DNA of 39,851 bases from Oscillospiraceae bacterium (lineage in GTDB: Bacteria > Bacillota > Clostridia > Oscillospirales > Oscillospiraceae), in assembly GCA_017435615.1 (NCBI GenBank), contig JAFSET010000052.1, positions 1-39,851 of the forward strand, written 5' to 3'. Every line of letters starts with the position of its first letter. The stretch's first letter is position 1. The notes beneath the pieces were generated by a model. It did not search any database and was not told the DNA's origin. It saw only the letters and a program-made list of their open reading frames with translations. Positions 1-39,851 of this stretch are shown piece by piece. The translations under genes were made by a program, and so were the position numbers.

Positions 1-30
1 ATTGAAGACTAACCCTAATTTTAATACAAA

Positions 31-59
31 TGCACCCCCTTTTGAGATAAGGGGGTGCA
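31..59 (-). terminator. Hairpin terminator behind the XRE regulator
   Basis: A ten-base inverted repeat (TGCACCCCCT at 31-40, its complement at 50-59) lies just past the 3' end of the minus-strand regulator gene. On the minus strand it is followed by a T-rich stretch (TTTGTATT), as expected for an intrinsic terminator. The same GGGGTGCA word recurs at 71-78 and 91-98. Confidence 0.6.
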
Positions 60-101
60 AAATCATTTTAGGGGTGCATTTTAGGGTCAGGGGGTGCAAA
101 A

Positions 102-779
102 CTATATTCCCTCTCGATAAACTGACACCTTATTATTAGTTGTAGTATTCTCAGTCACTGTAACCTGATAAACTTTGCTATCCGTTTCGTAACTGATAGC
201 TTGCTTGACTACAAGTTGACCGTTTTGCTCTCCTACATCTAAACGAATATGAATGTTATGCCAATTATTTGTATTTACAAAACCAAACTCTATATCGTAC
301 CTTTGGGATAGGTTTATTGTTCCCCGGATTTCCCCGTAGTCGATCTCGGATTTATAGCCATTCCTGAAATCTTCAAAGTCAAGATCGCTGGTCATATTGT
401 ATTCGTCGGTTGTGAGCAATTCGCCGTCCCAAAATACAGATACATACGCAACTCCCGATTGTGTGTGACGATCTATGTAGTCAAATCCGCCCAATCCAAA
501 AAACAATGCAATCAAAATACTTACTACAGAAATAATGGTAACTACCTTCAGCCATTTATGACTTTTCTTCGTTTCTTCTATCGAGCCGCCTAAAATTTCA
601 TCTTTACTTATTTCCAAAATATCACAAAGTTTTCTAACCATTTCAATATCTGGGAGCGTTTTTCCTGTTTCCCATTTTGAAACAGCCTGTTTGCTGACAA
701 AAACTTTTACCCCAAGCTCTTCTTGGGTTAGTCCTTTAGCTATCCTATGATTTCGTATAATTGTGCCTATCTTTTCCAA
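102..779 (-). CDS. XRE-family HTH regulator with a membrane anchor
   Basis: Likely a membrane-tethered DNA-binding regulator. Residues 1-60 form a Cro/CI-type helix-turn-helix with the usual SKQAVSKWETGKTLPD recognition segment. A polar linker follows, then one strong hydrophobic segment at about residues 76-98 and a C-terminal domain of about 125 residues that should lie outside the cell. The start is taken as TTG at 779 because a GGAGG (788-792) sits eight bases upstream. The in-frame GTG at 788 overlaps that ribosome binding site. A TATAAT-like -10 lies upstream near 815. The gene stands alone in an AT-rich stretch on the 3' side of a tRNA-Ser. The DNA-binding part is typical of the family; the ligand or signal sensed by the outer domain is unknown. 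Confidence 0.85.
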   Translation of the reverse strand: MEKIGTIIRNHRIAKGLTQEELGVKVFVSKQAVSKWETGKTLPDIEMVRKLCDILEISKDEILGGSIEETKKSHKWLKVVTIISVVSILIALFFGLGGFDYIDRHTQSGVAYVSVFWDGELLTTDEYNMTSDLDFEDFRNGYKSEIDYGEIRGTINLSQRYDIEFGFVNTNNWHNIHIRLDVGEQNGQLVVKQAISYETDSKVYQVTVTENTTTNNKVSVYREGI

Positions 780-890
780 TCGGACCACCTCCTTGTGTAG
801 GTAATTATATCATAACTTCTGTTTTGAACAATGGTTTAACAAAATATTGGCGGTATCTTATTGGTTGACACAGCAATTTCCGATATTTTT

Positions 891-1008
891 AGTCCTATGT
901 CCGTATGTTTTAACGATATGCGCTACGTTTCATCGATTATCTCAATGAATCAACGATTATGCCTACATTTTAACGATTATCAATCTTTCAACGATTTAAA
1001 GGACACCT
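891..1008. repeat. Tandem array of about 20-bp units with an AACGATTAT core
   Basis: CGAT cores start at 914, 934, 954, 974 and 992, so the spacing is 20, 20, 20 and 18 bp. Units 1 and 3 also share the second half (CTACRTTT), and a further half-unit precedes the array near 901-910. The stretch between the XRE gene and tRNA-Ser (780-1110) holds no convincing gene; a 61-codon frame across it is composed largely of these repeats. The array could be iteron-like binding sites or a degenerate minisatellite. Confidence 0.6.
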
Positions 1009-1069
1009 GTTCGGGTTATTTGCCATTTGCTCTGTTCAAAAATTAGCAAAAATCTGATTTTAGGTATAT

Positions 1070-1107
1070 AATAACCGTCATTCCGTTGTATCAGAATGAC
1101 GGTTATT
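1070..1107 (-). terminator. Terminator hairpin downstream of tRNA-Ser
   Basis: Perfect 14-bp inverted repeat (1070-1083 with 1094-1107, ten-base loop) four bases beyond the 3' CCA end of the minus-strand tRNA gene. The U-tract is weak (TTATTATATA), so termination here is inferred from position and stem length. Confidence 0.65.
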
Positions 1108-1110
1108 CTT

Positions 1111-1199
1111 TGGCGGAGAGTTAGGGATTCGAACCCTAGGTTCCTTGCGGAATCACCAGTTTTCAAGACTGGCTCCTTAAACCACTCGGACAACTCTCC
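1111..1199 (-). tRNA. tRNA-Ser (anticodon UGA), CCA encoded
   Basis: On the minus strand the 89-nt sequence starts GGAGAGTTGTCCGAG and ends CTCTCCGCCA, giving a seven-base-pair acceptor stem, discriminator G and an encoded CCA. The anticodon arm reads CCAGTCTTGAAAACTGG, so the anticodon is UGA (serine UCA codons). A long variable arm and the GGTTCGAATCC T-arm fit a class II serine tRNA. Its 3' end faces the AT-rich segment with the XRE regulator, which makes it a candidate integration site. Confidence 0.95.
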
Positions 1200-1209
1200 A
1201 TACGGGCAA

Positions 1210-1238
1210 ACTATAACATTTTGAACCGGGAAAGTCAA
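1210..1238 (-). promoter_or_regulatory. Housekeeping promoter of tRNA-Ser
   Basis: On the minus strand TTGACT (1233-1238) and TATAGT (1210-1215) are separated by exactly 17 bp, and the -10 ends about ten bases before the mature tRNA 5' end. Confidence 0.75.
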
Positions 1239-1325
1239 GGGGGAACCGCCCCTTTATTTGCCGGACTAAATGATAAAAAAGTATTAATTGATAAATTATT
1301 AGTTTAAATATATACATTGCCCTCC

Positions 1326-1353
1326 TTGATTTTGCAACGTAATGTGGTAAAAT
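1326..1353 (+). promoter_or_regulatory. Candidate promoter of the Gfo/Idh/MocA-SGNH operon
   Basis: TTGATT at 1326-1331 and TAAAAT at 1348-1353, spacer 16 bp, pointing toward the gene at 1404. A palindrome follows immediately at the expected start site. Confidence 0.5.
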
Positions 1354-1356
1354 GAG

Positions 1357-1377
1357 ATCGGAATGTTACATTCCGAT
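1357..1377. promoter_or_regulatory. Palindrome at the expected transcription start (operator or leader hairpin)
   Basis: ATCGGAATG (1357-1365), a three-base centre, and the perfect complement at 1369-1377. It begins four bases after the candidate -10, so a repressor bound here would block the promoter. A short T run follows (1377-1380), so a leader hairpin is the alternative. Confidence 0.5.
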
Positions 1378-1403
1378 TTTCTACATAATACGAGGTAATC
1401 ATT

Positions 1404-2645
1404 ATGGTAAAGGTGGCAATTGTCGGCTTTGGAAGCCGGGGAAGAATGTTCGGACGGAAGATCATGGCCGATGACAATGTACAGCTTGTGGCGGTTGCCG
1501 AGCCGGTGCAGCAATCCCGTGAGCTGGCATTGGAGTTTGGCGTGGCACCGGAAATGCTGTTTGCGGATGCGGATGCCTTTTTTGCCCAGGGAAAGATTTG
1601 TGATGCGGTGTTTATCTGCTCTCAGGATGCCCAGCATATTGATATGGCAATGAAGGCCATGGAATTGGGTTATGACATTTGCCTGGAGAAGCCTGCCGCT
1701 GTCAACATTGAGGATTGCATTGCCATCCGGGACACGGCAAACCGGCTGGGCAGAAAGGTGATGCTGACCCATGTGCTGCGGTATGCCCCCTTCTATCAAA
1801 ATATCAAGAAGCTGATCGATGACGGAACCTTAGGCGAGATCGTTACCATCAATCAAACGGAAAATATCGCATACTGGCACTTTGCTTTAAGCTATGTCCG
1901 GGGTCCCTGGCGGAAAATGGCGGACAGTAGCTGCACCATTATTGCCAAGTGCTGCCACGATTTAGATATTATCAACTGGCTAATGCCCTCCAAGTGTACC
2001 AGCATCAGTTCCTTTGGAAAGCTGTTTCATTTTTGCGAAGAGAAAGCGCCTGAGGGCAGCGCCCAGTGGTGTGTGGACTGTGATTCCAAAACCCGGGAGA
2101 ACTGCCTGTATAATGCCTACAAGATCTATCCTCAGCGTATGAATACCTCTGTGGTTGGCGGTACTGCCAGACTGAAGGGCAGAGATATTTACGATATCCT
2201 GGATAGCAAAGAGGATGTGATCGGCCGGTGCGTCTACCACGGGGAAAACGATGCTATCGACAATCAGGTGGTCAATATGAATTTTGACAACGGTGCCACG
2301 GCACACCTGACTATGACGGCATTCTCCGAGCGTTGCTACCGTTACATCCATGTCCACGGCACAAAAGGACAAATTCACGGCGATGCGGATACCGGAATTC
2401 TCCACTTGACTGTCTACGGTCAGGGTGAAACACAGATCGATGTCAATAAACTGACACAGCAGAGCCTCAACGACGGTCACGGCGGTGGAGATTACTTCCT
2501 GTATAAGGATTTTATCGACTATATCACCAACGATAGCCCCAGCTTTACACGCACCACCATCGATGATTCCATTGAAAGCCACCTGATGGGCTTTAAGGCG
2601 GAGGAGTCCCGACTGGCCGGTGGCAAGGTTTTACCCATTGAATAA
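1404..2645 (+). CDS. Gfo/Idh/MocA-family NAD(P)-dependent oxidoreductase
   Basis: Predicted cytoplasmic dehydrogenase acting on a sugar, inositol or similar polyol. The N-terminus has a Rossmann motif (VAIVGFGSRG, residues 4-13), and the family EKP signature (CLEKPAA) lies near residue 95, followed by the C-terminal alpha/beta domain. Around residues 210-235 is a cysteine-rich stretch (FC, WCVDCD, ENC) seen in one subgroup of Firmicute homologues; it might bind metal. Length (413 residues) is usual. The ATG at 1404 is preceded by GAGG at 1392-1395. It ends 13 bases before an SGNH hydrolase gene, so the two are probably co-transcribed and may act on the same sugar derivative. Substrate cannot be read from the sequence. 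Confidence 0.85.
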   Translation: MVKVAIVGFGSRGRMFGRKIMADDNVQLVAVAEPVQQSRELALEFGVAPEMLFADADAFFAQGKICDAVFICSQDAQHIDMAMKAMELGYDICLEKPAAVNIEDCIAIRDTANRLGRKVMLTHVLRYAPFYQNIKKLIDDGTLGEIVTINQTENIAYWHFALSYVRGPWRKMADSSCTIIAKCCHDLDIINWLMPSKCTSISSFGKLFHFCEEKAPEGSAQWCVDCDSKTRENCLYNAYKIYPQRMNTSVVGGTARLKGRDIYDILDSKEDVIGRCVYHGENDAIDNQVVNMNFDNGATAHLTMTAFSERCYRYIHVHGTKGQIHGDADTGILHLTVYGQGETQIDVNKLTQQSLNDGHGGGDYFLYKDFIDYITNDSPSFTRTTIDDSIESHLMGFKAEESRLAGGKVLPIE

Positions 2646-2658
2646 GGAGGAATACAGT

Positions 2659-3282
2659 ATGAAAATTCGGTTACTTTTTCAGGGCGACAGCATTACCGAT
2701 GCCGGTCGCAGCTATGAAGATCCCCATCTGCTGGGAGAAGGCTATGTGAAATATGCGGCACAGTATTTGCACCAGGCATATCCCCAGGTGGAGTTTGAAT
2801 TTATCAATTTGGGCATCAGCGGCAATCAGACCAAGGATCTGGTGGCACGGCTGGATAAGGATTTTGTGCAAATTCAGCCGGATATCGTTTCTATTATGAT
2901 CGGCATCAATGATGTGTGGCACCACGCTGAGGACCGGAGCTGGATCCCGGATGAGGTCTTCGAGCAGCGCTACCGCATGGTATTGGACGCTATTCGCCAA
3001 ATGGGCGCAAAGCTGATGATCATCGAGCCTTTTTTGATCCCGGCTGAGGACAAGCTGTTCTTCCGGGAGGATCTGTATAAGAAAATTGAGATCGTCCGTA
3101 AGCTTGCCCGGGAGTATGCCGATGTGTTTATGCCCACAGACGGCCTTTTGTGCGCGGCCTTTATTGGTGACGATCCGCTTACTTTTGCTGCCGATGGTGT
3201 TCACCCCACGGCAAAGGGTGCGGAGTTTATTGGCAGGCTCTATGCGCAGTATCTGGCCCCTGTAATCGATCAATTCCTGTAA
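2659..3282 (+). CDS. SGNH/GDSL-family hydrolase (esterase or deacetylase)
   Basis: A 207-residue single-domain SGNH hydrolase. Visible blocks are GDSIT with the nucleophile Ser at residue 11, LGISGN (block II Gly), GIND (block III Asn), and DGVHPT with the Asp-His pair near the C-terminus. No signal peptide is visible, so it is predicted to be intracellular. Such enzymes often remove acetyl or acyl groups from carbohydrates. Start ATG 2659 is chosen because AAGGAGG (2644-2650) precedes it. A longer in-frame start at 2620 would overlap the upstream gene and lacks a ribosome binding site. The tight link with the sugar-type oxidoreductase suggests a joint role in handling an acylated sugar; this is inference. 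Confidence 0.88.
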   Translation: MKIRLLFQGDSITDAGRSYEDPHLLGEGYVKYAAQYLHQAYPQVEFEFINLGISGNQTKDLVARLDKDFVQIQPDIVSIMIGINDVWHHAEDRSWIPDEVFEQRYRMVLDAIRQMGAKLMIIEPFLIPAEDKLFFREDLYKKIEIVRKLAREYADVFMPTDGLLCAAFIGDDPLTFAADGVHPTAKGAEFIGRLYAQYLAPVIDQFL

Positions 3283-3287
3283 AATGA

Positions 3288-3326
3288 TCCGCCGAGGATG
3301 CTTATGGCATCTTCGGCGGAGTTTTT
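3288..3326 (+). terminator. Intrinsic terminator, probably bidirectional
   Basis: A 14-bp stem (3288-3301 with 3307-3320, one G-T pair) with a five-base loop, followed by GTTTTT. It sits between the plus-strand SGNH gene and the 3' end of the minus-strand DUF896 gene and can serve both. Confidence 0.85.
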
Positions 3327-3532
3327 CAGTCTTTTCGTTCTACTTTCTTCTTGGATCCGTCAGGATAAACAATATAGGTGTTTTCCAATTGTCCAATCAG
3401 ATTGGATTTTACAGAGTCAATGTATTTTCTGCGAAGCTGATCCCGTTCCTGCAGTTCATCGGAAGTTAACTCCCGGGTTTTTGCCAGCGCGGCCAGCTCG
3501 TTGATTCTTGTGATTACATCATTCATGCTCAT
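3326..3532 (-). CDS. DUF896 (YnzC-like) small protein
   Basis: A 68-residue protein matching the DUF896/YnzC family: an N-terminal helical pair (VITRINELAALAKTRELT, then ELQERDQLRRKYIDS), then the FxxQL-type motif (here IGQLENTYIVYPDG) and a lysine-rich tail. The biochemical role of the family is not established. The start at 3532 is chosen because GAGG lies nine bases upstream. Another ATG at 3547 overlaps the TGA of the preceding gene but has no ribosome binding site of its own. The gene follows ylmH in the same direction with a 14-base gap, so the two are probably one transcript. Confidence 0.8.
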   Translation of the reverse strand: MSMNDVITRINELAALAKTRELTSDELQERDQLRRKYIDSVKSNLIGQLENTYIVYPDGSKKKVERKD

Positions 3533-3543
3533 AATTGTATACC

Positions 3544-4329
3544 TCATTCGTAGCGGTGGAGCACCACCGAAATTCGACCTTTCTTTGTTGTGTGTCCGAT
3601 TTTGTGAAGCAGGATCTTACCCAAACCCCGGACAGAGATTTTAGCGCCCTCATCCACAGCTTTGTCCGTTTTTTCACAGGGGAGGCCATCAATAAAAGCT
3701 TTGCCGGCTGAAATGTATTCCGCAGCAGCACTGCGGCTGATCCGAAAACCGGAAGAAACGATACTGTCCAAACGGATCGAAGCCACCGTGTCAGATACCT
3801 CTGTGAATTTCTGCTCCGGCAGCAGCACATCTGACAGTGAAACCTGAGTCAGCTTCAGGCTGGTTCGTCCGGCATTTTCAAAGTTTTGCAGCAGATAGGC
3901 TGCAATTTCTTCTGTTACAAAAAAATCACAGGAGTTTTCCGCCAAAAGGATATCACCAACGGCATCTCGGCTGATACCGCAGCCCATCAGTGCGCCCAAA
4001 AAATCACGGTGGGTAGGGGACTCGTCCTTGTAAAAGCTGGCTCGCAGGCAGACCACAGGACTGTCCTGGCTGAGAAGAAAGCTTTCATCCAAATATTCCG
4101 GCAAAAAAATCAGCATGCGCCTTTGGGCATCGTCATAGCCGCCAAAAGCTGTCAGCCCTTCCAAATCTCCGAAAAGAAAACGGGCAAGCTGCTGCTCCCG
4201 TTCGGATAAAAACCCGGTGTGAGATGGGATGTTTTTCCTTAGGCCGTTGTCCACTTTGTCCCACAGCTTTGCCAAAAGCATCCGGTCTTCCGCTGTTTTG
4301 GCAATCTTGTCAATGTTGGCTCTTTTCAT
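3544..4329 (-). CDS. ylmH: YlmH-family RNA-binding protein (S4 domain)
   Basis: 261 residues with the YlmH architecture. The N-terminal and middle domains contain FLSEREQQLA, FGGYDDAQRR and the conserved THRDFLGALMGCGI segment. A C-terminal S4 RNA-binding domain lies at about residues 180-245 (RLDSIVSSGFRISRSAAAEYI and the KISVRGLGK turn). In Bacillus YlmH is a ribosome-associated factor linked to ribosome quality control and, by gene position, to division genes; here it is separated from a division cluster. Start ATG 4329 has AAAGGA seven to eleven bases upstream. It leads the DUF896 gene and diverges from a flavoprotein gene. Confidence 0.88.
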   Translation of the reverse strand: MKRANIDKIAKTAEDRMLLAKLWDKVDNGLRKNIPSHTGFLSEREQQLARFLFGDLEGLTAFGGYDDAQRRMLIFLPEYLDESFLLSQDSPVVCLRASFYKDESPTHRDFLGALMGCGISRDAVGDILLAENSCDFFVTEEIAAYLLQNFENAGRTSLKLTQVSLSDVLLPEQKFTEVSDTVASIRLDSIVSSGFRISRSAAAEYISAGKAFIDGLPCEKTDKAVDEGAKISVRGLGKILLHKIGHTTKKGRISVVLHRYE

Positions 4330-4361
4330 AAAAAATGATCCTTTGCGCTTTTTCGTGTTCT

Positions 4362-4389
4362 ATTATAGCACAGCTTTTCTGCTTTGCAA
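4362..4389 (-). promoter_or_regulatory. Candidate promoter for ylmH
   Basis: On the minus strand TTGCAA (4384-4389) and TATAAT (4362-4367) are separated by 16 bp, about 33 bases upstream of the ylmH start. Confidence 0.55.
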
Positions 4390-4400
4390 GGAAGTTTTTC

Positions 4401-4429
4401 TTGTCACCGGAAAGAAAGTAGAGTATAAT
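4401..4429 (+). promoter_or_regulatory. Promoter for the paired flavoprotein genes
   Basis: TTGTCA at 4401-4406 and TATAAT at 4424-4429 with the ideal 17-bp spacer, 27 bases upstream of the ATG at 4457. Confidence 0.75.
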
Positions 4430-4456
4430 GGTGAAAAATAAGGAAGGTGAGAAGAA

Positions 4457-5668
4457 ATGGTCATCGGTATTATCGGCGGCGGTGCCGCAGGCATGGCGGC
4501 GGCTTTGACAGCATCGGAAAATGAAAATGTACAGGTCGTATTGATGGAGCGGCAGTCCAGAGTGGGCAGAAAGCTGTCTGCCACCGGAAACGGCCGGTGT
4601 AATTTGTCCAATATGCATGCGGCACTAAGGCATTATCATGGCCAACAGCCGGACTTTGTACTGCCTGCCTTGAACCGGTTTGGCGTGGCACAGACCCTTT
4701 CCTGGTTTGAGGAACTGGGACTTTATACCGTCTGCGAGACTTCCGGCAAGGTGTATCCCTATTCCGATCAGGCTAACTCTGTTGTGGACGTGCTGCGACT
4801 GAATTTAAACAGACCCAATATTGAACTTCGCACAGGATTTGAAGTGCAGCGAGTCAGGAAGACCGATGATGGATTTACGGTGTCTGACGGAAATGAAAAT
4901 ATTTCTTGTGACCGTTTGATCATTGCCTGCGGCGGTCTTGCCGGCAGTAAGCTGGGAGGAAGTATGTCCGGCTATAAGCTGCTGGGGAAATTTGGTCACA
5001 GATCGACCAAATTGCGCCCGGCATTGGTTCAGCTCAAAAGTGACTGGAAAGCCCTTGCAGGCTTGAAAGGCGTCCGGGCAAACTGCCACATTCAGGTATT
5101 TTGCGATAGTGTGCTTCACAGTGAAAGCACAGGCGAGCTGCAATTTACGGAATACGGTTTGTCAGGTCCTGTGATTTTTGAAGTATCCCGTGATGTGTGT
5201 GCGAGATCGGGGAGCTGGAGCTGCAAGCTGGACTTTATCCCGGAGCTGTCCGACGGACAGCTTTTTGGGATGCTTGACAGAAAAAGAAAAACATCTCTGC
5301 CGGTACAGGAGCTGTTGACCGGCATCCTTCATAACCGCCTTGGCCGTGTGCTGACACAGGCGGTGGGTGTCAGTATGAGCAGTACGTGTGACAGTCTGTC
5401 TGATACAGAGCTGCGGCAGATCGTTCAGGCTGTGAAGGCCTTTGAGGTGCAGATCGCGGAGCCGATGGGCATGGACCACGCTCAGGTAACAGCCGGCGGT
5501 GTCCTTACGGAGCAATTTGATCCTGACACTATGGAAAGCCTGCTTGTGCCTGGACTATACGCCTGTGGCGAAGTGCTGGATATTGACGGTGACTGTGGGG
5601 GATATAATTTGCAGTGGGCGTGGAGCTCCGGCCGGTTGGCAGGTATCAGCGCCGGAAAGGAAATGTGA
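4457..5668 (+). CDS. HI0933/BaiN-like FAD flavoprotein
   Basis: NAD(P)/FAD-dependent oxidoreductase of the HI0933 (YhiN, BaiN) family, 403 residues, usual length. The N-terminal dinucleotide-binding motif is IGIIGGGAAGMAAA, followed by the family hallmark GRKLSATGNGRCNLSN near residues 38-55. A second signature lies at the C-terminus: GLYACGEVLDIDGDCGGYNL with WAWSSGRLAG. No membrane segments. The family is widespread and mostly uncharacterised; BaiN was proposed to act in bile acid 7-dehydroxylation, but family membership alone does not show that here. RBS GGAAGGTGAG precedes the ATG. The TGA overlaps the next ATG by one base (TGATG), so translation of the two flavoproteins is probably coupled. 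Confidence 0.88.
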   Translation: MVIGIIGGGAAGMAAALTASENENVQVVLMERQSRVGRKLSATGNGRCNLSNMHAALRHYHGQQPDFVLPALNRFGVAQTLSWFEELGLYTVCETSGKVYPYSDQANSVVDVLRLNLNRPNIELRTGFEVQRVRKTDDGFTVSDGNENISCDRLIIACGGLAGSKLGGSMSGYKLLGKFGHRSTKLRPALVQLKSDWKALAGLKGVRANCHIQVFCDSVLHSESTGELQFTEYGLSGPVIFEVSRDVCARSGSWSCKLDFIPELSDGQLFGMLDRKRKTSLPVQELLTGILHNRLGRVLTQAVGVSMSSTCDSLSDTELRQIVQAVKAFEVQIAEPMGMDHAQVTAGGVLTEQFDPDTMESLLVPGLYACGEVLDIDGDCGGYNLQWAWSSGRLAGISAGKEM

Positions 5669-7245
5669 TGATCAGACTCAGAGAAATCTCCTTGCCGCCG
5701 GAGCATAATGTGGCACAGCTTTCTTATGAGGCTGCAAGGATGTTGAAAATATCCAACTCCAAAGTGCGCCGTGTGCGGATCGTTCGGCGTTCGGTGGATG
5801 CTCGCAAAAAACCGGATGTACGTATTGTCTACACAGTGGATGTGGCGGTGGATGGCAATGAGCAAAAAATCCTGAAGCAATCCGGTTGTAAACGGGCGCA
5901 GCTTGCTCCTACCGGCCGTTATAAACCGCCTAAAAACGCAGTCCAGAGTGAATTGCCGCCGGTGGTGGTTGGCTTTGGTCCTGCCGGAATGTTTGCCGCG
6001 CTGATTTTGGCCATTGCAGGTCTGCGTCCCATTGTTTTGGAGCGCGGTGACGATGCTAAGACCCGTCACGAAAAGGTGGAGCAGTTCTTTCAAACGGGCG
6101 TACTGGACACAAAAAGCAATGTGCAGTTCGGAGAAGGCGGCGCGGGAACTTTTTCCGACGGCAAGCTGAATACCGGTGTCAATAATCCTCGAATTGATTG
6201 GGTGCTGGAGCAGCTTGTGGCAGCCGGCGCTTCCGAGGATATCCTGTTTGATGCCAAGCCCCATGTGGGTACGGATGTGCTTTTGACGGTGGTACAAAAT
6301 ATTCGCAACCGCATTATATCCCTGGGTGGACAGGTGCGCTTTCATGCACAGGTTACCGATATCCTTTCTGATGGAGAAAAGATCAAAGCACTGCAGATCA
6401 ATTCCCAGGAGGAGCTGCCTTGTGACCGGGTGATCTTTGCCATCGGACACAGCGCCCGGGATACCTTTCAAATGCTGCAGCGCCGTGGCATTATGATGGA
6501 GCAGAAGCCATTTTCTATGGGCGTGCGTATTGAGCATCTGCAAAAAAATATAGACCTGGCGCAATACGGCAAACATGATCCGGTGCTTCCGCCGGCGGAT
6601 TATAAACTGGTTAAGCACCTGGAAAACGAAACGGTTTATACCTTCTGTATGTGTCCCGGCGGCTATGTGGTCGCTGCCGCATCGGAAGAAGGCGGCGTGG
6701 TGACAAACGGCATGAGCTATCACGACCGGGCAGGGGAGAATGCCAACAGTGCGCTGCTTGTGACCCTAAATCCCAGAGATTTCCCCGGGGATGATCCTCT
6801 TGCCGGAATGTACTGGCAAAGACAGCTTGAGCAAAAGGCTTATCAGCTTAGCGGCAGCTATAAAGCACCGGCGCAGCGCATTGGAGATTTTTTGGAAGGC
6901 AAAGCCAGTATCGGTCCCGGCTCGGTGAAGCCGACCTATCGGCCCGGCGTGGTGTGGTGCGACCTGCATCAGCTTTTGCCGGAGAAGATCACCACAGCTT
7001 TAAAAACTGCCATCAATGACTTGGAGCGCAATCTGACAGGCTTTTCTCACCCCGATGGCGTGCTGACTGGCCCGGAAACAAGAAGCTCCTGTCCCGTCCG
7101 TGTGGTACGCAACGAACAAAGGCAATCTGTAACACTGGCGGGGCTTTATCCCTCCGGTGAGGGTGCCGGTTATGCCGGCGGCATTATGTCCGCAGCAATT
7201 GACGGGATTTTGTCAGCCGAGGCACTTATGGAAATCTACAGGTAA
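5668..7245 (+). CDS. FAD-dependent dehydrogenase (COG2509-like)
   Basis: 525-residue flavoprotein of the uncharacterised FAD-dependent dehydrogenase group. The first 85 residues form the family's basic N-terminal domain. FAD binding follows with VVGFGPAGMFAALILA at about residues 100-115, then the conserved NVQFGEGGAGTFSDGKLNTG region. Late motifs are FCMCPGG and, near the end, YPSGEGAGYAGGIMSAAIDG. No transmembrane segment. Start ATG 5668 overlaps the upstream stop and has GGAAAGGA just upstream. A longer in-frame start at 5614 lies inside the previous gene and is rejected. The substrate is unknown; adjacency to another flavoprotein suggests joint redox or repair work on one substrate class. 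Confidence 0.85.
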   Translation: MIRLREISLPPEHNVAQLSYEAARMLKISNSKVRRVRIVRRSVDARKKPDVRIVYTVDVAVDGNEQKILKQSGCKRAQLAPTGRYKPPKNAVQSELPPVVVGFGPAGMFAALILAIAGLRPIVLERGDDAKTRHEKVEQFFQTGVLDTKSNVQFGEGGAGTFSDGKLNTGVNNPRIDWVLEQLVAAGASEDILFDAKPHVGTDVLLTVVQNIRNRIISLGGQVRFHAQVTDILSDGEKIKALQINSQEELPCDRVIFAIGHSARDTFQMLQRRGIMMEQKPFSMGVRIEHLQKNIDLAQYGKHDPVLPPADYKLVKHLENETVYTFCMCPGGYVVAAASEEGGVVTNGMSYHDRAGENANSALLVTLNPRDFPGDDPLAGMYWQRQLEQKAYQLSGSYKAPAQRIGDFLEGKASIGPGSVKPTYRPGVVWCDLHQLLPEKITTALKTAINDLERNLTGFSHPDGVLTGPETRSSCPVRVVRNEQRQSVTLAGLYPSGEGAGYAGGIMSAAIDGILSAEALMEIYR

Positions 7246-7284
7246 CCTATATGATACCTGTGCAACCGTCAGTTGCTAACATTT

Positions 7285-7340
7285 CCAAGCCGGCTTGGTG
7301 GACTTTTTAACGTTCCACTGCTATACTTGTTGCAAACAAG
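7285..7340. promoter_or_regulatory. Two palindromes and a -10 in front of the second XRE regulator
   Basis: A perfect 14-bp palindrome lies at 7285-7298 (CCAAGCC then GGCTTGG). A second inverted repeat, CTTGTT-GCA-AACAAG, lies at 7326-7340 and overlaps a TATACT -10 at 7322-7327. The second is placed for autorepression by the XRE protein encoded next. The first could be a further operator or part of a weak terminator for the flavoprotein gene, because TTTTT follows at 7304. Confidence 0.5.
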
Positions 7341-7355
7341 CATGGAGGTATGGCT

Positions 7356-8213
7356 ATGACTTTAGGCGAAAAAATCTACAAACTCCGCACCGCAAAGGAA
7401 ATGTCTCAAGGTGATCTGGCGGATGCTGTGGAAGTATCCCGTCAATCCATTTCCAAATGGGAGACCAACGGATCTGTTCCGGAGCTGGATAAGCTAATCA
7501 AACTGAGCGAGATATTCGGTATTTCTTTAGATGAACTGGTACTGGATAAGAAGCAAGCAAAACAAGGTGCCAAGCCTGAGACAGCAGAGCAGAAGGTAAT
7601 CTATGTCGAGAGTCCTGTTCCCGGTTCTGCACAGAAAACCGCTGGTGTTGTTCTTCTTTGCATCTCCGTTTTGCTGTGGCTTATGATTGCGCTCTTCGGT
7701 GATATTGTTGCTGGCCTGGTTCCTGCTGCTCCCTTCGTGGCTTGTGGATCGATCTGCCTCCTTGTGAGGAAAAATGCTGGTCTTTGGTGTGCCTGGGTGG
7801 TTTACCTGTTCATTGATATCTACCTGAGATTTGCTTCCGGAGTCAATTGGCAATATGTTTTCTATCCGCACATCTATGCAGGTGAATGGACAATCCATTT
7901 GATCGTTGCATGGTGCCTTCTGGCAGCGTTTGCTGTTCTTACGATTGTAACTGCTCTTCAGAGTCGAAAAGTTTTGGCAGGGTCTATACACAGCAACCTG
8001 ATTGGCGCGATTTCCGGATGGGGTGTGTATGTAATTACTTGGTTCGTTTTCGCTCCGCCTGCCTATGATGCGCAGAATACTGTCGTATATTCGCAGCCTC
8101 ATAGATTTGTGTCAGCTGTTTCCGGCTGGCTCAGAGGTATCGGAATGGTTGTAGCCTTGGTATTCACCATACGGTTAATTGCAGATGTGTTGGCAAAGAG
8201 GAAAAAACAATAA
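7356..8213 (+). CDS. XRE-family regulator with a multi-span membrane domain
   Basis: 285 residues. Residues 1-65 are a Cro/CI-type helix-turn-helix with the SRQSISKWETNGSVPELDKL recognition region. A charged linker (about 66-90) precedes four or five hydrophobic segments spread over residues 95-280. This is a common Clostridia design in which a DNA-binding head is held at the membrane; the signals are generally unknown. ATG 7356 is taken as the start because GGAGG (7344-7348) lies seven bases upstream; the ATG at 7350 is too close to it. It is followed by a strong terminator and then an ECF sigma operon, so it is a separate unit. Confidence 0.85.
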   Translation: MTLGEKIYKLRTAKEMSQGDLADAVEVSRQSISKWETNGSVPELDKLIKLSEIFGISLDELVLDKKQAKQGAKPETAEQKVIYVESPVPGSAQKTAGVVLLCISVLLWLMIALFGDIVAGLVPAAPFVACGSICLLVRKNAGLWCAWVVYLFIDIYLRFASGVNWQYVFYPHIYAGEWTIHLIVAWCLLAAFAVLTIVTALQSRKVLAGSIHSNLIGAISGWGVYVITWFVFAPPAYDAQNTVVYSQPHRFVSAVSGWLRGIGMVVALVFTIRLIADVLAKRKKQ

Positions 8214-8220
8214 ACCTTGC

Positions 8221-8251
8221 GTGTAGCCCTAATCCCAGGGCTGCACTTTTT
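8221..8251 (+). terminator. Intrinsic terminator after the XRE-membrane regulator
   Basis: Ten-base stem (8221-8230 with 8237-8246, one G-T pair) and a six-base loop, followed by TTTTT at 8247-8251. Confidence 0.85.
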
Positions 8252-8342
8252 ATTAGAAGAAATATGAAATCTAAGATATAATAGAAAAAAGTTTGTAAGG
8301 TTTTTCGTCTTTTGAAGTCATATGAGTGAAGGAGGTGATAGC

Positions 8343-8840
8343 GTGACGGATTTCGAGAAGCTGTACCATACATACTTCCGTGATGTGTATCTGTACATCC
8401 GGCGGCTCTCCGGTGATGAATATATAGCCGAAGAGATCACCAGCGAAACATTCTTCAAGGCAATGCATTCCATAGACAGCTTCCGGGGTGAGTGTGATGT
8501 GCGTGTCTGGCTTTGTCAAATCGCTAAAAACTGCTACTATACCCACATCAAAAAGGCAGGAAGGGTCCAGAAGAGTGACTTGGATGCTCTGCAAAACTTT
8601 CCTGACCCCTCGCCAGGACTTGCGGAGCAGCTGATCCGCACAGAGGAAGTTCAGAGAATTCAGAAGGTCTTGCACGGTATTTCTGAGCCATACAAGGAAG
8701 TATTTATGTGGCGTGTATTTGCGCAGTTGAGTTTCAAACAGATCGGCAGTATCTTCGGGAAGAATGAGAACTGGGCCTGCGTCACCTATCACCGGGCAAG
8801 AAAAATGATTATTCTAAGATTGGAGGAGATGGAACGATGA
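8343..8840 (+). CDS. ECF-type RNA polymerase sigma factor
   Basis: 165-residue sigma-70 family protein of ECF size. Region 2 covers about residues 1-75 (LYHTYFRDVYLYIRRL, then EEITSETFFKAM and VWLCQIAKNCYY). Region 4 covers about 105-160 (EPYKEVFMWRVFAQLSFKQI and the recognition helix ending TYHRARKMI). No other domains. GTG 8343 is chosen because GGAGG (8331-8335) lies seven bases upstream; the ATG at 8322 has no ribosome binding site. It overlaps the next gene by ATGA, and that gene encodes a zinc-finger membrane anti-sigma factor, which fits an ECF module responding to an envelope signal. The regulon is unknown. Confidence 0.9.
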   Translation: MTDFEKLYHTYFRDVYLYIRRLSGDEYIAEEITSETFFKAMHSIDSFRGECDVRVWLCQIAKNCYYTHIKKAGRVQKSDLDALQNFPDPSPGLAEQLIRTEEVQRIQKVLHGISEPYKEVFMWRVFAQLSFKQIGSIFGKNENWACVTYHRARKMIILRLEEMER

Positions 8841-9391
8841 AATTGGATTGTTGGGTTGTCCGTGATTTGTTGCCCCTGTACGTCGAGAATATGGTAAGCG
8901 AGCAGACGGCAGAACAGATCAAGCAGCACCTTGCGGAATGTCCCGCTTGTCAGCGTGAGTATGACAGCTTCGGAAGCACCAGCCGACTGGATGTACTGGA
9001 CACACCTGCTGAATTTCCGCAAACGGATGCGAAACCCTTTCGGAAAGTGCTGCGCAAGCTGAACCGTCAAATGCACGGTCTTGCCTATGGTCTCATCATC
9101 TTCTTCATCCTATGGGGCTTTTCGCTGACCGGTGGAGAGGACTTGATGTACAACAGCGTGATCATGCCGATCGTGGGCTTGTTTGGCTATTATGTATTCA
9201 AGTGGAAGGCACTTTACAAGATGCCGCTTTTGTTGCTGATCATAAATTTCCTGGCATACCATCTGCGTTTTGCACAGATCGATCTCGTTTCGGTATTCCC
9301 TTGGACGGCGATTTATAGTATATTTGTCGTAGTCGGTGTGCTGATTGCTTTTCTGCTTCACTTTGCTTTCAGAAAGGAGCGTAAAGAATGA
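8837..9391 (+). CDS. Zinc-finger membrane anti-sigma factor
   Basis: 184 residues. The N-terminal domain has the zf-HC2 arrangement: Cys5, then His31, Cys35 and Cys38 in the HLAECPACQ motif. Such a domain sequesters the cognate ECF sigma factor. Four hydrophobic segments follow at roughly residues 78-95, 103-118, 126-143 and 158-178, so the protein is integral to the membrane, with the sigma-binding domain inside. It starts within the sigma stop (ATGA) and ends within the next start (ATGA), implying coupled translation and fixed stoichiometry. The signal and the mode of release are not visible. Confidence 0.88.
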   Translation: MKLDCWVVRDLLPLYVENMVSEQTAEQIKQHLAECPACQREYDSFGSTSRLDVLDTPAEFPQTDAKPFRKVLRKLNRQMHGLAYGLIIFFILWGFSLTGGEDLMYNSVIMPIVGLFGYYVFKWKALYKMPLLLLIINFLAYHLRFAQIDLVSVFPWTAIYSIFVVVGVLIAFLLHFAFRKERKE

Positions 9392-10221
9392 AGACGAAGA
9401 TATTGAAGATTGCTGCGCTGGTGGCCGCCTTGGCACTGATCGCTGGCATCTGTATATTCGCAAACAGTCTTGTGGGCAATCCGATCTCCAAACTGCTGGC
9501 AACCAATACAGCCAAGCAATATATCAAAGAAAAACATCCGGATATGGACTATCAACTGGATGGTGTAACATTCAATTTTAAGGTTGTCTGTTACAATGCC
9601 TACTTCACCTCTCCATCCAGTCCTGACAGCAGCTTCACCCTTATGCTCGGTATGGATGGTAGGATTGTTCACGATTATTATGAGGCTCATGTTGTTGAGA
9701 GAGGAAATACTGCACGCAGGCTTGAAGAAGAGTATAGAACCGCGGTAGGTAAGGTTCTGGACAATCCGTCATTCCCGTATAACAGCCATATTGCCTTCGG
9801 TGAGCTGCAGTTCATCCAGGAGGATTATCTAGATGCACAGGGCGTGCCAACCTATGCATTGAATGTGAACGAACTGGAGCTGGACGGTATCTACGATGTC
9901 AACGAGCTTGGCGCAAAGGCTGGCAAGCTAACGATCTACATTTATGATGATACTGTTACCGTGGAGCGACTCGCGGAGATCATTTTGGATATCAAAGGCA
10001 TACTGGAGGATGCCGGCGTGCGGTTTTATGTGTTGGACTGCGTCTTGGAGTATCCAAAACCGGAAAGCGGCGAATGGAAGGAAGGCCGCGTAGAGGTGAT
10101 GGACTTCTTGTGTTCTGATATCTATGAGGAAGGCCTTATCGAGCGTGTTCAGGCATCCAATGACGCTGCTGAGAAATATTACAACGAGATGGATGCAGTA
10201 AAGCAGGAAGAACAGGAATAG
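9388..10221 (+). CDS. Membrane-anchored YfjL-like protein of the ECF module
   Basis: 277 residues with one N-terminal hydrophobic segment (about residues 7-27) and no lipobox, so it is either anchored or secreted with an uncut signal. The rest is a soluble alpha/beta-looking domain. It resembles the YfjL-like proteins that accompany sigma/anti-sigma pairs in Firmicutes; this is recognised from overall pattern and is moderate in confidence. It overlaps the anti-sigma gene by four bases. By position it may modulate the anti-sigma factor or be a target of the sigma factor. Function is not established. Confidence 0.65.
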   Translation: MKTKILKIAALVAALALIAGICIFANSLVGNPISKLLATNTAKQYIKEKHPDMDYQLDGVTFNFKVVCYNAYFTSPSSPDSSFTLMLGMDGRIVHDYYEAHVVERGNTARRLEEEYRTAVGKVLDNPSFPYNSHIAFGELQFIQEDYLDAQGVPTYALNVNELELDGIYDVNELGAKAGKLTIYIYDDTVTVERLAEIILDIKGILEDAGVRFYVLDCVLEYPKPESGEWKEGRVEVMDFLCSDIYEEGLIERVQASNDAAEKYYNEMDAVKQEEQE

Positions 10222-10258
10222 TGAAACGCGGAGCATCTGCCTGTTAAGGAGATAGCTA

Positions 10259-10286
10259 TTGATTTTACGTGAAATTTATGTATAAT
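10259..10286 (+). promoter_or_regulatory. Candidate promoter for the zinc-ribbon protein gene
   Basis: TTGATT at 10259-10264 and TATAAT at 10281-10286 with a 16-bp spacer, about 45 bases before the GTG start at 10332. Confidence 0.6.
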
Positions 10287-10331
10287 AAAGCGAAAGATAG
10301 TTGATATCAAACATGAAAGGGGAGCTGTCCT

Positions 10332-12080
10332 GTGTTTTGTGAAAAATGTGGAAAAGCCCTGAATGATGACAGCAGCTTTTGCCAGTATTGCGGAGCGGCT
10401 GTTGAAAGGCATTTGGAAGAAGACATGGACAAAGTGGATGTACCTGTGGAGCAGTCTGCAGATCGTTCGCCGGAATTTGGAAAACGGACCAAACTGCTGT
10501 GCCTGATCGGTGCAGGCGTTGTGATCCTTGCAGCCATCATAGCCTTAGTTTTCAATGCCTCCAACCTGTCAAGTTGGTTTGTCAGGTCTTTTACTTCCCC
10601 TGAGGAATATTTGGAAAAGGTTTATATGCAAAACGCAGAGGCTGCGCTTTCACAAGTGCTGCCGGTTTATGAGGAACAGCTTGCACAGCAGGAGCTTCAG
10701 CAGGATTTTGCAATTGGCACAGAGCTTCATATCAAGCCGGGGAAGCAGCTTCTCGGTATGCTGACTTCGGCAGAGGACAGTGAAATTCAAATGGACCTTT
10801 CCTGGCTTTCGGATATTCGCTTTTCTGTTGAGTCCGTATCCAGTCAGGGAATTCAGGAAAACGATATAGGGCTTGGCCTTGGCTCCCAGAATATTCTTCT
10901 GCTGGAGCAGATTTTGGATCTTGAAAACCAAAAGCAGTATTTCATACTGCCTGAATTACACAACGATGCACTGTATACAGAGCTGAATTCGTCGGATGCG
11001 GTATCCGCCGAAACAGCGAAGCTGTATGCAGACGCTCTGCCCTCTGCGGATGTGATCCGGGCGCTGGTGCAGCGTTACCTGCCGATCATGCTGGGGAATT
11101 TTGCCAGTGTTGCGCGTTCCTCTGAGCAGGTCACTGTGGGTGATATGACCCAGGAGTTGACAGTGCTGACAGCTTATATGGAGCAGGAGGACCTGATCGG
11201 TCTTGTGACGGAAATGCTGACAACGGCAAAGCAGGATCAGGAGCTTAAGTCTGTTATTGAAGGCTATGGTGTCGTGTATAACGACATGACGGCACGTTCC
11301 ATGGATGCGTACAGTGACTTTTTTGAGCAGGAGTATGTGCCTGAGGATCTGTATCAGCAGTTTTTGGAGCAAATCGAGCTGGAGCTGGAAGAATTGCAGA
11401 AAGAGCTGGACAGCGCAAACGCCGAACATCATTTGTACTTTTATACATATCTGAACAGCAACAATAGAATCGTCGGACAAAAACTTGTGCTAAGCGGTGA
11501 AGATGGCGGATTTAGCCACATCACGCTGGAGGATCGGGGCCGTTTTGAAAGCACAGTAACCTTAGGTGATCTGCAGATTTCCGGTAAAGGTACCGTAGGT
11601 GATGCAACCGATTGCACCTTTACAGTTTGTCAGGATACCCAGGAAATGGCGACGGTCCGGTTGGAAGGCACATCGGAAAACGGACGCGTTACCTGTCAGG
11701 CTCAGATCAAACCCACGGCTGCGCTGCGCAGTGCCATTGCGGAGGATATGGAGCTGGATGACGCAACGGCTGCAATGCTTTCCGCCGCGGATATGACATG
11801 GATGATCTCTTTGGAAGGTACCGACAAGGAGGGCACCGCTTGCGCGACGCTTACGGTTGGAAATGATGTATTTCTGGAAGTGAGTGCGACTCCCCGGCAG
11901 ATGGATCCCGAGCAGCCGGTTGTACCCCAAAATGCGGTCTGCGCCGATGATGAAGAGGCACTGTCCCAATGGATTTTGTCGTTGCGATGGGATACACTGA
12001 TGGAACAAATGACGAAGGCCGGGGTTCCTCAGGAGCTGCTGCTTGCGCTTTTGCTGGGGATGCAGGCAGATACATATTGA
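10332..12080 (+). CDS. Zinc-ribbon membrane protein with a large extracytoplasmic region
   Basis: 582 residues. An N-terminal zinc ribbon is clear: CEKC at 3-6 and CQYC at 17-20. An acidic linker leads to one transmembrane segment at about residues 55-74, placing the ribbon inside and about 500 residues outside. The outer part is rich in Glu, Gln and Leu with a helical stretch around residues 330-360, and contains no motif I can name. Proteins of this layout are common in Clostridia and mostly uncharacterised. The start is GTG 10332, preceded by AAAGGGGAG. Its stop overlaps the region leading into a small S26-type peptidase gene, so the two are probably co-transcribed. Confidence 0.75.
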   Translation: MFCEKCGKALNDDSSFCQYCGAAVERHLEEDMDKVDVPVEQSADRSPEFGKRTKLLCLIGAGVVILAAIIALVFNASNLSSWFVRSFTSPEEYLEKVYMQNAEAALSQVLPVYEEQLAQQELQQDFAIGTELHIKPGKQLLGMLTSAEDSEIQMDLSWLSDIRFSVESVSSQGIQENDIGLGLGSQNILLLEQILDLENQKQYFILPELHNDALYTELNSSDAVSAETAKLYADALPSADVIRALVQRYLPIMLGNFASVARSSEQVTVGDMTQELTVLTAYMEQEDLIGLVTEMLTTAKQDQELKSVIEGYGVVYNDMTARSMDAYSDFFEQEYVPEDLYQQFLEQIELELEELQKELDSANAEHHLYFYTYLNSNNRIVGQKLVLSGEDGGFSHITLEDRGRFESTVTLGDLQISGKGTVGDATDCTFTVCQDTQEMATVRLEGTSENGRVTCQAQIKPTAALRSAIAEDMELDDATAAMLSAADMTWMISLEGTDKEGTACATLTVGNDVFLEVSATPRQMDPEQPVVPQNAVCADDEEALSQWILSLRWDTLMEQMTKAGVPQELLLALLLGMQADTY

Positions 12081-12097
12081 TGGTGTGGGAGTATATG

Positions 12098-12580
12098 ATG
12101 GCTGAAAAATATATTGAAATAAATGAAACGCTCTCCGTTGAGGATTGGCAGAAGCGGTGCCAAAGTGGGGAGAATGTTTCTGCAGATGTGAACCTTGTAG
12201 GTGTCAGCATGTATCCGCTGGCAAGACCGCATGGCGATTCGGTGCGGATCGTGCCGGTGCGCAGAAGCCTGGTGCTTGGCGATGTGGTTATGTTTCATAC
12301 AAAAAAAGGAAAGATCGTTACGCATCGAGTTTTTAAATTGGATGAAAACACACTGCAAACCTGGGGAGATAACTGCGAAAAACCGGATCCGGCCATTCCT
12401 TACGAATATGTCTATGGGCTTGTGACCCATTTTCATCGCAAGGGTCGGCTGATCTATGTGGATACACCGGCCTGGAGATTATATGGCAGGATTGTCCGCC
12501 ATTTTGCGCCTGTGCGTCGTTTTTATAAAAAAACACGCTCTGCGCTGTCCAGGCTTGTAAAAGGAAATAAAAAACAGTGA
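12098..12580 (+). CDS. Small S24/S26-type peptidase with a Ser/His dyad and no membrane segment
   Basis: 160 residues resembling signal-peptidase-like S26 proteases. Visible motifs are VSMYP with Ser37 as nucleophile, then LGDVVMF, VTHRVFK with His76 (the position held by Lys in ordinary bacterial leader peptidases; His marks the ER/SipW type), and TWGDN at 88-92. Unlike true signal peptidases no hydrophobic anchor is visible. The C-terminus is strongly basic (RRFYKKTRSALSRLVKGNKK), which might favour membrane contact. ATG 12098 is preferred because GGGAG lies six bases upstream; the frame stays open further upstream into the previous gene. The likely partner is the zinc-ribbon membrane protein encoded just upstream; this is inferred from position only. 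Confidence 0.72.
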   Translation: MAEKYIEINETLSVEDWQKRCQSGENVSADVNLVGVSMYPLARPHGDSVRIVPVRRSLVLGDVVMFHTKKGKIVTHRVFKLDENTLQTWGDNCEKPDPAIPYEYVYGLVTHFHRKGRLIYVDTPAWRLYGRIVRHFAPVRRFYKKTRSALSRLVKGNKKQ

Positions 12581-12583
12581 TCA

Positions 12584-12618
12584 AAAAAGGAAGTGACCTG
12601 TCGGGCCACTTCCTTTTT
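12584..12618 (+). terminator. Bidirectional intrinsic terminator
   Basis: A 15-base stem with one mismatch (12584-12598 with 12604-12618) and a short loop, A-rich on the left and T-rich on the right. It lies between two convergent genes and can end both. Confidence 0.88.
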
Positions 12619-12621
12619 GTA

Positions 12622-13209
12622 TCACTGTTCTTCGTTATCTAAAGACTGAAACTTGGAGTCTTTACGGTTATATACGATGGCGTAATCCACAAAAGCAATA
12701 ATGAGGAAAATACCGTCGACCAGCGTAATGATCTGCACAGCGGCTTCGGGAATACGGGGCAGCATCACCAGCAGGATCAGGCTGACAAACAAAATGGTCG
12801 TGCATATCTTGCCGGTAACCTGCGCACCTTTCAGCATTTTGCCCTTCTTCAGCCGTAACAGTCCGGCAATCAACTGGAAGATTTCCTTGATAAAGATCAG
12901 GATCACCAAGGACCATAAAATCGGATGGGTGATGGACAGACAGATCACCATCGTAAATTGTGTGATCTTGTCGGCCAGAGGATCCAGGATCTTTCCAACC
13001 GTGGAGATCATATTAAAGCGTCTGGCAATTTGACCGTCGATCAGATCTGTCAGGCAGGAAACGGCAAGTATGGCCGCAGCAACATAATAATCTGTGTCAC
13101 TTCTGGCATTTAAGTAGATCCCCGCATAGAGCGGCACAAGCACCAGCCGAAACAGACTCAGTAAATTCGGTATGGTGAAGATCTCCTTTTTCCAGTCTTT
13201 GATGATCAT
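12622..13209 (-). CDS. pgsA: CDP-alcohol phosphatidyltransferase (PgsA-like)
   Basis: 195-residue membrane enzyme of phospholipid synthesis, probably transferring a phosphatidyl group from CDP-diacylglycerol to glycerol 3-phosphate. The family motif is complete: Asp55 and Asp58-Gly59, Ala62-Arg63, Gly72, Asp76 and Asp80. Several hydrophobic segments at about residues 10-33, 42-58, 85-110 and 130-180 are consistent with a multi-span protein. Another CDP-alcohol acceptor cannot be excluded from sequence alone. Start ATG 13209 has GGAGG seven bases upstream, and its own promoter lies in the gap behind the next gene, so it is not dependent on the neighbouring spore-type operon. Confidence 0.85.
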   Translation of the reverse strand: MIIKDWKKEIFTIPNLLSLFRLVLVPLYAGIYLNARSDTDYYVAAAILAVSCLTDLIDGQIARRFNMISTVGKILDPLADKITQFTMVICLSITHPILWSLVILIFIKEIFQLIAGLLRLKKGKMLKGAQVTGKICTTILFVSLILLVMLPRIPEAAVQIITLVDGIFLIIAFVDYAIVYNRKDSKFQSLDNEEQ

Positions 13210-13238
13210 AGTTCTTCCTCCGGGTGTACGTTAGTCCT

Positions 13239-13267
13239 ATTATATTTCTTTTCGGCAAGGTAATCAA
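13239..13267 (-). promoter_or_regulatory. Promoter of the pgsA-like gene
   Basis: On the minus strand TTGATT (13262-13267) and TATAAT (13239-13244) with a 17-bp spacer, directly after the end of the upstream peptidoglycan-binding gene. Confidence 0.72.
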
Positions 13268-13269
13268 GT

Positions 13270-13860
13270 CTATTCTGCAAATATTCTTAAAAAATTAAGA
13301 TTTGTTTCGGGCTGTACCGCGGAAATTATACGTCTTTGCGCGTTGTGATGGGCGTTGAGTGAAAAGTGACGGGATAAATTTTTCCAGGTGACCTTATCCA
13401 ATGCGCCTGTTTCCGGCAGCCCAGCCAGCCGTTGAAAGCCGGACAGGGCATTTTGTGTTTTCTCATCAAATATTCCGGTGTGATCCGGCGAAGGAATATC
13501 GGCGTGATCCCTTGCGAGCCAAATTAAAAGGGTTTGCATCAAATAGATATATGGACCATCATCTCCCAACCGAAAAACCTGACCGGGTTCCATGATGATC
13601 TCAATGGGTTCGGCTTTGCCTGTGCGAATCAGGGCCGGTTCGTAAAGCTGTGCAATGCGCTCCCAGGTCTGCTGGTCCGTGATTCCAGTCAACGGAAGAT
13701 TTTCCCGCCTTTGCAATTCGGTTACAGCAGCCATGGTCGTTGGGCCGTATATACCGTCAGGTACGACTGTGGGCAAAGATGGATCATCCTCGGCCAAAAC
13801 ACGCAGCATGGTTTGCAAGCTGCGCACCGGTTGACCAAGGAAGGAGTCAGCAGGTCTCAT
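13270..13860 (-). CDS. Peptidoglycan-binding protein with two PG_binding_1 repeats
   Basis: 196 residues, third gene of a minus-strand operon. Two PG_binding_1-type repeats are visible: residues about 10-70 (VRSLQTMLRVL, VPDGIYGPTTMAAVTELQR, TGITDQQTWERI) and about 92-165 (LGDDGPYIYLMQTLL, GIFDEKTQNALSGFQR, TGALDKVTWKNL). No signal peptide and no catalytic domain, so it is probably a structural or targeting protein. Start ATG 13860 overlaps the previous stop by four bases, with GGAGG seven bases before it. The whole operon sits behind a sporulation-type promoter, so a role in spore cortex or coat is likely; this is inference. Confidence 0.8.
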   Translation of the reverse strand: MRPADSFLGQPVRSLQTMLRVLAEDDPSLPTVVPDGIYGPTTMAAVTELQRRENLPLTGITDQQTWERIAQLYEPALIRTGKAEPIEIIMEPGQVFRLGDDGPYIYLMQTLLIWLARDHADIPSPDHTGIFDEKTQNALSGFQRLAGLPETGALDKVTWKNLSRHFSLNAHHNAQRRIISAVQPETNLNFLRIFAE

Positions 13861-15113
13861 CGTACCACCTCCTGACGCACAGGGTCTTGATTGCCAACAT
13901 AAAGGTCCCTCCCCGGGAATTGGGTCATCGTGGTTGTCTGCGCGTATGCGGTCTGTGCCGTGGACCTGTTCCGGTTGCGCTGCATCCCGGAGACGGCAAC
14001 AGCAGGATTTTGTCCTGACGGGAAGCGTTCCTGAGCGCGCAGAGTGGTGTTTTCAATGCCGGAAAACTGGTCGTACAGAGTGTCCCAGGTGGTTTGCCCC
14101 ACGGTACCGGTTTCCGGTAGCTGATAGCGCCGCTGAAACGCAAGCACAGCGGAGGTGGTGGCCGGGCCGTAGACTCCGTCTACAGTCACAGGCGGTATGG
14201 AAGCAATATATTCGGAAAGCACAGACAGCATATATTGAAGCTGCCGCACCTTATCCCCGGTGTTACCGGCCTGTAACGTGGTTGGGGGAGACCAGTTGAT
14301 CGCATAAAACTGCTGTCCCTGACTTCGCAGCTCTGAAAGGCGTGTTACAGCGGTGTAAAGCCGGACAATTCGGTACCAGGTAGCAGGCCCTACGATCCCG
14401 TCCACAGTCAGGCCGAATATTTGCTGGAAGGCCCGCACCGCAGCTTCCGTGCGGGACCCAAACACGCCGTCTGCGGCAGGAATTTTCGGAATGGCCGGAT
14501 AGCTTTGACTGATTCGGTTTAAAGACACCTGTAAAACCACCACGCTGGGACCGGTGCTGCCTGTGCGCAGCGGTGTACCCGGGTAGGATGGGGTGTTGCC
14601 ACGAATGGGAGCGTTGGTGACGGTTTCCACATTACCGTAGTAGCTGCGCAGGATCTGATCTGAGCTGTATCCTTGCTGAGCAAGATTTTGGCTGCCCCAT
14701 TGGCTTAATCCCTGACAGGTCACAGTGGTCCCATTGCAGAATTTCGCGGCCAATGGTTCCACAAAGCCCGGTCTTCGCAGATAATCGTTAAATAATTCAT
14801 CCACCAGTCTGGATATATTCTCGAAATAGCTTCTGCCGGCAACAAAAGCCTGATCAAAGGCGGTGTCGTTGGTAATATCAAAATCATAACCTCTGCTGCG
14901 GTAAAACTCTGTATAAACCCTGTTGAGCGCATAGGATACGATGGCCAATATATTGGCTCTGAGCGCGCTTTCGTCCCAGGTCGGATATATTTCGCTGGAG
15001 GCAGTGTTTTTGACATAGTTTGCAAAGGGTACTGTTACATTTGCGGCGTTTTGGGACGGACTTCCCAAATGAACGGTGATCGTTTCCGGTATAAAAGGCG
15101 TTACGGTAGGCAT
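13857..15113 (-). CDS. SpoIID/LytB-like protein with peptidoglycan-binding repeats
   Basis: 418 residues. The N-terminal 170 residues resemble the SpoIID/LytB fold: VPFANYVKNTASSEIYP, ALRANILAIVSYALNR, then the conserved GLSQWGSQNLAQQGYSSDQI and LRSYYGN. SpoIID is a lytic transglycosylase in sporulation. Whether this divergent relative is catalytic is unclear; it is shorter here and has no signal peptide. Two PG_binding_1 repeats follow at about residues 185-250 (GPSVVVLQVSLNRI, DGVFGSRTEAAVRAFQQ) and 285-350 (GDKVRQLQYMLSVL, DGVYGPATTSAVLAFQR). A Gln/Thr-rich tail ends the protein. Start ATG 15113 has GGAGG six bases upstream. Often such proteins are labelled spore cortex-lytic-like. Confidence 0.78.
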   Translation of the reverse strand: MPTVTPFIPETITVHLGSPSQNAANVTVPFANYVKNTASSEIYPTWDESALRANILAIVSYALNRVYTEFYRSRGYDFDITNDTAFDQAFVAGRSYFENISRLVDELFNDYLRRPGFVEPLAAKFCNGTTVTCQGLSQWGSQNLAQQGYSSDQILRSYYGNVETVTNAPIRGNTPSYPGTPLRTGSTGPSVVVLQVSLNRISQSYPAIPKIPAADGVFGSRTEAAVRAFQQIFGLTVDGIVGPATWYRIVRLYTAVTRLSELRSQGQQFYAINWSPPTTLQAGNTGDKVRQLQYMLSVLSEYIASIPPVTVDGVYGPATTSAVLAFQRRYQLPETGTVGQTTWDTLYDQFSGIENTTLRAQERFPSGQNPAVAVSGMQRNRNRSTAQTAYAQTTTMTQFPGRDLYVGNQDPVRQEVVR

Positions 15114-15125
15114 ATCGTTCCTCCC

Positions 15126-15509
15126 TTACAGGTTTTGCGCAGGAGTGTTGAAGAGCTCTACCTGGTTCCAGTATTCCGGAAGCTCGGATAGAGGAATCAG
15201 CTCCAGATTTTGGGTGGTGACCGTATTTGGGAAAACCTGCAGCCCCTTCACCTCGATTTCCTCGTAGTTCTCAAGCCTTGCGTACAGATCCACTGTCCGG
15301 AAGGGTTGGACTCCTGTGTTAGGCGTTTGGCCGGCGGATAGGTCCGGGACTGTGATGGATACAGGTTGTGGGAGCTGTCCGCTGCGATCGGTCAGGCGCA
15401 GTGCGATGGCAGAGCCCGTGGGCTCGGTAATGGCAACTGCTACATCCTTTAAGGGGATTTGTGCATTACTGGTATAGGCGTGTACCTGGATATAGCCAGT
15501 GGCAGACAA
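15126..15509 (-). CDS. Small spore-operon protein with a carboxypeptidase-regulatory-like beta domain
   Basis: 127 residues, first gene of the minus-strand operon. The sequence (GYIQVHAYTSNAQIPLKDVA, AITEPTGSAIALRLTDRSGQ) looks like a small beta-sandwich of the carboxypeptidase-regulatory or PEGA kind. The rest is unremarkable and there is no signal peptide. Homologues in Clostridia are often labelled spore cortex-lytic, but no enzyme motif is present. The start is TTG 15509: AAAGGAGG lies eight bases upstream and no ATG fits. The gene is followed after 12 bases by the SpoIID-like gene. Its leader is part of a perfect inverted repeat shared with the divergent asparagine synthase gene. Confidence 0.7.
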   Translation of the reverse strand: MSATGYIQVHAYTSNAQIPLKDVAVAITEPTGSAIALRLTDRSGQLPQPVSITVPDLSAGQTPNTGVQPFRTVDLYARLENYEEIEVKGLQVFPNTVTTQNLELIPLSELPEYWNQVELFNTPAQNL

Positions 15510-15518
15510 TGAAATGCC

Positions 15519-15606
15519 CTCCTTTCTCCACTATTGTATGTAAAAAACATGAAAAGGTGCTATACACGGCGGCATATTCTTTGACATACAATAGTGGAGA
15601 AAGGAG
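15519..15606. promoter_or_regulatory. Mirrored divergent sporulation-type promoter region
   Basis: A perfect 23-bp inverted repeat (15519-15541 and 15584-15606) is separated by 42 bp. Each arm carries, outward-facing, CATACAATA, a short leader and the ribosome binding site AAAGGAG of its gene. CATACAATA fits the -10 of mother-cell sigma factors (sigma-E CATACAMT; sigma-K CATANNNTA). An AC dinucleotide lies 17 bp upstream of the plus-strand -10 (15566-15567) and 16 bp upstream of the minus-strand -10 (15557-15558), as in the sigma-K pattern AC-N16/17-CATANNNTA. No sigma-A -35/-10 pair is evident. The sigma assignment is inference from consensus. Confidence 0.7.
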
Positions 15607-15615
15607 CTGAATACC

Positions 15616-17430
15616 ATGTGTGCAATAGGGGGAACGGTAGATCTTGCTTATGATCAACAGGTCCTGGATGCTATGCAGGAAACCATGAAGCACCGCGGAC
15701 CAGACGGACAGGGAAGAATTTTCGGTGAGGGCTTTGCGCTGCTGCATACCCGTTTGGCCATAGTGGATCCGGAGGGCGGCGCACAGCCTATGGAGCTGTG
15801 CCGCGGCGAGGAGCGCTACAGTATTGTATATAACGGAGAGCTGTACAACACGCCGGAGCTTCGTGCGGAATTGACGGCACTGGGTCACCGTTTTTTGGGA
15901 CATTCAGATACGGAGGTGGTCCTTCATGCATATGTGCAGTGGAAGGAAGAGTGCCTGACGCGATTTAACGGTATTTTCGGATTAGCAGTTTGGGAGAGTA
16001 AAAAAAGAAAGCTGTTTCTTGCCCGTGACAGAATTGGTGTCAAACCGCTTTTTTATAAGCTGCACAATGCGGGGATGATCTTTGCCTCCGAAATGAAAAC
16101 CGTTTTGGCGTACCCAGGTGTACAGCCAATACTGGATGAAACCGGGGTGGCACAGCTGCTCCTGCTGGGTCCGGGTCGTGTGCCGGGAAGCGGTGTTTTG
16201 AAGGATATTATGGAATTGGAGCCCGGGTGCTGCGGTGTTTACGAAAACGGAAAATGGCATAGCTGGAGATATTGGTATTTGCGTGACGGAATTCACCGGG
16301 ACAGCTTTGAACAGACTGCGGAAAAAGTTCGCTACTTGGTAACCGATTCGATTAAGCGGCAAATGGTTTCCGATGTGCCGCTGGGAACGTTTTTATCAGG
16401 GGGCTTGGATTCCAGTCTGATCAGCTCGGTGTGCGCCCGGCAATTACAGCAGCCACTGGATACCTTTTCTGTGGACTATGAGAACAATGAGCTGTATTTT
16501 GTCCCTGGGAAATTTCAGCCGGAGTCTGACGCCCGTTATATTGATCTTATGCAGCGATATCTGAAATCAAAGCATCACCGCACGGTTCTGACGCCCCAGC
16601 AGCTTTCCGACACTTTGGAAGCGGCTACGGTTGCACGGGATCTTCCAGGAATGGCGGATGTGGATTTTTCCCTTTTAGCCTTTTGCAAGGATGTGAGAAA
16701 AACCGTAAAAATGGCGCTTTCCGGGGAGTGTGCTGATGAGATCTTTGGTGGATACCCCTGGTATCGGGATCCTGAGGTTCGATCTGCGGATGGCTTTCCC
16801 TGGGCGCAGAATACGGATCTGAGAGCCTCGTTCCTGCTGCCGTCTCTTCGTGAAATACAAAAGCCTGAGGAATTTGTTATGGACCAATATAACCGCACTG
16901 TGGCACAAAGCGATATTTTGCCGGAGAATACGCCGCTGGAGCGAAGAATGAAAGAAATGGTCAATTTAAATATGAGATGGTTTATGCAAACGCTGCTGGA
17001 CAGGAAAGACAGGATGAGCATGTACAACGGGCTGGAGGTCCGTGTGCCATTCTGCGACTACCGAATTGCGGAATATCTGTATACAGTACCCTGGGCGTTT
17101 AAAGATTATCAGGGCAGGGAAAAGGGCCTTTTGCGGTATGCTATGCGTGATTGGCTGCCGGATCCCGTACTGCACAGAAAGAAAAGTCCCTATCCCAAAA
17201 CCTGGGCACCTGCCTATCAGCAGCTTATGGAACAAAGACTGTTAAAACTGCTGGAGCAAAAAAATGCACCGATTTTCTATTTTGTCGATCCACAGGCCAT
17301 CAGGAAACTGCTGCAGGCCGAGTATACCTGGCCCTGGTATGGTCAATTGATGAAGGTGCCGCAGACAATGGCTTATATTTTGCAGATTGATTTTTGGCTG
17401 CGGCATAACGGTATTGCGTTTGCGTTTTAG
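15616..17430 (+). CDS. asnB: Asparagine synthase (glutamine-hydrolysing), AsnO-like context
   Basis: 604 residues, two-domain glutamine-dependent asparagine synthetase. The N-terminal class II glutaminase starts MCAIGG, with Cys2 as nucleophile after Met removal, and contains MKHRGPDG, HTRLAIVD and YNGELYN. The synthetase domain has the ATP pyrophosphate loop SGGLDSS at 261-267 and SGECADEIFGGYPWYR further on. It converts aspartate, glutamine and ATP to asparagine, glutamate, AMP and PPi. The residue after Cys2 is Ala where Gly is more usual. ATG 15616 has AAGGAG nine bases upstream. The shared sporulation-type promoter recalls the sporulation-linked asparagine synthetase AsnO of Bacillus, so a role in the mother cell is plausible. 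Confidence 0.92.
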   Translation: MCAIGGTVDLAYDQQVLDAMQETMKHRGPDGQGRIFGEGFALLHTRLAIVDPEGGAQPMELCRGEERYSIVYNGELYNTPELRAELTALGHRFLGHSDTEVVLHAYVQWKEECLTRFNGIFGLAVWESKKRKLFLARDRIGVKPLFYKLHNAGMIFASEMKTVLAYPGVQPILDETGVAQLLLLGPGRVPGSGVLKDIMELEPGCCGVYENGKWHSWRYWYLRDGIHRDSFEQTAEKVRYLVTDSIKRQMVSDVPLGTFLSGGLDSSLISSVCARQLQQPLDTFSVDYENNELYFVPGKFQPESDARYIDLMQRYLKSKHHRTVLTPQQLSDTLEAATVARDLPGMADVDFSLLAFCKDVRKTVKMALSGECADEIFGGYPWYRDPEVRSADGFPWAQNTDLRASFLLPSLREIQKPEEFVMDQYNRTVAQSDILPENTPLERRMKEMVNLNMRWFMQTLLDRKDRMSMYNGLEVRVPFCDYRIAEYLYTVPWAFKDYQGREKGLLRYAMRDWLPDPVLHRKKSPYPKTWAPAYQQLMEQRLLKLLEQKNAPIFYFVDPQAIRKLLQAEYTWPWYGQLMKVPQTMAYILQIDFWLRHNGIAFAF

Positions 17431-17510
17431 GGTAAAACCAAAAAGTTGCATAAAAAGAAAATGAAATAACACTGAAAAGTGTTTATTTTAACGAAAATCC
17501 ATTTATCGTG

Positions 17511-17539
17511 TTGAAAAAATTTATCAAGAGTGATACTAT
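17511..17539 (+). promoter_or_regulatory. Candidate promoter of serC-serA
   Basis: TTGAAA at 17511-17516 and TACTAT at 17534-17539, spacer 17 bp, 66 bases before the serC ATG. A second choice of -10 (TATAAT at 17537) would give a 20-bp spacer. Confidence 0.5.
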
Positions 17540-17605
17540 AATCCAAATACATTTGTGCGCAATACGAGGACTTTGTGTGCGTAATAGGAACAGGAGGAAT
17601 GAAAA

Positions 17606-18688
17606 ATGGCAAGAGTGTACAATTTTTCTGCAGGACCTGCGATCCTTCCGGAGGAGGTCTTGCGTGAAGCTGCTGAGGAGATGCTGGACTACCGTGGAAG
17701 TGGCATGTCTGTGATGGAAATGAGCCACCGCAGCAGCACATATCAGACGATTATCGACGAGGCACAGCAGGATCTGCGCGATTTGATGGGAATTCCTGAC
17801 AATTACAAGGTCTTGTTTATGCAGGGCGGTGCTTCTCAGCAATTCGCTATGGTGCCAATGAACCTGATGCGTAACCGTGTGGCGGATTATATCATCACCG
17901 GTGTTTGGGCTAAGAAGGCCTGCGAGGAGGCGAAAAAATACGGCACAACCAATGTGATCGCGTCCTCCGCAGACCAAACCTTTTCCTATATCCCGGATTG
18001 CTCGGATCTGCCTGTCAGTGACAACGCTGATTATGTGTATATTTGCGAGAATAACACTATTTATGGCACGAAATTTAAAAAGCTTCCCAATACAAAGGGG
18101 AAGCCCTTGGTTTCGGACGTTTCGTCCTGCTTCCTGTCTGAACCGGTCAATGTAGCGGACTATGGCATTTTGTATGGCGGTGTACAGAAGAATATCGGAC
18201 CGGCAGGTGTGGTGATCGCAGTGATCCGTGAGGACCTGATCCGGGAGGATGTACTGCCCGGCACCCCCACGATGCTGACCTATAAGACCCATGCGGACAA
18301 CGGCTCTATGTATAACACGCCTCCGGCTTACGGCATTTATATCTGCGGAAAGGTATTTAAGTGGCTGAAAAATCAGGGTGGCCTTGAGGCCATCAAGCGT
18401 CACAATGAAGCCAAGGCAAAGCTTTTGTATGACTTCTTGGACAACAGCCGGCTGTTTAAGGGCACAGTCCGGAAGGAAGACCGTTCCTTGATGAATGTTC
18501 CCTTTGTGATCGGTGATCAGCAGATGGAAGCCAAATTCATTAAGGAGTCCACAAGCGCAGGACTGACCAATTTGAAGGGCCACCGCAGCGTAGGCGGTAT
18601 GCGTGCCAGCATCTATAATGCCATGCCTTTGGCTGGTGTCCAGGCATTGGTTGACTTTATGGAAGAGTTTGAGAAAAACAACGGATAG
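17606..18688 (+). CDS. serC: Phosphoserine aminotransferase
   Basis: 360 residues, the normal length. It catalyses PLP-dependent transamination of 3-phosphohydroxypyruvate with glutamate to phosphoserine, the second step of serine synthesis. Family features are YNFSAGPAILP at the N-terminus, SHRS at 40-43, FMQGGASQQF at 71-80 (phosphate binding), and GGVQKNIGPAG with the PLP lysine at residue 195. Start ATG 17606 follows a GGAGG. The serA gene follows after 12 bases in the same direction, so the first two serine-pathway enzymes are one operon. The phosphatase serB is not in the window. Confidence 0.95.
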   Translation: MARVYNFSAGPAILPEEVLREAAEEMLDYRGSGMSVMEMSHRSSTYQTIIDEAQQDLRDLMGIPDNYKVLFMQGGASQQFAMVPMNLMRNRVADYIITGVWAKKACEEAKKYGTTNVIASSADQTFSYIPDCSDLPVSDNADYVYICENNTIYGTKFKKLPNTKGKPLVSDVSSCFLSEPVNVADYGILYGGVQKNIGPAGVVIAVIREDLIREDVLPGTPTMLTYKTHADNGSMYNTPPAYGIYICGKVFKWLKNQGGLEAIKRHNEAKAKLLYDFLDNSRLFKGTVRKEDRSLMNVPFVIGDQQMEAKFIKESTSAGLTNLKGHRSVGGMRASIYNAMPLAGVQALVDFMEEFEKNNG

Positions 18689-18700
18689 GGGAGAAAGACA

Positions 18701-19864
18701 ATGTTTGAGGTCCAGTATTTAAATTCCATCTCCTCCAAGGGTAAGGAGCTTTGGACGGATCAGTATAAAACCGCGGACTGCATTGAAAATGCGGATGCAT
18801 TGCTGGTGCGCAGCGCGGCTATGCACGAAATGGAGTTTTCCGATAAACTGCTGGCAGTTTCCAGAGCCGGTGCCGGCGTGAATAATATTCCGCTGGATAA
18901 GTGCGCCCAGCAGGGCATTGTGGTTTTCAATACCCCCGGTGCCAATGCAAACGGCGTGGTGGAGCTTGCGCTGTGCGGTATGCTGCTAGGCAGCCGGGAT
19001 ATCGTAGGCGGTATCCAGTGGGTGAGAAGCATCCAGGATGATCCGGATGTGGCGAAAAAAGTGGAAAAGGGCAAGTCTCAGTTTGCCGGTCATGAGATTG
19101 CCGGCAAAAAACTGGGTGTGATCGGTCTTGGTGCCATCGGTGGTCCTTTGGCCAACAACGCCATCAAGCTTGGCATGGAGGTCTACGGCTGCGATCCGTA
19201 TATTTCCATTGACGCAGCCTGGCATTTGGATAGCCGCATCGTCCCGGTGAAGACCCGGGAGGAGATCTACGAAAACTGTGACATCATCTCGGTGCATACG
19301 CCCCTTTTGGATAGCACCCGTGGTATGATCAATGCAGAGGCCTTCTCCAAAATGAAGGACGGCGTGATCCTGCTGAACTTTGCCCGGGATGCGCTGGTGG
19401 ATGATGATGCGCTGGAGCAGGCGCTCAGCAGCGGACGTGTCAGCCGGTATGTGACCGATTTCCCCAATGCCAGAACAGCCTCGATGAAGGGCGTGGTTGC
19501 TATTCCGCACCTGGGCGCATCCACCCAGGAGGCTGAGGATAATTGTGCGAAAATGGCAGTTCGCCAGGTGATGAATTATCTGGAGAACGGTAATATTGTA
19601 AACTCTGTCAACTTCCCCAACTGTGATATGGGTAAATGCACAAAGGCGGCGCGGCTGCTGATTTTGCATAAAAACATCCCCAACAGTCTGGGCCGGTTCA
19701 CATCTGCGGTAGCCCGTGAGAATATGAATATTTCCGATATGCTCAACCGCAGCCGTGGAGAATATGCCTGCACTATGCTGGACCTGGATTCTCCGGTACC
19801 TCAGTCGGTGGTGGACGAAATTATGGCTGCCGAGGGTGTGCTTCGTGTAAGAGTGATTGTATAA
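18701..19864 (+). CDS. serA: D-3-phosphoglycerate dehydrogenase
   Basis: 387 residues, short-form SerA. It oxidises 3-phosphoglycerate with NAD to 3-phosphohydroxypyruvate. The NAD-binding motif is LGVIGLGAIGG (138-148). Substrate and catalytic residues visible are RAGAGVNNI at 55-63, Arg229 in the NFAR motif and His270 in PHLGAST. The C-terminal 70 residues look like an ACT domain (SLGRFTSAVARENMNISDML), the usual site for serine feedback. It is the second gene of the serC-serA operon, with GGGGAGA before the ATG. Confidence 0.94.
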   Translation: MFEVQYLNSISSKGKELWTDQYKTADCIENADALLVRSAAMHEMEFSDKLLAVSRAGAGVNNIPLDKCAQQGIVVFNTPGANANGVVELALCGMLLGSRDIVGGIQWVRSIQDDPDVAKKVEKGKSQFAGHEIAGKKLGVIGLGAIGGPLANNAIKLGMEVYGCDPYISIDAAWHLDSRIVPVKTREEIYENCDIISVHTPLLDSTRGMINAEAFSKMKDGVILLNFARDALVDDDALEQALSSGRVSRYVTDFPNARTASMKGVVAIPHLGASTQEAEDNCAKMAVRQVMNYLENGNIVNSVNFPNCDMGKCTKAARLLILHKNIPNSLGRFTSAVARENMNISDMLNRSRGEYACTMLDLDSPVPQSVVDEIMAAEGVLRVRVIV

Positions 19865-19963
19865 AAACAGCAAAAAATTCGGCGTTTTGCCCATGTGCAT
19901 TTTTTAAAAAATATGATATAATTAATTTAATTATGGTATGATAATTTACTAAAGAGGAAGGGA

Positions 19964-20473
19964 GTGGGTGAATTGTACCAGGTGGGAGAAAAGGTCGTGT
20001 ACGGCATACACGGTGTTTGTGTGATCGTCGATTTGGAAATCAAGACCTTAGACCGGCAGAAGGTGCAGTATTATGTGCTGGAACCTGTCGATCAGCCCGG
20101 TGCCAGGTACTATATTCCCACACAAAAACCGGCAGCGGTGGCAAAGCTTAGCCCGGTGCTTTCCAGAGAAGCGCTCAATAACATGCTCGCCAATCGGACT
20201 ATTCCGGAAGGGACCTGGATCAGCGACGAGAATCAGCGCAAGCAAAAATATCGGGAGCTGATCAGCAGCACAGACCGTGCAGCTATTTTGGCAATGGTCC
20301 GGGCACTTCATATTCACAAGGATCAGCAGGCAGCTTTGGGCAAAAAATTCCACCTGTGCGATGAAGGCTTTCTTCGTGATGCAGAAAAACTGCTGTGTTC
20401 CGAGTTTTCCATGGTTTTGGGAATTTCACCTCAGGAGATTGCCGATTACATCAAAGGCGCATCCGGCCGATGA
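19964..20473 (+). CDS. CarD-family transcriptional regulator
   Basis: 169 residues. The N-terminal 60 residues have the CarD/CdnL/TRCF RNA-polymerase-interacting fold: YQVGEKVVYGIHGVCVIVDLE, then VQYYVLEPV and a YYIPT segment. The rest is a helical domain (KYRELISSTDRAAILAMVRAL, HLCDEGFLRDAEKLL). CarD-type proteins bind the RNA polymerase beta subunit and stabilise open promoter complexes. GTG 19964 is the likely start, with GAGG six bases upstream; TTG 19973 is the alternative. An AT-rich stretch with several TATAAT-like words (19905-19945) probably holds its promoter. It is a single gene ended by a strong terminator. Confidence 0.85.
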   Translation: MGELYQVGEKVVYGIHGVCVIVDLEIKTLDRQKVQYYVLEPVDQPGARYYIPTQKPAAVAKLSPVLSREALNNMLANRTIPEGTWISDENQRKQKYRELISSTDRAAILAMVRALHIHKDQQAALGKKFHLCDEGFLRDAEKLLCSEFSMVLGISPQEIADYIKGASGR

Positions 20474-20516
20474 TCTTTAGCTTGCCGGATCAATGTTGTT
20501 TCATAAATACAAAACA

Positions 20517-20553
20517 AATACCCTATGCCGCATAGAAAACGGCATAGGGTATT
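20517..20553 (+). terminator. Bidirectional intrinsic terminator
   Basis: Perfect 14-bp stem (20517-20530 with 20540-20553) and a nine-base loop, followed by CTTT on the plus strand and TTTGTTTTG on the minus strand, between convergent genes. Confidence 0.9.
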
Positions 20554-20563
20554 CTTTATGGTT

Positions 20564-21349
20564 TTATTTTGTGACAGGCTTTTTGCTTTGCAGACAGTGG
20601 ATCAGCAAGAACAGCAAATAAGCACCAAGGCAGACAACGGGAATATAGATTAGCGTGTTGATCGGCCAGCCAAACCATTCCGAAAACTGCTTAAAGACGA
20701 TGATAGGCGAATTTCCCGGGCCAACAAAAAACATATTCATATGACTGTCAAATACGTTTTGGACGACGGCGTTCAGGGTAAATGCAATGGCGCACAGACT
20801 GACAAAGGTCCAGGTTGCACCCCAGTAGTCCTGAATGCTGGCGCCGCCACGCCGGGAAAAGCACAGAAACAGACCGATAAATACCAACAGCATATGCCAA
20901 ATCAGGGCGTGCAGGGTCAAAAACCAGTATCCGTGGAGAAGGCCGGAAGGCTCTGTAAAGGCAATGGCGCCGCCTAAAAGATTGTAAAGCACCATAAAGC
21001 TGTACATGCCCCGTTGAAGCTTTCCCGGTTTCAGCCAGGGTGCGATCAGACACATATACATGGGGATACTGCAAAGCTGAAAGGGAAAATCACCCCAGGA
21101 GTAGGTGTTGTCCATAATGGCAAAGTAATAGAAGAGCTGTTTGTATGCCTCTGAAAGGCTTAGGATCAAGCCTACGGAAAACAGGATCAACCGGGCAGTT
21201 TTATCACTGCAATCTCTTATTTTCCAGGCAATCCATGCACACAGCGCAAAGCCGATCAGGGTGAACAGAATGTGAAAAGCGCCGTAGGCAGGCGGTTGAG
21301 CCATAGGCCAGGCAGTAGACTCCACAAAACGGTCAAGTGCATCGAACAT
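20564..21349 (-). CDS. YwaF/TIGR02206-like integral membrane protein
   Basis: 261 residues with about seven hydrophobic segments spread from residue 25 to 255. The family hallmark is the polar FPFQLCSIPMYMCL stretch around residues 87-100, followed by NLLGGAIAF and a HALIWHMLLVF helix. Members (YwaF, TIGR02206) are predicted membrane proteins without established function; the aligned polar residues inside the helices hint at a buried active site. Start ATG 21349 has AAGGTT-type sequence upstream only, a weak ribosome binding site. It has its own promoter, overlapped by a palindrome. Confidence 0.8.
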   Translation of the reverse strand: MFDALDRFVESTAWPMAQPPAYGAFHILFTLIGFALCAWIAWKIRDCSDKTARLILFSVGLILSLSEAYKQLFYYFAIMDNTYSWGDFPFQLCSIPMYMCLIAPWLKPGKLQRGMYSFMVLYNLLGGAIAFTEPSGLLHGYWFLTLHALIWHMLLVFIGLFLCFSRRGGASIQDYWGATWTFVSLCAIAFTLNAVVQNVFDSHMNMFFVGPGNSPIIVFKQFSEWFGWPINTLIYIPVVCLGAYLLFLLIHCLQSKKPVTK

Positions 21350-21368
21350 ATCAAAAACCTTCTTTACT

Positions 21369-21417
21369 GTGGAATAATGCTGTTTGGCATTATACCACGA
21401 ACAAAAGGGAAAAACAA
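21369..21417 (-). promoter_or_regulatory. Promoter with an overlapping palindromic operator
   Basis: On the minus strand TTGTTT (21412-21417) and TATAAT (21389-21394) have a 17-bp spacer. A 12-bp inverted repeat with one mismatch (21369-21380 and 21387-21398, six-base centre) covers the -10 and the expected start of the YwaF-like gene, as a repressor site would. Confidence 0.6.
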
Positions 21418-21451
21418 CGAATTATGAATTTTTTGTGAATAATGACCATAA

Positions 21452-22417
21452 CTAATTGATCTCGTGTATACGCGGTCTGCGATCAATGGGATACTGGATC
21501 AGGGCACTGCCGTCCAAATCCTCACGGTGTAAATACACGGCGTTGATCTGACTGTTTTCATAGGTGGTGTAGTAGTAAATGCCTTTGTTGGTGTTGCAGC
21601 AACTGGAATAGACGGTTTTTTCATAACGCTCACCGACTTTTACACAGCCTTCTTGCTGGCATACGCTGCCTAAAATGTGAAAAAACTGATTGACTGATAG
21701 GGACTCATCCTTAGGCTTGACGCTGTGCAGCTTTGTAAAGGCTGCCCGGATAAATCTGGAGCCGGAGGACAGATCTCCCGGAAGTCCTATAGCGCCCATC
21801 CCCCTGCTGTATGGGGACAGGGGAATGGCTGGCGCAAACCGGTTTTCCGGTGGCTCGTCAGAAATACCCAGATGATCTATGATCCGATGCAGATGATATT
21901 CAAAAGGTGGGCTGTTGGTCAGTACGCCGAAGGGGTCGTCGGTGATCTGCAGCCCGGTTTTAAGCGGTTCTATGGCAAAGCTTTGGGTCTTGTCTGCAAT
22001 CATCCAATGCAGTGGTGTCAGGGAAAATGCGGCAGAGAAGGGGATCGCTCCGATTTTTGTGTTTTTCAAAAGCTCCACAGCTTCTTCGGCTGTTTCACAC
22101 TGCCGTAGCACCCATGGGATAAGCTCAAAGGGGGCAACAGCATCTTCGGTGTTGTCATCGTAGTGGGCATTTCCCGGGAAATTCAGCCCTGCCATGGCAA
22201 GCCCTTTTTCGTTGACTGCATCATAGTATAGCGGATAGTTCTCACTTACCGTTGCCATACCGATCAATGCGTAATGTCGGTCAGCGCTGTCTGCCTTGCG
22301 GAAGTGAAAGGGAAAACCTCTTGGGGTAATGGTTACAGCCTCTTGATAACTGAATTCCAAATCCAGGTTTCTGCCGAAATAATGATCCTGTGTTAAAAAG
22401 CTGATAGCGGTACACAT
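21452..22417 (-). CDS. bsh: Conjugated bile acid (bile salt) hydrolase
   Basis: 321 residues, choloylglycine hydrolase family (Ntn hydrolase). The mature nucleophile is Cys2 (MCTAISF). Other active-site residues are in place: Arg16 and Asp19 in GRNLDLEFSY, Asn79 in AGLNF, Asn169 in VLTNSP, and the Arg of GLPGDLSSGSRFIRAAF near 221-224. The C-terminus (GIYYYTTYENSQINAV) matches characterised conjugated bile acid hydrolases more closely than penicillin V acylases. It hydrolyses glycine- or taurine-conjugated bile salts. No signal peptide, so cytoplasmic. AAAGGAGG precedes the ATG. A 13-bp palindrome lies near the promoter. This gene is the clearest sign of a gut habitat. Confidence 0.9.
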   Translation of the reverse strand: MCTAISFLTQDHYFGRNLDLEFSYQEAVTITPRGFPFHFRKADSADRHYALIGMATVSENYPLYYDAVNEKGLAMAGLNFPGNAHYDDNTEDAVAPFELIPWVLRQCETAEEAVELLKNTKIGAIPFSAAFSLTPLHWMIADKTQSFAIEPLKTGLQITDDPFGVLTNSPPFEYHLHRIIDHLGISDEPPENRFAPAIPLSPYSRGMGAIGLPGDLSSGSRFIRAAFTKLHSVKPKDESLSVNQFFHILGSVCQQEGCVKVGERYEKTVYSSCCNTNKGIYYYTTYENSQINAVYLHREDLDGSALIQYPIDRRPRIHEIN

Positions 22418-22454
22418 AACTGATCCTCCTTTGAAGATAGTATATACCGATAAA

Positions 22455-22467
22455 TTTGTAATACAAA
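22455..22467. promoter_or_regulatory. 13-bp palindrome in the bile salt hydrolase promoter region
   Basis: TTTGTA-A-TACAAA lies over the likely -35 (TTGTAT on the minus strand, 16 bp before TATACT), about 40-50 bases upstream of the bsh start. It is placed as an operator; the regulator is unknown. Confidence 0.4.
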
Positions 22468-22538
22468 ATAATAAAAATTAGTACTTTTTACCTGGGGCAC
22501 TATGTGATATAATATAAAATGGAAAGAGGTGTTTATTT

Positions 22539-23198
22539 ATGCTTACCTATGATCATGTTATACAAAGTGAAGCAATTAAGACTTATATTATACGGGCCGA
22601 CGAGTCCCTGGGGGCACTGGGCTATACAGAGCACAGCTTTTCCCATGTGCTGCATGTGGCACGGACTGCCGGTTATATTCTCAGAACGCTGGGCTTTGAG
22701 GAGCGAACAGTGGAGCTGGCTAAGATCGCGGGATATCTTCACGATATCGGAAATCTGGTGAACCGGAAGGATCATTCTCAGTCCGGTGCAGTGATGGCCT
22801 GGAGTATTTTGCACGATATGGGCTGTGATCCAGGAGAACTTGCCACCATCGTGACAGCTATCGGAAACCATGATGAAGGCACCGGTGTGCCTGTCAATGC
22901 GGTAGCCGCAGCATTGATTCTTGCGGACAAAGCCGACGTGCGTCGCAGCCGTGTGCGCAACAAGGATATCTCCACCTTTGATATTCACGACCGTGTGAAT
23001 TATTCGGTGATCGAGTCTGCCATGACCGTCAGCGAGGACAAGTCTGTGGTCAGACTGAAGCTGAAGATCGACAATCAGTTCGGCTCTGTGATGGACTATT
23101 TTGAGATTTTTATGGGACGTATGCTGCTTTGCCGCAAGGCGGCGGAAAAGCTGGGAATGGCTTTTAAATTGGACATCAACGATCAGCAGCTTATTTGA
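22539..23198 (+). CDS. HD-domain phosphohydrolase
   Basis: 219 residues. The HD superfamily metal site is visible: His36 in HSFSHVLHV, the His68-Asp69 doublet in GYLHDIGN, His79 and His111-Asp112 in the HSQSG and NHDEG segments, and Asp130 in LADKAD. The C-terminal part (KSVVRLKLKID and the following helix) is typical of a subgroup of Firmicute HD proteins. It probably hydrolyses a phosphoester or nucleotide; the substrate is unknown. ATG 22539 has GAGG upstream (22525-22528), and a TATAAT at 22508-22513 precedes it. The glycosidase gene starts nine bases after its stop, so the two are co-transcribed. Confidence 0.82.
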   Translation: MLTYDHVIQSEAIKTYIIRADESLGALGYTEHSFSHVLHVARTAGYILRTLGFEERTVELAKIAGYLHDIGNLVNRKDHSQSGAVMAWSILHDMGCDPGELATIVTAIGNHDEGTGVPVNAVAAALILADKADVRRSRVRNKDISTFDIHDRVNYSVIESAMTVSEDKSVVRLKLKIDNQFGSVMDYFEIFMGRMLLCRKAAEKLGMAFKLDINDQQLI

Positions 23199-23206
23199 GG
23201 GGGCTT

Positions 23207-24664
23207 ATGGAAAAGTATATTTATTGTAAAGAGGCCCTGCCCAAGCCTATTTTAGATGGCCATCAGGACTGGATTGATCTGTATTACAGAACCTGGGAGC
23301 TTGCATTTCAAAATGTGGAGTATATTGATCAGCAGGGCTGGAAGCCCCAGATGACCTGTATGCCCGGGGTCAATACCATTTGGCAGTGGGATAGCTGTTT
23401 GATGACCTTTATCACTAACTATGCTAACGGAACTATCACAGCTTTGAATAACCTGGATAATTTGTACCATCTGCGCCGGAAATCTGACGGCTATATGAGC
23501 ATGGCTTACCGTATTTCTACGGAGCAGCCGGCCTGGCCCGGGCGGATCAATCCGCCCTTGATGGCCTGGGCGGAGTGGGATGCCTATCAGGTTTCCGGGG
23601 ACAGGGATCGGTTAAAGTCTGTACTGCCTGCACTGGAAGGAAACTATCAGTTTATCGAAAATAACCGGCGTGGAGTGACCGGCCTTTATTGGTTTGAGGA
23701 CCCCGGCTCCAGCGGCATGGATAATGCACCCCGTGGTCCCTACGCCTGGCCGGCTTTGGACGGCGCAGGCATCTGCTATGTGGACCTTGCCTGTCAGCAG
23801 GCCCTGTCGGCAAAATGCCTGAGCAAGATCTGTGAAGTACTGGGCGAGCCTTCCAAAGCGGAATTCTATCTTTCAGAGCAGGGCAGGATCAACGCGCTGA
23901 TCAATCAGTACCATTGGAGCGAGCAGGCTGGTTTCTATTTCGATTTCTTTGGACGCACAGATCCTGCCACCAAGGTAAAGTACATTAACAGCAAGACCGC
24001 AGCAGCCTTTTGGACCGTGCTTTGCGGTGCGGCACAGGGACATCGATTGGAACGGATGCTGGAGCACCTTTTAAATCCCAATGAGTTTTATACAAAGGTT
24101 CCCTTTGCTACCTTGTCCAAGGACGATCCAAACTATGATCCCACCGGTGGTTATTGGTTGGGAGGTGTATGGGCACCTACCAATTTTGCACTGATTCGCG
24201 GTCTTGTGGAAAATGGACGGACAGACATTGCGAAAAAAGCTGCAGTCGACTACCTGGATGCTGTCTGCAGGGTATTCCATACCCCGGAGTACACCACCAT
24301 ATGGGAGTGCTACAGTCCGGAGGCGTATTTGCCTGCTACGGCAGAGGCAGGGGAGTGGGTCCGCCCTGATTTTGTTGGTTGGAGCGGTTTGGCCCCTGTG
24401 ACGATGCTGATTGAAAATATCATTGGTCTGCGTTTCGATGCCCGGCACAATACCGTGCACTTCCGTTTGCCCTCCGAGGGAACAGTGGGCCTGGAGAACA
24501 TGAAATTTAACGGTCGCACCCTCAGCGTTGTCTTTGGCCGACGGGAAGCGCATCACATCCGGGTTAAAACAACTGAGTCTGTTACGCTGAAAGTATATGA
24601 AGAAATTTCGATGCAGGTACATAATTTTGAGGTGGCTGCCGGTGAACATTTACTCCGAGTATGA
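23207..24664 (+). CDS. GH63/MGH1-like (alpha/alpha)6-barrel glycoside hydrolase
   Basis: 485 residues without a signal peptide, so an intracellular glycosidase acting on an imported sugar. The pattern is that of the MGH1-like/GH63 and trehalase clan: CMPGVNTIWQWDSCLM (51-66), INPPLMAWAEWDAY, PGSSGMDNAPR with Asp172 as likely acid, LGGVWAPTNFALIRGL (318-333), TIWECYSPE with Glu367 as likely base, and FVGWSGLAPV (389-398). The catalytic roles are proposed by analogy. ATG 23207 is chosen because GAGG lies six bases before it; the in-frame TTG at 23195 is within the end of the HD gene. The exact substrate (alpha-glucoside, mannosyl-glycerate or other) cannot be told. Confidence 0.78.
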   Translation: MEKYIYCKEALPKPILDGHQDWIDLYYRTWELAFQNVEYIDQQGWKPQMTCMPGVNTIWQWDSCLMTFITNYANGTITALNNLDNLYHLRRKSDGYMSMAYRISTEQPAWPGRINPPLMAWAEWDAYQVSGDRDRLKSVLPALEGNYQFIENNRRGVTGLYWFEDPGSSGMDNAPRGPYAWPALDGAGICYVDLACQQALSAKCLSKICEVLGEPSKAEFYLSEQGRINALINQYHWSEQAGFYFDFFGRTDPATKVKYINSKTAAAFWTVLCGAAQGHRLERMLEHLLNPNEFYTKVPFATLSKDDPNYDPTGGYWLGGVWAPTNFALIRGLVENGRTDIAKKAAVDYLDAVCRVFHTPEYTTIWECYSPEAYLPATAEAGEWVRPDFVGWSGLAPVTMLIENIIGLRFDARHNTVHFRLPSEGTVGLENMKFNGRTLSVVFGRREAHHIRVKTTESVTLKVYEEISMQVHNFEVAAGEHLLRV

Positions 24665-24687
24665 TAACGGTATGTAGAAAATAGTTC

Positions 24688-24717
24688 TTGATTTACATTG
24701 TGCAATTGTGCTACAAT
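24688..24717 (+). promoter_or_regulatory. Candidate promoter of the metallophosphoesterase pair
   Basis: TTGATT at 24688-24693 and TACAAT at 24712-24717, spacer 18 bp, 84 bases before the ATG. The spacer contains the direct repeat ATTGTGCA-ATTGTGCT. Confidence 0.5.
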
Positions 24718-24801
24718 AAGATAGATTTATTGTGCCTTAGTTTAGCAAAATGTGAAAAAAGGTGGAAGCGGAAGTCAATTGGACTTCAATAGGAGGTACA
24801 G

Positions 24802-26190
24802 ATGAAAAAACGAGTGCGAAGACTTTGCACAGCGTTGTTGCTGCTGACATTGGGCGTAGGTCTTTTGTCAGGCTGCGGCAAGGAGGAAGAGGTGGTTACA
24901 ACGGATCTTTTAAGAGTTGGTATCCTGAGTGATATCCATGTGGGTTTTCACGACAGTGCCCAGCAGTCGGACCGATTTGAAAAGGCCCTGATGTTCTTTA
25001 AAAACAAGGGTGTGGATGCGGTTTTGATCGCCGGTGACCTGCAGGAGCACAGCAGTGCCACCAAAGCAATCCCTTGGATCGAGGAGGTTGCAGACATTTG
25101 GTTCCGGGTATTTCCGGACAGCAAGAATGATCTGACCGGTGAACGGGTAGAACCGCTGATGATCTACGGTAACCACGATATCGGTCTTGTGGAGGCCGAG
25201 TATTGGCCTGAGTCTCTTGGCGAATACCAGGATGCATGGCTGAAGGAAGTAAAGGGCTACCAGTTTGTGGGTGTGAACTACACAAAAGAGGGCACAGAGC
25301 TGGCTGCCAATTTGGTGGGCAAGGCAGAGGCCCTGAGTGAGGACAAGCCCTTTTTCTTCTGTCAGCATCAGCCGGTGGTTGATACTGTTCTGGGCGAAAG
25401 CGAAGGTCTTTTGGGAACCGGCGTGCCGATGTACGATGTGTTGCGCAGCTTTGAAAACTGTGTGGTGTTTACCGGACATACCCATATTCCCATTACGGAC
25501 GAACGTTCCATTTGGCAGACCGACAGCAAAAAGGGTGCAAGATTTACAGCTATCAACTGCGCAACGATCAACTACGGCTGGCTGAAATCCTACACGGATA
25601 TGGACATTAATGGCTGCGCGGACGATACTCAGCAGGGTATGTACATGACGGTGGACGGTCCCAATGTTCATATTGAACGCTACAGCTTCTTTGATATGGA
25701 ACTAATCTACGATGCAGAAACGACCTCCATCGATATGAGCCAGGCGGAGCAGATTGGTGCGCCCTGGGTGTTTGACGCTACTGAGAAAAAGCACCGTCCT
25801 TATGACTATGATACCCGTCAGCTCAAAGCCGGGCAGCCTGCTTTCCCGGAAGGTGCCCAGTTGGACGTCAGCAGTGTTGGCCAAACGATCGTCAACATTT
25901 TTGTGCCGGCGGCTTTGGTGGATTCCCCCGAGGGTTACAGTGACCTGATCCAGTCTTATTATGCTGAGGCTGTGGATCTTAGCACCGGTGAGGTGGTTGC
26001 CACAGCGGAGGTTGCTACGGAGCACCATGTGGATATCGATGAGCGTCGCCTGCAAAAAGAGGTATTTATGGGCCTGGAAGGCTTGGAGCCCGGTGTGACC
26101 TACGAACTGCGAGTTTACGCCCGGGAGTGCTATCAAAAGACCAGTGATCCTTTGATCGCACAGATCACGACTTTGGAAAAAACAGACTGA
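24802..26190 (+). CDS. Metallophosphoesterase lipoprotein
   Basis: 462 residues. A lipoprotein signal peptide ends in LLSGC, with Cys25 as the lipid-bearing residue. The calcineurin-like phosphoesterase domain carries all expected metal ligands: Asp44 and His46 (LSDIH), Asp79 (AGDLQE), Asn124-His125-Asp126 (GNHD), His189 (CQHQP) and His226/His228 (GHTH). A second domain from about residue 340 is a fibronectin-type-III-like beta sandwich (FPEGAQLDV, GLEPGVTYELRVYA). It should act on a phosphoester outside the cell, tethered to the membrane. The following gene encodes a much larger paralogue of the same two domains, 62 bases downstream, probably in one transcript. RBS GGAGG precedes ATG 24802. 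Substrate unknown. Confidence 0.88.
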   Translation: MKKRVRRLCTALLLLTLGVGLLSGCGKEEEVVTTDLLRVGILSDIHVGFHDSAQQSDRFEKALMFFKNKGVDAVLIAGDLQEHSSATKAIPWIEEVADIWFRVFPDSKNDLTGERVEPLMIYGNHDIGLVEAEYWPESLGEYQDAWLKEVKGYQFVGVNYTKEGTELAANLVGKAEALSEDKPFFFCQHQPVVDTVLGESEGLLGTGVPMYDVLRSFENCVVFTGHTHIPITDERSIWQTDSKKGARFTAINCATINYGWLKSYTDMDINGCADDTQQGMYMTVDGPNVHIERYSFFDMELIYDAETTSIDMSQAEQIGAPWVFDATEKKHRPYDYDTRQLKAGQPAFPEGAQLDVSSVGQTIVNIFVPAALVDSPEGYSDLIQSYYAEAVDLSTGEVVATAEVATEHHVDIDERRLQKEVFMGLEGLEPGVTYELRVYARECYQKTSDPLIAQITTLEKTD

Positions 26191-26252
26191 TATGATTATG
26201 TGCTTACCCCCGAAAGGGTTAATAATTACTGAATTAAAGGTGGTACAGTAAA

Positions 26253-29200
26253 ATGAGCAAGAAACTGATCAGCATGCTTTTGGCTCTGGTTATGGTACTG
26301 TCCCTGGCTGCGCCGGTCATCCCGGCTGCTGCAGAGGAGACGGAAGCTGTTTCCGAGACCGTGAGCGAAAGCACAAGCGACCTGCGTATGGGTGTCCTTA
26401 GTGATATCCATATAAGCTACGACTATGTAGATGAGGTTTACGGCAACGTTACAGGACACTTCAACGGTGTACAGCCCAGCCGTTTTGAAAAGGCATTGCG
26501 CTTTTTCAAGGCACAGGGTGTAGATGCCGTTGTGGTGGCCGGTGACCTGCAGGAAGCCTCCGGCACCGATGCAGCAAACCTGGATAAGCAGAAGGACTGG
26601 CTGCAGACGGTGGTGGACATTTGGTTCAAGGTGTTCCCTGAAAAGCAGGGAGAAGAGGGCTATGTAGAACCGATTTTCATCTACGGCAACCATGACTCTG
26701 CCCTGGTCAGCAATCAGTACTGGCCTGAGGAGTTGGGCAGCTATGAGGATGTCTTCGTCAAGGAAGTAAACGGATATTCCTTTGTTTGCGCCCACAACGC
26801 TAAGGAAAACCTGGCGACACCCTTGCTGGAGAAGGTTGCCCCCCAAAATGCGGATAAGCCCATTTTCTATATTCAGCACTGTCCCGTTGCATACACCGTC
26901 CCCGGTGATTACGGCTACGGCTCGGGCTACGGCCAGGTAGGCTGGAATAATGTGGCACCCTACCACAACGCCGTGGTATTCAACGGCCACACCCATGCTC
27001 CGCTGACAGACGAGCGCTGTATTTGGCAGGGTGACGAGGGTAATGAAGGCCAGTTTACGGTCATCAACACCGCAACCATCAACTATACCGGCCTGAGCAA
27101 TGACGGAATGAGCGTCAACAGCTATGCAGGCAACGCCCAGCAGACCGAGCACGGTATGCTGGTGGATGTTTACGGCTCTGAGCTGAATATCGAGCGCTAC
27201 AGCTTCAACGATATGACCATCGATACGGACAGCGGCGCAGTATCCGGCGAGCCTGTAAAGATCGGCGAGACCTGGTCCTTTGATGCCTGTGACGCCACAG
27301 ACCGTCCCTATGCCTACGATTCCCGCCATGCCAATGCCAACGCCCCTGTATTTCCTGAGGGCGCTCAGATCACGGTAGAGTCCATCATAGATACCGCTGT
27401 AACCGTGAGCCTTCCTGCTGCCAGCCTGACAGCGCCTGCCGGCTTCAGTGACATGATCGAAGGCTATGTAGTGGAAGCCTGTGACCCCACCAGTGGAAAG
27501 GTGGAGGCCGTGGGCCGCGTTGCAACCTCCTATCATGTGGATGATAAGGCGGATGTATACGAAGCTACATATACTGTCAAGGTCTCCGGACTGAAGGCAG
27601 GCACCAACTATATCCTGAAAGCCTATGCCCAGGAGTTCTTTGACAAGCGCTCCCAGGCCCTGGAGCTGGCGGTTACCACTACCGGTGAGCTTGCTTCCTA
27701 CCGTGTAGGCGACCTGGATAAAAATGGCACTGTGGATGCAGAAGATCTTGCCTACCTGAATGAGGTGCTGAGTGATACAGGCAACGATCTTTATAATGGG
27801 GATGCGGATATTGACGGCAACGGTATTTTGGAGTACCGGGATGTTACCGAGCTGCAGGCGATTTTGGACGGCAGCCGTGTAGCCTATCCGGAGTCTGATG
27901 ACCTGATGGACCTGGTTAGCGCAGTTAAGCTGACCGGCGTGTCTACCAGCACCAACTATCAGCCTGTAGACTACGGCACGAAGATCCAAAACAGCGTTGT
28001 ACGGGGCAACTCCAACCAGGCTGTGAAGACCTGGACAACCAACTATGCCTATTATCCCATTACAACGATGTATTTCTCTGAGCCGGTGGACCTTTCCGGT
28101 TATACCCACCTGAGCTTTGATACGCTGTTTGAAAACGAGTACAATCTGTCTGACTCCTACCGCAAGCGCTGGCTGAGCCTGAGCTTTATCTCCGGCGAGC
28201 AGGAGCAGGTGGCCTCCTACGGCTCTATGAACTTCGACAGCGCAGGAGACGGCTGGACAACCACGACGGTTGCACTGGTCAATTTGAAGAATATTGATCT
28301 TTCTGCTGTGACCGGTATTCGGTTCAGTCATAACTTTGACTATTACGAAGGCCGTTTTGACGGCGTAACCGAGCATGCCATTTATTGGGACAACTTCTAC
28401 GGCTCCACCGCAGAGGGCGCCGATACCGACCTGCTTTACACCGCAACCATCGATGGCGGTGAGGCAATCTACGGTGCCGGCTATACGAAGAACTCCAACC
28501 ACGCAGTGCTGTCCACCGGCGGTACCGTGGATGTGACACTGGAGAAGTCCCTGGTGCTGTCTGACTACGCAGGCTTTAACGTGTATATGCGTACACCGGT
28601 CAGCACCACGGTAAGTGTGCAGCCTTACGATGCCGAGGGCAATCTGCTCGGCACGGCCGCAAGCATTGAAAGCACCTATATTTATCAGAACAAGACCATC
28701 TCCACAGCAGATTTTGCAGTGGAGGAGGGGACTGTTGCCGCAGGCCTGCGCTTCACCTATAGCTGCGAGAGCTTGCTGCTGGATACTATGTCTGTCCGTG
28801 CATCCAAGGATACCGACCTGATCGGTACCGCTGACGGTGTTGCCGCCATCGGTGAGGGCGTTTCTGCCAATATCGTGCTGGACGGCACCAACGGTTCCAA
28901 TAACGCCCTGTATGTAGCTGCTGAAAATCAGGTCAGCGGCGGCGTAGAGCTGAGCTTTGCAGAAGCACTGGATCTGTCCCAGGCACCGTATCTTCGTTTG
29001 GACCTGAAGATGGAAAACACCGACACCGGCTTTGCTGTCAGCCTGTACGATGCTGAGGACACTGCTGTTTGGACCAGCGGTGACATGACTGCCGCTTCCT
29101 CTGAGGGTAATTACGCCACCTATGAGCTGGATATGAGCACCGCAGATCTGTCTGAGGTCGCCAAGATTGCAGTCAGCTTTGATTTGGCAGCCGACGGTGA

Positions 29201-32200
29201 AGTGTGGATCGACAATTTGAAGGCCTGTGATCCCATGGGTGACTTCTTCAGTGCATCCACCAGCCTGATCGGACCTTCTGCGGTTCAGGATGGATTTATC
29301 TGCGAGATCAGTGACTTTGACGGTCATGACAACGTTCTGCACTGGTATTCCGACCCGGCTGCCAATGCAGGTACTAACTCCGCATGGCCCGGTGAGACTG
29401 TCATTTACACATGGAAGGATGTCAATGTGTTGAACCATACCGGCTATACCGGTTCCTATGACTATCTGGAGTTTGACATTAAGACCAGCGGTATGTACAT
29501 TGCAATGTATCTGACTGTAAAGGATGCATCCGGCGCAACCTTAGGCACCACCGGTGAATACCGTATTTCCTATGATCAGGAATGGTCCACCTTCCGTGTG
29601 GATGCTGCTACCCTGAAGATGTCCGCCGAGGACTTTAACAAGATCGCTCAGGTTACCATCGGCTGGAACTGGCAGCATCAGCATATCAACGGAACAGTAG
29701 CCCGTTATGTTGCGGATGTGTATATCGATAATATGGGTCTTCGCAGTATTCCTGCTGAGAGCAAGGATATGTTGGACAGCCTGACACTGGTGCAAAACAG
29801 TGACTGGTGGACCGGCGCCAACGGTAAGTTTACCGGCGGCGGCTGGAAATTCCAGTCTGAGGTGACCGCAGACAGCGATGACGCACTGATGTTCTACCGC
29901 AGTGCCACCTCTCAGGGCATTTCCTATGGCTCCAAGACCCTGTATATGTACTTCAATGAGCCTATCGCACTGGAAAGCGGATGGTCCGTAAAACTGGATG
30001 CCATTAAGCACAATTACAACGCTTCCGGCGCCAAGGTGCAGATCATCGGCTCTGACAACGCAAAATACGATCTGTTCAGTTTTACCCATGCAGAGGCTGG
30101 TGTTCACAGCTACAGCACCTTGGTGGATGCGATTTCCGGCTTTGATCCTGAAACCACCACAGTAAAGGGCTTGTACTTCACCTATCCCATGAACCCGGAT
30201 TCTACCATGGATAAGGCCGCCAACGGCTACCTGGTACTGGACAATCTGAGTGTCTTCATTCCTGAGCCGATGGACGAGGATGACTTCCTGTATACGGCAA
30301 CCTGCCCTGTTGGTGAAAACCAGACAGCGGTAACCAATCATTCTCTGAGTGCCTGGAAGATCACACCTACAGCAACCGGCTGGAGCTATCCTCAGTTCAC
30401 GATGGCAGCACCGGTGGATATTTCCAATCACACATTGACCTTTGACTTTATGGCCACCAATATGACCAACTTCCGGATGTTGCTTGCCAATATCAATGGC
30501 GATTGGGCGGCAGAAACCCTTGCGACATATTATGATTGTGACAAGTGGTACACGGTAAGCTTTGATCTTTCTGAAAACGGTGCCGGAATTACCTCCATGG
30601 AGAGGTTCAGCTTGGGTATCTGTTTTGGTTCGGACACTGACGACTACGCTCTGTACATTGACAATGTGTCCCTGACAGAAAACGTTGAGGAACCGGAGCC
30701 CACAGAGCCTGAAACAACAGAGCCCGAGGTTACGGAGCCTGAAACCACTGTTGATACAGCGTCTCCCAATGCTGAGGACCCGGGCGATATGCTGGGTGCT
30801 ACCGACACGATCTCCTACAATAAGGCGTATTGGGATAACTATGACGGCACGGATACAGGCCTGACGGCGGTAGTGGATACGGAAACTGTCTATGGCAGCG
30901 CATCGACGAGATCCTGGAGCTTCAAGGCCACCGCTGCTGCCAACAATGCAGAGACCGTCGCACAGTTTGCTATGAAGCATCCTTATGATCTGACCGGCAA
31001 GGTTCTGGTGTTCGATGTGAAGTTTGACAGCACGGATGCTACCCAAACCCTGGCCCTGAAGACCCGGCTCCATGAGGCGGATACCTGGCATGATGTAAGC
31101 ACCAATATCTCTTCGACGGTGAAGGCCGGTTACTGGCAGACCGTTGCGCTGGACTTCTCCGGCAGCATTGTTAACGGTAAGGACCTGACACAGGTGCAGG
31201 AGATCACCTTTACCATGAACTTTGCGTCCAATACAGGCACGGAGCGTGCGGTGTATATCGACAATGTCCGGCTGGCAGATGTGGAGACCATTGAGGATGA
31301 TCTGATCCATTGCAAAGTGGACGGAGGCTCCACCGGAAATCTGTACTGGGTGACGGATGAATACACCTACGGTGACAGCTCCCTGTCCATCCGTGTGGAG
31401 AACAAGACCTCCGGTGATAATGATATTTATTACAATACCCAGTCCCAGTTCGGCAATGATAATCTGCCCAACTTCAAAAATAAGATATTTTCTGCCTATT
31501 TCTATTTCGGTGAGCAGACACCTTATGCAACCTTGCAATTGGTGGATAAGAACTGGAGTGGCGTTAATGCAAGCCCGTTCCGCTTTGAGGCTATAGGTGA
31601 CGGCTGGTATTTAGGCCAGGTGAATACAACACAGATCACAACCCATGCGGCAACCACCGATTTGAGTCAGTGTATCCGCTTCTCCATCAACATTGCGCCC
31701 GGTGCGGTTGTATATGTGGATGATTTGAAAGTATTGCCTGGTGAAACGGTTGATGCTGACTGGACCAATATGTGCTTGGACAGTGGTGCTACCAAGGGCG
31801 AATGGGGTCCGAATACCGAGTATACCTACAGCGAAGGCAGTTTGGTTTCCTTGCGTTATCAGCCTACCGGCGGTTCTTACATTTCCTTCCACACGCAAAA
31901 TGAAGTAAATCGCAATGGTGGTGCGTGGGACGTATATCCTGATTTCTCTGAGGGAATTATCTCTGCATATATCTACTTTGGTGACCAGACACCGTCTGTA
32001 AAGCTGCAGTTGACGGATACTGCGTGGAAAAACTCTACGTCCACTGCAATGAATCTGGAGCCTGTGGGTGATGGTTGGTACCACGCCACGATTGATGTGT
32101 CTTCAATTACTGTCCCGGATGGGTTTAATCCGCAGCAGATCATTCGTATCTATTTGACCTTTACAGCCGGTCAGACTGTCTATATCGATGATATGCACCT

Positions 32201-34265
32201 TCAGCCCGTTCCAAACAATATGGAGGACCATCTGGCCAACTCTCCCGGCGTCTGCAGACCTGCCTCCGGTATTGAAAGCGGTTATGTGATCGAAATTTTG
32301 GACAGCTATGACGGCTATTCCAATGTATTCCATGTTAATTCTGATCCCAATAACGGTGGCGGCACTACCACCAATTGGCCGGCTCAGCCCAGCTATTATG
32401 TGGCGGCCAGCGGTTCTGGGTATGATGCTGCGGACTACGATTATTACGAGTTCAGCTTCAAGGGAACAGGCCACTATTCCGATATCAGTGTTTCCTTCCT
32501 GGATGCCGGCGGTGCGACTCTTGGCTCTGTCAGCGGTTTCCGTCTGAGTCATAAGGAAGCAGACTGGATGACCTTCCGTATCGATGTTGCTTCTGCCGGA
32601 TTGACCGCTGACGAGATCAAGCTGGTCAGAAGAGTATCCTTCGGCTTCAACTGGCAGTATCAGAATGTGGGTGGAACGGCATTGCTGGAGGCAGATCTCT
32701 ACTTTGCAAACTGTGGCTTCCGCGCCAATAACGAGGAAAGCGCAGATCTGCTGGATCAGATCCACTCCATCAAGAATTCCGATTACTGGTACGGCGGATA
32801 TAACAACTATCCCGGTGCCGGCTGGTACTTTGATGACGAAGGTGCCTTTACCTTCTACCGCAGTCCGGAAACCACCGGTATGGGCTATAACCCTAGAAAT
32901 ATGTATGTCTACTTCAAGACACCTGTGACTGTCGAAAACGGTCAGCGACTGTCTTTGGATGTAGTTAATACCAATTTCCCCCAAAAGTCCAAGATCGAAG
33001 TGATCGGTTCTGACGGCAAGTATTATGTGTTCGGCACCATTGCAGAGGCAGGAAGCTACAATGTGACGGTGATTGCCAACAGCATGGCCACCTCCGACGG
33101 CGTAGCCTTCGATCCGGATACGGTTACCATTAAGGGCCTGAAATTCCACAATAATTTCAATGCTGATTCCACTGTGGATTCTACCGTAGGCGGCACTCTG
33201 GCATACAATAATTTTGTGATTCTGCCAGCGTTGCCCAATGCACTGGATGATGCCATTGCAAATTATACCTCTTTGACAAAGCCTTCTGCTGTGGAAGACG
33301 GATTTGTCTGCGAGGTACTTGCTGAAACCGACGATGGCCACACCGATGTTATTCACTGGTATGCCGACCCCAACAATGGGGCCGGTACCACCAGCAACTG
33401 GCCCGGTACCACCAAGCTGTATGTGGAAGCACCTCCTGAGTATGTGGATACCGCAGCGTACGACTATCTGGAGTTTGGCTACAAGCATTATGGCGTGAAG
33501 TATTGGTTTAGCATCGCTGTGTACGATACTGACGGTAATAAGATCGGCAACAACGGCACGACCCATTCCGGCGCTTCGGAGTGGCGCACCAGCGGTGAAA
33601 GCGGCTGGGCAACCCACCGTATTGATCTGGATACCATGGGCTTGACAGCGGAGGAACTAAAGACCGTTGGATGTTTCGAGATTTCTGTAAGCTGGGAGTA
33701 CAATAATGCCAGCGGCACAACCCTCAAGGTAGGCGAAATGTGGATCGATGATCTTCGTTTTGGCTGTGTTGATGAGGAAAGCACGGACCTGATGGACCAT
33801 GTTGTGGAAACCGATCTTTACAAGGATAACGGTGCAACAGTTGGATTTGTTGGAAGTGACTGGTACTGGAATGAGGACGGTGCCTTTACCATTACCAGAA
33901 GCCCGTCTTCTGACGGCTGGAGAGCCATCCGGTTGTATTTTGATGAGGCAATTACTGTGGACAGCGACTGGACAGTTTCCTGTGATTTCGATATCGCCAA
34001 CTTCCACCACGGTGGATCCATTGGCTTGATCGGATCTGACGGCAATGTGTACACATCAATTGCGCCTAACAGCGGCGGACAAAAGACAGTTTCCAAGGCA
34101 GTAACAGCTTTTGTGAACGGCTCTACAGCCTTTGATCCTGCAACAGTTCAAATTGTAGGCATTAAGATTTCCTATAGCTTGGGTACATCCACCACTGTAA
34201 CCGATACCACTGCCGGTGGCTACATGAGCATGGATAACCTGATCTTAACGGATTCTACTCCCTAA
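26253..34265 (+). CDS. Giant secreted metallophosphoesterase with a dockerin and about 13 beta-sandwich modules
   Basis: 2670 residues. Order: signal peptide (1-28, cut near PAAAEE); calcineurin-like phosphoesterase (about 45-340) with Asp51/His53, Asp98, Asn146-His147-Asp148, His209 and His246/His248; fibronectin-III-like domain (about 370-480); type I dockerin (about 484-540) with two calcium loops, DLDKNGTVDAED and DIDGNGILEYRD; then about thirteen modules of 120-170 residues, most ending in a variant of VYIDNLxL, typical of carbohydrate-binding jelly rolls. A Pro-Glu-Thr linker lies at about 1479-1500. A two-module unit of about 330 residues recurs three times (about 1000-1338, 1990-2328, 2330-2670). 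No LPXTG, SLH or membrane anchor is seen at the end; the dockerin could provide attachment. The N-terminal part is paralogous to the lipoprotein upstream. Function of the modules is inferred only. Confidence 0.85.
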   Translation: MSKKLISMLLALVMVLSLAAPVIPAAAEETEAVSETVSESTSDLRMGVLSDIHISYDYVDEVYGNVTGHFNGVQPSRFEKALRFFKAQGVDAVVVAGDLQEASGTDAANLDKQKDWLQTVVDIWFKVFPEKQGEEGYVEPIFIYGNHDSALVSNQYWPEELGSYEDVFVKEVNGYSFVCAHNAKENLATPLLEKVAPQNADKPIFYIQHCPVAYTVPGDYGYGSGYGQVGWNNVAPYHNAVVFNGHTHAPLTDERCIWQGDEGNEGQFTVINTATINYTGLSNDGMSVNSYAGNAQQTEHGMLVDVYGSELNIERYSFNDMTIDTDSGAVSGEPVKIGETWSFDACDATDRPYAYDSRHANANAPVFPEGAQITVESIIDTAVTVSLPAASLTAPAGFSDMIEGYVVEACDPTSGKVEAVGRVATSYHVDDKADVYEATYTVKVSGLKAGTNYILKAYAQEFFDKRSQALELAVTTTGELASYRVGDLDKNGTVDAEDLAYLNEVLSDTGNDLYNGDADIDGNGILEYRDVTELQAILDGSRVAYPESDDLMDLVSAVKLTGVSTSTNYQPVDYGTKIQNSVVRGNSNQAVKTWTTNYAYYPITTMYFSEPVDLSGYTHLSFDTLFENEYNLSDSYRKRWLSLSFISGEQEQVASYGSMNFDSAGDGWTTTTVALVNLKNIDLSAVTGIRFSHNFDYYEGRFDGVTEHAIYWDNFYGSTAEGADTDLLYTATIDGGEAIYGAGYTKNSNHAVLSTGGTVDVTLEKSLVLSDYAGFNVYMRTPVSTTVSVQPYDAEGNLLGTAASIESTYIYQNKTISTADFAVEEGTVAAGLRFTYSCESLLLDTMSVRASKDTDLIGTADGVAAIGEGVSANIVLDGTNGSNNALYVAAENQVSGGVELSFAEALDLSQAPYLRLDLKMENTDTGFAVSLYDAEDTAVWTSGDMTAASSEGNYATYELDMSTADLSEVAKIAVSFDLAADGEVWIDNLKACDPMGDFFSASTSLIGPSAVQDGFICEISDFDGHDNVLHWYSDPAANAGTNSAWPGETVIYTWKDVNVLNHTGYTGSYDYLEFDIKTSGMYIAMYLTVKDASGATLGTTGEYRISYDQEWSTFRVDAATLKMSAEDFNKIAQVTIGWNWQHQHINGTVARYVADVYIDNMGLRSIPAESKDMLDSLTLVQNSDWWTGANGKFTGGGWKFQSEVTADSDDALMFYRSATSQGISYGSKTLYMYFNEPIALESGWSVKLDAIKHNYNASGAKVQIIGSDNAKYDLFSFTHAEAGVHSYSTLVDAISGFDPETTTVKGLYFTYPMNPDSTMDKAANGYLVLDNLSVFIPEPMDEDDFLYTATCPVGENQTAVTNHSLSAWKITPTATGWSYPQFTMAAPVDISNHTLTFDFMATNMTNFRMLLANINGDWAAETLATYYDCDKWYTVSFDLSENGAGITSMERFSLGICFGSDTDDYALYIDNVSLTENVEEPEPTEPETTEPEVTEPETTVDTASPNAEDPGDMLGATDTISYNKAYWDNYDGTDTGLTAVVDTETVYGSASTRSWSFKATAAANNAETVAQFAMKHPYDLTGKVLVFDVKFDSTDATQTLALKTRLHEADTWHDVSTNISSTVKAGYWQTVALDFSGSIVNGKDLTQVQEITFTMNFASNTGTERAVYIDNVRLADVETIEDDLIHCKVDGGSTGNLYWVTDEYTYGDSSLSIRVENKTSGDNDIYYNTQSQFGNDNLPNFKNKIFSAYFYFGEQTPYATLQLVDKNWSGVNASPFRFEAIGDGWYLGQVNTTQITTHAATTDLSQCIRFSINIAPGAVVYVDDLKVLPGETVDADWTNMCLDSGATKGEWGPNTEYTYSEGSLVSLRYQPTGGSYISFHTQNEVNRNGGAWDVYPDFSEGIISAYIYFGDQTPSVKLQLTDTAWKNSTSTAMNLEPVGDGWYHATIDVSSITVPDGFNPQQIIRIYLTFTAGQTVYIDDMHLQPVPNNMEDHLANSPGVCRPASGIESGYVIEILDSYDGYSNVFHVNSDPNNGGGTTTNWPAQPSYYVAASGSGYDAADYDYYEFSFKGTGHYSDISVSFLDAGGATLGSVSGFRLSHKEADWMTFRIDVASAGLTADEIKLVRRVSFGFNWQYQNVGGTALLEADLYFANCGFRANNEESADLLDQIHSIKNSDYWYGGYNNYPGAGWYFDDEGAFTFYRSPETTGMGYNPRNMYVYFKTPVTVENGQRLSLDVVNTNFPQKSKIEVIGSDGKYYVFGTIAEAGSYNVTVIANSMATSDGVAFDPDTVTIKGLKFHNNFNADSTVDSTVGGTLAYNNFVILPALPNALDDAIANYTSLTKPSAVEDGFVCEVLAETDDGHTDVIHWYADPNNGAGTTSNWPGTTKLYVEAPPEYVDTAAYDYLEFGYKHYGVKYWFSIAVYDTDGNKIGNNGTTHSGASEWRTSGESGWATHRIDLDTMGLTAEELKTVGCFEISVSWEYNNASGTTLKVGEMWIDDLRFGCVDEESTDLMDHVVETDLYKDNGATVGFVGSDWYWNEDGAFTITRSPSSDGWRAIRLYFDEAITVDSDWTVSCDFDIANFHHGGSIGLIGSDGNVYTSIAPNSGGQKTVSKAVTAFVNGSTAFDPATVQIVGIKISYSLGTSTTVTDTTAGGYMSMDNLILTDSTP
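27708..27873 (+). other. Dockerin-encoding segment inside the giant phosphoesterase gene
   Basis: Two EF-hand-like calcium loops 32 residues apart, each DxDxNGxx followed by an acidic residue in the last position, each leading into a helix (LAYLNEVL and VTELQAIL). This is the duplicated F-hand arrangement of type I dockerins. It lies between the enzymatic part and the module array; dockerins are more often terminal. Confidence 0.8.
29236..34262 (+). repeat. Three protein-level copies of a two-module unit
   Basis: Copies at about 29236-30270, 32215-33240 and 33241-34262. Each begins with a (G/K)PSAV(Q/E)DGF(I/V)CE or related opening and a (H/N)(W/V)(Y/N)(S/A)DP motif followed by NWPG or AWPG. 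Each has IDNMGLR-like residues mid-unit and a second module with GSD and FDP(E/D/A)T(T/V) signatures. Copies B and C are adjacent and form the C-terminus. Confidence 0.65.
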
Positions 34266-34290
34266 GCATCATCAATACCGACCCATGAAA

Positions 34291-34322
34291 GGGGGCTGTT
34301 GCTGAAAAATGCAACAGCCCCC
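34291..34322 (+). terminator. Perfect 12-bp hairpin after the giant gene, no U-tract
   Basis: GGGGGCTGTTGC pairs perfectly with 34311-34322 around an eight-base A-rich loop, 26 bases after the stop of the 8-kb gene. No T run follows on the plus strand, so efficient intrinsic termination is uncertain; it may instead protect the 3' end of the transcript. Confidence 0.5.
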
Positions 34323-34427
34323 TGCGTAATACGGAAGAACCTTTTTATATTCGACAACATATGCTGTTTTATGGAGATTATACGATATCTTAAAAATGAA
34401 ATGGAAGATGTTGTATAATCTACCAAA

Positions 34428-34455
34428 TTGACAAATCTTGTTTTATAGATATAAT
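34428..34455 (+). promoter_or_regulatory. Promoter of the lactate/malate-type dehydrogenase gene
   Basis: TTGACA at 34428-34433 and TATAAT at 34450-34455, spacer 16 bp, 55 bases before the ATG. Upstream, GATTATAC and ACAACAT words recur as inverted copies (GTATAATC and ATGTTGT), which may be regulator sites. Confidence 0.7.
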
Positions 34456-34509
34456 AATATTTATAAAAACAGTGCTAATCGGCCTGTTGTAAAAAAGGAG
34501 AAATGCGTT

Positions 34510-35454
34510 ATGAGCAAAATCTGTGTAGTCGGAGCAGGCAGTGTTGGCGCAACGGTTGCCAACGATCTGATGATTCAGGGCGTTGCTTCTGAGATCGTTC
34601 TTGTAGATATCAACAAGAAAAAGGCATTCGGTGAGGCTTTGGACGTTTATCAGGGTGCACCCTTCCATTCGCCTGCAATCGTTCGTGCCGGTGAGTATGA
34701 AGACGCCGCAAATGCTGACATCGTCGTCATTACCTGCGGTGTTGCCCGGAAGCCGGGAATGAGCCGATTGGATCTTGCTCAGATCAATGTAAATATCTTA
34801 AAAGATGTAGCGGCCAATGTGGTGAAGCATGCTCCCGATGCGGTTTATGTGATCGTGTCCAATCCTGTGGATGTGCTGACCTATGTGTTTACCAAGATTT
34901 CCGGTGTGCCCGAACATCGGGTAATTGGCTCCGGTACGATTTTGGATACCAGCCGCCTTCAGTCCGAACTGGCAAAGCGTTTCTGGATCAGCCCCAAGAA
35001 TGTCCATGCCCATGTGTACGGCGAACACGGTGACAGCTCTTTTGTGCCTTGGTCCCTGGTCCACATTGCCAACAACCATATCGACGTCTACAAGGATAAC
35101 TCTCCTGACCGGGATCGGATCGATTGGAACAAGGATTACGACGAGGTGGAAACCTTTGTTAAGAAGTCCGGTGGTGTGATCATCGAGAATAAGGGCGCAA
35201 CCTTCTACGCAGTTGCCATGTCTGTGTGTCATATCTGTAAGTGCATCTATGCCGATGCAGGCACAGCACTCACTGTTTCCACTATGATGCACGGCGAATA
35301 TGGCGTGGAGGATGTGTGCCTTTCTACCTTGAATTTGGTGGATCGCAGCGGTGTCCGCGGTAAGATTATGAATAAAATGACCGACGAGGAAGTTGCCAAG
35401 CTGCAGCTCAGCGCGCAGAAGCTTCGCTCCGTCATCGACCAAATCAAATTCTAA
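34510..35454 (+). CDS. ldh: L-lactate dehydrogenase-like enzyme (LDH/MDH family)
   Basis: 314 residues. NAD-binding VVGAGSVGATVAN (6-18); catalytic pair Asp146 (SGTILDTSRL) and His173 (GEHGDSS); substrate-binding Arg86 and Arg149. The later helix KGATFYAVAMSV is of the lactate dehydrogenase type. The specificity loop reads CGVARKPGMSRLDL, which puts Arg80 where lactate dehydrogenases have Gln (Gln102 in dogfish numbering) and malate dehydrogenases have Arg. Many gut Clostridia homologues with a similar loop are labelled lactate dehydrogenase, so that name is kept with reserve. ATG 34510 has GGAG nine bases upstream; an in-frame TTG at 34438 is only an artefact. It is a single gene with its own promoter and terminator. 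Confidence 0.82.
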   Translation: MSKICVVGAGSVGATVANDLMIQGVASEIVLVDINKKKAFGEALDVYQGAPFHSPAIVRAGEYEDAANADIVVITCGVARKPGMSRLDLAQINVNILKDVAANVVKHAPDAVYVIVSNPVDVLTYVFTKISGVPEHRVIGSGTILDTSRLQSELAKRFWISPKNVHAHVYGEHGDSSFVPWSLVHIANNHIDVYKDNSPDRDRIDWNKDYDEVETFVKKSGGVIIENKGATFYAVAMSVCHICKCIYADAGTALTVSTMMHGEYGVEDVCLSTLNLVDRSGVRGKIMNKMTDEEVAKLQLSAQKLRSVIDQIKF

Positions 35455-35459
35455 CAGTC

Positions 35460-35489
35460 AACCGGGGTGGCAGATGCCACCCCGGTTTT
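35460..35489 (+). terminator. Bidirectional terminator after ldh
   Basis: Perfect 13-bp stem (35460-35472 with 35475-35487) with a very short loop and a TTTT run at 35486-35489, between two convergent genes. Confidence 0.88.
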
Positions 35490-35493
35490 GACA

Positions 35494-36462
35494 TTATAGT
35501 TGCTGTCGTATAAAAGGACAAAGCGTATCGGCTATCTCCAGCGGTGCAAGGGCCAATTCCATTGCATCGGCCATAAAGGAGCAGCCCCGTAAAGCGTGAT
35601 TTAACTTCTGCGGAAGATCTGTATCCATGGCATCAGTGAACGCCTGTACGTCGGTGATCACGCCTTTTTCTACCTGCAGCAGAAGCTCCAAATGACCCCA
35701 AGGGAAGGACCCCTCCAGGGTGCAGGAGAAGGGAAGCCGTTTGCCGAATAGCCGCTCCGGGTCTGCATAATTATGTGTCAGCGCTTCAATACGCTGGACA
35801 TCCTGGTCTGTAAGCTCCCATGCAGTCGGTGCGCATCCGTAGACAGCTCCAAACGCTTGCAGCATATGCTTGCGCATAGCATCACAGGTCAACCCGGGAC
35901 ACAGTTCGGCAAGGTTGACTACCCGGGAACGAACAGAGCTGATGCCTTTTGCTTCAAGCTTGGCCTTCGGAGGATTCAGATACCGCTGCAGGCGCTGCAT
36001 ATCGGTATTCACCAGCAGAGTCCCGTGATGATAAGCTCGCCCCTTTTTGTGGTAAAAAGCATTTCCTGAGAATTTTCGTCCGTCTGCCAAAAGGTCATTT
36101 CTGCCGGAAAACTCAGCTTGAATTCCTGCGAGTTTGCAGGCTGACTGAATAACAGAAAGCTGTTTTTTCAGGTCATAATCCTCTTCGCTGCACAGAAAGG
36201 TGAAATTTAAATTCCCCAAATCGTGATATACAGCACCGCCGCCGGAAAGTCTGCGTACCAAATGTCCGCCTTCTTCAAACAATAGTCCGGTTCTGCACTC
36301 AGCCCAGGGATTTTGATTGCAGCCGATGACCACAGTATGTTCGTTCTGCCAAAGGTACAGGATCACAGCCCCGGAAGGCACGCTGCTCAGCAATACTTCC
36401 TCCAAAGCTAAGTTATAACAGGGATCTACAGTATCGGTGCTGATATAATAACATCGTTGCAT
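35494..36462 (-). CDS. lplA: Lipoate-protein ligase A
   Basis: 322 residues. It activates lipoate with ATP and attaches it to a lysine of lipoyl domains. Motifs visible are RRLSGGGAVYHDLGNLNF (lipoate-binding loop, about 69-86), GRNDLLADGRKFSGNAFY with the conserved Lys near 129, and PPKAKLEAKGISSVRSRVVNL. A C-terminal accessory domain from about residue 240 is present, so this is the full-length bipartite form able to do both half reactions. Start ATG 36462 has GAGGTGA upstream. It is transcribed divergently from the DeoR-type regulator and lies 1 kb from an operon with a two-lipoyl-domain E2, its probable substrate. Confidence 0.93.
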   Translation of the reverse strand: MQRCYYISTDTVDPCYNLALEEVLLSSVPSGAVILYLWQNEHTVVIGCNQNPWAECRTGLLFEEGGHLVRRLSGGGAVYHDLGNLNFTFLCSEEDYDLKKQLSVIQSACKLAGIQAEFSGRNDLLADGRKFSGNAFYHKKGRAYHHGTLLVNTDMQRLQRYLNPPKAKLEAKGISSVRSRVVNLAELCPGLTCDAMRKHMLQAFGAVYGCAPTAWELTDQDVQRIEALTHNYADPERLFGKRLPFSCTLEGSFPWGHLELLLQVEKGVITDVQAFTDAMDTDLPQKLNHALRGCSFMADAMELALAPLEIADTLCPFIRQQL

Positions 36463-36487
36463 AACAAAATGTCACCTCTTTGGCTAT

Positions 36488-36516
36488 ATTATATGAGCAG
36501 GGGAGAGAGCCGTCAA
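36488..36516 (-). promoter_or_regulatory. Promoter of lplA
   Basis: On the minus strand TTGACG (36511-36516) and TATAAT (36488-36493) with a 17-bp spacer, 26 bases before the lplA start. Confidence 0.75.
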
Positions 36517-36548
36517 TATGCATTTTCACTCTTTCGATAAAATAAACA

Positions 36549-36576
36549 TTGACAAATTGTGATAAAGTGTTATATT
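36549..36576 (+). promoter_or_regulatory. Promoter of the DeoR-type regulator
   Basis: TTGACA at 36549-36554 and TATATT at 36571-36576, spacer 16 bp. The operator at 36580-36601 starts four bases after the -10. Confidence 0.7.
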
Positions 36577-36579
36577 TAT

Positions 36580-36601
36580 GTTATGAACAACGGTTTATAA
36601 C
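36580..36601. promoter_or_regulatory. Candidate DeoR-type operator 1 (autoregulation)
   Basis: GTTATG-N10-TATAAC, with inner symmetry extending to GTTATGAAC and GTTTATAAC. It covers the expected transcription start of the regulator gene. A site of the same 22-bp layout overlaps the -10 of the E2 operon. Confidence 0.65.
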
Positions 36602-36616
36602 ATCGGAGGAATGAAC

Positions 36617-37366
36617 ATGTACAGTGTCCGGCAAGAACAAATGAAGCAATTTATTGAGCAGGAAAATGTTGTGACCATCAAGGCGTTGCAGCAGTTATTT
36701 CCGGATGTCTCCCTGATGACCATTCACCGGGACCTGGACACGCTGGCACAGCAGGGGATCGTGGTAAAGTTTCGTGGCGGAGCTCGATCTGTCCGTTATT
36801 CCTCAGATCCGGAATTCAATGTGCGTATGCGTGAGAACAATATGGGGAAGGTGCAGATCGCACGAAAAGCATTGGAGCTGATCCAGCCCCATACTTCGGT
36901 TTTTCTGGATGCAAGCACGACCAATTTGGCCCTGGCCCGCATATTGCCGGATATTCACCTGAATATTATCACCACAGGCCCAAGCATTGCCTTGGAGCTT
37001 TGCCGTCTTCATAATCCGGTGGTAACGGTATGCTGTGGCACGATGAATCGGAAAAACCTGGCACTTTCCGGTCAAAATACCTTGGAAATGCTGGAGAAAA
37101 TCAATATCGATATGGCATTTATCGGTGTATCCGGCTGCTCGGTGGAGGCAGGCTTTACCTGTGGTACAGAAAGCGATATGCTGGTGAAGCATAAGATGAT
37201 CGAAAAGGCCCGGACCAGTGTGATGATGTGTGGCAAAGAGAAATTAAGCTGCCTGATGCCCTTTACCTTTGCGAAACTGGAGGATGCTGATTTTTTGATC
37301 ACCGACGGACAACTGCCGGAGGAGTTTTGCGCCGCGTCAAAAAATGCTGGACTAAAGATTTTATAA
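36617..37366 (+). CDS. DeoR/GlpR-family transcriptional regulator
   Basis: 249 residues. N-terminal winged helix of the DeoR type (RQEQMKQFIEQENVVTIKAL, then DVSLMTIHRDLDTLAQQGIV and a FRGGA wing). The C-terminal DeoRC sensor domain (FLDASTTNLALARILPDI, ITTGPSIALELC, GVSGCSVEAGFTC) in this family usually binds a phosphorylated sugar or related metabolite. ATG 36617 is chosen because GGAGG (36605-36609) lies seven bases upstream; the ATG at 36611 is too close. It is followed by a terminator and then the E2/E1 operon, whose promoter carries a matching operator. It is therefore the likely repressor of that operon and of itself. Confidence 0.88.
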   Translation: MYSVRQEQMKQFIEQENVVTIKALQQLFPDVSLMTIHRDLDTLAQQGIVVKFRGGARSVRYSSDPEFNVRMRENNMGKVQIARKALELIQPHTSVFLDASTTNLALARILPDIHLNIITTGPSIALELCRLHNPVVTVCCGTMNRKNLALSGQNTLEMLEKINIDMAFIGVSGCSVEAGFTCGTESDMLVKHKMIEKARTSVMMCGKEKLSCLMPFTFAKLEDADFLITDGQLPEEFCAASKNAGLKIL

Positions 37367-37367
37367 T

Positions 37368-37404
37368 AAAACCGACGGACCGGAAAATCGGCCCGTCGGT
37401 TTTT
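37368..37404 (+). terminator. Intrinsic terminator after the DeoR-type regulator
   Basis: Eleven-base stem (37368-37378 with 37393-37403), extended by further G-C pairs inside, followed by TTTTT. Confidence 0.85.
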
Positions 37405-37424
37405 GCAAAAATTTCAAAAGCCTA

Positions 37425-37453
37425 TTGACGGGTGTGTTACAAAGTGTTATAAT
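37425..37453 (+). promoter_or_regulatory. Promoter of the E2-E1 operon
   Basis: TTGACG at 37425-37430 and TATAAT at 37448-37453 with a 17-bp spacer, 37 bases before the E2 start. Confidence 0.8.
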
Positions 37454-37467
37454 TAACAGGCTATAAC
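37446..37467. promoter_or_regulatory. Candidate DeoR-type operator 2 over the -10
   Basis: GTTATA-N10-TATAAC, the same spacing as the site at 36580-36601. It includes the whole -10 element, so binding should repress the E2-E1 operon. Both promoters also share AAAGTGTTATA. Confidence 0.65.
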
Positions 37468-37489
37468 AAAACAAAAAGGAGGATACAAC

Positions 37490-39055
37490 TTGGCAAATGC
37501 AGTAATTATGCCCAAAGCGGGCATTACAGTGGAAAGCTGTATCATTGGAACATGGGAAAAGAAGGTTGGCGACCCCGTTAAGATCGGTGACATTTTGTTC
37601 ACTTATGAGACGGACAAAGCCAGCTTCGAGTGTGAATCGACGGCAGAGGGCGTCTTGCTTGAAATCTTCTACGATGAGGGCGACGAAGTCCCCTGCCTTG
37701 TGAATGTTTGCGCAGTTGGCAACCCCGGTGAGGATTGCAGTGCCTTGCGTGGCGGTAGTGCCGCTGAAGCACCTGCAGCTCCTGCCGCCGCAGCTCCTGC
37801 CGCCGCTGCACCTGCTGCCGCTGCAGCGGTCTGTAATACCAACGCTAAGGCTGTGATCATGCCCAAGGCCGGTATTACAGTAGAAAGCTGCATTATCGGC
37901 AGTTGGGAAAAGCAGGTTGGCGATCAGGTGAAGATCGGCGACATCCTGTTTACTTACGAAACCGATAAAGCAAGCTTTGAGTGCGAGTCCACCGCGGAAG
38001 GTGAGCTTCTGGAGATCTTCTATGAGGAAGGCGAAGAAGTGGTCTGCCTGGAGAATGTTTGCGCCATTGGTCCTCACGGTGAGGATTGCAGTTGCCTGCG
38101 TCCCGGTTCTGCGCCTGCGGTCGTTGCTGAGGCTGTGGCTGTTGAAGTTACCGCACCTGTTGCCGCTGAGGTTGCTCCTGCTGCGGTTGTCGGGGCTCCC
38201 GTATCTCCCAGAGCCGCCAAGCTGGCCAAGGCCCACGGCATTGATCCCACCTTGGCTGCCGGTACTGGCCCCAATGGCCGTATCATCGAGCGTGATGTTC
38301 AGAAACTGATCGCCCAGGGCGTGCCTGCTAAGGCATCTGTGGCAGCTGCTGTTGCTGAGGATGAATATGAGGATGTGAAGTTCAGCGGTATTCGCCGCGC
38401 CATCAGCAAGTCCATGCACACCTCTTTGTCCACCATGGCTCAGCTTACTCACAATGTTAGCTTCGATGCCTCTGCCATCCTGGCTTACCGGAAGGCCCTG
38501 AAGGCTGCCGGTGACGAATATGCAGGCATCACCATCGGTGACATTATGCTCTATGCTGTGTCCCGTACTCTGCTCAATCATAAGGACCTGAACGCCAACA
38601 TGCTGGATGACAACTCCATCCGCAAGTTTAACCATGTGAATTTGGGCGTTGCTGTGGATACTCCCCGTGGCCTGATGGTTCCCACCATTGTCCATGCTGA
38701 CGAAATGAGCCTGCTGGAGATCTCCAAGGCAGTCAAGAGCCTGGCTGCAGAGTGCCGTGAAGGCAACATCAGCCCTGACAAGCTTTCCGGCGGCAGCTTC
38801 ACCGTTTCCAATTTGGGATCCTTCGGTGTTGAGTCCTTTACCCCTGTAATCAATCCGCCTCAGACCGGTATCCTGGGCGTTTGCGGTACAATCGACCGTG
38901 TTCGTAAGGCTGCTGACGGCTCCATTGAGCTGTACCCGGCGATGGGTCTTAGCCTGACCTATGATCACCGTGCGGTGGACGGCACACCTGCTTCCCGGTT
39001 CCTGCAGGAGCTGTGCAAGAATTTGGAAAACTTCACCACACTGCTGGCCAAATAA
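37490..39055 (+). CDS. Dihydrolipoamide acyltransferase (E2) with two lipoyl domains
   Basis: 521 residues. Two nearly identical lipoyl domains, residues about 2-80 and 119-197, each with the ETDKAS motif (Lys43 and Lys160 are the lipoylation sites). They are joined by an Ala/Pro-rich linker. The peripheral subunit-binding domain is at about 237-275 (SPRAAKLAKAHGIDPTLAAG) and the acyltransferase domain at about 295-521 with LTYDHRAVDG (His493, Asp497). It carries the acyl group in a pyruvate, acetoin or branched 2-oxoacid dehydrogenase complex. The lipoyl domains are unusually rich in cysteine (for example 17, 48, 69, 74, 83). The start is TTG 37490, with GGAGG seven bases before. The E1 gene follows after 12 bases. 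Confidence 0.9.
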   Translation: MANAVIMPKAGITVESCIIGTWEKKVGDPVKIGDILFTYETDKASFECESTAEGVLLEIFYDEGDEVPCLVNVCAVGNPGEDCSALRGGSAAEAPAAPAAAAPAAAAPAAAAAVCNTNAKAVIMPKAGITVESCIIGSWEKQVGDQVKIGDILFTYETDKASFECESTAEGELLEIFYEEGEEVVCLENVCAIGPHGEDCSCLRPGSAPAVVAEAVAVEVTAPVAAEVAPAAVVGAPVSPRAAKLAKAHGIDPTLAAGTGPNGRIIERDVQKLIAQGVPAKASVAAAVAEDEYEDVKFSGIRRAISKSMHTSLSTMAQLTHNVSFDASAILAYRKALKAAGDEYAGITIGDIMLYAVSRTLLNHKDLNANMLDDNSIRKFNHVNLGVAVDTPRGLMVPTIVHADEMSLLEISKAVKSLAAECREGNISPDKLSGGSFTVSNLGSFGVESFTPVINPPQTGILGVCGTIDRVRKAADGSIELYPAMGLSLTYDHRAVDGTPASRFLQELCKNLENFTTLLAK

Positions 39056-39067
39056 GGAGGAACGATT

Positions 39068-39851
39068 ATGCCTAAGAGTTTATTTGTGGATCCTGCTCAG
39101 GTGCGCGCGCCTGGCAAGGTCACCTTTCATGACATTCCCGTAAACCAGTATAATAAGACCGTTAAGGAGGAGCTGGACTCCGGTAAGTACACCAAGGATG
39201 ACCTGATCCGGATCTTCCGGGATATGACCATTTTGCGTGAGTTTGAAACCATGCTGAACCTGATCAAGACTCAGGGCGGCTACAACGGTATCGATCACAC
39301 CTATCCCGGCCCTGCCCATCTGTCCACCGGTCAGGAAGCAGCCTGTGTCGGTCAGGCCTACCTGCTGGATGAGAATGACTTTGCTTTCGGCTCTTACCGC
39401 AGCCACTCTGAGATTTTGGCCAAGGCTCTGTCCACCATCAATAAGATGAGTGACGAGCAGCTTATGGGCGTTATGGAAAGCTTCCTGGATGGCAAGTGCC
39501 TGCGTTCCACCCAAAAGCTGGGTGAAACAAAGGATGTCAAGGAACTGGCTATCCGCTTTATCCTTTACGGTACTCTGTCCGAGATCTTTGCCCGTGAGAC
39601 CGGCTTCCATATGGGCATGGGCGGCTCCATGCACGCGTTCTTCCTGCCCTTCGGTATTTACCCCAACAACGCCATCGTTGGCGGCTCTGCCACCATTTCC
39701 ACCGGTGCTGCGTTGTATAAGAAGGTCAACAACAAGAAGGGTATCGTTGTTTGTAACATCGGTGATGCCTCTATGGCCCGTGGCCCTGTGTGGGAAGCTC
39801 TGAACTTCTCTGCTATGGACCAGTATAAGACCCTGTGGGAGAGCCACAATG
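39068..39851 (+). CDS. Thiamine-diphosphate dehydrogenase E1 component, partial at the window edge
   Basis: The first 261 residues of an open frame that runs off the window. After an N-terminal extension of about 45 residues, the E1 alpha pattern appears: IFRDMTILREFETML, HLSTGQEAACVGQAYLL, SYRSHSEILAKAL, GFHMGMGGSMHAF, AIVGGSATISTGAALY and the thiamine-diphosphate motif start GDASMARGPVWEALNFS. The GMGGSMH segment is typical of pyruvate and acetoin dehydrogenase E1 alpha. Relative to standard E1 alpha there is an insertion between the Ser-His loop and GMGGSMH (about residues 118-170). The protein may continue as a fused alpha-beta E1; that cannot be seen. GGAGG precedes ATG 39068, 12 bases behind the E2 stop. 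Confidence 0.85.
   Translation, partial: MPKSLFVDPAQVRAPGKVTFHDIPVNQYNKTVKEELDSGKYTKDDLIRIFRDMTILREFETMLNLIKTQGGYNGIDHTYPGPAHLSTGQEAACVGQAYLLDENDFAFGSYRSHSEILAKALSTINKMSDEQLMGVMESFLDGKCLRSTQKLGETKDVKELAIRFILYGTLSEIFARETGFHMGMGGSMHAFFLPFGIYPNNAIVGGSATISTGAALYKKVNNKKGIVVCNIGDASMARGPVWEALNFSAMDQYKTLWESHN

Follow-up and report, generated by a model that had tools for sequence, protein, structure and literature searches.

A predicted secreted giant phosphoesterase with an internal dockerin-like EF-hand pair and a long beta-sandwich module array in an Oscillospiraceae bacterium

Cohesin-dockerin complexes have been described for glycoside hydrolases, esterases, lyases, and peptidases. A contig of an Oscillospiraceae bacterium (JAFSET010000052.1 of assembly GCA_017435615.1), analyzed here as a window of 39,851 nucleotides, raises the question of what a calcineurin-like phosphoesterase (MPE; PF00149, Metallophos) might do on a giant polypeptide that also contains a dockerin-like EF-hand pair and a large array of modules. 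According to the ORF list and its translation, the giant is encoded by a single intact ORF on the forward strand (26253-34265, 2670 aa), whose ATG start lies nine bases downstream of a ribosome-binding site (AAAGGTGG, 26236-26243). The original prediction, that one frame joins a signal peptide, an MPE, an FN3-like domain, a dockerin, and about thirteen modules in this order, was confirmed by the intact ORF, Pfam scans, metal ligands, calcium loops, and a strand-motif scan. Hydropathy analysis indicated a hydrophobic N-terminus, and inspection of the sequence past it revealed no membrane-like stretch and no LPxTG-like motif. Long ORFs antisense to the giant, including an open frame of 1070 aa at 26226-29438 on the reverse strand, are probably a shadow of codon composition. 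The features of the locus, all on the forward strand, are as follows.

23195-24664, +, GH63/MGH1-like glycoside hydrolase upstream of the giant, without a signal peptide by eye (Pfam)
24802-26190, +, tandem paralogue of 462 aa with MPE and FN3, a lipobox-like LLSGCG (by eye), and no dockerin (Pfam, relatives search)
26253-34265, +, whole gene for the secreted MPE-FN3-dockerin-13-module protein, 2670 aa (ORF and ribosome-binding site)
26253-26333, +, signal-peptide-like start, aa 1-27, approximate (hydropathy)
26382-27212, +, calcineurin-like phosphoesterase domain with a complete metal-ligand set, about aa 44-320, C-terminal limit approximate (Pfam and ligand motifs)
27429-27632, +, core of the FN3-like domain, aa 393-460 (Pfam match below the cut-off here; fn3 matches in relatives)
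27687-27803, +, segment aa 479-517, unlike the paralogue on contig C71, with flanks about 97% identical in protein (paralogue alignment)
27708-27860, +, type I dockerin-like EF-hand pair, aa 486-536, with loops at 27711-27746 and 27807-27842 (Pfam, loops, paralogues)
27873-34262, +, about 13 CBM-like beta-sandwich modules, aa 541-2670 (windowed self-comparison, motif scan, model)
29205-30287, 32205-33242, and 33240-34262, +, three copies of a two-module unit (windowed self-comparison)

When the N-terminal part of the giant was scanned by itself, Metallophos was matched at 42.8 bits (cut-off 21.5); in the scan of the whole giant, the sole phosphoesterase match was Metallophos_2 at 18.4 bits, below its cut-off. 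The metal-ligand motifs of MPEs comprise D-x-H, GD, GNH, H, and GHxH, all of which are present in the window protein, where the ligands are D51, H53, D98, N146, H147, H209, H246, and H248. In an alignment of relatives, H53, D98, H147, H209, H246, and H248 were conserved in 50 of 50 rows, and D51 and N146 in 49. No NCBIfam model matched the window protein; among the 50 rows of the relatives' alignment A4, phosphoesterase models were matched weakly, and two of these models are anti-phage ones. A PDB sequence search with the MPE-FN3 part returned nothing informative. The FN3-like domain scored 15.4-16.1 bits in the giant, below the fn3 cut-off of 25, and fn3 matched five of the ten rows of alignment A1 (best E 4.1e-6).

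The remaining part, predicted to hold roughly 2100 residues of some thirteen sandwich modules, was borne out by a terminal-strand motif scan, which placed 11 marks and one false mark, by two further modules counted by eye, and by a model of one adjacent pair. This pair (the unit at 32205-33242) was modelled as two beta-sandwiches with a mean pLDDT of 68.3. The modules have a CBM-like beta-sandwich fold and resemble polysaccharide-binding CBMs; toxins and cupins were also among the first Foldseek rows obtained with the model, and Pfam gave weak sub-threshold matches only. Other giants contain modules of like kind, in one case together with a GH123-type domain.

Three relatives of the MPE-FN3 part were identified in the same genome (2.27 Mb, 76.6% complete), namely the 462-aa upstream protein, a frame of 1601 aa on contig C63, and a frame of 3883 aa on contig C71; a contig search with the window protein alone as the query recovered no relatives. 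The C63 and C71 paralogues have the same MPE-FN3-dockerin order as the window giant. By eye, both calcium loops of the window dockerin, which had been claimed to be intact, follow the canonical pattern (DLDKNGTVDAED at aa 487 and DIDGNGILEYRD at aa 519). The outcome of the profile check on the dockerin was divided: against Dockerin_1 (PF00404, cut-off 22.9 bits), the window segment alone remained sub-threshold at 21.1 bits (E 3.7e-4), whereas the C63 and C71 paralogues exceeded the cut-off at 30.8 and 29.2 bits. EF-hand_1 matched the window segment with an E-value of 1.5e-4. The window copy was absent from the Dockerin_1 matches in its own genome at E 0.001, and a profile built from nine dockerins of the genus gave it 3.3 bits, which is inside the shuffle range (maximum 4.4).

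The giants of the window and of contig C71 are about 97% identical across about 1,000 residues, the first dockerin repeat excepted. They are unlike in the 5' flank and beyond about aa 1035, and thus represent separate loci, unless the metagenome-assembled genome is mis-assembled. Codon differences between them amount to 16 of 469 in aa 10-478 and 11 of 514 in aa 521-1034, and to 21 of 41, with one gap uncounted, in aa 479-520. Residue differences are concentrated in this block relative to the flanks (Fisher p 1e-19), and at fourfold sites the block shows 7 differences in 11 positions, compared with 81 in 482 for the flanks (Fisher p 8e-4). A scan with a 39-residue window, a size picked after the block had been seen, peaked at 22 differences at aa 479, with a maximum of 5 elsewhere. 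The second dockerin repeat is nearly the same in both proteins (score 124 versus 131 for identity), and pairwise comparison of the first repeats of the window, C71, and C63 proteins gave scores of 60, 49, and 42. The many synonymous changes suggest, with an uncertainty set by the 11 fourfold sites, that the block was replaced by a diverged segment and does not reflect point selection alone. The C63 and C71 paralogues likewise have the cassette in common and differ in their first dockerin repeats and C-terminal parts; the paralogues may therefore dock on different partners. The window/C71 pair, with a near-identical N-terminal thousand residues and one different dockerin repeat, offers a natural experiment on the change of dockerin partner.

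The original prediction was to be judged in part by the presence of cohesins in this or related genomes. The cohesin profile PF00963 gave no matches in the 76.6%-complete genome, whereas a profile of 15 cohesins from the genus and family, which recovers solved cohesins at E 6e-14, revealed two weak cohesin-like matches on contig C32 (E 2.0e-5 and 5.9e-4), and PF00963 matched 61 of 136 genomes of the genus at E 0.001 (53 over the cut-off). Upon local rescoring, the two domains reached 22.5 and 15.3 bits, compared with a maximum of 6.1 in 2400 shuffled proteins, and their hhalign probabilities were 84.5 and 66.7. Cohesin was reported neither by Pfam scans of both C32 proteins nor by searching the PDB with the sequence of one of the two (C32b). 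Each protein has the cohesin-like domain at its N-terminus and a hydrophobic segment at its C-terminus (by eye), so that both are apparently membrane-anchored and their cohesin-like domains are candidate partners of the dockerin. Directly upstream of both lies a 2120-aa open frame with many CxxC-rich repeats by eye (locus L193, 3-6362). Dockerins were found in 68 of the 136 genus genomes and occurred together with cohesins in 58, a co-occurrence that ignores relatedness; in the family, PF00963 matched 57 of 200 genomes.

A classic cellulosome was rejected as an explanation. Instead of many dockerin-borne glycoside hydrolases, two PF00404 matches were obtained at E 0.001, both in MPE paralogues, with perhaps a quarter of the genome missing. 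As to scaffoldins, PF00963 gave no match and the genus/family profile gave two single cohesin-like domains in this 76.6%-complete genome. The argument that the lack of a cohesin precludes dockerin function was also rejected: the genus/family profile matched two domains, and InterPro profiles miss ruminococcal cohesins according to the available text of PMC11557425. Weak cohesin and dockerin signals overlooked by Pfam are also reported in the accessible part of PMC12997984.

The gene neighbourhoods of relatives and paralogues provide information about the possible substrate. In RGIG7458, a counterpart 50% identical to the window lipoprotein lies within a run of genes for GH20, three GH123-type proteins, a melibiase (GH36-type), an MPE, and a GH109-like protein, plus one frame of 184 aa. 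In SIG476, a melibiase follows the lipoprotein counterpart. A GH123-type gene adjoins the C63 giant, and a GH89 gene, the sole NAGLU match in the genome, directly follows the C71 giant. The GH20, GH123, GH36-type, GH109-like, and GH89 families act largely on hexosamine-containing glycans, and their position beside relatives and paralogues points to hexosamine-rich glycans. Clustering of the neighbours of more distant relatives yielded nine recurrent, mixed genes. The incomplete genome contains 11 GH123-type matches, some beside or inside giant module proteins, and DUF6273 proteins whose N-termini look by eye like signal peptides lie near the C71 and C63 giants (L038, 4077-6077, reverse strand; L032, 2-1828, reverse strand). 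The C71 frame itself (L031, 2432-14080, reverse strand; 3883 aa) comprises MPE, FN3, dockerin, EEP (31.3 bits, cut-off 24.5), two SGNH domains (68.6 and 78.9 bits, cut-off 32.9), and many beta-sandwich modules, which would place four predicted catalytic domains on one secreted polypeptide; a PDB sequence search with its EEP part gave nothing informative.

Several known systems may be compared with the giant. In the available text of PMC12997984, the pairwise non-cellulosomal cohesin-dockerin glycosidases of Clostridium perfringens and the Limousia mucinolysome are, like the window giant, secreted systems of host-associated Clostridia that involve dockerins or cohesins and host glycans. Their cargo consists of glycoside hydrolases and peptidases rather than a phosphoesterase, and Limousia uses multi-cohesin scaffoldins, whereas the giant has an internal dockerin followed by about 2100 residues of modules. 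Within the main text of that paper, the terms "phosphatase" and "calcineurin" have no occurrences and "phospho" has one (phosphorylases). The consulted sections of PMC10704324 describe a GlcNAc-PDase of gut Clostridia, a secreted EEP-fold phosphodiesterase from human-gut DNA that acts on GlcNAc-6-phosphocholine and thus on a glycan substituent; its fold differs from that of the window MPE, and the C71 paralogue contains an EEP domain as well. The same sections describe PGAP5/MPPE1, which belongs, like the window MPE, to a metallophosphatase family and removes phosphoethanolamine from the glycan of GPI, although it is a eukaryotic enzyme and is likened to the window MPE by description. In the screen reported there, "phosphoesterase" and "metallophosphatase" candidates were among the nine selected proteins, and the EEP protein alone was clearly active among the eight tested.

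Taken together, the giant may be a secreted, dockerin-tethered glycan phosphoesterase that is accessory to a hexosamine-glycan degradation system, a reading to which we assign a probability of about 0.42; we infer the tethering, and we infer the phosphorylated-glycan substrate from gene neighbourhood and precedent. The MPE with its FN3-like partner would hydrolyze a substituent of GlcNAc/GalNAc-rich glycans, either a phosphate monoester or a diester, and the CBM-like modules, judging from their fold, would keep the enzyme on the glycan. The dockerin would bind the cohesin-like domain of a membrane-anchored protein on the same cell, and such docking might tether the enzyme at the surface or in small complexes without a multi-cohesin scaffold. 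An extended version, which is speculative and as a whole unlikely, proposes a "phosphate eraser" system: giant phosphoesterases would strip phospho-substituents from hexosamine glycans for exo-hexosaminidases, would be docked singly on membrane-bound cohesins, and would change their docking specificity when recent paralogues exchange one dockerin repeat as a block.

The distribution of this layout was examined at several taxonomic levels. In the genus, 10 of 136 genomes matched an MPE-FN3-dockerin query at E 1e-3, the close matches being the own genome, SIG476 (G219), and RGIG7458 (G267), with best E-values of 8e-92 and 5e-91. RGIG7458 is from water buffalo colon, both genomes are labelled Oscillospiraceae, and the nearest named relatives of the source bacterium come from animal-gut samples. 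A frame of at least 3115 aa in RGIG7458 (L080, 1-9345, reverse strand) contains three MPE domains, one of a different kind. No EF loop was found by motif in the MPE frames listed from genus relatives. A scan of named genomes detected 124 relatives; the best 80 of these 124 loci are mostly labelled Bacteroidales/Bacteroidaceae, Kiritimatiellae, or Verrucomicrobia, many from rumen or other herbivore-gut samples, and the MPE frames listed from them are for the most part about 420-575 aa long and contain no EF loop by motif.

Wider sampling recovered further MPE-dockerin proteins. In the family, 16 of 400 sampled genomes matched, seven loci were read for dockerins, and six gave an MPE frame; a C-terminal dockerin over the cut-off is present in three of the six, which belong to two genomes. 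In the order, 133 of 394 sampled genomes matched, and frames with MPE motifs were obtained from 26 of the 29 loci read. Two loops were seen in four of these frames and a single loop in two, and in one more the dockerin is truncated by the end of the locus. Dockerins over the Pfam cut-off occur in L207, L208, L211, and L212, from four genomes of other families, and L209 had no Dockerin_1 match at E 0.01. Both MPE and dockerin exceed Pfam cut-offs in L194, L195, L196, L207, L208, L211, and L212, with fn3 matched in L194, L195, L196, and L208 (over its cut-off in L196 only). In contrast to the window giant, these proteins have a C-terminal dockerin, a LamG module, and separate tree placements, and their frames (868-1006 aa; 1342 aa in L208, cut at the locus end) are too short for a 13-module array.

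The layout, initially regarded as unfamiliar, therefore recurs as an MPE-dockerin combination in the family (three cases, two genomes) and order (four cases, four genomes), whereas its length and internal dockerin set the giant apart. That it is unique to this gene was rejected, given two more MPE-FN3-dockerin giants in the genome and the MPE-dockerin proteins elsewhere in the family and order; judged from these comparisons, it is partly common to some related bacteria. In a quick tree of 55 MPE domains, which has long branches, two of them meeting, and omits rows with fewer than 220 profile positions, the three giants of the genome group in a single clade (99), which lies among genus MPEs that have no dockerin. 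Dockerin labels followed a motif rule, with special cases for the window, C71, C63, and L208 proteins and with the single-loop L214 and L216 labelled as having none; they require five changes, at least two of them forced by well-supported branches. Dockerins on MPEs have probably been gained more than once, on change counts that cannot separate gain from loss.

Other explanations of the dockerin and of the substrate need to be weighed against the reading of a tethered glycan phosphoesterase. The EF-hand pair might have no cohesin partner and be a relic or a structural spacer that binds calcium, which would make the protein a soluble or glycan-bound phosphoesterase. The missing PF00963 match, the sub-threshold score and shuffle-range genus-profile score of the window dockerin, and its internal position agree with this, as do the giants of RGIG7458, which have the MPE family in common although this genome is outside the 68 dockerin-positive ones, and the loop-free genus frames. 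On the other hand, the canonical loops, the over-threshold paralogue dockerins, the block difference in the first repeat, the cohesin-like domains in the genome, and the co-occurrence in the genus speak against it, and a spacer or relic appears somewhat improbable.

As for the substrate, it is distinctly unlikely, in our estimate, that the enzyme attacks a bacterial wall polymer (teichoic acid or capsule), with MPE and EEP cutting phosphodiesters, SGNH removing ester groups, and GH89/GH123 removing HexNAc substituents. The union of MPE, EEP, and two SGNH domains in the C71 giant, with GH89 adjoining, would suit such a role, but no wall-binding family emerged from Pfam scans of the window protein, the modules are like polysaccharide-binding CBMs, and the GH20, GH123, GH36-type, and GH109-like run of RGIG7458 suggests the degradation of HexNAc/GalNAc glycans. 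A role as a nuclease or cyclic-nucleotide phosphodiesterase, scavenging phosphate or nucleosides, would explain why Mre11/SbcD nucleases, Lmo2642, and MJ0936 are the top PDB profile matches of the MPE; their E-values are only 5e-4 to 0.008, however, and a glycan-binding-like array with glycoside hydrolase neighbours would be unexpected in a scavenger, which makes this role very unlikely.

Literature searches found no described family with exactly this layout, in agreement with the original prediction, and no dockerin-borne phosphoesterase, phosphatase, or phosphodiesterase cargo in print, with subscription papers, supplements, and domain-architecture databases outside their scope. The "polymerase and histidinol phosphatase" domain has a fold other than that of the MPE. 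It is this domain that is named among the abbreviations in the available text of PMC5590126. A recurrent phosphoesterase cargo would extend cohesin-dockerin complexes to the removal of phosphate substituents. It would also suggest that bacteria use phosphorylated or zwitterion-modified hexosamine glycans as nutrients; according to the consulted sections of PMC10704324, few enzymes for such glycans are known.

Some minor observations concern the rest of the window. A scan for promoters and terminators showed no excess over shuffles. A perfect TTGACA-16-TATAAT promoter-like site is located downstream of the giant (34428-34455), before a frame starting at 34438. On the reverse strand, 21452-22417 encodes a member of the choloylglycine hydrolase family (PF02275, 312 bits), which may be a bile salt hydrolase.
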